The notes beneath the pieces were generated by a model. The model saw only the letters and a list, made by a program, of their open reading frames with translations, ran no database searches and had not been told where the DNA came from. Shown one piece after another: positions 1 to 64,000 of a stretch of DNA of 64,000 nt. Both the position numbers and the translations under genes were made by a program. This DNA comes from Tetrapyrgos nigripes. Its lineage: Eukaryota > Basidiomycota > Agaricomycetes > Agaricales > Campanellaceae. The DNA lies in assembly GCA_013368315.1 (NCBI GenBank), contig JAACJM010000167.1:124001-188000 (forward strand). The letters are read 5' to 3'. The stretch's first letter is position 1. The number at the start of each line of letters is the position of its first letter.

Positions 1-400
1 CCTCAAGTAGTGATTCTCTGGTTTCGGCTTGCCCTGCAAGACCCCCAGTTGGACACTTCCTCATCGCAGTGATTCCTCAGTACCAGCTTGCATTGCAAGA
101 CCCCCAAGTAGACACTTCCTCCCCTCTAGTTGGTATCAGCTTGCATGGCAAGACCACTGGATGGAGAGTTCCCCCTTGTAGTGATTCCCTTGTATTGGCT
201 TGCATTGCAAGACTCCGGGTGGATACTTTCTACTATCTAGTCAGTATTGGCTTGCATTGCAAGACCCCCAGATGGATACTTCCTCCTCGTAGTGATTCCC
301 TGTTATCAGCTTGCATTGCAAGACCCCCAGGTGGACACTAGTGGAGCTATTCCCCAGTTTTGGCTTACCTCATGGCAAGACCCCCAGGTTGGATGCTTCA
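1..400. repeat. Minisatellite, about 60-bp unit
   Basis: About seven degenerate copies of a roughly 60-bp unit with the core GCTTGCATTGCAAGACCCCC recur near positions 28, 88, 149, 198, 249, 309 and 369. The window begins inside the array. Short open frames cross it on the plus strand because the unit length is close to a multiple of three; they have no recognisable domain and I do not call them genes. Confidence 0.85.
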
Positions 401-404
401 TGGC

Positions 405-575
405 TATGTCTACAAGACCATTTCTTGTCTATGTCTATGTCTTTGTCTACATCTATGAGACTTCTACAGGACTATGACTCTGTCTTTGTCTATATCTATG
501 AGACTTCTACAAGACATCTATGGGACTAGGTCTTTGTGTACATCCACAAGACTCCGTCTTCGTCCATGTCTAGGA
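405..575. repeat. Degenerate pyrimidine-rich short repeat
   Basis: Directly after the minisatellite, the words TCTATGTCTTTGTCTA and GAGACTTCTACA recur with variation (for example near 430-465 and 480-515). It looks like a decayed simple-sequence array. Confidence 0.6.
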
Positions 576-1745
576 GACTTCACCCACTTGGGGTCAGTTA
601 CTATGCATCCTTGCACACCATTAGAGTTCAGGTGTATCTATCAGTGTAGATACTCTTTCTTATTATAATGCATTTGGATTATTCAACTGGTTGTGAATTA
701 CTTGAACTAGGGCTTCAGTGTTTGGGCTTGCCAATCACAAATGATGAAGCTGCCTCAGTCTCATGAATTCAGTTCAGCATCCCTAGGCCCAAACTTTTTC
801 CCAGCAGAAAGAAGGCTGAGATTGCTCGCCTCTCATCTACATAAGTATTCGAGGTTGGTTTATAATTCCAACTAGCTGAGAGGCTACCTCCAAAGATTGG
901 ATGTGTCTTTTATACAGCTTGGACAGACTGCCACAATACGTAGATGTGAGATCATGCCAATGTAAACAATATAACTTAATCCAAGTTATTAAATGTTCAA
1001 AAGGCATTCCTGCAGCAGTTTCTCTGTATTAGGGTCAAATCTCTATTCATAGGACAATGTCAAGAATGTTGTGCCAAGAGAGATGTTTCTGAACTAATAC
1101 CTTTTAAGCTTGTCTTGATGGAATGAATGCCCTACCGCCTTCTGTGTAAGTGTCGTGATTCAGCTCGGAAAGTCTCTACAGGCAGCTACATGTAGGGGGA
1201 CTACCTTGCCCTTGTGACATCATATCATGGATATGGTGACTACACAAAGCCACCCTGCTGGGTCCTGATGGGGCCACTTGGTGTGTATCTATCTATCTAT
1301 CTATCTATCCCTACCACCTGGATTTAGGTTGATTTGATTCAACCTAATTTGAGCTTGCAGTATTGGAGAGATTTTTTTCTGAAGTGTAGGTTGATATAAG
1401 GAACACCTTTGAAATGTCTAAGAAAAGCAAGTATCAATAGAATGTGGACTGAGTACATAGTGTATATAGATAAATTCAGCCCTAATCGTTGTCCAGAGCA
1501 CTGAGAGCATGCACAGCATTAAGCTGAGAGGTAAGAAAAGTCACTCTTGCTAGTGCCAAGTCTTGTTCTCTGAGTGCCACATCTCGTTCTGATAGGGCGT
1601 TTCTGAGCTTGATTTGAGTTAGGTCAAGTGCATGTGACAGACACGTTGGCCATATTCACACTCATGACGTGTCATGCATAAGGGAAGATTGAGAAAGGAT
1701 AGTTATATATATAATCACAAGTACACATGTATGTACGTATCAATC
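576..1745. other. No gene recognised; TATC microsatellite near 1286-1310
   Basis: I see no coding sequence in this stretch. It contains a short TATC microsatellite (about six units) and otherwise AT-rich unique-looking sequence, possibly the degraded flank of the transposase remnant that follows. Confidence 0.5.
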
Positions 1746-2945
1746 TCAAGCTTCATTTTCATCATTATCAACTTCTGCAAGAGCCCTAGCCAATGAGCCA
1801 CTCTTATCTACAATTGCCCACCAATTATGACTGAAGGGAACCCTACCAACCAAACATTGTATGTATGTTATGTCCACAACATCAATCTGCCCCACATCCA
1901 AGCTGTCAATGAAATCCTTGCAATCCAGCTTGCATGATTTGATCTGAGCCATGACAATTGTGATTGAGTGTGCAGATAGATTGAGCTGGGAGCAAGGACC
2001 ATCAAAGTGTATCAGATAGATGTGCTGAAGCTGACCGTAAGATGTAACAAGTTTCAATTCTGGTTCTACATTCAATCTGCAGGCATGCTTATCAATATAC
2101 ATTTTGTACTAGGATGTGAGAGATCAATGTTAGAAAACCATAGTGATATCAGTAGAAATGGCTTACTCGAACATAGGACACATCCCAGTTGTCATCTGGA
2201 ATCTTTCCTACTTGGGAAGCCCTCATCATCTCCCTATCTTCTGAGTCAATACGCTGGACTTTACCCCATACTTGAATATCTGCATTCTTTAAATGTCATT
2301 CAACAACTCCACAAGTGATGGTGTTCTTCTCTGGATCATTCAAGTGGGTAATGAGAGCACCAATGAAGTTGGTTATGAGAATATATGAATATAAGGACAC
2401 TTGTTAAACAAGCGAGGTGACAAATACTATTGTGTGTGTCACAAACTGCTACAGTTCTTTGTCCTCCTTCCACTTCTACTTCATTATTGAACCCATTTTT
2501 CAATCATTCATCTATTGCATTTCCTCAATAAACCTTTTAAACTTTATATCACTGACTTTGAACCTCTATAATAATTATCAATCAATCTTTCATTCTATCG
2601 ATCCTATGTTTCTCCTACATTTCTCCACTTATGCTCCTATGTTTCTCCTATTTCTCCAATATTGATCCTATCTTTTCCCTATCACTTATTCATTGCTCTT
2701 CTATATAAACCACTAAACATTCTAGTTAGTCCTTTAGTTTGTTCACTTTGTCTCTGCTCCATACCATACTACACAGTGTAGAGCATAGTCAGCTTACTCG
2801 TCCCTTTTCCTCTAGTTTCACCTCTCAATCTATTGCTTTGTATCTGTCTTTATACTGTGTGACTTGGGTGGTTATTTGAGTGTATCGACAACCTTGAAAT
2901 TGTGGGCTCTGTAGGTATAGACAGTAAACTACTAAGTATTTATAC

Positions 2946-3162
2946 TGTTAGCTACTGTGGCTGCACAAGTCCATAAATATATTACTACAATGTAATGTCT
3001 GGTATCAGTCTGGAGTTAATGATGTAAGAAATGATGTAAGTATGGAGCATAGTGGAAAGTAGATGGTGCATATGTGGATACAAGTGGATTGTGTATACTA
3101 GTGAAGTGGAGAGAAAGATACAAGTGTTCATTGTAAGTATAGATCAATACAAAATTCCAACA
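2946..3162 (-). repeat. LTR-like repeat, copy 1
   Basis: On the minus strand this reads TGTTGGAATT at one end and GTAGCTAACA at the other, the TG...CA layout of an LTR. A related copy lies on the plus strand at 5672-5844, sharing a core around CCACTTGTATCCACATATG. I see no clear target duplication, so solo LTR is a suggestion only. It interrupts the Tnp2 remnant. Confidence 0.55.
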
Positions 3163-3615
3163 TTGGTGAGGGTATTTGCTGCAGGCCATTCTGGTTCTTT
3201 TGGAGGTAGAAGTTGGCAAGTCTTATCTGAAAAGATATAACAATCATTAATTGGAACAAGGTTAAAGTGTCCAAAGGTTATGTACATCCATCAGGTTGAC
3301 AGGAGCCTTGCACAGGTCCTATGCATGTTGGCTTAAGTGATAGTTGATCAGATACATTGTACAAGGCTTTAATCTGTGTCAACCTAGTGTCCTTGAGAAT
3401 ATATTGACCCAGTGAAGCATATGGAAAATGTCAACTTTGAATAGCAGGCTGTATAATTCCACAGTACCTTTCCATTGGAAAAGCCCAATAGCACCAAACA
3501 GGACCACAAGCTCTGATGCTAGGTGCTATATGGAGAAGCACATGTATGGTCAGGGGACACATTGATAGGTACTGAGGATCATACTGATAGTATAGACTAT
3601 AGGAGTATACATTAG

Positions 3616-3903
3616 TTACGAGGCCGAAGAATGAGGCTGAGTTTTATACACTCCTTTTCCGCGTGTGGCTATGTTGCATTTGTGCCCCGGTTTTTTCTGC
3701 GCTTCATTCCAATCTCATCCGAGTTGAGTTTCCGTGCAGCTTGTTCATGTGTCCAGTCTGGTGATAGCATGACACGGTCATTGAACACGCATCTTTGAAC
3801 ACACATCTTGAGTAACCTTTCCGCGTCCAAAAAAAAATTCACGCTTTGTTTCATTGACTTTCACATCAACTTCCAAATGGCGTTGTGTATCTGTATCGTC
3901 TAG
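3616..3903 (+). repeat. MITE-like repeat, TTACGAGGCC family, copy 1
   Basis: A 288-bp unit starting TTACGAGGCCGAAG that has a near-identical inverted partner at 16004-16291. A 61-codon frame is open in both copies. A partial third copy begins near 31735. The unit shares the CGCGTGTGGC word and the TTACGAGGCC end with the other members listed here. Confidence 0.7.
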
Positions 3904-3904
3904 T

Positions 3905-4112
3905 TACGAGGCCCTTTAGGGTCTCGTTCTTATAAGCTGATGTTTCTGCGTGTGGCTATGCAATTTGGATATACGCTTTTTCCGAGATTTTCTTACTAAT
4001 TTCCGGCTCGGAGTTTAATAGGAGCTGGCACCGAACCGTTGTCAGTTGATGCGCTCATTTAGCGCTCGCACTCAGTCTTTTTGGGCCTCGTTATTGCCAC
4101 ACGCAGTGGTGG
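3905..4112. repeat. TTACGAGGCC-family element
   Basis: One end reads TTACGAGGCCC, and the other reads GGGCCTCGTTATTGCC followed by CACACGCAGTGGTGGCCC. That is an inverted terminal arrangement of about 200 bp inside the Tnp2 remnant. Confidence 0.5.
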
Positions 4113-5671
4113 CCCACATCTTCTTCATATATGTGAACTTTGAACAAGACTAAGAGCAAGGACATACTCTTTGTATTCTTTGACCCACACTGCAAAACCA
4201 TCCTTAAGCTCATCCACCTCATCATCAGTTATCTCAAATTGTAAACAGATGTTGAGAAGCTGCATCAGATGTACAAAATGGTTATAGTAGCATTGGTTGG
4301 CAAACTTGCGATAGAGGAGAACAGGGCCGAGATATAGAGTCCACAAAGAGATCATCTTGGCAGACAGGTAGGCACCATCCTTTGAAATGTCTGGAAGTCT
4401 TGGTCCATACCCTGAAGGAAAGGTAGACCCTGCAGATGCAGAAGCCTCCCCAACAGCAATCCAAACTGATTTATCCATCTCATAATTCCCAGCACCAGGA
4501 TCCATGCCCTTGAACTCACCAGTCCAAAGCTTGATAAGATTCTTCACTAAGTTCTCCCAGATGAGGTGCATAAAGTTATGGGGAAAAGAGTCAGGAAATT
4601 TAAGTGAATGGAGGTTGAAGAGGATGGATGCACCTTTGATACCTGTATTCTGTGAATGATGATCTGCCTCAGCCTTGGAAGGTGCAGATTCTATGCTTCA
4701 CTTGCTCATACATCTTGTCATGAGTGTGGAGAGGCAGGTTCCTGGGATCATAGGACCTGACAACGTTGCCTGCAGCGCCTTGGACATCGGGATGCCTTGA
4801 ACAGTCAAGTGGCACATAGAGACTAGTGCCACTACCACCAGGAACACAAACACTGGCAATCTTGCACATCTGACATGGTGAGTACCTCACAATCATTGAC
4901 ACTGCAGGAATGTCTCCAAACATGTGAATGAGATAGGCATGCAGCCAAAACATGGAATGCAACAATGCATCATATGTCACAACACCCACCTTTAGATGCA
5001 GCATTTCGCGTACAAAGGGATAGAGAAATGAGTCACTGTCCTTCAGCTTTTTGGGACTGGGAATAACGCCAAGGGATAGGATATTTTTTACATGGAAGCG
5101 AGTTTCAGGAGGAAGGTTATAATTGAAAATGATGAGGGGCCAGCATGTTTGTTTCCAGCATTTGAAAGGACTAAAACCAGGGAAATGTCACAATGATCAT
5201 CAAAGTAATGGTGCTGGTATGTCTGCTCTCCTACAACCACTTGTTTGTCCTGCAACCCCATGTATGTGGCCCCATCAAACACGTCCTTGATTACGCCAGG
5301 CTCTGAACAGCTCTCCTTTGTGCCCATAGTGAATTCATGGTGATACTGCATAGCCTTAGCCATTCCAGGGTTCATGGCAAAGGCACAAAGATGAGGAATG
5401 ATAGGGATATATGGCCATCTCTTTTGCAGCTTTCCATCAAGGTGAAAATGTTTCTCACCACAGAACAGACAAGTGATAAGGGGGTTGTGGGGCCCAACAT
5501 AGCAGATGCAGCTATTAACACACATATCATACCACTCAGACTCTATACCAGAGAGACTGGCTATGCATGAGCAGATGGTGTCAATTTTTGGAAGAGGAGG
5601 GTCAGATGGGAATGCATAAGGAATCTTTGCAAAGTTTTTGTCAGTTGTATGTGATTGGAGTTTGTAAGAGA

Positions 5672-5844
5672 TGTTGGAATTCTATATCATTATATCAATC
5701 TATACTTACAACAATCCACTTGTATCCACATATGCACCACCTATTTTCCACTATACTCCATACTTACATCGATTCTTACATTGTAGTAGCCACTTTACAC
5801 CACTGTGCTATATTTACAGACTCACTCAGCCACAGTAGCTAACA
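5672..5844 (+). repeat. LTR-like repeat, copy 2
   Basis: Begins TGTTGGAATTC and ends GTAGCTAACA. It is homologous, in the opposite orientation, to 2946-3162 and somewhat shorter. It lies inside the Tnp2 remnant between the N-terminal part and the VNSCICY block. Confidence 0.55.
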
Positions 5845-6599
5845 CTATATAAACTTGTAAAAGTAGATACTATCATCATGCAATTGCAGTAAGCTGCAAA
5901 CCCAATACAAACTATTCAACTCCATATATGTGGCCTATGATCTCACTATGGATTACTTTATTGTAATTCCTACAAGAGAATGCTTGACAGATTGCGAGAT
6001 CATAGGCAGCAAGTTTACAAGTCAAGGATCTTGTTAAAAGTGGTATGATCCACAAGAAACTGAATGACATCCAGATATCTGCATACTCTGCATAATATGC
6101 TGCCTGTAGTTGCTCAGACACAGATAAACAGCCCCCTTCACCATAGTGGAATTGGTCCCAATCAACCATTCCAACATCATTGTAGTCATTGTAGCATCCT
6201 CTAGTGGGAGCTCTTCCTTGTTTGGATCTGTCCCTGTATTGTTGAGGTCCTCCAGCGATGTCCATATGGAAGGATATAGCTTGTTAACGTGCCACCACTG
6301 ATCCTCGATTCCTAACTCTCGGAAATCCATTCTTGATTCCTGGTATGTATCCACAGCAACTTCTGGGCCAATATCTAACCCCAAATCCATTCTGGAACTG
6401 CTGCCCTCATCTGTAAAAACCAAAATCATCATGCAGACCTGCAGTGTGGACTGCGGAGGCAAATGAAGGCCTATCAGTGTCAGAATCAGAGTCAGAATAA
6501 ACTGAAGGATCCGAGGCAGGTCCAATGTCATCTACGAAGGCATGAGGCTGTGGAGAGGCAGGAGCAGGAGTGATCGAAGTTGACGATGAGGCTGAGTTG

Positions 6600-7109
6600 C
6601 CATTGTCTCTGCATTATAAAAGCTCATTGATAAGGATATGTCCATTTTCTCTGGGTTAGGATATTTGAAGAGCAAACTATTTAATGCAGTTGGGGAAATC
6701 TAGCAAAATTGAGCATTTTAAACTCAGTAGAGGCTAAACCAGTTTGCAGTAAAGGATGTGGTAAATATGATATCCATCTCCTCAATAAATGAACCTTTCA
6801 ATGCATGTAATTTGTTGTATGATGAAGTGTAGTGAAGTTGAGTAGACTGGGATAAGCACAGCCACACCAAAATAGAAGTCAAGCTACCCTCAAGCTACTC
6901 AAGCCAGGGTAGCTTGAGTGGTAGCAGTGCCCAATGACTTTTTAGGCACAGAATGAATTGTGAACCTAGTTAATGTAGTGAATTTTTTCTAGTATACTCA
7001 GTGGCTACTGGTGACTTCAATACAACTTCAATAGGTCTTAATAGCACTTAAATGTTGCTTCACTGTTGCTTGACTGTTGCTTGAAAATTTGGTGGCCCTC
7101 CAAATTTGG
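6600..7109. other. Gene-free stretch with a short hairpin
   Basis: No coding sequence recognised. Near 6886-6922 CAAGCTACCCT is followed after about 13 bp by AGGGTAGCTTG, an 11-bp perfect inverted repeat; it could be a decayed element end. Confidence 0.4.
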
Positions 7110-7537
7110 TTACGAGGCCCTTTAGGCCGAGTTAACTTATGTCGACCCCTCAATTGAGTATCAAACTTTCTCACGGGTTCTAACTTTTACACGCCACCTC
7201 AGCGCTCCGAAGTGCCCGAACACTGCCATTTTAACTGACGCTCAACTGACACGTCATTCCTGCCTTCCCTCCATCGCTGTCGATGCACCAGGTTCAGACG
7301 CATTTACTTGGCGTTTACCTTCCCTCAACAGCCGTCGAAAGTCATCAAGAGCCACTCTCTGAGACTCCGAATCACTATGGATACCTCTAATCCAAGGTCA
7401 TTTAAAGGCGCTGTTACATTAAAATGGTACAGTATTGGGCTCTATCTAAATAAAAGAATTTTTTACTGCATACGAAACCGTTTTACTTAAACAGGCCTCG
7501 TAATTTGCCATGCGAAGCAGTGGCACCTTTCCCCAGT
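7110..7537. mobile_element. TTACGAGGCC-family MITE-like element
   Basis: Starts TTACGAGGCCCTTTAGG and ends with GGCCTCGTAATTTGCC plus a G-rich tail. It shares CGAGTTAACTTATGTCGAC with the element at 19723-20033, which lies in the opposite orientation. It contains no transposase, so it must be non-autonomous if mobile. Confidence 0.6.
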
Positions 7538-8106
7538 TGCAAAAGTATGTCATCAATGATATTGATGAAGTGGAAACCATCAGTTAAATTCCCTTCTTGA
7601 TCTAAGTGGCTAAAGACATAGAGACAATCTGCCAATTATCACCACTTAGTTCTAGTAATATGAGTAAAGCAAACGCTCTGGAGTTAACTTTTACACACCC
7701 ACTTCGATAGCACACTCTGGGCACTGGGCACTAGCTCCACTGGCAGATGAGTCAAGTCCTGTTTTTAGGAGCATTGAGCTCAGCTACTTCTGTGGAATGA
7801 TGCAGGCAAGGCAGCAAGCTGAACTCTCATCGGACGAAGATTAGCACCCACTCACCACGTTTCCTAAAACCATCGCTCTCACAGGGACCTGACCCTTTTC
7901 ATCTCCTCAGAAACCATAGTCACTGCAACCGCTTCTACATTCCTGATCGTTGCGCCTGATACCCTCGGTAACTCTACCGAAAGAACGAACACCATAGAAA
8001 TAACAACACTACGGTCAGGACGAGAGTGTTTAGTGTTGCTCCACAGTGAGTGATGTTCAAGTTCCCTACTTCCTTACTCTTCCAATCTGATTTTCTGCAA
8101 AATTAG
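7538..8106 (+). other. Likely 5' exons of the following membrane-protein gene, not resolved
   Basis: The next gene must begin upstream of 8107 because its first clear exon starts inside a codon. A donor-like GTGAGTGATG near 8045 and an acceptor at 8106 suggest an exon just before, but I could not fix a start codon. Confidence 0.4.
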
Positions 8107-8997
8107 AGACGTGAGCGTACTCGCTATCACCTCTGTATCGGAGGAGGTCATTGTGTCCACTAGCACTAGCGTATTTGATACGACCGATGCTAATGGCCGA
8201 GTTGTGACTAGCACAATGGCCCAGCAGATACCGTCGACTTCCTCGAAAACATTCCCGTTCACTAGTACTTCTGTCAACTTGGGAGCACTCGTTACTGCGT
8301 GAGCTCTATCCATACATACGTACTTTGGAAACTGGCTGAAAGCTGTATTCGTTTTTCTGTAGCCCACCAAGTACTAGTCCCCAAGATTCTAGTGGTAAAC
8401 CGAGTACTATCAGTCCTGGCGCTATCGCTGGAATAGTTTGTGGAAGTCTCCTGAGGTTGTTCCTGCTTTTATTTGGAATCTGGTTTTATAAAAGGGGTTG
8501 TAGAAGGCATCGTGTTTACGAGATTGATTTGAACGACAGTGAGTAGCATTGGCATTCATATTTAGAGATACGGTATACTTACACTTTTATCCACCTTCCA
8601 AACGTATCCATCCTATCCAGACAATCTGAGCCCTGCAGCTGGCTGGCGGCGAGGCGATTTAGTGCATCACAATCAACAATTGTTTCAAATTTCTCCTTAT
8701 ACTGACCAGCAGGTTCAGCCGTTCACCTCAAGTTCACTGGCAATATCAACAACGACTACGCCTGGTAACAGTGCCACGGCAACAAAACGTCAAGCTCAGC
8801 TCGCAGAAGAGGCTGATGGCCTGCGGGAGCAAGTGAGGAAACTACAGCTGGCTCCTGATAGCTCAAAGGGAGGAATGGAGGGTATGGAAGAGAAGATGAG
8901 GAAAATGATGAAGCACATACAGACGTTGGAGACTCAGCGAAGCTTAGATTGGGCTAGGGGGCTAACGGACAAGCCCCCACCTGTGTATGTGGAATAA
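8107..8997 (+). CDS. Single-pass membrane protein with Ser/Thr-rich ectodomain (5' end missing)
   Basis: Three exons can be joined in frame: 8107-8298, 8363-8538 and 8621-8997, with GT-AG introns. The first codes for a Ser/Thr-rich, probably O-glycosylated extracellular segment. The second ends with one hydrophobic helix (GAIAGIVCGSL then LFLLLFGIWFY) followed at once by the basic stop-transfer stretch KRGCRRHR. The third gives a cytosolic tail with a Lys/Glu-rich helix, probably coiled coil (KRQAQLAEEADGLREQVRKL), and ends DKPPPVYVE. The layout resembles many agaricomycete surface proteins of the Mid2/SKG6-like kind, whose functions are mostly unknown. I infer a plasma-membrane location and assign no function. 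The N-terminal exon or exons, including any signal peptide, are not resolved. Confidence 0.65.
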
Positions 8998-9319
8998 ACT
9001 GGGACCATATAATCAAGTGTAGTTATTGACACCGGAAGATAAATGAGCACTGGCTAATTATTCCTCGTAAATTCCTTCCACGCAAAATCCACCGTCAGCC
9101 AACCGTCAACCCTGAGCCCAATTTCCACTTCTCTTCGCTCCAACCGTTCCTGTCCTCAACCCTCCTGCGAAGGCCACCGACGAAAGCTCGTCCGTTGTCC
9201 AACGAGAAATGCGCCCAGAAAGATGTCTGGCCAAGGTTGCAGTGCAGATGGTTGGTATCTATACCCAGCAGCAGCGATATGGTACATATGGGCAGCTCTT
9301 CGGTAAAGGAATGACAAGA

Positions 9320-10237
9320 CACTGGAGGCGAGCTCATGGGAAGCCAGCTTCTGGCTTCCTCACGGGAAGCTGACACAGAGCCGACCTTTCAACCCTTCCG
9401 GTGATCAAACCTGTAGTGCCCAAGTAAACTTCGGCACTTTTTGCCCTCAAGGCGTGATGTTTCCCCCTTTGATGGGCCGTGGGCCAGGCCTGGAGTTCCA
9501 TTGTTCTTACTCCGGAAGTGCCTTTGTTACATTTTGGCCTCTGATTGAAGTTGTGAGTGTTGTTAGACTATGGAAGCCTCAGAACCTTCATGACGCAAAG
9601 TTAACATGAGATATGAGCTCTTAGATACCATGTAATAATACAAAAATGAGGAGTATAGACTGTAAACATTAACCTGATATAAAGACCTCAAAAATACAGA
9701 AGGCACTAAACTATGCGGCTATATCCTTCCTAACTCAGATTAGCACAGAACAGGCATCAGGTCCTGGAAGAACCACAACACAACCCTGAAAGATATGCAA
9801 GTTAGCAAAACAGACCACTGAAGGCACACTACAAAAGCAAACTGACAGAAAAAATACATACATAGACACAAAGTGTAAACATCTATGTATCATCAGTCTG
9901 TATAACGAGACTACAGCAACTAAAGGATTGTAGGAGAGAGAGAACTCAGCGGGCCTGAGATGAGGGGAAGGGTGAGCACTCGCAAGCAGTGGCGGTGGTG
10001 GTGGTGGTGGTTGCGTTGAAAGAAGAACGAGCAAATAAACAAAACACATGGGATGGCTTTCGGAGGCTGCACAGACGCCGGATGGCCGACCAGAAGCCCC
10101 ATTGGGACGTTACGTGTTGAGGGTGAAGTTTACCTGGGCCCTGCAGGTTTGATCACCGGATGAGTTGAAAGGTCGGCTCTGTGTTGGCTTCCCGTGAGGA
10201 AGCCAGAGGCTGGCTTCCCATGAGCTCGCCTCCAGTG
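9320..10237. mobile_element. Non-autonomous CACTA-like element, 918 bp, with long TIRs
   Basis: The ends are inverted repeats of about 115 bp starting CACTGGAGGCGAGCTC, roughly 9320-9437 and 10120-10237. The element is flanked by a direct AGA (9317-9319 and 10238-10240). A CAC start with a 3-bp target duplication is the CACTA pattern. The interior of about 680 bp has no transposase. The arms contain a smaller palindrome, GAAGCCAG...CTGGCTTC. It would need a Tnp2-type enzyme in trans. Confidence 0.8.
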
Positions 10238-10240
10238 AGA

Positions 10241-12234
10241 GTACCCATCGTTATCCCTTGGAGTAAATCGTTGTCGAGAATACAGATGGGCAGAAAAAAG
10301 CCATCTGGGGATTTGCGCGTACGGAACCCGGAAGTGAGATGCTGAGTCATAGAGAGCGGTAGAAAATGGGAATGTCCAGTCGACGACAACGAAAGGCTAC
10401 AAGGGTAGCTTTGGCGACGGGGTCAGTAGAGATACGAAGACGCCGTCTGGAATAGCAAGAGTCAGAGTTTGGACGTCGGTACCCGTACCCGAGTTCAAGT
10501 GTTGGTAGGGTTCCAGTAGACGACGCTCTAAGCCACGAGAACACCCGAGTCTACAAAGACAAGAACTGGAGGTTTGAGGTCGGTACCCCAGTTACTGAGG
10601 ACTAGGCACTAGAGGAGAAGAAATTTTAGCGAAAACTATACGGAATGACTAAGGGAGAAGACGTTCTAGTCTTGAGGTATCCGCCACTCAAATGTCCTTG
10701 GCGATGCCTGGCAGCCCGCCAAGCCCAGAGGTCGGTAAGGAACGGGAAAGCATGGTTTAGACGAGTCCAGGTCCAGGGACGCATATGCTTTCCAGCCGCG
10801 GACCCCGACGAAGGACATCGTTGAGTAACAGGCACGAAGGCAGGAGTATTGGAATGTTGGACGAAGGGGAGAGTAGGACGAGTCAAGGGGAAGAGGTCCA
10901 AGAACTTTCGCCGGCAAAATCTTCTAGGAACGAACTTCTAGAGACGACACTAGACCGGATATATTCGTTAGGCACGAACATTGACCAGACTTGACGATGC
11001 TCCGTCTCGGAGAGGGCAGAAGCAGAGATCGAGGGCTCAATACCGCCGGAGAGAGAAGGAATCTTCTCTGTAGTGCAATACGTCAAAAGCTGACAGAGAA
11101 TACACCTCTGTCTTATATTCCCGTGTAGTCTTGCCCTGGCCGGAACTGGAGAGTAGGAGAGCTCAAAAGCGGAAGGTCTGGCCCTTCACGCTAGAGCTAT
11201 AGCTACCAGTATTGAGAAGAACAATTCCTGGAAGAAATATGATGAGCGTGAGCTAGAGACCACCCTGAGGATGGAAATTTAAATAGGAGAGGGAATCTAA
11301 AGAGAGGAAAGTCCCCTAATGACTGTAGCAGCGTAGACTTATGTAGGAGATAGGGATGAAAGAAAAGGATGGTAGAGCCAAACAGGTCCTCACAAGGAAG
11401 GAAGGGAAAAGGTGTTATGTACATATAAAACGCCGTGATATGACATACCCGAAGCCACTCTTGAGGCTATTCTCGTCCCTGCCCAGCCTGACCTCTCCCT
11501 TCAGCCCGAAATCCTCCCCTTCTGTGACACAGTGCCCATCCCGAGGAAGAGTTGACCAGCGTTGACACGATCCTGAGCCGACGTCTCGGAGGGCTTAGAA
11601 GGACAAAGAGAGCTTCTTCAAAGAATTGATGCATTCCCGAGAGTGAGAAAGGCCTTGACGCAGTCGTTGGGGAGCAAGCAAGAGGCCAGCAAAAGGTCGT
11701 GGTTGAGGATGATGACGGTAGCGGAACAACTTTGAGACCGTGTGAATGACCGATCTTTTTCTTTTCACCATGTCGAAAGAGCTTTATCGTTTCTTTCGGT
11801 CTTCAGAAACTCCAACATCGTCTTTTCTGACGCGAAATTGGCTAATGTAAGTACTGCAGCCGTTGCCTAACTGCTCTACGACTTGGATATTCTACAGTCG
11901 TGGTGCAACAGACGAGCCTTTGATCTAACTTGAATCATAAATAATTGGCACTCAGAAGGACGAATAGAAGCAATTGACCGGTTCTCTACCGGACGGTGTG
12001 GAGAATTTTACGAAGAATTAGTTACAGAAAGAATACCCTAAGGGAGGGATTCACATGATAGGAACTTCCACTTTCAAGAAACTGAGAATGCACAACTCGG
12101 AGTAAGGGATCCCTAAGCTCTCACCCACTCTACATATCTCTCTTGCCAAGTGAAGGAATGCAAAGTCATCTAGTACGGAAGTTGACATGAGGACCGGGAC
12201 GTTTGGGATGTACCAGTAACTGGCAGACACTCAC
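10241..12234. other. No gene recognised
   Basis: Open frames occur on both strands but none shows a domain, a splice pattern or a sensible start. The base composition is more GC-balanced than the flanking AT-rich repeats, so a decayed gene is possible; I cannot name it. Confidence 0.4.
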
Positions 12235-12568
12235 CATGATATACTTCTTTTCCCCCGTGAGCGTTTTTGGAAGTACATTCCACGGAGATTTGAGATCTCC
12301 GCCAACGCGCTGCAAATCTGTGAGATGAAAACTTGGAATCGGAATAGTACATGACACGTACAAGAGGAATAATAGTGTTGACATTACAAGCTCTCATTCC
12401 GGTACTCTTGCACGCTTCGAGAGCTCCATTAGCTTGAAGATAACTGTTGAAATCTTCAGAGTTCTCGTGGCAAAGTTCTAAATTTTTCATCATCGTCTCA
12501 AGGCTATCGACTTTCCCTATCGCTGCCGAGTGCAGGTCGCCCATCTTGATGGAATTGGGGATAGTTTC
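12235..12568 (-). pseudogene. Two-exon remnant of an unrecognised gene
   Basis: On the minus strand 12568-12388 and 12317-12235 splice cleanly (GTAATG donor, CACAG acceptor) into an open frame with the stretches KVDSLETMMKNLELCHEN and SPWNVLPKTLTGEKKYIM, followed by a GTGAGT donor. This looks like authentic coding sequence, but I do not recognise the family. Just upstream on this strand lie a hAT-type element (12605-13201) and an AGGTTG-rich repeat, so the 5' part has been separated or lost, and I could not follow exons downstream. Hence a fragment. Confidence 0.45.
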
Positions 12569-12604
12569 CTGTAGGAGCAGAGGGCTCTGAGAGGTCCGGA
12601 TAGG

Positions 12605-13201
12605 TAGGGAACAGCACGGGGATCCCGCGGGGAAAAAATTCTGACCCGTCCCCGTACCCGTCGATTCCCGTCCCCGCCTTCACGGGTCAAGGGTAACGAC
12701 GGGGCATACGGGTCCAGAGCAAAACCCGCGGGTTCACGGGTATATATGTACATATACATATCACTTAGTACACCTAATTAAATATCGTCGTATCCTTCAG
12801 GAATTTCAACATCCTCTGCGTCCTTGCTTTTTGAAATGAAATAGCTGAGTCAATAGGATTTTTGCCATTGGCTCTGGCTGTCGCAATAGACTTGCATTTC
12901 TTGTTTTTCGTCTGAAGGTTTTCGGGAATGGGTGAGTCAGGTCGCATTTCTTTCAACAAAGAAGATTTTTCTGTGTATCAAATTTTTCTAAGATCTACAT
13001 ACCTACGAGTCTGGTATAACATTGACTGTACAGTTGAGATGATTATGCCGGTGCGGCCACCTCCTAGCAGGCGGCGGGTTGGTTTACCCGTGTGGCGGGT
13101 CGCGGGTTTGGAGCGGGATGAGATAAGCCAACCCGTCCCCGTCCCCGCCATACCCTGTCCCCGCGACCCGTCACTTACCCGCCAACCCGTGCTATTCCCT
13201 A
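12605..13201. mobile_element. hAT-type non-autonomous element with 8-bp target duplication
   Basis: The ends are TAGGGAACAGCACGGG and, inverted, TAGGGAATAGCACGGG. The flanks are a perfect 8-bp direct repeat CGGATAGG (12597-12604 and 13202-13209), the signature target duplication of hAT transposases. The subterminal DNA is rich in CCCGT/ACGGG words, which are typical binding-site clusters. At 597 bp it has no transposase gene. A second member with related TIRs lies at 18068-18369. Confidence 0.88.
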
Positions 13202-13203
13202 CG

Positions 13204-13480
13204 GATAGGTTGAAAATCATCGTCAGAATGAACCTATAATGGGATTTATTTCACCCTAGGAGTAGATGATTTTCAACCTAGCTAGGTTGAAAGAACACCT
13301 ACTGTCCGGACATGATTGATAGGTTACTTTTTGACCTATTTTCGCAAATTTCAACCTACAAACCCAATCGAGGATTCATCAAATTTACCAGCTCCAATTA
13401 GGTTGTTCCTGAGGTATCTAGGTTGATTAAAGACCTTCCTGAAGCAAGCTCTATGTTGCCGCTTTACAACCTATTCAGTA
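13204..13480. repeat. AGGTTGA-rich repeat
   Basis: TAGGTTGAAAATCAT near 13206 is matched by ATGATTTTCAACCTA near 13268-13282, and the word AGGTTG or CAACCT recurs through the segment. A similar segment occupies about 16298-16460. It is probably a degraded MITE family; the hAT element above inserted at its edge. Confidence 0.5.
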
Positions 13481-14549
13481 GTACTTTGTCACGAAGATGG
13501 CATACACAGCATACAGCAGCTTGGGCTTGAATCAAACAGCCTAGTAATGAAAGCAAAAAAAAAAATCCATTCAAGCCGGCCTACAGATATTTACACGTCT
13601 AGTAGTCTCGAGAACAGCATCGCCAGTCAACCTATCCTATCGTCGTCCTGCCCACTCATATCATCACACGTCATCCTGGGCATCATCTTCACTCTATGGC
13701 CGTCGTTCTCTCGCTCACCCCACTCAGTACCATTATGGCTGAGGAAAGGAAATTAATAATGAGTATGAAAAATCAGTGAAAAAAAACACGCAGCTTGAGG
13801 TATTCTTAGTCTCGTTGAACCAGACTGACGATACACAAGGTAGATGTGTACAAGCCATTCGTCACCTCCTTGTTAATGACCTAATACCTGTGCAAAGGTT
13901 AACTCAAGATGTTGCGTGCCTGAAGTGTTGCTATGATCCATCATCCAAAGGGACTTGAACAGCTTGAAGAAGGGCATTGAGTGGAAGAGACTTGATTTCT
14001 TGAGGGTGGAGGTTGCTTGAGGAGTGAAGATATGTTGAGGCCAGACAGAGTTTACCTTGCAAGGGCAAAGAGCATGTGCAGCGAGGGACAGCGACGACGA
14101 AGGAGTCAACAAGGCTGATGTAAGTTGTGGCTTGGTGCTGTATAGCAGCGGAGTTCGAATGGGGCTTAGAAACTCGAATGCGCTCGCGCACCCGCTCACG
14201 GCCAGCTGCAGATACTAGTACTACCCACTTTCTTTTGCAGGGTACGCTGCGTATGCAGATCCTGCTTTTGGCGTGATACGTTCCAGCGTATGTCGATGTC
14301 CATAATCTAATAATGTAGACTATGAAAAGGCTGTGGGCCAGCGCTAACGCGTGGCGAGAACGAGGCCCATAGTTTAAAAAACCGCCACACGCAAGCCAAC
14401 AATTTAGCGCAAGGCAGATTTTTTAACCTCCATTTTCAGACCATATTTATGAGGACGAATGTTATGCATGGCATATTTGTGCTGTTCCTTGTTGGACGAG
14501 TGTAGATCATAGTCAGTCAAAAAAGACAGAAACAGAGAAGCGACGATCA
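13481..14549. other. No gene recognised
   Basis: No supported coding sequence. Near 14338-14400 there is GGGCCAGCGCTAACGCGTGG followed by AACGAGGCCC, resembling a terminal piece of the TTACGAGGCC family. Confidence 0.4.
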
Positions 14550-15077
14550 ATGAAGTTTATAAACAATACTTACAAGCAAACATGTCTACAAATCCCTCTC
14601 CTCCCTCCTTCTCTTTTCAAGATGTATGTAAGCTGCAGATGTGGGGAAGGTCGTCTTGATGATATGTTGATTTCTGGTTTCGAAGACGTCAGCTCGTTAA
14701 TTACGACATGCACAACAATGGATTTGGAATGCATGTTGGGGGGTCCTTTGCAGACGAGACGAGACGAAGATAACGCTTCCCACAGAACTACTAACACAAA
14801 GAGACCGTTTACGCGCACTCCAACAACAACCCCAACAAGGTCTTTTCATACTCTCCCAGATCCCACAACCCCCTCTTCCCACTCTCAAAAACTCCAACGC
14901 GAAATACCCAACCCTCGCCGCTCTCCACCACTACTCGATGCCACCTGGGTCGACGACTTTTACTACGACGGCAGCGAGTGCGGGTACGATGACGAGGGGG
15001 TTGAACGAGTCTGTGCCAGCGTTGCCGCCTACTCCAAGTCCGATTATGAGTGCATACAAGGGGAGGGGATGCTGTAA
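14550..15077 (+). CDS. Hypothetical 175-aa open frame
   Basis: An uninterrupted plus-strand frame of 175 codons. The middle is Thr/Pro/Arg-rich and low complexity. The C-terminal part is acidic with aromatic residues (TWVDDFYYDGSECGYDDEG). I see no signal peptide, membrane helix or known domain. The opposite strand is also open over parts of the region, so this may be chance or one exon of a larger gene. I report it because its composition differs from the surrounding repeats. Confidence 0.25.
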   Translation: MKFINNTYKQTCLQIPLLPPSLFKMYVSCRCGEGRLDDMLISGFEDVSSLITTCTTMDLECMLGGPLQTRRDEDNASHRTTNTKRPFTRTPTTTPTRSFHTLPDPTTPSSHSQKLQREIPNPRRSPPLLDATWVDDFYYDGSECGYDDEGVERVCASVAAYSKSDYECIQGEGML

Positions 15078-16003
15078 CAGGTGGACGTGAGTGTTGTTCC
15101 TTTTCGTCGTTTTTTGTTTTCTGTGATGTTTTTCGTTACCCCACCCATCTTTTCCCGTCTTCACCTACTCTTGAAACGTGTCCTTTTGGTTTAATCTGTG
15201 CTGTCGTTTCTGTTCCTTTTTCGCATGTCTGTCCCCATCTTCTCTTTCTTCCCCTCCGCGTCTTTCATTGCGTTTAAGCAAGTAACGGATTACTGACGTT
15301 CTCTTCCTTCTTCCCCCTTCCTCTCCTTCCCCCATCCCCACTACCGACCTCGCCACGTCCGACGTATACAATGTCAGCCGTGACTACGTTGTCGATTCCA
15401 ACCCCCACCACCCTCCCTTCCCATCTTTCTCTTCTTAGTGAACCGATAACTACACAGGTATGAGCTCCGACGCAAGCACGTAGAAGATAATAGAAGCACT
15501 GACCATCTCGGCGTAAAGAAATTGACCCAACGAGGAATATGGATGGAGGGGACAATGATCTCGATAGTGTCGATCCACACAGGAGATTCATGCATACCTG
15601 CCACCACCGCAGCTGTACCGGAAATGACGCCCTGTGTGCTACACATCAATGCTGCAACAGTGTCAATGTCCTCATCAAGGAGTGTTCATCAGTCCTCTCT
15701 CGACCAGAACGCTCGTGGAGTTGGCACATAGCCGGAGAATTCAACATGAGGGCGGCCATAGTTCCAAAACACGACAGTATTAAGTTCATTTAAATACCAT
15801 AAGGTACTCCTAACAAAACCCCATTTCTTAGACAATCATAGGAGGGGAACCGCCCAAGCATATAAATATAGGAGTATGAGGACCAACGTCATCACAGAAT
15901 CAGGACCATATAGGTAGATGTAGACCAGAACAATTGCCAATCAGTCCTCCAGAATCCAAAACTGACGCAATAGAATCACATAGAACTTGCTATAGAATCA
16001 GGA
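15078..16003. other. No gene recognised
   Basis: Pyrimidine-rich sequence (15100-15340) with overlapping open frames on both strands, none convincing. No repeat structure is evident apart from the element that begins at 16004. Confidence 0.35.
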
Positions 16004-16291
16004 CTAGACGATACAGATACACAACGCCATTTGGAAGTTGATGTGAAAGTCAATGAAACAAAGTGTGAATTTTTTTTTGGACGCGGAAAGGTTACTCAAG
16101 ACGCGTGTTCAAAGATGCGTGTTCAATGACCGTGTCATGCTATCACCAGACTGGACACATGAACAAGCTGCACGGAAACTCAACTCGGATGAGATTGGAA
16201 TGAAGCGCGGAAAAAACCGGGGCACAAATGCAACATAGCCACACGCGGAAAAGGAGTGTATAAAACTCAGCCTCATTCTTCGGCCTCGTAA
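16004..16291 (-). repeat. MITE-like repeat, TTACGAGGCC family, inverted copy
   Basis: The reverse complement of 3616-3903, the same 288 bp with only a few differences, ending CGGCCTCGTAA. The closeness of the two copies suggests recent mobility or duplication. Confidence 0.7.
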
Positions 16292-18067
16292 TGGTGCTAT
16301 TCAACCTATAGACAGAATGATAATCAACCTAGTCACTCGGAAAATTTGTTCTCAAAAGTCCACCCGGAAATAGGTTGTTTCCATTCAACCTATCGCACCT
16401 CCAAGCAACCTAATTCCGGGTGGTGTGGATTTTCACTCTGACTTAGGTTAAAAGGTAACCTAAGTGAGCTTCACAGTGGGGCAAAGGTCGTTATAAGCCC
16501 AAGCAATTCAAAACAGGAAGGAGCCAAAGAACACAGACCGGATAATGGGCGATAAATATCTTCATGGCATCCATAGACTCGGGACAATAGCCCGTCTCCG
16601 TGATGCTCGCGTTTTCGGAGGACAGGTGCCAATTCATGAAAAGGCCTATCAATGTCGCCTGCTCGTTCTCCTTCTTGGACTTGAGAAAGGGACCTCAAGC
16701 CTCTATGATGAGCTTAACCCCGGCGTATTCGACGTCAATAACATTGGATACTTCAATCCTATCGAACAGGATTGAAGAAGGGATACTAGGAATAGAGCCA
16801 TCCTTTATGCGCTTTGGAAGATCAACGGTATCATATCGGACTAGAGAAATGTTCATATTCAAATTTCGAAGACGATGAGCAAAGGTTTGTAGTTGCTCTT
16901 TGAGATAGAAGTAGGCGCAGCCCATGATGTCGGCTTGCGTTGTCCCATGAGCTTTACCTGCTTCAAAAGCAGCACTGATGCTATCAAAGTAGGTGTCAGG
17001 GTGAGTTTAATCATTCACGATTCAAACTACTCACTCCCAGCCTTCTAACGGAAAAGCGGTATCGCTCAGGCAGATGTCATGATCGGAGTTGAAAAGGAAT
17101 GGATTCGGTGTGCTGAGGTGTGCTCTGCTTGCACCGAAAGGATAAAGTATCCCAAACTTGCGCCATTCGTTAATGGCCAATCTATGAGACGGCTCGAGAT
17201 CCGAATAGTATCGATCGACATAATCTTTTCTCTCCGGGGCCTTCATGAGCTTGACGAAGGTGTTGAGAGCGACGTCAGCCGTCAACCTGTCAGGCCCGTC
17301 GAGCATGATTGTAGCGGTAAAGAATTGTTGCATATTAGTGTCCAAGGAGACTTTCAGAGATGAACGTGCTCCAAAAGGTAATGTACGCAGGTGCTCTCCA
17401 GGTGTCATCAGAAGACCAGACTCTTGGAGCACTGGTATGAGTGCAGGCAACCAGTGTCCTAGAAGAAAGAGGGAATACCAAAGGTGGAGGGCGATCTCGG
17501 TCGCATGGTTCTGAGATATGTCGGAAAAAATGCAATTGCCGAATCAGGCCTTACCTGGCCTGATGTGGCCTGATGAATCCATCAGCGAAACGCCTCAGTG
17601 GTCAGGGGGATAAGGACAAAAAGTCCTGATAAGCATGATCATACTGGTCAGGATGACCGAACTGGGAAGGCCTGATCAGTGGATGGCAGAGCAATATCCA
17701 AAACCAATTCGCCCACTTCCCCTCTACGCGTACCCCGTTCACCGGTATCGACTTCAATTCGCACCGGTCGTATTAGAGTCAAGAGTAAATGGGTATATAA
17801 GGATTACTAGTATTGAATATTGAATGGTAATGACGGGTCTACACTAATGAATATATATATAGGGTAGTGGAGCAACTTGCACTTAGCGTGTAAGTAAACA
17901 ATTAGTTGTTTGTTACTTGACGATCCAACCTCGATCTTTCTCTGCTTCAATTCTGTCTTTTATCATGATCACTAATCCAGAATCCTCCTTCAAGTTGCAA
18001 CGGACTGAATTTTACTTTTAAACACTGCTTGATCTTGCAACGAGAGTCGAGGCCTATCTCATGAACC

Positions 18068-18369
18068 TAGTGAAAAGCACGGGTCCGGCGGGTTATCACG
18101 GGTCACGGGTAAGGGTCTGACGGGTACGGGTACAGATTTCCAGACCCGTGCCGGTTGACGGTGGCTCAAACAGGCCATAAACGCTTCAATTAGGCTTTGT
18201 ACGTATTAGTTCAATGTATTAATATATACTAACGGTTAATTCTCACCTTTTTTTGTATGCAAATAGTTGTTTTTCCTTCATCGACTCAAGACCCGCGGGT
18301 ATACAGGGCTCACGGGTACGGGTACGGGTAGCCTCAAAAGTACCCGCGGGATACCCGTGCAGTTCACTA
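18068..18369. mobile_element. hAT-type MITE, 302 bp, 8-bp target duplication
   Basis: The ends read TAGTGAAAAGCACGGGT and, inverted, TAGTGAACTGCACGGGT. The flanks are a perfect direct repeat CATGAACC (18060-18067 and 18370-18377). GGGTACGGGT words cluster just inside both ends. The TIR pattern TAGKGAAnnGCACGGG groups it with 12605-13201. Confidence 0.88.
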
Positions 18370-19722
18370 CATGAACCGCAATTCCTCAACTCTGGGGCCT
18401 GTATGACTCTGAGATCCGCTGAGTTGGCTAGGAGGGAGGTAATAACAGAGGCGTTCAAAGGGTATACCTCCGGCCTCTGGATACTCGGTACAAACTCTGT
18501 ACAGGTCTTTTCATATGTATTCTTAATCATCATCCATTCCAAAAAAACGAATCCAGCCTCCTCCTGCCGTCCGTTCTCTCTGAAACTTCGCATACACACT
18601 CTTTTGGTCTCCTCAAGGCTTTCTATCAAGTCTTATAGTGGGAGAAGCACTCCTTTCGAGTCTACACTGTCGAGGACGTCAAGCAGTCGCTTTTTTCTGC
18701 TCCTCCTGTGTTACACAGCCACAAGAACGTGACTTCCATCCAATCACGACGCTTGGATTCTTGCTACAGGCAGTCTCAACACCTCGTCTGCATTCCCTGC
18801 TGCACGTAAGTCGTTTCTTGCTACCTGCACACCCTCCTACACACCCTACACACCCTACATACACTTCTCTCATCCAATACAGATTCCACATGCACTCCAT
18901 AACAAAAAAAAAACTAGGCTCTAACGCCTCCAAGCTCTAACGCTTGAAAAATAAATGAAATAAAAAGAACACACAGACGAACATCATCCTCCTACTAGGC
19001 TCTAATGCCTCTAAGCTCTAATGCTTGCATGCGTCCCTAGAACTGTGCCATATCCCTACTACTTGCTCATTTAGGCTCTAATGCCTCTATTCCCAACAGT
19101 CTCTACCTCCTCCACGAAGAAGCCTATTATGAAACAGACCACACTGTCCTTCAATAAGCAAGCCCCTACTCGCCCTCCTCCACAAAGCAGTTCTCGCAGC
19201 ACTCTTGATCCTTCGGCCCCACCTCAATAAGCAAGCCCCTGCTCGCCCTCTACAAAGTGTGGTTCTCGTGGGACTCTCGATCCCTCGGCCTCTGCCCCTT
19301 CGGCAACCCCACAATGGGCATGATGACGTCTTGCGCAGGTCTCCACCAAAGGACGACTTCTTTACCCTCTAGCTCTTGCTTTACATACTCTCTAGCTCTC
19401 TCACTCTATAATCTCGTACACCTTCTGCCCATACCTCACACACTTTAACATCAGAATGTATACCTTATTTTCTCTTACATCAGGAGCATCAAGAATACAT
19501 TAGCTTCTACTCTGTAATTGTGTACTCTGCTCAATATGCTGGGGGTAACACACACCCCGTTCGACATCTCCAGCTCTACTTCTACTGCTACCTAATGTTT
19601 GACCTCAATCCAATGGCACTCAGTCTTACTTATCGCCATTTACAAAACTAACCATGCCTTGACATCTTTTGCATATGCCATTTCTCAGCCCTCTTTGTAG
19701 GCTCGCACATGCTGTCTTTTAC

Positions 19723-20033
19723 TGGGGCAAAGGGCCATCGCTTCGCGTGGCAAATTACGAGGCCCTTTCATGTGGTCTAATTCAGGTTATGCAGAAGGGA
19801 GGGAGAATCGGTGGAAAGTGAGAGGGAAGAAGGGACTGATTTGACACGCTAGAATGACGTCGTAGTTATTGACGTCAACGGTCCTTGGATCTGGTCTAGA
19901 CTGAGTCTGGACATTCCGGTTGTCGGGAAGGGCAAAGACCGGCTGTGGCAACGAAAAGGGGTGGGAGTTTGAGGTCGTGGTAAAATTTTTGAGGTCGACA
20001 TAAGTTAACTCGGCCTTTAAGAGGCCTCGTAAC
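19723..20033. mobile_element. TTACGAGGCC-family element within repeat copy 1
   Basis: This segment of about 311 bp is absent from the inverted repeat copy, which reads straight through there (CTTTTACAGCTGTGTGG on the minus strand near 42610). It contains GTGGCAAATTACGAGGCCC near the left end and GGCCTCGTAAC at the right end, and shares CATAAGTTAACTCGGCC with 7110-7537. The exact ends and target duplication are not certain. Confidence 0.65.
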
Positions 20034-21016
20034 AGCCGCGTGGTATCCCTGACATGCACCCATTTATACCATACATATAGCCACCAAATCTCTGCCTACC
20101 TGTCACTGCCAGCTAGAACCCTGCCTATATCAACTCTCACCCTTCTCCTGTTTTTCACACACTTGTACATCCTCCTAATCATTTCACACATGAAATCTTG
20201 GTGAATGCACTGACAAAGTAATTAGGGGGTTATTTCAACACGAACTTCAAATCCTGTAACCATCATCACTCCCAACACCCAACAACCTCCACCAGTCCAT
20301 GCCTGCCCTGTATGCCCTGCATGTATTTTGCAATCCTTTCAAACTTGCAATCTAGTCACTTCTATTAATGTTTGATTAAACAACAACCATCCTTACCCAC
20401 CTGGCCGTGCATTCTGACAGGTTCAGGATGAGATCTCTGTCCAAATAATCAGTCATATCCCTGAGCACTGGGCATTGAACTTCTTAGTCCACTTCTGCTA
20501 TACCTTCCTCTCCTCAGAAAAGATCACTATCCATGCTACTGCACATAGCATGCAGATGACCTGCTAAGAACTGTTCTCTTCATATATCAGAAGAGCCTTG
20601 AAAAACATACAGATCTATACACCTATGGTGGGATCATTCTTTGTTTGACGCAGCGCTACATTCCCGCTCGTCTCCATCCACAATCTGCCACAGAGGCCCA
20701 TTTCTGGCATCTCTGTTCATGGAGCTTGCAATTCTGCCACTTCAATATTGTCAAATCACCCTTGCTATGCGCTGCCTTCTGTACATCCTATTGAGAGACC
20801 ATATCCACTGTGCCATTGCATTTCAGTTGTAAACACCACCAATGCTTTATATCCTCCATCCCAAGTCACAAAACTCTGCTTCACATCACTGATCCAATAT
20901 TATTGGCCCTCACTCCATCTTACACCATAAATCTAATATCATCAAATCCATTCTGCCTTGACTCTCACTATGAAGTCAATCTACTCAAAATCAATTTCTT
21001 CTCTTCATCAAGCTAT

Positions 21017-21295
21017 CACTGGGTGCAAACACTTGTAATTCCTTGGATATACAGAGGAATTACACAAGACTTACACTGGTACACTCAATATGTAAGTCCA
21101 CTTGACTTACTGAAGTATTACCAAGGACCACTGTGAGACTTCATGCCTTACAATGGTCATATATAATTGTTCTATTTTTCTTGGTCTCTGGTAATACTTC
21201 AGTAAGTCAAGTGGACTTACATATTGAGTGTACCAGTGTAAGTCTTATGTAATTCCTTTGTATATCCAAGGAATTACAAGTGTTTGCACCCAGTG
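21017..21295. mobile_element. CACTA-type fold-back MITE, 279 bp
   Basis: It begins CACTGGGTGCAAACACTTG and ends with its inverse. The two halves are nearly perfect inverted repeats of about 115 bp each, so a single strand would fold into a long hairpin. It is flanked by TAT on both sides (21014-21016 and 21296-21298). The inverted repeat copy near 41630 has the uninterrupted site AAGCTATCATAATC, which proves the insertion and its 3-bp duplication. No coding capacity. Confidence 0.92.
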
Positions 21296-24079
21296 TATCA
21301 TAATCTGCCATCCCACTATAACTGTCCTTTGCATTACCCTAACTCTACCTTCTTTTCATCCTTCACAATCTACACTCAGAATCAATATCTTTGCTCTACC
21401 TCACTCGCAGCATCATCATAAATTCCACTTCCGGTTACAAGCATTCCCTTCTCTCCAGCCTTGCAACTTGAATCCACATTCAATGTCAATATCTTTAATC
21501 TACCCTGCTTTCACCCCAACCCTGTACTCAGTATTAAAACTCTCTCCTAATACCTTGCATTCTGCACTCAGAATAATATCTTTCTCCACTTCACTCTCAG
21601 CTCACCTCAACCCCGTATTCTATCAAAACAATCTCCTAAGTCCTCGCAATCTGCACTCAAAATCATAACTTCACTCAGAATCACTCTCAGCTCACTCTCA
21701 TATTTCATCAAAGTCTCTCATTTCTAGTGTGGTTTGAGCCATTTAAGTAATCCAGGTTCTATGCCGGACAATCATACACTTGTTCTCCTTCCATCTCAAT
21801 TTTCAGCACATCATCTGATTTAGCTGTGCAAGCTCCTGATCTAATCACCTGCCGTGGGACTACCGTCATGATGTTGACGTGCTCGATTTCATTGGTAAGG
21901 GCTTAGAGTAGACGTAGGCCGTGGCAGGCTATACCGCGTCTACACCCGGCATGTTTGTAGAGGACCATGCCGTGTATTTCTATCTATCTATCTATCTTGA
22001 CATCTGGGCAAAAGCTACGTCATTTTAATGATTTTGATTGCGTAGAGCTCACGGGGACCTTCCATTTTTGTTAGGCTAAGCTCTCCCGTTGCGTCCAATA
22101 CCTGAATCCAGACTGTCAGGCCTCTGCTCAGTTGCATATACCGACTACGGCCTACTCTTTCCATGGAACCTTCTGTTTTGTTACTCGGAACGCTTCTCTT
22201 TGATTTCCATTCGCGCAATCTCAGCTCTCCTTTAGGTAAACACTTGTTCCTTCTTCGATGCTTTCCCAATTTGTGAAGGTAGTTTGGATTTACCCCTACA
22301 ACAAATCTCCTCTTCAGAACTCTACCAATCTCAAGGAAAAAGAGGATTTGTGAAAGCTACTTCCTCAACCGAAAGGATACCGACATGATTGCAAAACCAT
22401 CAAGGTCACTCGAGACAAATTGAATTGGGCAGTCTTGGCGAACGAAATATTGTAGAGGACTTCGATGATTAATGGTTGCATACATATATACATCATGGCA
22501 TAGTCTATCATCACATTTGTAATTTTGTACTGGTATTAGATGAATCTGACCTTCCTTTCCATTCTGACCAGTTGCAAACCTTGGCCCTATCAGAGGTGAT
22601 TTGGTCTGACGAGCCCTGATTCGACATGGCCACTTACCCGGGCAACCTGATCACGCGGTCAGGCCTAATCAGACAATTGCACTTTTTCCGACATATGGGG
22701 AGCATAGGTGAGTTGCGGGAGCCCAGACCATAGAACCGGTACAATCACTACTCACCACGTCGGGAAGCATGCCAAGAGTCATCAGAAGGAGGAGATTGCG
22801 GCACTGAACCATCTCGTCACGGTCGTTGATAACGATGTCCAAGGTTCCTTCATACCCCTCCGGAAGCACGTTCACAGTCCTGATAACGTTCCTGATATCA
22901 CCAGATGCTATACATAACGCTCTAGTCAGAAGAGAATATTCAAAATGAACCACCGACTTACTCGCAAAAGCAAGTGCAAAATTCCGACTGAGGGAGGCTG
23001 CTAGACCCTCGTTTGCTTCCAGATTCAAGATATCGATAGCAGACATAGTACCCCACCTGATGTAGGTGTGAGCGAAAGGAAGAGAAAAGAAAGATGGCCG
23101 CTCACAGGCGTCGATTGATCCCAGAATCCCTTTGCGCAGCTTCTTGATCGTCGTGAATGAACGCTGGGGAGCGTTGTTCTTCAAGCCAACGCGGTCGCCA
23201 GTCCTTTGATCGTAGTCGATATTTGCAGTCTACCACGCATAGAGGGAGGAAAAGTTAATAACATCAACCTGAAATAATGTCCATAACTCACCAAGCTTGT
23301 GTCTTTTCCAGTGCTGAAGCTGGCAAGCTTCTGAGCAGTAGATAACAAGGCGGCATTGGCTACAGGTCTTGGTGGCTTTCTTCAGGCATTGTTGAGAGTT
23401 TGTCACATCGTGATTTGCGCATTCCAGAAATTCGAGGTGGGTGACAATGCGAATGCGGTGTCTGGAAGCCGAGAAGACTTGATCTAGACTGAGACCATGT
23501 TGCTGGGCCAATTCATGGATTCTGGTCAATGTACGACGTTTCTCTTCCTCCTCGACGGTTGACGTGCAGTCAGATCCAGAGCCAGTCATCTGCCTTAAAC
23601 GGGGTTCGTCGGAGAGCTCGATGGCAGCCAAAACGGCAGCGAGTTTTTCTTGATTTTGTGTTTTCAAGGGTGGACTGGAGGTTTTCGACGATGGTATCAT
23701 CAGGCATAGTTGATAGCGACTAGGTGCTGGTGGGAGGGAAAGATGGAAGGGAAGAAAACCCTTATAATCAGCATCGAAACGACGTGGATCGAGATAGGCG
23801 CTCCGAGTTTATACGACACGAGGTCAAGTTGTGGGTGCAGTAAAATAAGATTAAGCTCCAGCAATCATGCCCAGAAGTCATCATGGGTCAGCTGTGGGGC
23901 CGACTGCCTTCGATTGAAGAGCGACTCATTTGAAGAAAAGAACGCAGTTTTAGAACGACATCGATTGCTTCTGGATTCATACATGATAGACTGGAAGAAT
24001 CATACCAGTCGTGCCCCACGATACGTGCTTCTACTAGTACTTGGAACGAAGAGATGAACAGAATATTCTTCACGAAAAA

Positions 24080-25432
24080 TCAAAACCCATTCGTATCCAC
24101 TTTATCCCCAGGCATCGTCTCAGGAAAGGAGTCGGAGTCGGAGTCGTAGTCGTCCTCCATACCAGAACTCTCCGAGTCCATACCACCGTGGCTTCCAGCA
24201 CTTCCATCTACATCCGTATCACCTTCCTCTGTATCGATATCGATATCTGTCTCCGACGCGCCGAGTCAAAGTCCCCATCGTTACCAACACCTTCAATAGC
24301 AACTCCACTGGGACGTTCTCCCCCGAACCCTTCATCCTCTTCGCTACCCGAGCTGTTAGCCCCACCACTGGAAGAGTAACCAGACTCGGACTCGGAGTGA
24401 CTTGCAGAACCAGAACGATTGGTAGAGATAGAATGGTTAGGGTCCATTTTGTCATCGTCTCCCATTCCATCGCCCATACCCATACTCATACTCGTCTCAC
24501 ATTTCACCTCACATTTCACCTCCCATTCACCGCCATACCCATACCCGTCTCCGAGTCACCTCCCATTTCACCTTCTCCCCCGAGCCCTCCTCCTCCCGAA
24601 CCAGTACCTTCCATCCCCATCCCGGGGTCCATCACCATTTCACCACTACCACCACTAGAACCAGCAAACCCACCTCCTCTAGTTCCAGTTCCAGTTCCAC
24701 CAAATCCACCCGTCAGCTAAACACCCCCACCCATACCCATACCCCCAGTCGGCGTCGACGTCGTCTTATGTCCCCTCACAGCACTCGTCACTTTATTCCA
24801 TATACCCGTTCCCGTTCCCGTTTTCGTCGTTACGAGTCCGAATCCACCAATGGGACCGGCACGAGTAAGGCTTAGGCCAGGCGGTGCCGTTGCAAGACCA
24901 GTACCACTACTCTGCGTCTGTGTACTTGTACCTGTACCGGTTGGACGTCCGCCCCGGAATTTCTGCCATACACCCTTCTTCGTGGTTGTAGCCTGAGTAC
25001 TCGTACCCGTGCCCATACCCGGGCCTGTGGGAAGAGACGTATGCTTAGGCAACGTCACGGACATCCTTGTTGAACTTGTAGAAGTAGACAAAGAAAGACG
25101 TAGACGTTTTAATTCTACCAAAGCTGAGTAAACCGCGAGCCTGAGCCTGGGATTCGAGTACTTGGTTGTGAGTACTATGGGTACTGGTGTCGAGCGAGGG
25201 CATGGGCATGGTTGGGGTCATACCCCAGTCCCTCGATATCTGCCGGTGGGGATGAGGTTAAGGTTGAGGTTCCCCTCGTCGTTGGCGTTGTGCCAGTGGT
25301 GGTGGTGAACGTAGCCGTACTAGCTAGAGCGGTCACTCCAGAGACGGGTGCTGCTTGTACCTCTACCTTGACCAAGGCGGTAAGAACGAATGGGGTAAGA
25401 CTGGGAGTGACTCTGAGGGATGTCGGACGCAT
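24080..25432 (-). pseudogene. Broken copy A of the Thr-rich secreted/membrane protein locus
   Basis: The paralogue in copy B (53105 down to 51737) keeps long open frames. Here, an 8-nt deletion near 25178 (GTCGAGCGAGG against GTCGACGGCACGAGCAAGG) shifts the frame soon after the signal peptide and Thr-rich start, leaving 25432-25175 open and then an out-of-frame remainder at 25121-24717. About 22 nt are also missing near 24404 within the membrane helix relative to copy B, another frameshift. The acidic tail follows (EEDEGFGGER) and the original end KVDTNGF is still visible, with its stop at 24080-24082. The long Pro-rich frames on the plus strand are antisense shadows. Confidence 0.65.
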
Positions 25433-26204
25433 TGTGTTTATGCGTGTGTAGCTGTCTGTCGTGAAAGGTTGTTCGTTATTGGATGAAAAGCTTTTTCAGT
25501 AGGTGTATCGGGATATGGATATCGGACCAGCCGATATTGTGAGGCGATGTAGGAAGGAGGGTAAGTGGAAGAGGTTGGGGACTAGGACGGGGACGGGGAA
25601 AGCACCAGGCTCTACCGTCACTCCAAACTTGAAGTCGCTGGAGGGTCAGAGATAGTAGGACAGAGTGTTGGAAAGCGAAAAGGTTATGATCCATCTCGTA
25701 GTTCGAACGATGTGCTATACGCGCAGAATGGTCAAAGGTCGACCGAGGAAGCTGATGACATTTGTTTGGTTCAGAGGCCAAGGCCATTTGCGGACACAGC
25801 CACATAAGCCCCTTTTCGCCTTTGTAAGAGGGTAATCTTTTTTCGTATGTAGGAACAGATGATCATAATATAAATACTAGTCGCGATATATACAGAAGCA
25901 CAGTCACCAACTACTATAGAAAATATTGTACGAGAGGTTCAGTATTAGTACGTAGACTTTGCAAAGTTGTTTGTTTTAAAGACGTTGAAGAGCTCCTCCG
26001 ACGCCTCTTCAAGCGTAAGTCTATTCCCATTACTTTCATTACGTAGGGGAGGAGCAGCAGGAGGAGTTTGATTTGATTTTGGACTAAGATATGATGCACC
26101 GGGTCCGCGAGGTGTCTTGGAATTGTCCGGGAAGGGCCCTTCCGCTGGGGTGCTTCCCGGGCAATTCCCGCGAAGTGATGTGCTGCTGAATCTGATGTGT
26201 TCAT

Positions 26205-26915
26205 AATTCAAGATAAATGAATCCTCAAATCCAAATTGAAGCAAGTAGAGGAATGGAACAGAGGATTATCAAGGCCTTCAGTGTGATTTTAGAGCGAAGA
26301 ACTGGAGGTGTGTTTATATTCTAGTTTTCTTTCTCTGTTACTTTTTCTGTTTTCCTAACGACATGGACTGATAGCAGTTAGGTCTACGTAAAGCATCACA
26401 TTCCCTTATGCAGTACTTAATAGCAACTTCTCGTGAATCCCTTTGGGAGACATCCCGACGGACGAGCTGTCACTGTCGGATAATTCTAATTTATTGGTTC
26501 ATAGCTAACTGGTATATCGTTGGAGCTCTTCCGCTGCGATCGCTGCCCGGAAAGTCTAATCAATCATTGATACAGTGCATATAGCCAGTGCATAGTGCTC
26601 CACGAAACTACGGCAGGATTTCTCACTGAATTGGGACGGCAGAAGTTTTAGTCAACTTGAAACAGCTTGAAACTCCACTGAGGATATAGATGCGTTCATC
26701 GATGAGGACATACTACTTTCTCAATTTACTCTTACCATATACTTAGGAATGATAGTTATCAAGTACTAGTGAGTAGTCTGCTTTACTTGCTTGGACTCGG
26801 AATGTAATCTGCCGTCCTTCGAGGACTAGAACAGCCTACTATCCTGGTCTAGCAGGTATAAAAGCCTCAGAGGATAGGCATATCTCCTCATTCCTCTTCA
26901 TCCTCCTGGTTAGCT
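26205..26915. other. Gene-free upstream region of the nuclease gene
   Basis: No coding sequence recognised. A TATA-like GTATAAAAGC near 26850-26859 lies about 60 bp before the nuclease start codon and may be its promoter. Confidence 0.4.
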
Positions 26916-27968
26916 ATGTTCGCTTCTCAAGCTGTCATACTTGCTTCCTTCGTCAGTGCTGTTCTAGCACAAGTACCACCGGGATTCAACCTAGATTGTG
27001 CTCGTTATCCTGACGTGTAGGTCCAGAATACGGCTCAGTGGCTAGAGTCTAAACTCACTGCAACCCTCTCCCCTCGTCCGCGTCTGTAGATGCGACAATC
27101 ATTGTAATGCCTTCACATGCCACGGTTTGAACAGCGTACTTCTTCATCGGGACGAGACGGCAGGAGATACTGGAGATGATAATCGTCGTCGGACTGCCAT
27201 TGGATGCGGAAGCAATAACTATTGTCCCAGTGGAAGAGATTGTGATGAGTACCCATATGCCAGTACGTATGATGGAGGGCTTGGGGTGAGAGGCTATGCC
27301 TTTTACTTCTTCTGATCTTCAAGCTACTAATAACTTACTCTGCATGCACAGTGCTATCCCGACGGCTTCACCGGAAACGCTGGAGATCTGACTCAAATTG
27401 GCGTAACTCGTTGTGTCGATCCCAGTCAAAACAGCGCTCATGGAGCAGATCTTGCCAACTTTTATGCAAATTTTAATGTTGGGAATAGTGATGAATTGTA
27501 AGTCGCATTGTGCTTTATGACTTTGCAATGATACTGATTTCATCCCTCTTATAGCAGTGAGCAATACTTGAAATGATTCAAAGGCTCTCAAAACTTACTA
27601 ACTGCCTACTTACAGTTGTTTTTGTACCAACCATTGCGCCTGTCTCCCCTCTATGCGACGCTCTGGCGACTCAAGGTGACCTTGCATGTCCTGACGAGTC
27701 TACGGGTGACTATCGTTCCCGTACAACTCCAGCAACTCCAGCTTGCCCAGCTCGTGGCTCCAGGAAGCGCTCGATTCTGAGTATGCGATCTGGGAGGCAG
27801 GATTCCAGGGCAATGAAGCGTGGCATCGTCTACACGGATGCGAATCAGACTATGTCCTTCTATGGGCGTAGTAGTACTGGACCGCAGGTTGGTGGGAAGG
27901 TGTGGACTGGTTCGGCGGAGCATCCTGATGGGGGATTCGTTAGCACTATTACGAAGGTCGAAGATTGA
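26916..27968 (+). CDS. Secreted NucA/NucB-type deoxyribonuclease-like protein
   Basis: Exons 26916-27016, 27090-27285 and 27352-27497 join in frame. The protein starts with a signal peptide (MFASQAVILASFVSAVLAQ). It then has Cys pairs (CDNHCNAFTC) and the NucA/NucB signature: GCGSNNYCPSGRDCDEYPYA, then a TRCV segment and HGADLANFYANF. Members of this family are extracellular endonucleases; in fungi they may serve DNA scavenging or competition, which is inference. The 3' end is ambiguous. From an acceptor at 27615 the frame in phase reads FCFCTNHCACLPS and soon needs another intron, while a longer frame to 27968 (CDALATQGDLACPDES) is one base out of phase. Either an unresolved small intron or a frameshift is present. 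The gene exists only in duplication copy A. Confidence 0.75.
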
Positions 27969-28874
27969 TATGTGGGGAGGATTTTGGGAGGATTTTATGA
28001 ATGAAGCGAAGGGTTTGCATAGTTGAACGTCCAACTGCTCAGCGATACACGAGCACTTGTTGATTGTTTTACGGTTTACCTACCTATATTATTTAGTAAT
28101 GTATCTTGTGAATGGCACCATCTCAGGTCAGATCCACCCTTTTGGCCGTCTATGAGTAGCTGATAATCCTTCTGAGTATTTATGATGACGGTTAGAAGGA
28201 GGAGGTTACGCGTGAGAAAAATAAGTCGGTTTCTTGTTTCTCTCATGGTCTAAACTACAAGGCTATGGCTTGTCTCTACGCTACGGAACATCTATCTTCT
28301 AATGGTGTGATATACGAATCAGTCTGATTGTCAAGCAGAAGGCAGGCGTCGGTGTTGACTATTGTGTGTCAGGTAGGTTTTCTTCTTTTCCATCTTTCTG
28401 GGCTGGTTTTGCTGCTGTTTGTTTCTCGCCGCTTGCATTTATCGCTGGCTTTGCTTCTCGTCGGTGGTTTTTTATGTCTCGTTTTTGGTTGGGTTTTTGT
28501 GGGCGTGTTTCTTGGGGGAGAGAAAGACGCGTCAACTTGGCTGTGCTCGTCTGGCCTAGGTTGAGGCCAAGTTGAGGCCGCTCTCTGCAAGTGAGATTCG
28601 GGGCAAGGATTGCGGCTTCCTCCGAATCAGAACTTGAGTCTTGGGGTGGGTGGGCTTGAAGAGCATAGGGTTCAACAGATGCTGGAGGTCGAGGATGAAA
28701 TTAGAATCCTCCGACCTGTTAGTGAGTGGACAAGGCGCGTCGGGCCATGACCGTGAGGATGAAATTTGTAACCGCGTGCACGTGTCATCTTTCTTACTAT
28801 TACCCTTGTATCACCCTTGTATCACCCTCTGGACTCTGGAGCCATGGCCAGCAGCGGTACGGCACTAGGACTCA
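27969..28874. other. No gene recognised
   Basis: Intergenic DNA. A T-rich stretch near 28370-28510 gives hydrophobic chance frames. No support for a gene. Confidence 0.4.
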
Positions 28875-29004
28875 CACGCCGAAAATACAAAAATATCCGC
28901 TCGGCAGAAAGGCGTACAGAAACACATTTTTGTACAGATATATCTTATATCTGTACAATAATGTCATCTATCCGTCGAGCGGATATTTTTGTCTTTTCGG
29001 CATG
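28875..29004. mobile_element. 130-bp CACGCC MITE, copy 1 (TSD TCA)
   Basis: The ends CACGCCGAAAATACAAAAAT and the inverse of CATGCCGAAAAGACAAAAAT flank a palindromic centre. Direct TCA lies on both sides (28872-28874 and 29005-29007). The matching site in duplication copy B (near 61200) is empty and has a single TCA. A sister of identical length is at 40084-40213. CAC ends with a 3-bp duplication suggest CACTA-type mobilisation. Confidence 0.9.
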
Positions 29005-29193
29005 TCAGTCCAGCTATTTATTCTCCAGTTCTAGCTCATGATGAACTGGTCTCTTGACTCGGAAGATAACAAGATAATACTTCTTGATCTCAGGCTGCGA
29101 TAGTGCGGTGAAAACGACTCAAATCATTCGTCTCTTCTCAGAGCCTTCTTCTTATCCTTCTCCTTTTCCTCCTTAGGCACCTTCTCTCTCATA

Positions 29194-31235
29194 ATGGCGC
29201 AGACGGACCTAGAGCGATATTTGGACCCTTCTGAAGTGATTCCAGAGAAAGCCGAGCTTGCAGAGGACGAGGCCAGGTCCAGCTCTGAATCGTCGTCAAG
29301 ATGGAAGAGAGTGACAGGAAAGTTGTTGACCTGGGGTGTCGAAACAAGAGGTGCGACGATAACTGTATTTTCATGCTCCTCACCTCACTGATCTTTTGGA
29401 ACAGGAATCCAACCAGTTCCCTTCGAAGAAAGAACAGACGAACAGTTCTTCAAAATTTTCTTTCTCTGGTTCACCACCAATTTTGGCATCCTATCATTCT
29501 CTGCTGGGACTCTCGGTCCTGCTGTATATGGTCTCAGTAAAGGAGACTCTTGCCTGGTGATCCTATTCTTCAACCTGCTGTGTTGCACGCCGGTAGCGTA
29601 TTTGTGAGTGTGCCGGTACTTCTGCTTCTTATGCCGACATCTCTGATAGTCTTCTTTCATTCCAGCGTTACTTGGGGTCCAAAGCTCGGGATGAGGCAAA
29701 TGACGCAAGCTAGGTACAGTTTTGGGTATGTCGATACATATGTTAATCATACCCTTTCTAATTCCAATCCACCTATAGCTATTACGGCGTCATCATCCCA
29801 AGTATACTCAATCTTATTGGTGGCCTTGGTTTCTGTATACTGGATTGTATCGTTGGAGGCCAGACTTTGGCCAGTGTAGCGGATGGAAGGATGAGCTGGA
29901 CGTGCGTGTGTTACGTTGAAGTGACCAGTTTACATGTTGATGTAGGTTCTTTTATAGAGTCGGCATCGTCATTATCACCGTCATAGCTCTCTTTGTGCGT
30001 CAGTCTTTGCCTGTTTCTCCGGCGTTGCTCACCCCTACCGCACAGCTCACCTTTTTCGGTTATAATGTCCTGAATTGGTGAGTACTGTGAACCTTTCACA
30101 ACATCTCGTCGATGCTGATCCCTCGCTATACGCAGGTATGAACGCCTAGCGTGGATCCCAGTTCTCGTCTGCTTCCTTGTCGCACTCGGGCTGGGCGGAA
30201 AACATCTGTCAACCCCAGCACCTGCTGAACCAGCGACAGCTGCTTCGGTCCTATCTTTTGGGTCAGTCATAGCGGGATTTGTGATTTCGTGGGCTCCGTT
30301 GGCGTCAGATTTCACTAGTTATTATAAGCCAGACGTATCTAGGTACGCCGTCTTGTCTGTTCGTGGGTGCCTTGTACTTACTACCCACTAAACAGCTGGA
30401 AGATGGCGCTTTATTCGTATACTGGGCTCCTACTATCCAATGTGCGTCTCTTCAATCGCCGCAGCTCTCATTCTCACCTTTTGTACTGCAGGCCGGTCTC
30501 CAAATCCTCGGTGCAGCCGTTGCTTCAGTAGCACCTCTCATTCCTTCCTGGAATGATGGCTGGAACCTTGGTGGTCCATCCAACGTCGGTGGTCTCTTAC
30601 AAGCCATGCTCAGCCCTGTAGGCAATTTCGGGAAATTTTTGACTGTGTTGTTGAGTCTATCGGTCACTGCGGACATCGCTACGACATTGTACTCGATGTG
30701 TCTGAATTTCCAGATACTCATCCCGAAGCTGGTGGTGGTACCTAGATATGTTTTTTCGTTGGTTGCTACAGCTATGTGAGTGGTCCAGCGGGCTAGGAAG
30801 GAAGGGACCAGTTTGACTGATGCCGTTTGGCAGTGTGCTCCCTCTGGCAATTGTCGGCTCACACCGCTTCAACGACACACTCGAAAATTTTCTCGCTCTC
30901 GTCGGGTACTGGGTTAGCGAATTCGTCGCTATCGTCCTCGTCGAACATTTTGTTTATCGCCGGCGGGACCAAACCCCAGACAACCCTTACTCTACCACGA
31001 TGGGCTACGATATAACCCAATGGAATCGTCCTAGCCAGCTTCCAACTGGCATACCTGCCCTCGCTGCATTGGTGTTGTCTTACGGGCTCATTACACCGAG
31101 TATGAATCAGGTCCTGTTCATTGGTCCGATAGGAGAGAAGACGGGGATATTGGGTTTGAGGTTGCGTTCTTCTTGTGTGGCTTGTTGTATTTGATTTTGA
31201 GGGATTTGGAGGTTAGGTGGAGAGGAAAAGTTTGA
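29194..31235 (+). pseudogene. Purine-cytosine permease-like gene, copy A, frameshifted near the C-terminus
   Basis: This is the paralogue of the gene at 61383-63451, with the same ten-exon structure. Joined exons give an NCS1-family transporter: an N-terminal cytosolic part, GIQPVPFEERTDEQFF before the first helix, then NFGILSFSAGTLGPAVYG and about twelve hydrophobic segments. NCS1 permeases of the Fcy2 type import cytosine, adenine, guanine or hypoxanthine with protons across the plasma membrane. Near 31143-31146 this copy has four G where copy B has five, which shifts the frame after GEKTG, replaces the last membrane segment and ends at 31194. In the original frame the stop would be at 31233-31235. 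The lesion is in a G run, so a sequencing error is possible. Confidence 0.8.
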
Positions 31236-33099
31236 GGGGTATCAAGAGGATGGTTAATCTTTCTCTGCGAGAGTTCCGTCCAAATTCAGTGTGTATTTCA
31301 GAGTACTGTTGCCGGGTAACTCCCAGAGTAATTGCATGTAATCAGACATATGCGAGTAAAGGCAAATGGTGAGAAGTAATACGAAACTCTGAGTCTCTGG
31401 AGCTTTGTGTATGCTCACAGGACATGCAAACTACACATTCATGGTGATAGCTTACGCGGTCATGCCCTCATCTTTCATGGACACTCCGAGCCATTATTAG
31501 AGGTGATCAGCAACGCGATTTCGGGTTTGTCCGGGCACTGTTCGCTTAAGTTGCGGCTAAGTTTGTGTGACGGCATGACATCGGGTACGACTCAGACCGG
31601 TTTAAACCCCTAGCACACAACTTCATGGTCGACGACAACGACAACGACACTCCCCACTGCCGAAAACACGTACATTCATTTTTCAAGCCCCTCCACCACC
31701 TCTGGTACTAGAACCGGCTTTTTATTACGAGGCCGAAGAATGAGGACGAGTTCTTTACACTGCGTTTCCGCGTGTGGCTATGTTGAGTTTGTCCCGGTTT
31801 CCTCTGTCTGTCTCGATCAAATTTCTTTCCAATTTTCTCCGGTAATAGAGAATATGTGCCCCTATTCTTGTAAGTATTCCCTTTTCAAGAGCTCGAGGGC
31901 TGTATCTTCTTCTCATGTATATTGATTATAGCTCTGAGCCTCTGATTCTACACAATGATCTACACTAGTACTTTTCTCAGAAATTGAACCAGCAATATTC
32001 ATTTTTTGTTGAATATCTTCACTGGAGTGTGGTCTAGCATCTTAAATTTGAACTCACTGGACTCGTTTCCACCACGCTCAGCACTGGCCCACACCCTTTC
32101 ATACTCTACATTCCTCAAATCAATCTTCCTCTGTAGCATTTGCATCACGACGAGTCTGAAGTGCAGAAAAAAAGTTACTGGCTCAGATCCTCTTGCTTCT
32201 ACCCATTATGGATGCAGCAGAGTCTCCCCCCAGAAAGAATGGGAGAAGGTCGAGGTCAAGACGATGAGCTGTCAGCGTCACACTTTATCCTTAGTCATCC
32301 GCGGCAGTGTTCCACTTAAGGGTTTGACCCTTAAGTCGTTTAAGGGCTTAATGCCCTTAAATTTAAGGATTTTGGAAGATGGATTTAAAGCTTAAGCTCG
32401 GCTAACTAAATGCTGTGAGCAAGTGAGGAAGTCATTGACCATGACCTTCCTGATGACTACAGCAGCCTCCTGTGTCTCCAGGCAGTCTTTGAATCTCTCC
32501 CAAGAGTGTGGAAGCCTCCATTGTTTTCACCTGAAACCTTATTTGCAAGACTCCCGAAGCGAGCTCGAGTCACTCGTGATCAATGAGGAGGCAATACTCA
32601 TGGAGGCTCTCGCAGACGCTCGTGTATAAGTGGACTGGCAGAAAGGCCCCAGTTCAATATAAAATCTGGGGCCCATGATAGTGAGACGGGGCTCGATCAC
32701 ATGAGACAGGGCCTTAGGGGCATGCCTATAGAGGGGTGAACTCCCGACCCCCGACTTTCCCCCAACTCCTGTTCGACTTTCTCAGGTGACCAGTCCCTGT
32801 CACTGAGGTTTACAAACCCTTGTGGTTGGCGACCTTCGTTCTGTACCACCGTCACAGATTGACCCTCAAGTACGTGTAAATCTTTCATTTTCTCAGCATT
32901 GTACTGAATTTTTTCGGCTTCACAGCCTGCTATCGACATGGCCTCAGTCAGCGGCGCATACCATCACTGGTGGCTAATTTGTGTTGTATTTCTAGTCATT
33001 CCCTCAATGTTACTTGTTTGTAGGTGCTGTTTCATTGATATAGTTGTCTATGTACGAAATACATGGATTTCCATTGAATTTTTTATATATTCCCTCAGG
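31236..33099. other. No gene recognised; partial TTACGAGGCC-family copy near 31735
   Basis: The stretch holds the end of duplication copy A (to about 31330). From about 31726 it holds a fragment beginning TTACGAGGCCGAAGAATGAG that matches the first 100 bp or so of 3616-3903. Near 32320-32375 there is a short CTTAAGGG-rich patch. I find no supported coding sequence. Confidence 0.45.
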
Positions 33100-33288
33100 A
33101 TCATCTGGAAAACGGTCCTCGGATAATGAGCCAGTAAGTTATCCGAAATTTCCAGTAAACCGAGTAACCGAGGTAATATTACAAACATTCCTTCGGCATT
33201 CTTTCGTCAACAGATAATTATCCAGACATTACCAGTTACTAGTCAGTACTAAGAGACGACGAGGTAATACGAGATATTATAGCAATCA

Positions 33289-36200
33289 CTAAGTCAAGTT
33301 AAAGTAAGAATAGTCGTCCTTGAAAACATTAAGAAGGAATGACGGAGACTTGTCAATGACATTCTCACTCGTCCAGTCAGAAGGTACAGCTCCACCCCAC
33401 TTCGGCAGTAAGTGTACACTACGAATAATCCTATCTAATGGTATTATAGCAGCGGCAGGTTTCCCATTCGAGTCTAATTGACGTTTGACACGGTGTAGTC
33501 CCGATGAGGACTCCGCATTTCTGAAAATTGTAAACCATTCAATATATACTAAATGCTCTGGAGGAGGTGTATTTGGCGGAAGCAGGGTGTCCAAATTCTT
33601 CTCTGGAATCGAGAAGATTACGCGCACACGTCCCACTCTGGTTTCTAATGTGTGAACAGGTAAGTACATAATGGTACTGGCACATAGACAGTAGAAGGTA
33701 CCTTTCGAGAAGTCCTGAACATCCAAATCGTCCTTCCGCTTAACCAAAACAGTGTCAAATCGGGAAAGCTTTGTGACGACACCATTTGAAGTGATACGAC
33801 GAGGGTGAGCTGAAACGGAGTCAAGAGTCTTCTTTCCAAAAAGCCCTGCGTTGAGAAATTTGAGTTTATGCCAAACTGGAACACTTCGGAAGGGAAGGGG
33901 GACAAAGCGCGTATAATCATCCACCTGATTAGCAGGTATTGTAGGGTCACGGTATAGAACCAAGAACCTCTTCAGAGCTTGCTCAAAGCTCACAGCTCCA
34001 TAGCCCTTGAAGCTGGTATCTGCTAATTTGCTGATAGAAACTGTTTTGACGGTCGGAAATCGAGTAAGTTTGTGACTGAAAGTACATTTCATGTCAGTCA
34101 ATGTACGTTGTGCCCCAGGGAAGTCGAAGCACTCTCCGATACGCGAGTTGGGAGTCAGAATATTGTCAGGTGGAGGTTGAGGAGTAGATGGTGATGTTGT
34201 GGATTCCAGTCTCCACACAATATAGTTGGTGTGATACATGATTTTCTCTCGGCGTTCTAGCCAACGTGTCATTTGGATGTATTCGTCCTTATGGTTGGTA
34301 GCATGATAGGCATCCTTCGCAAAGTCAATATGAAGACGCTCGGTGGTTTCAGTGTTATAGTTGTCCGTCGTCCCAAATAATGTAATTGCACGAGGGTAAT
34401 GGCAAAGGAAATGAAGCTTCGGCAGTTTGAAATGCTCGCGGACACCAAGCTCAACAAAAACTTCACGGTGTTCGTGAAAAGCAGCCAGTGCAGCTTTGAG
34501 AGATTTTAGAGACTCGGTGCTATGGACTGGGTAGCATGCCAGGTACAGGAAGTCCAGAAGGGAGTGTGTCGCTGATAGAAGATGATGAGATTGTTGAGAA
34601 GACAGTGATGGGATGTCTGTAACGACGCCGAGAATGAAGGAGCACATCTGCTTGTGCTCCGCACCACTGACTCGAGAAAGTGTAGATATCCCCTTATGGA
34701 AAATCCGTATGCTATGGTTGGCGGGTAGACGACGGACCCTAGCATCAATCTCGTCATGTCCACAAATGTCGGTCAGCCAGGATATCACGTGCTTCATGAC
34801 ACCCTGGTAGAGCTGGTGCAGAATGTCAGGAGTAATAGCACAGAAGATATCTGTGTAAGGCAGCTCTGCCCAGAATGGATGCTGGACTGGCTTTATACCA
34901 GCCTCTGCACAACTAGTGACCCATTCGTCAGTCCCCAGTTTCCTGACCGCATTGCGAACCCTCTTCAGCTGACGATAGGGCTGTGTCTGTGGATTACGAG
35001 GGTAATTTCCAAGCTCATCCCTCTTTGTCTCGCAGCATGGACAATGGCCGTAATATGTGGTAGTCACCAGCACCTGTTCGGGGTAATCTCCAACATAAGC
35101 TGTCAGAATGGGATGACATCGACGTTTCACGCCATCACCACTCCGCATTACAACCCCTTCTAGCCCTGCTTCCTTCAGAGGAGCAAGAAGATGAGAGAGA
35201 CAGGCATGGAAAAGATTGGTGACAGTTCGTCTCCGTGATGCTTTGTTTGTGATATGCTCAAGTTTGCCCGTTGGAAGGTAGGCAAGCAGAATTTGGCCTT
35301 GTTGAGAGGGCTTGTGACAAATCTCCTTGGGCAGATTTCCGATGGTCATGTAGACGGGATAAGCTGATTTATTTCGGAATAGGGTAATCTGCGTTTTGTC
35401 ACTAGATATAATAATAGGTACAATAGTTGCACCAGGTTTATCAGCTTCGACAGCTCTCTGTGTAGGAAATGAGCATCAATAGGAAATGAGTCTAAAAAGT
35501 GAACGTACTTGAGTATCCCACCACCACCTGCCAGTATTGAAGTCATGGAAGAGGTTGATAGTCTTGTCGGCATCAGCGTAATGATGCTCAGGTACAAAGC
35601 AGAGATATGGGCTATGGTCTGGGTTGCTGTACAGTGCTTGGACGCACTCTAGAACATCACGTGCATAGAGGTCAAAGGCTTCACCTGCGATGACGACCTC
35701 CTCTCGCATAAAAGCTGGGCGCTGAGAAGGGAGTTGGGTATCGATAATCTTGTTCAGCTCTTTACTGTCACGATATGAGAGCCCAAGAGCTTCATCCACC
35801 TGAAATAGTGAATGAAATGAGTAAAAGGAAAAGGAAAGAAAGACGGCAGTCAATGCACCCCATCAATGGCCAGCAGCTCAGAAAACGCAGTGGAGCCAGT
35901 ACCACGCATTTTTGCCCAACATGCGACTTCCCAATCTATGCGAGATGTAAACGGCGCAAAAGTGTTGTCATTGCTGCCATGGATTTTCGCCGAATATCGC
36001 TCAAAACCATTTTGGGATGGCGGAGCATTTTCCATTGGGTCTGAAGTGGCAATTGGTGCACCAGCCTGACCACCAAACTTCACGATATGTATTCCCTCAC
36101 GATGAGATGGGAGGTGACGAGGTAGAGTGTTGACTGTGGTTGTCTGTGGGGTTGGATTGGTGTCGTCATCTTCTGTGTCGTCTACATCCATACTGCGGAT

Positions 36201-36605
36201 GGGCTGACGCTCCGGTTCCCATCTCTCTTCTACCTCAATAGAAGCTTCATCCTCCTCCTCCTCATCCTCAGCCTCATCCTCCTCTCCCTGACTATGACTG
36301 ACAGTCTCGTCCCCGAATCCTGGAAAGTCGAGTTCGGTGTAATCCAGTCCAAAGAAATCGCCCTCGAACTGATGGTTTGGGTCGTCTGCTGGGTCAGGTG
36401 TAGAGTGGGAAGGTGAACATCTGCGTTGAAACGCAGTCATCCGGCGTCGTGGCCCAAAGCGACCAAGGCGGCTATTCTGAAGGCGTACAGCTTCCTCTTG
36501 AGCAGCTTTTTGACATCGTTTATCCCGAGTTTTGATGTGATGCTGGGTAAGATCGCTGGCGCATTTCCAGCTCCCATTGCAGCCTGTGCATACGTTGGAA
36601 GACAT
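33289..36605 (-). CDS. Plavaka transposase, apparently intact, 1068 aa
   Basis: Three exons on the minus strand join in frame: 36605-35859, 35799-35509 and 35457-33289 (249, 97 and 722 codons plus stop), with GT-AG introns of about 55 nt. Residues 1-35 hold a C2H2-like finger (CTGCNGSWKCASDL, then HHIKTRDKRC), followed by a long acidic linker (DEEEEDEASIEVEE). The catalytic part begins near residue 255 with LSYRDSKELNKIID. It continues with HYADADKTINLFHDFNTGRW, the Asp-bearing ISSDKTQITLFRNKSAYP and AYVGDYPEQVLV, CPCCETKRDELG, and ITPDILHQLYQGVMKHVISW. These are the hallmarks of Plavaka, a CACTA-related DDE family of basidiomycetes. I infer that the SSDK and VGDYPEQ Asp residues belong to the catalytic set. 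No stop or frameshift was found, so the protein could be active. It presumably acts in the nucleus on the element's TIRs. Confidence 0.9.
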
Positions 36606-36737
36606 TATGATGGTGAGGTAGCGTCCTGGTGGTATGAGGCTTGAATAAAATTGAAAACTGAAGCGAGTCAGGGTCTACCATTAGCGGAGAAAAATATAAC
36701 TCACACTTCATCTTGCTCCGTCACTACCTCAACTAAA
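36606..36737. promoter_or_regulatory. Shared bidirectional promoter region of the Plavaka element
   Basis: Only 132 bp separate the start codons of the two divergent genes, so both promoters must overlap here. I see no strong TATA box. Confidence 0.5.
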
Positions 36738-39377
36738 ATGACTTCCAGCCGTCGCCCCATCCTTCCTGTCCCAGACAATGATGGTTTTGCTGCACCAAGA
36801 GCAGGCAAAAAGCGCAATGTGAAAGATGTCGAGTCAGCCGGTCCAGGTGAGCCAGCCAAACTGTTTAGAGAGTTGTTGATAAACTCTAAACGTTCCGTGC
36901 ATGTAGCCAATGGAGAAACAGCAACCGAGAGCAACACTCAGCAGCCACTCTCCAAGCGTCTTCACCCAAGAGAACCAGCACCTCAACCTGCTGCCACATC
37001 ATGAGTGACCAGCCAGTCCAAAGTCAACAAACCTCCAGCCAAACCCACCAAACCCAGAAAAAAACTCCCAACCAAACCTCCAGCACAACCCAAGGCGGCC
37101 CTAGGGAACAAAATGACTTCATCAACTGTTACCATCAAGGCTAGCACCAAGCAGCCCACTAAGCCCCCGAAACCCAGCGGAGATCGTTCTACAAACAGAA
37201 AAAGTGAGTTAATCTGATATCATTGACCAACGACAGTACTAACGACTTTGTATAGAAGGAGAGGCCGCTGTATTTGGTGATGACTCTGATTGGGATGAGA
37301 GTGAGGAGTCTTGGCATAATTAACCAGTCCCTCTTCCTACTAATGACAAATAATCCTTCAGGAGATGACACGCCAAATAACAAGAGGAAGACCTCACCTG
37401 TTGACGAAGAAGTCCCATCTGATGCAACTCAGGATGAAGAAATGGAAGATGAGCTTGGGGACGATATTGATGCCAGTAAATATCTTCAGGAAGAGGTGCG
37501 CATTTTTTGTTTAATGGTCTTCGGTACTTGCTAATGCTGCTTGTAGGCACCTCGAATCACCAGCCGTCGTAGTAAGACTCAACGTGTCATGGAATGTAAG
37601 TCGAAGCAGAAGTCAAACCATGTGGCATTTGTCAGTTGCTAAATTTGGATAGCTTCTGATGACGAAGACGTTGACGTTGAACAGCACTCTCGTCGTTCCG
37701 TCTCTTGTGCATCGTCCAACTTCAATGGTGACCGTTCCTCTCTGGCTCCCACTTCCGATGGAGAGGGTTTGAACGATGATGAAGACTTCGAGATGGATGA
37801 AGATTTTGTCACCCTAGTTACTGCTAAAAAGGTCCGTAATGTTTAGCATACTCGTTTGTGTACTAACCCGTATTTCATTCAGGTTTCTGGTAGACAGGCC
37901 CAGAAGCTGGCTGAAGAGGTATGTCTCAGACAAGTATATATGTGACAACACTCATGCAGGTTTTTTTCTTCCAGCTCCCTGTTATCATTGAAAATGCCCT
38001 GGTCGCTCTAGCAAGTCAAACTCCTGCCCCTGCAGAATCAAGTCCAAGTCAGCCCTCGGATTCGAATTGGAAACCCCACTCATCCATCATTCTCAAGCCA
38101 TTTACCGATTCGACGAGGACATTCACCATCTCTCTCCGACAACAAAACTCCATTATCCAGGCAATTGTGAAGTGGGCCTGCAAGACCGGTATATTGATGT
38201 TGATCACAGATGATACTTATTGTGGACTCGGATCCTCCGGGCTCAAATCCTTGGGATTGGCATGTCTTATTCAAGCAGCCATGCACTTGGGGTACAATGA
38301 TGGTGAGCTGGACATCGCAACTCGTCTGCAGAAGGGAGATCTGGTCAAATACATCAAACCGTTAACGAAATATGTGTGTACACAAGTTCCTATTGATATT
38401 TTTTTTAATGTAATGACTGTTCCACTAGGTTTATCAACGAATTAGCCTGGAACGCCGTGGTCTCAAGGCGTTTGCGCCTGTCATTCTCAGTGCCCTCGAC
38501 ATCGACGACTCTCCTGAAGGTATTGAGTATGCAGGTGATCTTTTGTGGGACGCAAATTACATCTACCCATTTGTCGTGAGCTGTCCTTCTCAGTCTTTTG
38601 TGTTTTTCACTCTTTTATACTCACTTACACTTTCAGAACGGAAATTTCGATTACAACCAGGCGTTCTGTCATCCCGTCGTCACTAAGTACCTCAGTGCCG
38701 CATTTTTCAGCAACACGAAGTACTCCAAGAACATTATCCGTCCCAACAAGTCTGATACTTTTATGTCGTCAATCCCAGGAAGGCCGTCTGAGCTGGAGCT
38801 TCCCAAGGCGATGCTGGCACTAGCAGGCTGCGTGGTGCGTATAGCTATTACTACTGTCTAAATGTTACGAGCTGTCTTTTAATGAATCACTTCAGATCCA
38901 TGCTGTACTTCAAGACCACGTACATTCCACCGAGGAAAACTTCCCACCTCCAGGACTCGATACTCAATGGGAGACGTTCATTGAGATTTTGGACAGTCTT
39001 GAAGAGGCAAGCAAGCTTAACTACCATAAGCTGGTCCATGGGCTATATTTGAGGGCATCGTATGGAACCATTTTTTTATTCTTTGGATTCTACTGAATTT
39101 GATGTGCTACAGGCATACCATTGCTCCCACAACCCATGGTCTTTCCAAAGCACAGATACTCCGTCGTATCAACTTCGAGGCATTTGCACAGGAAGAACCC
39201 GTCACCGTGCCAGTAGCAGCAGGTGTGCCTGCAACCAATGACAACGGGAATGGGAGTGGGAGTGGTGACGGCGATGGTAATGGGACCGGCGACGGTGACG
39301 GTAACGGTATTTCCGGTCGTCAGGTTATTCTGGTTGATTCTGCATTGGGCCGCAATGGGGAACTCGAGTCTGCCTAA
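36738..39377 (+). CDS. DUF6532-type partner protein of the Plavaka element (one in-frame stop)
   Basis: A multi-exon gene divergent from the transposase. The N-terminus is basic and Pro/Lys-rich (KPPAKPTKPRKKLPTKPP) and suits DNA or nuclear binding; acidic segments follow (EDVDVE, NDDEDFEMDEDFV). A helical C-terminal half matches the basidiomycete DUF6532 pattern: LPVIIENALVALASQ, LLWDANYIYPFVNGNF, CHPVVTKYLSAAFF, then ELELPKAMLALAGCV. It ends with a Gly/Asp/Asn-rich tail before 39377. Approximate exons after the first: 37256-37296, 37363-37495, 37547-37597, 37652-37831, 37884-37919, 37975-38374, and then four more to the stop. A TGA at 37002-37004 lies in an otherwise continuous frame (AATS-stop-VTSQSK). 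It fits a CGA-to-TGA change but could lie in a very short intron. Its role is unknown; a helper of transposition is inference from position. Confidence 0.7.
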
Positions 39378-39783
39378 TTTTAGAATATACTACTACAAGT
39401 CCTTTCCTGTCTGTGGATCTATCTACGTATCTTACAAGTTAGTCAATGATAATGTTTCGTCGTTACAGTTATCTCTCGTGCTGTGCATAAATATCCAAAG
39501 GATGCAGGAGTGGACATATGACAGGTTAGACAGGTAAACAGAGTGAAATGTGTCATTGATATACTAGTAGTTTCGAGTAAAGTATGGGTAAGTTCAGGTA
39601 ATGTTCATAGGGGACCGCGGAATGTCAGGTAATAATAGATAACAAAGAGAACTCAATGAATGTGGATAATTACTCGAACCTTTCCTGAACTTTCTGGTAA
39701 TATTCAGTTCACTATCTGGGGACTGTTTTCCAGATGATGAATGTACGTATGTACGAAAAACCAAAAAAGAGTGCGGGAAACTT

Positions 39784-40083
39784 CCCCCTACAAAAAAAAA
39801 GGAGACAGTGTACACTTCCCCCTACTGTGAACAAAAAAAGAGACAATGTGCAGAGCACAAAAGAGGGGGTTGTAGGGGGAGGCTTCCCCTACTGTGAACG
39901 AAAAAAGAGATGATGTGCAGAGCACGGAAGAGGGGTTGTAGGCGGAGACTTCCCCTACTGTAAACAAAAAAGAGATGACATGCAGAGCACAGAAGAGGGG
40001 GTTGTAGGGGAGACTTCCCCCTACTGTAAACAAAAAAGGGACAATGTGCAGAGCATGGAAGAGGAGGTTGTAGGGGGAGACTT
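39784..40083. repeat. Minisatellite, about 65-bp unit
   Basis: Four to five copies of a unit starting ACTTCCCCCTACTGTGAACA and containing ATGTGCAGAGCAC and GGGGGTTGTAGGGGGAG. The 130-bp MITE at 40084 inserted inside the array, since CTTCCCCCTAC resumes right after it. Minus-strand open frames across it are an artefact of the repetition. Confidence 0.85.
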
Positions 40084-40213
40084 CACGCCGAAAACACAAA
40101 AATATCCGCTCGGCAGAAAGGCGTACAGAAACACATTTTTGTACAGAAACATCTTATATCAGTACAATAATGTCATCTATCTGTCGAGCAGATATTTTTG
40201 TCCTTTCGGTGTG
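40084..40213. mobile_element. 130-bp CACGCC MITE, copy 2 (TSD CTT)
   Basis: Begins CACGCCGAAAACACAAAAAT and ends with the inverse of CACACCGAAAGGACAAAAAT. Flanked by CTT on both sides (40081-40083 and 40214-40216). Same length and palindromic centre as 28875-29004. Confidence 0.9.
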
Positions 40214-40216
40214 CTT

Positions 40217-40990
40217 CCCCCTACTCCAAAAAAAAGAGATGGAGTGATAAAGAGTTGAGGAAAAAAAACTCACCAGCAAGGATGACAAACAAAAATCAGC
40301 AGAGGTGTTGAAAAAAGAAATAAACCTGTAAGCAAAGGCGTGAAGCAGCCATGGTATAGACAAAGAACTTCAAGAAGCAGTGAAGGGGGAGTGAGCGTGA
40401 TATTAGACCACAAAATAGATATAATGCGCACCATCATACCCCTGCAAAGTGGCATAGACACTTGGGGGTTTGAAGTATTCCCAGAACCTAGTAAAAACGA
40501 GTGAGGTGAAAACTAGAATAAAAGAAAGGCATGATGTGCACTGTTGTCCCATGATCCATGCCATCTGACCAGTAAACGGTCTTCCAACATGACGAGACTG
40601 AGAGATTTGGAGAGCTGATGGTATGGACGTGATTTAGTGGCGACAAAGACATCAAAGAAGAGCAGCATGATGGGAAGCAAGAAAGGAAGAATGAAACCCT
40701 TATCATTCCCCACGCTCTATATACAAATAGGACCCACTCCTAATTGCTACTGACGCTACATGAGACACTGCCCGACGTGATCTACGTGTCTCTCCCTCTA
40801 TACGCCGCAGGAGACTGGCGGGGCCTGGGGCCGTTCCGCTAATCCACTTGCTCTCGGATGCTGAAGAGGATGAATACCAGATGATGGTGCAATAGATATT
40901 CCTTCTGATGAGGATTACATAAAATAGGCTTGTTATTTTACATAGAAATTTTCGAGAAATTTTCGATTTTAACCCTTAAATCTAACCCAT
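40217..40990. other. No gene recognised
   Basis: A-rich patches and short minus-strand open frames (40713-40488) without a domain. No supported gene. Confidence 0.4.
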
Positions 40991-43159
40991 CTACTCTAAG
41001 CCCTTACCAATGAAATCGAGCACATCAACATCATGATGGTAGTCGAACGGCAGGTGATTAGATCAGGAGCTTGCACAGCTAAATCAGAATTGTCAAATTG
41101 TGTTTGATGATGTGTTGAAAATTGAGATGGAAGGAGAACAAGTGTACGATTGTCCGGCGTAGAACCTGGATTACTTAAATGGCTCAAACCACACTAGAAA
41201 TGAGAGACTTTGATGAAATATGAGAGTGAGCTGAGAGTGGTTCTGAGTGAAGTTATGATTTCGAGTGCAGATTGCGAGGACTTAGGAGATTGTTTTGATA
41301 GAATACAGGGTTGAGGTGAGCTGAGAGTGAAGTGGAGAAAGATATTATTCTGAGTGCAAAATGCAAGGTATTAGGAGAGAGTTTTAATACTGAGTACAGG
41401 GTTGGGGTGAAAGCAGGGTAGATTAAAGATATTGACATTGAATGTGGATTCAAGCTGCAAGGCTGGAGAGAAGGGAATGCTTGTAATGGGAAGTGGAATT
41501 TGTGATGATGCTGCGAGTGAGGTAGAGCAAAGATATTGATTCTGAGTGTAGATTGTGAAGGATGAAAAGAAGGTAGAGTTAGGGTAATGCAAAGGACAGT
41601 TATAGTGGGATGGCAGATTATGATAGCTTGATGAAGAGAAGAAATTGATTTTGAGTAGATTGACTTCATAGTGAGAGTCAAGGCAGAATGGATTTGATGA
41701 TATTAGATTTATGGTGTAAGATGGAGTGAGGGCCAATAATATTGGATCAGTGATGTGAAGCAGAGTTTTGTGACTTGGGATGGAGGATATAAAGCATTGG
41801 TGGTGTTTACAACTGAAATGCAATGGCACAGTGGATACAGTCTCTCAATAGGATGTACAGAAGGCAGCGCATAGCAAGGGTGATTCGATGATATTGAAGT
41901 GGCAGAATTGCAAGCTCCGTGAACAGAGGTGCCAGAAATGGGCCTCTGTGGCAGATTGTGGATGGAGATGAGCGGGAATGTAGTGCTGTGTCAAACAAAG
42001 AATGATCCTGCCATAGGTGTATAGATCTGTATGTTTTTCAAGACTCTTCTGATATCTGAAGAGAACAGTTCTTAGCAGGTCATCCACATGCTATGTGCAG
42101 TAGCATGGACAGTGATCTTTTCCAAGGAGAGGAAGGTATAGCAGAAGTGGACTAAGAAGCTCAATGCCCAGTGCCCAGGGATATGACTGAGTATTTGGAC
42201 AGAGATCTCATCCTGAACCTGTCAGAATGCATGGCCAGGTGGGTAAGGATGGTTGTTGTTTAATCAAACATTAATAGAAGTGACTAGATTGCAAGTTTGA
42301 AAGGATTGCAAAATACATGCAGGGCATACAGGGCAGGCATGGACTGGTGGAGGTTGTTGGGTGTCGGGAGTGACGATATCATGAAAGATGGTTACAGGAT
42401 TTGAATTTCGTGTTGAAATAACCCCCTAATTACTTTGTTGGTGCATTCACCAAGATTTCATGTGTGAAATGATTAGGAGGATGTACAAGTGCATGAGCAA
42501 CAGGAGAAGGGTGAGAGTTAATATAGGCAGGGTTCCAGCTGGCAGTGACAGGTAGGCAGAGATTTGGTAGCTATATGTGTGGTATAAATGGGTGCATGTC
42601 AGGGATACCACACAGCTGTAAAAGAGAGCATGCACAAGCCTACAAAGAGGGTTGAGAAACGGCATATGCAAAAGATGTCAAGGCATGGTTAGTTTTGTGA
42701 ATGGCAATGAGTAAGACTGAGTGCCATTGGATTGAGGTCAAACATTAGGTAGCAGTAGAAGTAGAGCTGGAGATGTTGAACGGGGTGTGTGTTACTATGG
42801 AAACCCGGAAGGCCTCGCTCGTTAAGCGATTCATTTTTGATTGGCGATGTTTCGGACCCCGAGCACTCTCGAGCACTCTCTGTCCCTGATTTGTGTATTA
42901 ATTTGTATTTATTAAGTATCGAAATCCAAGAGGTTTTTGTGAGGGCGACATTGCTTCAGTCCGAGGCAGTACATTCTCTGCAATAAATACATGACTCACT
43001 GCCTTAGGAATCGACACACAATAAGTCAAGCCACTATCCATGACTGCGTTCGCTGTCTCCGGGTATTCATTACACTTTTCTCACAATATAAGGGTGTTGA
43101 TATACATGTAGCGATTCTAGGAGTCCTCCTCATTTTTTCCATAATGGGGAGGTCATAGA

Positions 43160-43625
43160 AAAAGCTATGGCCAAGAAACAATAGGGATTCAATCGCTGGA
43201 TGACTAACTGACTCCCCAATTTAGAAGGGTGCTTCTTCCGGTGGCGTCGTTTTGAACAGATAGATCTACTACTAAGCTCTGTAGTAGGTACCTTTCATTG
43301 ATTAATATCATAGGGTAGCTAAATACAGAAAATAAAGAGTTGCTAATGAAGAACGAAGGTACAGTAATGAAAATCAGAGGCATCGTCGGTCAATCCTTGG
43401 ATGACTAATGACTAGTACCAATTTGGAAGGGCGGATGTCCCACGCTTCTTCTGGCGTCGTAGGGTGGCTTTCACCCAGCTCTAGCAACAGATGGTTCTAC
43501 TACTAAGCTCTGTAGTAGGTATCTTTGTTTAATTAGTATAAGATGGTAGTTAAATAGAAAAAAATTAAGAGTTGCTGATGGAAAACGAAGGTACAGTAAC
43601 GAGAATCAGAGGTACCATCAGTCTA
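43160..43625. repeat. Tandem duplication of about 230 bp with a hairpin motif
   Basis: Two direct units lie between the left TIR and the kinase stop codon. Each contains CTACTACTAAGCTCTGTAGTAG (positions 43267 and 43497 onward; the outer CTACTA pairs with TAGTAG), then AGTTGCTRATG and GAACGAAGGTACAGTAA. They could be binding sites or a terminator duplicate. Confidence 0.7.
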
Positions 43626-43890
43626 TTGACTGATCTTTTGTCATAGTATAAGCAACCAGATGAAGCGAGAAATGTGCAACTACCTCCTCGATACAAGCTT
43701 GTTGTATCTTTCTTTGCTCTTTGTGATACCAGGAATGATGCCATCTGCACATTTCTTTCAAAGTAAAATAATCCTTCTGGCAAGTGTACACTCGTACGGC
43801 CATAGAATTCGAAATGTGTATATAGAAATTGAAGATATGTACAGGAAATAGAGTGTGGCTATAGGCTAGCAACATCTACCGAGTCTGCAC

Positions 43891-46690
43891 TCACTCATCC
43901 TGAAGCTCATTCTGAAGTGGCTTCAATTCCATCCATGCGCAAAAAGGATTACCCTCACACTGATGATTTAGGGGAAACTTTTCAAACCCGCTCTGAACAT
44001 TTCCATCCCCGAAAAGTGAGGTTTTTGGGTCTAGAGCAGCAGCTTCAGCTCCTTCTCTGAAAATCACCTGTAAGAGTTTACTGGAAATATTCTTAGTATA
44101 CCACCACATACCAAGGATAAGGAAAACTAACGGAGAGGTCATTATTTGCGGGTCAGAAAGCAGTCCACCATAACCTTGGAAATCAGAGACATATGCGCTC
44201 TGATATGTTTTCTCATACTGAAGATGTTGCACTGCTGCTAGGAATAGTGCAGTGTCGTATTCAGGATGCTCGGGAGGAATGGCTGGTAAGGGGCTCGAGT
44301 TATGGATGTATTTGATAAAGTCCTGGCCTGGTGGCAGAGCGATCCGTTCCTCCAGTAAATATGTACGCTTTGGCCCAGCAGTACTTGATCTTGAATGTCT
44401 GATCTCATTGTTCTGCACCATGAACACTGCAGCCTCAACATATCTCAAATTTGGAATAGGGAGGTCAGGGAGACCTGTTAGCATCAAATGATCAGTAAGT
44501 TAAACAATGAGTAAAAGGATAGATACCTTTCTCAAGCTTTTGTCGCTCAATATATGCATATGCAAACTCCATTAAGGCAACGGCATAATAATGAACGTTG
44601 GCTTCAATCATGATTCCGTCAAATTCAACCACTCCGCTATATCTGCCTCGATTGACTCTGACGAAGTGTTAAGAGAATTAGTTTTGTCTTATAGTATAGA
44701 AAAAATAATGCGTACACTTTGCCGTTCTCTCTAAGGCCCTTGTTTTTATAAAGTTCCTTCATCACAACGGAGTTGGCAGTCATTACTTGTTCTGAACAGA
44801 TCAGCTTGGCCGGGTGACAAGTTTTGAAAGCCCCAACGCCAAGTTCTGACTCAAAGCGCAAATCAGCCTGCAAATGTGCGACGGAGGAAAGCACAGCATT
44901 GTCAAATATGAACCTGGTATGAACATTGTCGAGGTTGATGATGTCAAGAAAGGAGACCGTTGGTATGGGAGCAACGAGGCCCTGCATGGTGGTGAGTGAG
45001 CTAATGTCTGAGTGTTGGTCAGAATTCAATCCGCCTGCTATCAAAGCACTAGTGATCCGATTTTCCGTTGGTGAAAGGAATGGTGCTGGAGCTCTTTTGG
45101 CTCGTGGAGGAGTCGTTGGTGTCACACTGGAAGTCTAAAAGTATATGGGCGCTTCAGAGAATATTGATATGGGAAGTAGAAGTGTACATACGCTGCGAGG
45201 TCGTTTGGCAGAGGTACGTGCAGTATCACTGTCATCCCCAATCAAGTCAGTCATTGATACTGAAGAGATAGCAGCGGAAGTCTTGGGGCTAGCTGTATTT
45301 AAAGCTGACGAAGTCGCTGTTGAGGGAATCTACAAACAGATGTGTAAGTATAGAACATTCATAACCATAACTTACATTGAGTACGCACACTTTGTAAACC
45401 TTTTGCCCATGATGAATGAGAAGAGCTCGTGGAAGTGGTATGGATAATTGGTAAGTCCTAGAAAACAATATAAGTCAGTCAGAAATACGGAATAGTAATA
45501 CCAAATAAAATCCCCTCACGTTTGCATGTGCCTGCGCCTCCAATAAAGACTCGTAACGATCCCATTCTTTTGCGGAGATGAGCAAGAGAAGACGAAATGG
45601 TGTTGATGGCCAGTGAAATTTCAGTTGATTGGTTTTCTTATCAGCTTTCATGCACTGAGGTCGAAAGTATGGTGTACGGCGATCTAATGTTGGTCCGTCC
45701 ATGTCAACATTCAGTGACTTGGAGATTTCCCTTAAATTGAATTCATCGAATTTGAAACAGAATCCCATGATTTCAGCTGAGAACTGATTGATTTTGGGCT
45801 TCATGAGGTCCAGAACTGCGTGGCGGACTTCAGGCACAGTAAGATTCACATCAAGGTCTCGAATGGAATCTGAAATCCCCTGTGGATGGTGGTGAGCAGC
45901 ATAACAAGTTTAAGAATGCAGAAATACCAACATTCAACAGTTCATGACCTGTTTTACCTTCAGTAGCATGACCGACAGTGATGTTCACCGCCACAGTCTC
46001 GCCACTAGGTGCATAAGCTTTGGATCGCCACAGATCGGTTTGTGCAGAGTGATGTTGGTGAGCGGGAGAATAACCAGTTGCTCTTGGCCTCGAGACATAT
46101 CCATGCGGTCCACTCAATACTGCAGAACTGCGACTCAGGTTGGGCAGACTGACATAAGGACCTTCAAAAATTAATGAGAAATAATCACAAAAGTAAAAAT
46201 GGATTGATTCTACCTGAATTGCTCATAGGAGTGACATGGCTCATTTCCCGGCTAGCATCTATTAATCGAAGTTAGGTGAGCCGTTCGTTGTAATAAAAAA
46301 TAAGAAATCCTCACTGGCACGTTGAGCTGCATTTACCCTCGATGCTATCATGTCAGGATTTGGAAGTGGTTCAATCATTCCTGAATGAGTGGAAGAGCTG
46401 GTGGAACGACTTCGACTTAAGGTATCTAAATAGAAATAAAAAATGATTGGATAAATGAAAATGTATCGGATAAATAAAAACAATGCACCTTGACGCTGGG
46501 CTACACCCTTGCTATAGTACCTCTTACAGTCCTTGCAGGTCCATTTATCACGGCCAGCAGGATTCTTGAAGTAACCCCATTCATTACCCTTCTTCACAAA
46601 CACTCCACACCGCTCACAGTTGAATGATTCTGGAGCACGATCATCGCTCGTAAAAGCATTGACTTCTTGGGCCGGAGGGAGGGAGGTCAT
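43891..46690 (-). CDS. Alpha-kinase (atypical protein kinase) with N-terminal zinc-binding motif
   Basis: At least eight exons on the minus strand. Early exons 46690-46489, 46425-46315, 46258-46214 and one from 46161 join in frame; later ones span about 45887-45500, 45285-45190, 45125-44720 and 44640 to the TGA before 43891. The N-terminus has two Cys pairs (CERCGVFVKKGNEWGYF, then WTCKDCKRYY), probably a zinc ribbon. The middle is Ser/Pro-rich with an NLS-like SAKRPRS. The C-terminus is an alpha-kinase domain: nucleotide-loop region GVGAFKTCHPAKL, YAVALMEFAYAYIE, YLLEERI, FLAAVQHLQYEKTYQSAYVS, catalytic-type SDFQGYGGLLSDPQIMT, then LFGDGNVQSGFEKF and HQCEGNPFC (GDGN loop plus zinc ligands). 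Alpha-kinases (myosin heavy chain kinase/eEF2 kinase group) phosphorylate Ser/Thr and are numerous in Agaricomycetes. The key residues look present. It lies wholly inside the transposon, so it is cargo or part of its machinery; which one is unknown. Confidence 0.85.
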
Positions 46691-47637
46691 TGAGATCAGA
46701 GGCAGGCAGGTTCAATCGAGGATTGCTAGTAAGGATGATGGATTCCAGAAATAAGCTTCAGGTATTTATACGAGCCATAGTCTTTTCTTAATCTGACAGT
46801 GATTCACTTGATTTTTTGCCACCAGTCAATCGTGTGCGGTAGAAATCTTGTGTTGAGCCTCATGGCATATGGTCCTTTGCAAGTAACCGATGAAATGCTA
46901 TACGGGCATTATACGGACGCAAGTTTTTCAAAGTTTGACCGCTGCAAAAAAAATCCTGGAAATTCTGAACTCAGATCAGACTCAATCGGACACAAGTTTG
47001 ACCGCAAGCAGCCCATGAGATGTTATACGGACGCAAGTTTTTGACGAGACACAAGTTCAACCGCTGAAAATTCCAGACTCAGCACGCCACAAATCCACAA
47101 ATCAGACTCGGATCGGATGCAAGTACAACAACAACAATTTTCAGACTCAGCGCGCCACAAATCCACTATTAGACTCGAACCTATATGACAGGTAAGTTCA
47201 CATCTGGCATGTGGTCCTCTGAAGACAACCGAGGAGCCTCATGTTGATTCTGATATGTGGTCCCCTGCAAGCAACACAAAAACCGTTATACAGGCATTAT
47301 ACGGACGCAAGTTTTTAAGATCTTCACCGCTGAAAAATCCGTTGGAAATTTCGAGTGACAAATACAACGCAAGTTCGACCGTTCAAATGGAGGCCTCAAC
47401 CGCCACACGGGCAACAGAAATGCATATCAAATGCTGCACACTGCCCGCAGCATTGTCTACTAGACTGGAGACTATAAGTACTCCATCCTTGACTTCGAAG
47501 TTATTCATCGAGCCATTGCTGGTCCTCATCTTGTCCTTTTTATTCCTTGCTCAGCTTGAATGGGAAGAAACAAACCTACTCGTACGTGTACACATCTAGA
47601 CATTTCATTGACTGATTGATTACATGCAGCCCCTATT
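46691..47637. promoter_or_regulatory. Divergent intergenic region with repeated ACGGACGCAAGTTTTT motif
   Basis: Between the two divergent genes the word ATACGGACGCAAGTTTTT occurs near 46911, 47025 and 47300, with looser relatives (GGACACAAGTTTGACCG, GATGCAAGTACAAC) and repeated GACCGCTG, CGCCACAAATCCAC and ATGTGGTCC words. The layout suggests shared promoter or protein-binding sites. The start codon of the integrase gene probably lies toward the right end but I could not fix it. Confidence 0.6.
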
Positions 47638-49458
47638 GAACTCATCGAACCCAGCATTCGAAAGTACTGGGATCGAGGTTTCAGTGACGTGAAGATTTTG
47701 GCATATCTTTATGAAGACAAACTTTTTGATACAGAACAATATGGAATTGCGTCAGTCATTATTCAAAGCTTGTAAAATCCTCGTACGAAAAGCTGATATG
47801 AGTCTACCAGGATTAAGAAACTCCGCCAAATACGTACAAGCTTGGGGCTATACCGATCACGCTCTTCTAGTCTGCATGCCTTTACATTCACAATTTGATA
47901 TCTACTAACCAGTGCTTTCAGATTTACAAGTCGAAGATATTATAGAAGACATGATATCACTACGTAAATACTATCCTGTGGCCGGCGCAAGAGGTATCAA
48001 GAGGATTTTCCACCATGATCTGAAGAAGGAAGTGAAGAGGCAAGTTTTCTGATCTATGTCACTATCAATCAAGATTAACAACGTATGACACACAGATCAG
48101 TTATCGAGGAATACTTCTGTCGCTATGAGCCAGATTTGGTGAGGGCACGTCGAAGAAGAAGACTCAAGCGTCGGAGATTTTGGGCAGCTGGCGTCAATGA
48201 CATGCTTTGCGTTGACCAGCATGATAAGCTCAAGAAATATGGTCTAGCTTTGCATACAGGTATCAACTTGTTTCTAATTATTGTATGCTTATGAATTTAT
48301 TCTGCAATGCAGGAATTGATCCTTTCTCTGGCAAAATAAAGTGGATGAAGGTCTGGCATAACAACTCCAATCCACGGCTGATCTTTAGGTATTACCTTGA
48401 TACTATCAAGAAGGATGGATGTGAGGTGCACTAACAAATAAATATCTTCTCTCTTTCTGATGGAATATTTTACAGACACATCTCTTGTAACTCAAAGCGA
48501 CCCAGGCACCGAGAACTTTCACTTGGCTAAGGGACATTCATACATCCGCCAGTGCCTGGACCCCCAATTGATCAGTACTTTACAGCATCGTTTCATGCGG
48601 GAGAAAAGCAATATTCCTCCCGAGATTACCTGGTCAAATTTACGCCGCAATTTCATGCCAGGCTTTGAGAACATTTTATCAAGTGCCTCTGTGCAATATG
48701 ACCCCCACCATCCTCTCCAGTAGTGAGCATTTCCTTTACTGATCACACTTGATCTGTCTCTCATATCCTTAATCCTAGCAATGTATTCAAATGGGTTTTC
48801 ATTCCATGGCTACAACTCGAAATTGATGCTTATGTTCACCAGGTCAACAACTCACTGAAACGTGCTCAGAAGCACAAGATTCTCCCTCATGGGCCTCCAG
48901 ATGACATTGATGAACATCCTGAGCGCTACAATTCACTCAACTTCAAAGTAAGCAACAGCATATACTCTAAATTTCATTTGCTTGTATACTTATTATATCA
49001 CTATTTATTGACAGATTGTGATTAATGCTGACGCTGATTATATCCACGACGCTGAGAAACTTTATGCTCCTCCTGATCATCCCGTTTTTGATCTTGTGCC
49101 ATCAGAGTTCAATCATTGGGCTTCTGTGTATTATGAGCAACTTGGATCTCCCGCTGTAACAAGGGACAATGTGTGGAATGTTTATGAGGATTTATTGGCT
49201 ATGTTTGAAGTGGACCCTGCCATATTTGAGACAATGGGTCTTTCAGGCTATGGTGACAATGCCTGGGCGCCTAGGCCTCCACTTCCAGAAGATGCATCTG
49301 AGCCTATTCTCGATGATCTCTTACCTTTACATCATGATTCAGAAGGTGGCTATATGGGTGGTGTGAGAGGTGGTCTGGGAGCTGATATTGAAGATGGTGA
49401 TTTGGTCGATGGCATTGTTGATTTCACATCTGACGAAGCACAGTCAGATGAAGAGTAA
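47638..49458 (+). CDS. Integrase-core (DDE) transposase-like protein
   Basis: A multi-exon gene whose joined exons match the basidiomycete integrase-core protein family. An N-terminal helical, HTH-like part reads IELIEPSIRKYWDRGF, then TRIKKLRQIRTSLGLYRSR and VEDIIEDMISLRKYYP, then a basic stretch RARRRRRLKRRRFW. The catalytic core has VNDMLCVDQHDKLKKYG (first Asp), GIDPFSGKIKWMKVWHNNSN, LVTQSDPGTENFHLAKGH (second Asp and a Glu), LQHRFMREKSNIPPE, and FIPWLQLEIDAYV. The C-terminus is acidic and Gly-rich, ending SDEAQSDEE. One intron appears to use a GC donor (AG|GCAAGT near 48040). The first coding exon and the splice near 47752-47810 are uncertain, so the start given is the first confident exon. 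It likely catalyses movement of the 42796-49805 element. Confidence 0.8.
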
Positions 49459-49779
49459 AACAAACTACAATCTATTTACAAATCATATCTTCTCTCAGTC
49501 TATGTACCAGCATGTAAAATCTCGTAAAATCTATCAAAGTCTCCAGTCCTTTGAGCACTTTGAACGCATCCATATACAGTTCAAAAAATGCAGCTGATTT
49601 GAAGCCTGAGAACGAGGTGAGATACCCATACACGATGCTCGCAATATCTCCAGTCTTTTGAATAACAGCTTACATACTTACATAACTCTCTATACACCGA
49701 AGTGTCTGGGGTCTGATTTCCATATCGGAGGTGCCGTATTGCTGGCATGATCGCTTATGGTCTGCGAGGCTCTCCGGAG
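49459..49779. other. 3' flank of the integrase gene up to the right TIR
   Basis: No coding sequence. Holds the likely polyadenylation region and subterminal DNA of the transposon. Confidence 0.5.
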
Positions 49780-51080
49780 CGAGCGAGGCCTTCCGGGTTT
49801 CCATATGTTACCCCCAGCATATTGAGCAGAGTACACAATTACAGAGTAGAAGCTAATGTATTATTGATGCTCCTGATGTAAGAGAAAATAAGGTATACAT
49901 TCTGATGTTAAAGTGTGTGAGGTATGGGCAGAAGGTGTACAAGATTATAGAGTGAGAGAGCTAGAGAGTATGTAAAGCAAGAGCTAGAGGGTAAAGAAGT
50001 CGTCCTTCAGTGGAGACCTGTGCAAGACATTGTCATGCCCGTCGTGGGGTCACCAAAGAGGTGGAGGCTGAGGGATTGAGAGTCCCATAAGAACTGCGCT
50101 TTGTAGAGGGTGAGCAGGGGCTTGCTTATTGAGGTGGGGCTGAAGGATCGAGAGTGCTGTGAGAACTGCTTTGTGGAGGAGGGCAAGTAGGGGCTTGCTT
50201 ATTGAAGGACAGTGTGGTCTGTTTCATAATAGGCTTCTTCATGGAGGAGGTAGAGACTGTTGGGAATAGAGGTGTTAGAGCCTAAATGAGCGAGTAGTAG
50301 GGATATGGCACAGTTCTAGGGACACATGCAAGCATTAGAGCTTAGAGGCGTTAGAGCCTAGTGGGAGGACGATGTTCATCTGTGTGTTCTTTTTATTTCA
50401 TTTATTTTTCAAGTGTTAGAGCTTGGAGGCGTTAGAGCCTAGTTTTTTTTTTTGTTATGGAGTGCATGTGGAATGTGTGTGCATTGGATGAGAGAAGTGT
50501 ATGTAGGGTGTGTAGGGTGTGTAGGAGGGTGTGCAGGTAGCAAGAAACGACTTACATGCAGCAGGGAATGCAGACGAGGTGTTGAGACTGCCTGTAGCAA
50601 GAATCCAAGTGTCGTGATTGGATGGAAGTCACGTTCTTGTGGCTGTGTAATGTGGGAGGAGCAGCAAAAAGTGACTGCTTGACGTCCTCAACAGTGTAGA
50701 CTCGAAAGGAGTGCTTTTCCCGCTATAAGACTTGATAGAAAGCCTTGAGGAGAACAAAAGAGTGTATATGCAAAGTTTCAGAGAGAACGGACGGCAGGAG
50801 GAGGCTGGATTCATTTTTTTGGAATGGATGATGATGGTCGATATAATGCTCAGAGGCGTAATCATGTCCAGAAGTCATCATGGGTCACCTGTGGGGCCAA
50901 CTGCCTTCAATTGAAGAGCGACTCATTTGAAGAAAAGAAGGAAGTTTTAGAACGACATCGATCGCTTCTGGATTCATACATGATTTACCTGAAGAATCAT
51001 ATCAGTCGTGCCCTGGTACTTGGACCGACGGGATAAACAGAATATTCTTCACGAAAAATCAAAACCCATACGCATCCACT

Positions 51081-51816
51081 CAAGGGGGTCCGAAAAATTT
51101 ATTTTATTACACAACCTCGAAAAATTTTTTAAGGACCTTGAGCAGACCAACCGACCGACCGACCTTCCATAAAAGGTAGCTTATGTAATATACGCGTCAT
51201 CAATTTCGCCTTCCTCGTTTCTGAGACCGACCTCTCTCTGCCTCGCAAACCTCGCACAGCCAGCCAGACAGCACAAACTCATCGAGCTGCACACATATAC
51301 AATGGTACTATGATTTGGGAACGCAAAGGTGAGTTTCCTGACGCAAAAATGGCAGTAATAGTACTCACCCATTTTGCTCGGTTGCTGCAACAAGCTGCAA
51401 CGTCGGTCGACTTCTCTCTCCATCTTGGACAACCACCCCGCACACACACACGAAGATATCGCTACCTTCCATCACTCTGGGCCTTTTGGTACGCTGGGAT
51501 TTCTCATCCGAGTCAATCATTACTGTTTTTTTTTCTGAGTACACTGATGGAGTGGACGGCCAGGCAATGAGGATATTTGATTTTCCGTCTTACATGACCT
51601 ATCCTCGCTGCTGCTGCCTATGATAGCTTACTTTACTTCATCTTTGTTGCTCAAACTATCAGAAAGGGATGTAAAATTATTTTATACACACTATCCTGCT
51701 CTTCTCAACGTCTACGAAGCCCAAAAATATTACGCATCAAAAATATTTTAGTGGCCTGCGGACCTCCAACCGACCGACCCCGGAGTGTACCGGTCCACAG
51801 TATCCGAACCCCCTTG
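51081..51816. mobile_element. hAT-type element, 736 bp, 8-bp target duplication CATCCACT
   Basis: The ends are CAAGGGGGTCCG and, inverted, CAAGGGGGTTCGG. CATCCACT is repeated at 51073-51080 and 51817-51824. Duplication copy A has the uninterrupted site near 24099 (GTATCCACTTTATCC). Near both ends the same-strand word CCAACCGACCGACC occurs. There is no transposase. It sits in the 3' end of the membrane-protein frame. Confidence 0.9.
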
Positions 51817-52228
51817 CATCCACTTTACCCCCAGGCAAGGAGTCGGAGTCGGAGTCGTCCTTCGCACCAGAACCCTCCGGGTCCATACCACCGTGGCTTC
51901 CAGCACTTCCATCTACATCCGTATCACCCTCCTCTGTATCGATATTGATATCTGTCTCCGACGCATCAAATTCCCCATCGTTACCAACACCTTCAACAGT
52001 AACTCCACCGTGACGTTCTCTCCCGAGCCCTTCATCCTCTTCGCTACCCGAGCCATTGGCCCCACTACTGGGAGAGTGACCAGACTCGGACTCGGAGTGA
52101 CCTGCAAAGCCAATGATAGTGACCACCAGAACCAGAACTATTGGTAGAGCTAGAATGGCCAGGGTCCATTTTGTCTTCGTCTCCCATTCCATCGCCCATA
52201 GCCAAACCCATACCCATACCCGTCTCAC
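51737..52228 (-). CDS. Membrane helix plus acidic tail of the duplicated surface-protein locus, copy B
   Basis: The frame has one strongly hydrophobic helix (TLAILALPIVLVLVVTIIGF) followed by a very acidic Ser/Gly-rich tail (EEDEGLGRERH, TDINIDTEEGDTDVDG). It lies just downstream, on the same strand, of the secreted Thr-rich frame 53105-52407. I infer that the two are parts of one type I membrane protein joined by an intron in the Gly/Met-rich region 52407-52228 that I could not place. The last residues differ from copy A: after KVDA the frame runs into the hAT element and continues for about 25 residues (RGFGYCGPVHSGVG and on) to a stop at 51737-51739, whereas copy A ends KVDTNGF. Confidence 0.5.
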   Translation of the reverse strand: MRRVWVWVWLWAMEWETKTKWTLAILALPIVLVLVVTIIGFAGHSESESGHSPSSGANGSGSEEDEGLGRERHGGVTVEGVGNDGEFDASETDINIDTEEGDTDVDGSAGSHGGMDPEGSGAKDDSDSDSLPGGKVDARGFGYCGPVHSGVGRLEVRRPLKYF

Positions 52229-52406
52229 ATTTCACCTCCCTTTTCACCTCCCATTCCACTGCCATACCCATAGCCGTCTCACCTCCCATTTCATCTTCTC
52301 CCCGGAACCCTCCTCCTCCCGAACCAGTACCTTCCATCCCCATCTTGGGGTCCGTTACCATTTCACCACCACAACCATCAACAGTACCACCAAATCCACC
52401 CGTCAG

Positions 52407-53105
52407 CTAAACACCCACACCCATACCCATACCTCCAGTCAGCGTCGACGTCGACGTCGTCTTATGTCCCCTCACAGCACTCGTCACTTTATTCCATATA
52501 CCAGTTCCCGCTCCCGTTCCCGTTTTCGTTTTCGTCGTTACAAGTTCACCAATGGGACTGGCACGAGTAAGGCTTAGGCCAGGCGGTGCCATTGCAAAAC
52601 CAGTACTACTACTCGTTCCCGTTTTCGTTTTCGTTTTCGTGGTTACGAGTTCGCCAATGGGACGGGCACGAGTAAGGCTTAGGCCAGGCGGTGCCGTTGT
52701 CGCGGTCATCCTCGTTGATCTTGTAGAGGTAGACAAAGACGTAGAGGTTTTGGTTCTACCAAAGCCGAGAACACCGCGAGCCTGAGCCTGGGGTTCTAGT
52801 ACTTGGTTATGGGTACTATGGGTACTGGTGTCGACGGCACGAGCAAGGGCATGGGCATGGTCGGGGCCATAGCCCAGTCCCTCGATATCTGCGAGTGGAG
52901 ATTCGGTTGAGGTTGAGGTTGAGGTTCCCCTTGTCGTTGGCGTTGTGCCAGTGGTGGTGGTGGTGGTTAACGTAGCCGTACTAGCTAGCGCTGTCACTTG
53001 AGAGACAGGTGCTGCTTGTACCTGTACCTCGACCAAGGCAAAAGCCAAAGTGGTAAGAACGAATGGGATAAGACTGGGAGTGACTCTGAGGGATGTTAGA
53101 CGCAT
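52407..53105 (-). CDS. Secreted Thr-rich protein with internal repeat, copy B
   Basis: An intact 232-codon frame. The N-terminus is a signal peptide (SLIPFVLTTLAFALVEVQVQ before Ala/Pro). A Thr-rich stretch typical of O-mannosylated surface proteins follows. Two copies of a motif with PPGLSLTRA(R/S)PIGELV separated by about 40 residues show internal duplication. It ends in a Gly/Met-rich tail. It is probably the ectodomain part of a membrane protein continued in 52228-51737. Copy A (25432-24717) has a frameshift. No function can be assigned. Confidence 0.6.
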   Translation of the reverse strand: MRLTSLRVTPSLIPFVLTTLAFALVEVQVQAAPVSQVTALASTATLTTTTTTGTTPTTRGTSTSTSTESPLADIEGLGYGPDHAHALARAVDTSTHSTHNQVLEPQAQARGVLGFGRTKTSTSLSTSTRSTRMTATTAPPGLSLTRARPIGELVTTKTKTKTGTSSSTGFAMAPPGLSLTRASPIGELVTTKTKTGTGAGTGIWNKVTSAVRGHKTTSTSTLTGGMGMGVGV

Positions 53106-53326
53106 TGTGCTTATGCGTGTGTAGCTGTTTGTCGTGAAAGGTTGTTCGTTATTAGATGAAGAGCTTGGGACGTAGGTGTATTAGGATATGGATATCGGAC
53201 CAGCCGATATTGTGGGGCGATGTAAGAAGGAGGGCAAGTGGTACTAAGAGGTTGGGGAAAGTACCAGGCTCCACTGTCATTCCAAACTTGAAGTCGTTGG
53301 AGGCTCTCTTTATATTGGGCAGTACC

Positions 53327-53696
53327 TGTTGAATTGGCGCATTCAGTTGCAGCCATCAACGTATTCTATGTAGAACAATAGTAGTAGTTATATATAGAAC
53401 AATAAGATTATATAGACAATAAAGTGTAGTACAACAATAGTGTACGAAACCAGCATTGTTCTATCCAGAACAATAGAATCTTATTGTTACTCTAGTATTA
53501 GTTTACATGTATTTGTACCTCCTTAAAAGATATATAAGGACTCGTAGATAGTCCTCCAAATAACAAGTTTCATACTTAACCCACATCGCTCTAACAAGCC
53601 TCTAACAAGCCTAACAAGCTATCTTTTATCCCCAGGTAAGTTGCGTAGTTGCCACTGCGTTTAGTAGTGTACAAGCCGTACCATGCCTGCTTAACA
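53327..53696 (+). repeat. 5' LTR of the copia element
   Basis: Begins TGTTGAATTGG and ends GCTTAACA (TG...CA). It differs from the 3' LTR at three positions, each CG against TG or CA. Confidence 0.97.
53531..53539 (+). promoter_or_regulatory. TATA-box candidate in the LTR
   Basis: TATATAAGG lies in the middle of the LTR, a plausible start of the U3-driven transcript. The same word is present in the 3' LTR. Confidence 0.5.
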
Positions 53697-53709
53697 GGTT
53701 ATGGGCCCC
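53697..53709 (+). promoter_or_regulatory. Primer-binding site candidate (initiator-Met half-tRNA)
   Basis: Right after the 5' LTR comes GGTTATGGGCCCC. Its complement resembles the anticodon stem-loop of initiator Met tRNA (GGGCTCATAACC) with one G-U type mismatch, as in copia elements that prime from a half tRNA. Confidence 0.45.
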
Positions 53710-54013
53710 GAAGGCCCTTGGGAGCGTCTTCAATGGCTGCAAACCATAGACTTCGCATACTACCTGGATGGCGCCTTCATGGCAGCCTGTGGCGCCCTTT
53801 GTGGCAGCCTGCGTCGCCTTTCATGGCTTGATGATATGTCCAACAGCGCAGGACTTATGTCCAGCTGCAGTTGTTGACAATCTAGGGGAGTAGTCACTGT
53901 CATGGCGCGTTCATCGCTGCCTCTTTTCACTTTCGCATGGCGCATTTAATGCTGCCTTCTTATTCTGCATATGGATAAATGCTGACAGTTGACTTCCCCA
54001 GATATTATCAAAG

Positions 54014-57000
54014 ATGTCCTCCAACGTCCTGATGACTACTGTCCCCGTCTTCACCAGTGTTGATTTCAACATCTGGGCTGACATCCTTCTCTCCTGGTTG
54101 CAGGCTACTGGACTTAGTTCTGTCCTTAGCACTGATCGCCCCGATGATGCCGAAGTGAGTACCGTCTTCCCTCTAACTGAAGAAGACGCGGCAGCTCAAG
54201 CTGAGGCCATCACGGCGGCTCAAAAGAAACAGGCTGACTGGGATGAGAAGAATGACAAGGCCATCGGGTCTATCAGACTTCGTCTCTCTCAGGCTCTTCG
54301 TGAGAAGACATTTGGTATTACAAGTGCCAAGAAACTTTGGGCCACTCTCAAAGATACCTATGGGAAGCCTGGTGCTTCCGCTGTCTACACTGACTTTAAA
54401 CGTGCCACCAACATCACCATTCCCAACGATGCTCATCCTGGTGCTGCAATCGAACTAATTCGCATGCATTTCGATAGAGTTAGTACCGCCGGCATTCCTA
54501 ACGACGATACCTCTCCACCCGTTTCTATGACCAAAATTCCCAACTTCCTTATCGTTATGTTCATCATTTCGAAACTCCCTTCCAGATATGACTATATCAT
54601 CACCCAGAATACTCAACAGACCATCTCAACTCTTCATAAACAAGACCTCAATGAACTACAGAGTGAGATTATCAATGTCTGGGAATCTCGCCAAGGAGTT
54701 TTGAAAGGAAAACCACAGGCCAACTGTCTTTCAGCTGTCAAGCGAAAGGACGGTAACCCTAGTTTCCAACAGCAGCAGCAGCAGCGCCCTAGTGGCAGCA
54801 GCAGCGGCGCTAACGGAGCCAGCGGCTCTAATGGAAAGGGAAAAGGCAAGGGAAAGGGCAAAGGAAAAGCTCATTTCCGTCGAGGAGGTCGAGCTGGAAA
54901 GTCTGAACAGGCCAAGAGACAAGGCCAAGCACATCTCGCTCATGGTGATATGTCTCCCATGATGCACACAGTCACCGTCGTCGACACGCCCGCTGCAGTT
55001 GATATCCGTAAGCCATTTTTTATGGAAACGGAAAAGCCTTTTGACGCCTTCTTCACAGGTACCAAAAGAGCTATCAACCTTGCACACGATATTGGCGCTA
55101 GACCATCTGGTGAGACTGTTGCTACTCTTGAAGATGTCGTCATGTCTCATCCCAATCTTTCCTCCTTCACTTCACTTACTCCTGCTCCTCGTCCCAAACG
55201 CTCTCTCACGGAACGCATCTATTGGAACAACCTTCAATCATCATCTGATGGTTGGGGTGATGCTGGTAACTGGAATGGTTGGAACAGTGAATATCCCGAA
55301 ACTCAGACCGGTTCAGATGCCAATATGGCATGTGCTCAAGGAGAAGATGCCAGTTGGAACGAGGACACTCTGGTGAACACTTCGGAACTCGGAAGTGTAT
55401 TTGGCTCCACAATGACGGAGTCAGATGTAAAGGTTTCTCAGGACATCCGGACCCCTGTTCCACTTATCGACCGTCTTGCAGCAGATCCTGCTGCCGAGAT
55501 GATGGAGTGCGCAATGCACCTTGGGGAGAGGTTCCAGAATCCCGAGGATTCCCTACACATCTATGGGGAACCACTCAGAGCAGCACTGAACACCGTTGCC
55601 CCAACGGGCACACTTTCACTGGCACAACACATTGCTGCAGTCCGCAGCGAGATGCCAAGTGGCTCACAGCCTGCACCTCCCAATGGCATGATCACTCAAT
55701 CCTTGCCATCCAGCCGTGTTGCAAGCCCAACACCTGGCACAACTTCGACGGGATGGGAATGGCTGACTCCTCATCTCCAAAACGAGGATGGAAGGTACGA
55801 CGAGCTAATCGACTGGCAGCGAGACGCAACAATCGGACTAGGAGGGATGGAACTACCCTCCAGGGCTCCAACTCCGAGTTCAATGCCAGAACTCCGGAGC
55901 ATGTCTCCGAGCCTATCCGAAACCAGCGACCTCGAGTACATGTCAACTCCACCGTCAATCGGCAGGATGAGTCTTCCTACATCACCCCTAGAGGACACCT
56001 CATCGTACGGAATTCCAAGTCCACGACCTTCTACCCCCGCCATGGTTACCGAAAATGCCGCAAATAATTATAGCTGGTCCTTAGACTCTGAAGTCTCCGG
56101 CATGGACAACGGTTATCTCAGGTCAGATCTCAATTCAGATCTTATGAATAAAAGTACTGATGCGCTTTTTCCAGCAGCTCGTAATTTGGAAGCAGGTTCT
56201 TCATGTATATATTTATTACATACCGCTCCTCTGGGTTTAACAACCCCTTTTATTTATAATGATCTGTACACTAGCCCTGGCGGCAACAATAAATATTTAT
56301 GTGCCTGTGGCACTCTGTTCTCACTATGCCAGAAGTGTAAGAAAAAGAGATCTGATACTGTCAAAATCCACTTCAGTGATGGATGGTTACTTGATTCTGG
56401 AGCATCAGCGCATTTTACGTTCGACATCAATGACTTTGTTGAATTGAGTTATATAAAACCAATTCCAGTGAAAACTGCCAATGGATTCACGAAGATTCGT
56501 GCATCCGGAACAGTCCTGATCTCTCAACGTAAAAGAGTTATGAAATTATATCCGGTTTATTACATTCCCGATCTAAATCAACGACTCTTATCTGTCGGTC
56601 AATTTTTAAATGACAACATGTTTATGCGCGGTAACTCCGATCATATCACCATTTCGAGAAATACAACGTTCTTGACTTTCTCAAAGCGTATACCGGAAGA
56701 AACGCTATACTATCTTCCACACAAATCGAAAATTGTCGCTTCTAAAGCCAATCTTTTGATTTATCTTATCAACTACGAGATCTTACATCGTCGTATAGGG
56801 CATCCCTCTCATGATGTTCTAAAACATGTCCGACAACACACCCTTGGCACTCCTGAATTCATTATTCCGAAGGAACTTCCTTTGTGCAAAGGCTGTCTTG
56901 AAGGCAAAACTCCCAGACAGGCTTACCCTCCTAACGAACGACGTGCTACTCGTCCTTTCCAAATTATCCATACGGATTTACATGAATACCCCACGATATC

Positions 57001-59776
57001 CTACCACAAGTACAAGTATATAATTGTCTTCTTTGATGATTACACTTCAGATGCTTGGATACGTTTTCTTAAAGACAAAAAACAACCACTAACTGCCACT
57101 CGCCAGTTCCTTGCGATGGTAGAAACTCAATATAAGACGAAAGTCGAACAGTGGATGTCTGATATGGGTGGTGAATTCATCAAAGGCACCTACCGAGAAA
57201 TGTTACTTGAGAAAGGTGTTAAAATCCTTAATAGTGCACCGTACATTCATCAACAGAATGGTCGAGCCGAGCGCTTTATACGCACTCTAATGGATAAAGC
57301 ACTGGCAATGATGAAGCTAGCATGTCTACCTGAATCTTGGTGGGAATATGCCGTCCGTCATGGATTGTATGTCTATCGACGTACTCCCTTACGACGACAC
57401 AAATGGATAACTCCATTTGAAATGCTTGAAAAGGAAAAACCGCGTATTGATCACTTACGAGTTTTTGGCTGTGGAGCTTATGTCTTTAAACCCGAGGAAA
57501 CTCGAAAAAACAAACTCGCTTCCAAGTCAGAACTCATGACGTATCTTGGTGTAGCACCAGGAGAACGTGGAAATCTTTTCATGCGTACAAACAATGCAGA
57601 ATTTACATCCCCGCAAGCCGTGTTTGAGGAAGACTTCTTTCCTCGATGTAAAACTCAATCTCGTAGTTCGAAACAACTTCCTATCGAGTCATCGCAAGGT
57701 GATGACACTCCTCTACTACAACCAATCCCTGACGATGATGATGAAGATTTTCATCATCGTCCTCCTCGCATCCCTTCTATAAAGAGACCTGATCAGCCTC
57801 GTGACGACGAACCTGAACAGGATCCACCGCCTTCGTCTCCGGATAGTGACTCTGAGCCTAGAAGAACAGTAACACCGCCGCCAGTGGAGACACCACCTCC
57901 TCAGGCACCTCGAAAGCCCAGAGTTCCTAGACAAAGACGGCCACAAACAGAACCAACGCGTCGAAGCGAGCGTACTGGTACTGTACCCAAACGATACGGG
58001 GATAAACACCCTGTAGAAGTGGAACGCGATCTTGAACCTCAAATCGCAGCTGATAAAAGAGCGGAAGCAAAAGCTAAAGCAGAGAGAGACGCTCGGAGAG
58101 AAAACCGACGTCAACAAGCTGCAGAGCAACAGGTTCCCGGACCTAGTTCTGCATCCGGAAGCGCACCCCAGGGGGAGCAGCAAACCGAGAGTGATGACTC
58201 TGCACGCCCTGAATCAGAAGAAATGGCAGAACCATGCCGTGAAGGGGGAGTATCTATAAATTTCTTGCTTATGCAGGCAATTGCTCCTGGAGAAATCGAT
58301 TCCCACTTGCTTATTCAGAAAGTTACTTCGAAGAATGATGGGAATCAACCGAACGTTCGTAATATTCGCGAATGGACATTCAAAGATATTGCTCGCTTAC
58401 CTATAGCTGAGCAAGAGGAATGGAAAGTCGCTTGCCGCGAAGAACTAGAGGCTCTTCGCAAGCGCGACACCTATGAATTGGTCGAAAGACCTAAAGATAG
58501 GAAAGTTATAAAAAACCGATGGGTCTTTGACATCAAAACTGATGGTCGTAAAAAGGCAAGACTCGTTGCAAAAGGTTTTTCACAGGTCAAAGGCATAGAC
58601 TTTGATCAAATATATTCGCCTGTTGTTCGATTCGAGACTGTGCGCTTAATCTTCGCTTTAGCTGCACTTAAGGGCTGGCACGTGTCCGGTGTCAATGTCC
58701 GATCAGCCTACTTATATGGCTTACTCGATGAAGAAATCTATATGGAACAACCGGAAGCCTTTAAAGTCAAAGGACAAGAGCATAAAGTCGTCCGGCTTCT
58801 TCGTGCTCTTTACGGACTCAAACAAGCAGGACTTGCGTGGTGGAAAAGTCTTGATAAGTCCATGGCGGAACTTGGTTTTAAACGAATCATTTCCGACGCC
58901 GGAATCTTCATTCACAAACGCTATGACGCCAACAAAAATCTTATTGAAAATTCTATTGTCATTGCGGTAGTCTATGTGGATGACGCTCTATTCTGTGGAG
59001 CTAACAAAACCTTAGTCTTACGACTCAAAGGAGACTTTATGAAGAGATGGGAATGTAGGGATCTAGGCGATGCCAAAGAATTCCTTAGAATGAGAATTAC
59101 CAGGAAAGGCAGCAAGATCTCTTTAGACCAATGCGCTTATCTGGATAAAATCCTAGAGACATATGGAATGCAAAACGCGAAAGCTTCTGCTACCCCATTA
59201 CCTGGCAATTATCACCCTCTTCCTCTTCCAGAAAACACTCCTGTCAATTATACTCTTCGTCAAAGTTATCAGGAGATAATCGGATCCTTACTTTATTTAA
59301 TGTTAGGAACACGTCCTGACATTTCCTATGCTGTCACAAAACTTGCGCAATTTGCTGCAAACCCCTCACAAGAACACTACAATAGGGCGAAAGACATTTG
59401 CCGTTATCTCGTTGGCACTAGAAAATATGCTCTTGTGTACAACGGTCGAGGGGGAGAAGGCTTATCAGCCTATACAGACTCTGATTGGGGATCAGATCCT
59501 GGAACTCGCAAATCTCAAACTGGCTTCTTTCTACAATTAGCCCAAGCACCATTTAGCTGGACGTCTAGACAACAAAAGACAGTTGCTCTATCTTCGACTG
59601 AAGCTGAATATATGGCACTTAGTGACTGCAGTCGACAAGTCTGTTGGTTCAAGACTCTTCTCAGTGAAATCGAATATCCTCTTCACGCTATTCCAATTTA
59701 CGGTGACAATCAGGGATCAATTTTTATTGCATCAAACCCTGTCATGGATAAGCGAACCAAACACATTGATATTTGA
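54014..59776 (+). CDS. Ty1/copia Gag-Pol polyprotein with catalytic change and premature stop
   Basis: The 1920-codon frame reads, in order: Gag of the UBN2 type (KKLWATLKDTYGKPGAS near residue 110), a Gly/Lys-rich stretch in place of a CCHC knuckle, a long linker, protease (WLLDSGASAHF, Asp794), integrase with the zinc-binding HRRIGHPSH...CKGC (from residue 925) and D988, D1050, E1086 (D,D35E), reverse transcriptase with YVDD at 1654-1657, and RNase H (YTDSDW at 1820). Two flaws stand out. The first RT catalytic Asp is Asn1561 (GVNVRSAYLYG where GVDVRSAYLYG is expected). The frame stops at TGA 59774-59776 within KHIDI-stop-YHFVREKV, after which the normal 50-residue end (ADLLTKAL) continues to a stop at 59927-59929. 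Both fit CpG transitions. The element is probably defective although very young. Confidence 0.93.
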   Translation: MSSNVLMTTVPVFTSVDFNIWADILLSWLQATGLSSVLSTDRPDDAEVSTVFPLTEEDAAAQAEAITAAQKKQADWDEKNDKAIGSIRLRLSQALREKTFGITSAKKLWATLKDTYGKPGASAVYTDFKRATNITIPNDAHPGAAIELIRMHFDRVSTAGIPNDDTSPPVSMTKIPNFLIVMFIISKLPSRYDYIITQNTQQTISTLHKQDLNELQSEIINVWESRQGVLKGKPQANCLSAVKRKDGNPSFQQQQQQRPSGSSSGANGASGSNGKGKGKGKGKGKAHFRRGGRAGKSEQAKRQGQAHLAHGDMSPMMHTVTVVDTPAAVDIRKPFFMETEKPFDAFFTGTKRAINLAHDIGARPSGETVATLEDVVMSHPNLSSFTSLTPAPRPKRSLTERIYWNNLQSSSDGWGDAGNWNGWNSEYPETQTGSDANMACAQGEDASWNEDTLVNTSELGSVFGSTMTESDVKVSQDIRTPVPLIDRLAADPAAEMMECAMHLGERFQNPEDSLHIYGEPLRAALNTVAPTGTLSLAQHIAAVRSEMPSGSQPAPPNGMITQSLPSSRVASPTPGTTSTGWEWLTPHLQNEDGRYDELIDWQRDATIGLGGMELPSRAPTPSSMPELRSMSPSLSETSDLEYMSTPPSIGRMSLPTSPLEDTSSYGIPSPRPSTPAMVTENAANNYSWSLDSEVSGMDNGYLRSDLNSDLMNKSTDALFPAARNLEAGSSCIYLLHTAPLGLTTPFIYNDLYTSPGGNNKYLCACGTLFSLCQKCKKKRSDTVKIHFSDGWLLDSGASAHFTFDINDFVELSYIKPIPVKTANGFTKIRASGTVLISQRKRVMKLYPVYYIPDLNQRLLSVGQFLNDNMFMRGNSDHITISRNTTFLTFSKRIPEETLYYLPHKSKIVASKANLLIYLINYEILHRRIGHPSHDVLKHVRQHTLGTPEFIIPKELPLCKGCLEGKTPRQAYPPNERRATRPFQIIHTDLHEYPTISYHKYKYIIVFFDDYTSDAWIRFLKDKKQPLTATRQFLAMVETQYKTKVEQWMSDMGGEFIKGTYREMLLEKGVKILNSAPYIHQQNGRAERFIRTLMDKALAMMKLACLPESWWEYAVRHGLYVYRRTPLRRHKWITPFEMLEKEKPRIDHLRVFGCGAYVFKPEETRKNKLASKSELMTYLGVAPGERGNLFMRTNNAEFTSPQAVFEEDFFPRCKTQSRSSKQLPIESSQGDDTPLLQPIPDDDDEDFHHRPPRIPSIKRPDQPRDDEPEQDPPPSSPDSDSEPRRTVTPPPVETPPPQAPRKPRVPRQRRPQTEPTRRSERTGTVPKRYGDKHPVEVERDLEPQIAADKRAEAKAKAERDARRENRRQQAAEQQVPGPSSASGSAPQGEQQTESDDSARPESEEMAEPCREGGVSINFLLMQAIAPGEIDSHLLIQKVTSKNDGNQPNVRNIREWTFKDIARLPIAEQEEWKVACREELEALRKRDTYELVERPKDRKVIKNRWVFDIKTDGRKKARLVAKGFSQVKGIDFDQIYSPVVRFETVRLIFALAALKGWHVSGVNVRSAYLYGLLDEEIYMEQPEAFKVKGQEHKVVRLLRALYGLKQAGLAWWKSLDKSMAELGFKRIISDAGIFIHKRYDANKNLIENSIVIAVVYVDDALFCGANKTLVLRLKGDFMKRWECRDLGDAKEFLRMRITRKGSKISLDQCAYLDKILETYGMQNAKASATPLPGNYHPLPLPENTPVNYTLRQSYQEIIGSLLYLMLGTRPDISYAVTKLAQFAANPSQEHYNRAKDICRYLVGTRKYALVYNGRGGEGLSAYTDSDWGSDPGTRKSQTGFFLQLAQAPFSWTSRQQKTVALSSTEAEYMALSDCSRQVCWFKTLLSEIEYPLHAIPIYGDNQGSIFIASNPVMDKRTKHIDI

Positions 59777-60026
59777 TATCATTTTGTTCGAGAAAAAGTC
59801 ATCGACGAGACAGTCAAGTTATTCTTCATTGAAGGAAGCAATAACCCTGCAGATCTCCTCACTAAAGCTCTAGATCGAGTAAAGTTTGAGAAGTTCAGGA
59901 AACAATTAGGACTTCAGTTTTATAATTGAAGAAATTGCATCGAAAACGTCGAGGCACTGGATCCCTTCCTTCCATGGCTGCTTACAGCGCCTACCTATGC
60001 TTACGCGCACTACCGTGCTGCTTAGC

Positions 60027-60035
60027 AAGGGGGAG
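60027..60035 (+). promoter_or_regulatory. Polypurine tract of the copia element
   Basis: AAGGGGGAG immediately precedes the 3' LTR, the usual plus-strand primer site. Confidence 0.8.
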
Positions 60036-60405
60036 TGTTGAATTGGCGCATTCAGTTGCAGCCATCAACATATTCTATGTAGAACAATAGTAGTAGTTAT
60101 ATATAGAACAATAAGATTATATAGACAATAAAGTGTAGTACGACAATAGTGTACGAAACCAGCATTGTTCTATCCAGAACAATAGAATCTTATTGTTACT
60201 CTAGTATTAGTTTACATGTATTTGTACCTCCTTAAAAGATATATAAGGACTCGTAGATAGTCCTCCAAATAACAAGTTTCATACTTAACCCACATCGCTC
60301 TAACAAGCCTCTAACAAGCCTAACAAGCTATCTTTTATCCCCAGGTAAGTTGCGTAGTTGCCACTGTGTTTAGTAGTGTACAAGCCGTACCATGCCTGCT
60401 TAACA
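60036..60405 (+). repeat. 3' LTR of the copia element
   Basis: Same length and ends as the 5' LTR; three CpG-type differences. Confidence 0.97.
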
Positions 60406-60410
60406 GTACC

Positions 60411-61382
60411 ATCACCTCAGCTGGGGCCCTGGTGACGGAAGTTCAGAAATTGGCCATGGCTATGGGATCAGGGATACGCACGGGCACGGGCTTCACTGCC
60501 ATGGATGGCTTCCACTTGGCTTCCACGGAAGTTATGTGGAACCCATGATGCATTATGGTTCATCAACACGTATCCATACAGGCTGCGTATGATCTTCCAT
60601 GGAAGTGGAGGCTTTATCTGGAAAGCGGGGAGACAGAGATGGGGGAGCGACTCGAAGAAAGGGTTATGACAGGTACAGCACGCAGTATGGTCCGAGATGA
60701 CGTGTGTTTGGTTCAGGGTATTTGGGGACACAACCACATAAGCCCCTTTTCGCGTGGACTGGAATATATGCTAGTGAAACTTTGTAAGAAGGTATCTTTT
60801 TCGTATGTAGGAGCAGATAATCATAATATATACTAGCCGCGATATTTACAGAAGCACAGTCACCAATTACTATAGGAAATATTGTACGAGAGGTTCAGTA
60901 TTAGTACGTAGACTTTGCAAAAGTTGTTTGGTTGTAAAGACGTTGAAGAGCTCCTCCGACGCCTCTTCAAGCGTAAGTTTATTCCCATTACTTTCATTAA
61001 GTAGTGGAGGAGCAGGAGGAGAGATATAATGCACCGGGTCCGGGACGCGTCAGGACCGTGACCGTGATGATTTTGTGACTGCGTGTCATCTTTCTTACTA
61101 TCATCCTTGCATCGCCCTCTGGGTTCGTGGTCCTAGCCCGGGGAATACACTCCTCCTCCTGGACTCTAGAGTCACGGTCAGTAGCGGTACGGCACTAGCG
61201 CTCATTCCAGCTATTTATTCTCTGGTTCTAGCTCATGATGAACTGGTCTCTTGACCCGGAAGATAACAAGATAGCACTTCTTGATCACAGACTGCGATAG
61301 TGCGGTGAAAATGACTCAAAATTATTCGTCTCTTCTCAGGGCCTTCTTCCCATCCTCCTCTTCAGTTTCCTCCTGTCCCATA
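60411..61382. other. Intergenic DNA of duplication copy B
   Basis: Matches copy A in two blocks (about 60715-61040 and 61040-61380), with the nuclease gene of copy A absent between them. No gene recognised. Confidence 0.6.
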
Positions 61383-63451
61383 ATGGCGCAGACGGACCTA
61401 GAGCGAAATTTGGACCCCTCTGAAGTGATTCTAGAGAAAGACGAGTTTGCAGAGGACGAGGCCAGGTCCAGCTCTAAATTGTCGTCAAGATGGAAGAGAG
61501 TGACAGGAAAGTTGTTGACCTGGGGTGTCGAAACAAGAGGTGCGTCGATACTTGTATTTTGGTATACCTCACATCACTGATCTTTTGGAACAGGAATCCA
61601 ACCCGTTCCCTTCGAAGAAAGAACAGACGAACAGTTCTTCAAAATTTTCTTTCTCTGGTTCACCACCAATTTTGGCATCCTATCATTCTCTGCTGGGACT
61701 CTCGGTCCTGCTGTATACAGTCTCAGCAAAGGAGACTCTTGCCTGGTGATCCTATTCTTCAACCTGCTGTGTTGCACACCAGTAGCGTATTTGTAAGTGT
61801 GGAGGTACTTCTGTTTCTTATGCCGACATCTCTGATGGTCTTCTTTCATTCCAGCGTTACTTGGGGTCCAAAGCTCGGGATGAGGCAAATGATACAAGCC
61901 AGGTACAGTTTCGGGTATGTACATGTCTCATACATACGTTAATCATACCCTTTCTAATTCCAATCCACCTATAGCTATTACGGCGTCATCATCCCAAGTA
62001 TACTCAATCTCATTGGTGGCTTTGGTTTTTGCATACTTGGTTGTATCGTTGGAGGCCAGACTTTGGCCAGTGTAACAGATGGAAGGATGAGCTGGACGTG
62101 CGTGTTATGTTATGTTAAAGTGACCAGCTTCCATATTGATATAGGTTCTTTTACAGAGTCGGCATCGTCATTATCACCGCCATAGCTCTCTTTGTACGTC
62201 AGTCTTTAAATGCCTGTTTCTCCTGCTTTGCTCACCTCTACCGCACAGCTCACCTTCTGCGGTTATAATGTCCTGAATTGGCGAGTACCGTGCACTTTTC
62301 ACAATATTTCGTCGATGCTGAGCCCTAGCCCCGTCTATACGCAGGTATGACCGCCTAGGGTGGATCCCAGTTCTCGTCTGCTTCCTTGTCGCACTCGGGC
62401 TGGGCGGAAAACATCTATCAACCCCAGCCCCTGCTGAATCAGCGACAGCTGCTTCAGTCCTGTCTTTCGGGTCAGTCATAGCGGGATTTGTGATTGCGTG
62501 GGCTCCGATGGCGTCAGATTTCACCAGTTACTATAGGCCAGACGTAGCCAGGTGCGCCGTCTTGGATCTTCGTGGGTGCCTTGTACTTACTACGCAATAA
62601 ACAGTTGGAAAATGGCGCTTTATTCGTACACTGGGCTCATGCTATCTAATGTGCGTTGCTTCAACCCCCGCAGCTCTCATTCTGACCTTTTGTACTGCAG
62701 GCCGGTCTCCAAATCCTCGGTGCAGCCGTTGCTTCAGTAGCACCTCTCATTCCTTCCTGGAATGATGGCTGGAACCTCGGTGGCGCATCCAACGTCGGTG
62801 GTCTCTTACAGGCCATGCTCAGCCCTGTAGGCAATTTCGGGAAATTTTTGACTGTACTGTTGAGTCTATCGGTCACTGCGAACATCGCTACGACAATGTA
62901 CTCGATGTGTCTGAATTTCCAGATACTCATACCAAAGCTGGTGGTGGTACCGAGATATGTGTTTTCGTTGGTTGCTACAGCTATGTGAGTAGTCTAGCGG
63001 GTTGGAAAGTAGGTGATCAGATTGACTGATGCCGTTTGGCAGTGTGCTCCCTCTGGCAATTGTCGGCTCACACCGCTTTTACGATACACTTGAAAACTTT
63101 CTCGCTCTCGTTGCGTACTGGGTTAGCGAGTTCGTCGCTATCGTCCTCGTAGAACATTTCGTTTATCGCCGGCGGAACCAAACCCCAGATCTAGACATCT
63201 CTTACTCTACCACGATGGGCTACAATATAACCCAATGGAATCGTCCTAGCCAGCTTCCAACTGGCATACCTGCCCTCGCTGCATTGGTGTTGCCTTACGG
63301 GCTCATTACGCCGAGTATGAATCAGGTCCTGTTCGTTGGTCCGATAGGAGAGAAGACGGGGGATATTGGGTTTGAGGTTGCGTTCTTCTTGTGTGGCTTG
63401 TTGTATTTGATCTTGAGGGGTTTGGAGGTTAAGTGGAGAGGAAAAGTTTGA
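61383..63451 (+). CDS. Purine-cytosine permease-like transporter (NCS1, Fcy2-type), copy B
   Basis: Ten exons join to 517 codons: 61383-61539, 61594-61792, 61855-61914, 61975-62097, 62157-62193, 62249-62280, 62345-62551, 62605-62650, 62701-62984 and 63043-63451. The protein has the NCS1 layout: a cytosolic N-terminus with acidic residues, GIQPVPFEERTDEQFF before helix 1, NFGILSFSAGTLGPAVY, then about twelve hydrophobic segments, and VAFFLCGLLYLILRG near the end. Fcy2-type members are proton symporters for cytosine and purines in the plasma membrane. Unlike copy A the C-terminus is intact. The intron after 62280 begins GCGAGT rather than the GTGAGT of copy A, a rarer GC-AG intron that can still splice. 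This is the more likely functional copy. Confidence 0.88.
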
Positions 63452-64000
63452 GGGTTATCAAGAGGATGGTTAATCTTTCTCTGCGAGAGTTCGGTCCAAA
63501 TTCAGTGTGTATTCCGGGGTACGTAGTACTGTTGTCGGGTATCTACCAGAGTAACCCAAATGGCGAAAAAAGATCCGCAACTCTTCACTTCCACATTCCG
63601 TAACCAGTGCGTAAACCAGTGATGACGTCAAAGTCGGTGACGCATATCATTATGGATGCGAATTAGTGCCTGACTCCAAGAGGCGCCAGGGGTGCCAGCC
63701 TCCGATTTGAGACTTGACAGGTCTCCTGTACGCTGATTCTCCCCAGACAGATACTAGATAGCACAACCAATTCCCGTAACTGATCTGTTTGGTCTTACTT
63801 TTCCAGGGCGAGAATGGTTCTCACCGATTCGCTTCCAAGTCGGATCCCGCTCCACCTGAACAGACGCGATTTTCACTAGGCCTAAACGTTCGGCAATGAC
63901 TACGGACGCAGACGGAGGTCTCCAAGGCCTTGAATAGTCTTAGTCTATCCCGAGCCCAAGCAGTTCCTATAAAAACACAGCCGTGAAAATCAAATTCCTC
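63452..64000. other. No gene recognised
   Basis: Duplication homology ends near 63545. The remaining sequence shows no supported coding region within the window. Confidence 0.4.

Follow-up and report, generated by a model that had tools for sequence, protein, structure and literature searches.

The closest described systems are fungal transposons of the IS3EU superfamily. According to the available part of the report by Kojima (2025, PMC12730594), in all families of TET-carrying IS3EU a TET/JBP gene is flanked by a transposase gene and an alpha-kinase gene of opposite orientation, and elements from rusts that have TAYGG..CCRTA ends and 6-bp duplications were classed as IS3EU; that part gives no function for the kinase, the word "kinase" occurring twice in the main text. 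IS3EU/GingerRoot elements were characterized, in the accessible part of an earlier paper, by TA..TA termini, usually 6-bp duplications and the absence of an HHCC domain (Kojima 2023, PMC10045372). As regards the kinases, the portions available of three further papers describe the alpha-kinase family as highly expanded in rusts (Microbotryum genome, PMC4469406), list PF02816 in a domain table with significance values (wheat-rust comparison, PMC5295586), and report one alpha-kinase domain among the fungi studied (2010 kinome survey, PMC2838846). Among open-access articles combining alpha-kinase and transposase, judged by the title and the start of the abstract, only Kojima 2025 dealt with fungal transposons. 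A search of the open-access literature for a transposon-encoded kinase yielded none. No transposon is known to us whose movement is regulated by a protein kinase that it encodes itself.

The window, i.e., the whole analyzed stretch of 64,000 nucleotides of Tetrapyrgos nigripes DNA, contained at positions 42796–49805 a complete DNA transposon of 7010 bp with two intact divergent genes. The element was bounded by a left terminal inverted repeat (TIR) of 26 bp starting with TATGG (42796–42821, plus strand) and a right TIR of 26 bp (49780–49805, minus strand), which were complementary at 26/26 positions, and was flanked by copies of the target site duplication TGTTAC at 42790–42795 and 49806–49811, of which the empty site has a single copy. 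At up to three mismatches, the TIR was found within the window only at the two element ends (0 of 100 shuffles), and 61 matches were found across the 98-Mb genome, versus none for the reversed control pattern. The flanks joined with one TGTTAC aligned across the junction (approximately 19545–19550) to an inverted paralogous sequence (19722–18526, minus strand; 94% over 1202 columns); therefore, the empty site is real. Thus, the perfect TIRs, the TGTTAC duplication, the empty site near 19551 and the location of both genes inside the element, all of which had been noticed in the original prediction, were confirmed. It should be noted that the surrounding DNA forms a long inverted duplication (18526–21912 and 40990–50835), whose main arms are 94–98% identical and approximately 19–32 kb apart, with the transposon present in one arm and missing from the other. 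The left subterminal region (43255–43626) carried a repeated block of 66–78 nt with a hairpin-like motif, CTACTACTAAGCTCTGTAGTAG, in copies approximately 83% identical and 231–232 bp apart.

The TATGG..CCATA ends, conforming to TAYGG..CCRTA (TA..TA), together with the 6-bp duplications, fit assignment of the element to the IS3EU superfamily, as does the integrase-type DDE transposase without an HHCC N-terminal domain. Identical 6-bp flanks were found in 8 of the 12 elements having both ends (C163, C20, C58, C160, C65, C5, C109 and C86), the exceptions being C154 (7 bp), C142 (5/6 matching), and C243 and C51 (no duplication). With regard to a position of the transposase in the IS3EU/GingerRoot clade, adjacent to IS481EU, the NCBIfam IS481 profile matched the transposase relative P0018 weakly (3.9e-05, 23.3 bits, below the cut-off of 224) and gave no match with another relative, P0019.

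The minus-strand gene (43891–46690; 10 exons) encodes a 760-aa protein, which was identified as an alpha-kinase from the gene model, Pfam, the fold of the database model P0001 and conserved residues. At the N-terminus of the protein, which is of a Zn-binding type and may bind zinc, two CxxC pairs start at residues 25 and 52; a middle region, an NLS-like KRPRS motif and an alpha-kinase domain at residues ~430–760 follow. The Pfam Alpha_kinase profile (PF02816) scored 44.2 bits against a cut-off of 21.3 and was matched by 13/13 sequences in the kinase alignment. P0001 had an alpha-kinase fold, and the D/Q/D/N columns, which we take to be catalytic, and the H..HxC..C columns, presumably the Zn set, were matched; the fold and both sets are shared with MHCK-A, eEF2K and TRPM7 (ChaK). 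The domain looks active, and the product is probably a nuclear protein with putative kinase activity. Both gene models were built manually from splice signals and reading frames; P0001, which represents the C20 copy, agreed with our model in outline, but placed the borders of two introns differently and departed from it at individual residues of that copy.

The plus-strand gene (47560–49458; 9 exons, one intron having GC-AG borders) encodes a 483-aa DDE transposase recognized from the gene model, Pfam (rva_4 integrase core, 38.7 bits, cut-off 26), conservation and the fold of a relative, with D147, D206 and E247 as candidate catalytic residues. The kinase and integrase identities originally proposed for the two genes are thereby upheld. 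The C-terminus of the transposase (window ~49400–49455) is an acidic tail containing a motif of the type F-S-D/E-E; it recurs in P0017–P0019 and P0075 and is a possible phosphorylation or contact site. The two genes are separated by 869 bp (46691–47559), presumed to be a two-way promoter. Between them, at 46867–47337, TTATACGGACGCAAGTTTTT occurred three times without mismatch, along with related CAAGTT repeats, and GGACGCAAGTT sites at up to one mismatch numbered four in the intergenic region, whereas 100 Markov shuffles averaged 0.06. These repeats could be binding sites; they were not found in the six other elements scanned.

Six full-length copies of this subfamily were near-identical (8–33 substitutions per pair), and a seventh young copy, C401, was cut by a contig end. 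All six carried both genes; the kinase was intact in five and both genes in four, C154 having a frameshift in the kinase and C243 having lost a transposase splice acceptor. Since four of the six are intact in both genes, the role of the kinase is directly testable. Departures from the column majority amounted to 67 substitutions; 53 were C:G to T:A, 43 of them at CpG, which suggests that the young copies are CpG-methylated and decaying. The copies C243:104931–111940 and C154:105117–112122 had a common right flank and different left flanks, a pattern that may reflect an assembly join, a rearrangement or recombination between copies.

The DNA of a second subfamily (C142, C300, C3, C65 and C5) was approximately 70% identical to that of the window's subfamily. 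The kinase was kept in four of these five copies, the exception being C5, which had lost the kinase core and whose transposase frame showed stops, so that its transposase appears broken. Copies with the same TIRs as the window element therefore did not consistently lack the kinase, the finding that the original prediction had named as speaking against it. A third subfamily was represented by C86 (C86:322448–330163) and C89 (L061, L074), with TIRs TATGGAAAGCAGG / TATGGAAAGCAGGAAGGGCCCGCTCA; here all that was left of the kinase was its N-terminal part, interrupted by a stop, and roughly the final 42 residues of the domain. The 99.8% identity of the two loci and the perfect duplication GTAGTC flanking C86 show that their movement was recent and that the kinase had been deleted beforehand. 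With one frameshift and one stop, the transposase of C86 was broken as well, so C86 probably moved in trans. The simplest reading is that the kinase-deleted copies C5 and C86 were mobilized by help in trans. The loss of the kinase core from C5 and C86/C89 means that the kinase is dispensable in cis for some moves, and a kinase-less autonomous lineage may exist, the state of the transposase among kinase-less loci, which also include C6, C205, C41, C44, C63, C249 and C341, having been seen in C86 and C5. Two further structures were recorded: a 3-kb element with a GGTTAC duplication, to which neither gene matched (C109:170096–173160), and a TIR-bounded remnant with kinase sequence only and no duplication (C51:301408–304074).

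Between the first two subfamilies, pN/pS was 0.19–0.22 for the kinase domain, 0.15–0.28 for the transposase core and 0.37–0.43 for the middle region of the kinase protein; since dS was near saturation (about 2 or more), these ratios are approximate, yet their order is clear. Among C142, C300 and C3, the values rose to 0.50–0.68 for the kinase domain and 0.57–0.80 for the transposase core. These copies look decayed: their kinase frame contained 2–3 stops away from splice junctions, versus none in the window, and some stops are common to several copies and could therefore date back further or reflect a different intron structure. The low ratios between subfamilies and the higher ones among decayed copies indicate that the kinase was selected during spread and released upon decay. 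The best reading is that the kinase is a working part of the element, and the cargo role offered as one option in the original prediction is disfavored.

The PF02816 profile gave 38 exon-level matches in the genome. At least 14 of them had a listed integrase locus no more than 10 kb away, a zone that covers 2.1% of the genome (32 loci plus at least 72 among the matches listed, entered by hand). For two of the 14, C434 and C23, the integrases 6–7 kb away were of another type, and the proximity may be due to chance; at C99, a TIR was found beside the kinase match. The remaining 24 matches were more than 10 kb from any listed integrase locus. Six of eight other alpha-kinase loci (L001–L008) matched the element-kinase profile at E 0.018 or worse, with L006 and L007 matching in part; therefore, many of the remaining alpha-kinases are of other types. 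Conversely, a PF02816 match was absent from the 10-kb surroundings of 20 of the 32 transposase-family loci, including C401, which is cut by a contig end. Thus, the suggestion that such elements explain the alpha-kinase expansion is supported in part for this genome: the matches near integrases and the remark on rust expansion in the available text of PMC4469406 are in its favor, and the 24 distant matches are against it.

A second, diverged kinase/integrase pair was observed at C139:199800–206800 (L073) and C151:146648–152978, 99% identical to each other; it is oriented tail-to-tail, in contrast to the head-to-head arrangement in the window element, and no terminal repeats were found around it in the 7 kb of C139 read. 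Outside Tetrapyrgos, at least 2 of 10 kinase relatives had an integrase relative, among 120 of 392 integrase matches listed, on a contig of equal length and thus probably on the same contig; these were in Marasmius sp. AFHP31, with consecutive tags, and Laccaria bicolor. The enclosure of a kinase and an integrase by one pair of TIRs, first proposed for the window element, thus recurs in other copies and in another subfamily, and the pairing extends to other species. In trees of seven tips each, Laccaria grouped with C139 (support 0.97 for the kinase and 0.70 for the transposase) with Marasmius beside them, so that the two trees agree on the outer branches; they differ weakly among T. nigripes copies, the transposase tree joining the window element and C65 at 0.35. 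The recurrence of the pair and the placement of Laccaria, C139 and Marasmius suggest that the association is old.

We consider it probable that the element, an IS3EU-type transposon that looks autonomous and was recently active, has in the alpha-kinase a conserved component that helps its propagation. The integrase-like DDE transposase would act on the TATGG ends and insert the element with a 6-bp stagger, and the divergent second gene would supply the putative nuclear protein, with its Zn-binding-type N-terminus and active-looking alpha-kinase domain. The kinase is under constraint and is inherited together with the transposase, in a TIR-bounded element with intact genes and traces of movement; its target and the direction of its effect are assigned here conditionally. 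The most likely route would be phosphorylation of the transposase or its end complex, or of a nuclear host factor limiting transposition, and most weight is given to these two.

The main rival, which we regard as possible and rather unlikely, is counter-silencing: by acting on chromatin or the DNA-methylation machinery of the host, the kinase would allow expression of the element, as has been proposed for transposon TET/JBP genes. The CpG substitutions of the young copies suggest methylation and decay, and a TET gene sits between transposase and kinase in the TET-carrying IS3EU presented in the available part of PMC12730594; however, CpG mutation of the copies is visible despite the kinase. 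It is improbable that the kinase phosphorylates the transposase to dampen transposition and control copy number, since successful copies should then often lose the inhibitor, and the kinase is strongly constrained and retained intact by nearly all young copies; nevertheless, one repeat-bearing intergenic region common to the divergent genes would permit coupled control, and kinase-deleted copies that moved do exist. Still less credible is a captured host alpha-kinase gene of no use to the element: capture of host-type genes by fungal DNA transposons is documented (TET/JBP; PMC12730594, available part), but constraint on the kinase between subfamilies is similar to that on the transposase core and relaxed among decayed copies, the outer branches of the two trees are congruent, and the pair recurs in other genera. 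That a host kinase gene merely adjoins an insertion is already refuted, because both genes are enclosed by the same pair of TIRs, the insertion has a duplication and an empty site, and six near-identical copies are present on different contigs; no point in its support was found.

Only tentatively can the preferred reading of a propagation-helping kinase be extended to the alpha-kinase being an ancestral second component of fungal IS3EU, the transposon's own kinase controlling the transposition complex. Were this so, a good part of the mushroom and rust alpha-kinase expansions would be transposon genes rather than host signaling. It is likely that some of the expansion in these groups consists of IS3EU genes, and the number of alpha-kinases in a fungal kinome may in part reflect its transposons. 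A kinase acting on the transposase would constitute a self-contained phospho-switch for DNA transposition, and one acting on the host a new kind of counter-defense.

Comparison with the known systems, each as described in the available part of its source, places the window element close to the TET-carrying IS3EU of rusts and Tuber, which likewise have transposase and alpha-kinase genes of opposite orientation, and the rust IS3EU families share with it the 6-bp duplications and TAYGG..CCRTA termini (PMC12730594). Unlike these, in which TIRs exceed 30 bp in rusts and a TET/JBP gene is situated between the genes in rust and Tuber hosts, the window element has 26-bp TIRs, no TET/JBP gene and an Agaricales host. 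In the T. nigripes genome, Tet_JBP had two matches (C284 and C404), one above the cut-off and none on contigs with the elements; as the window element lacks TET, its kinase is independent of a TET gene. With IS3EU/GingerRoot, the element has in common the TA..TA ends, 6-bp duplications and an HHCC-less integrase-type transposase, whereas the available text of that description mentions kinase 0 times (PMC10045372). Kyakuja, Dileera, Zisupton and other TET-carrying fungal transposons likewise have an additional enzyme gene presumed to benefit the transposon, but differ from the window element in transposase superfamily and in the enzyme. Thus, the transposase/alpha-kinase pairing, not recognized from the literature in the original prediction, is already in print for TET-carrying IS3EU (Kojima 2025, PMC12730594), and the window element is a TET-less mushroom member; new are the presence of the kinase in 6/6 full-length young copies, its transposase-like constraint, the agreement of the two trees on the outer branches and the proximity of some alpha-kinases to integrases.
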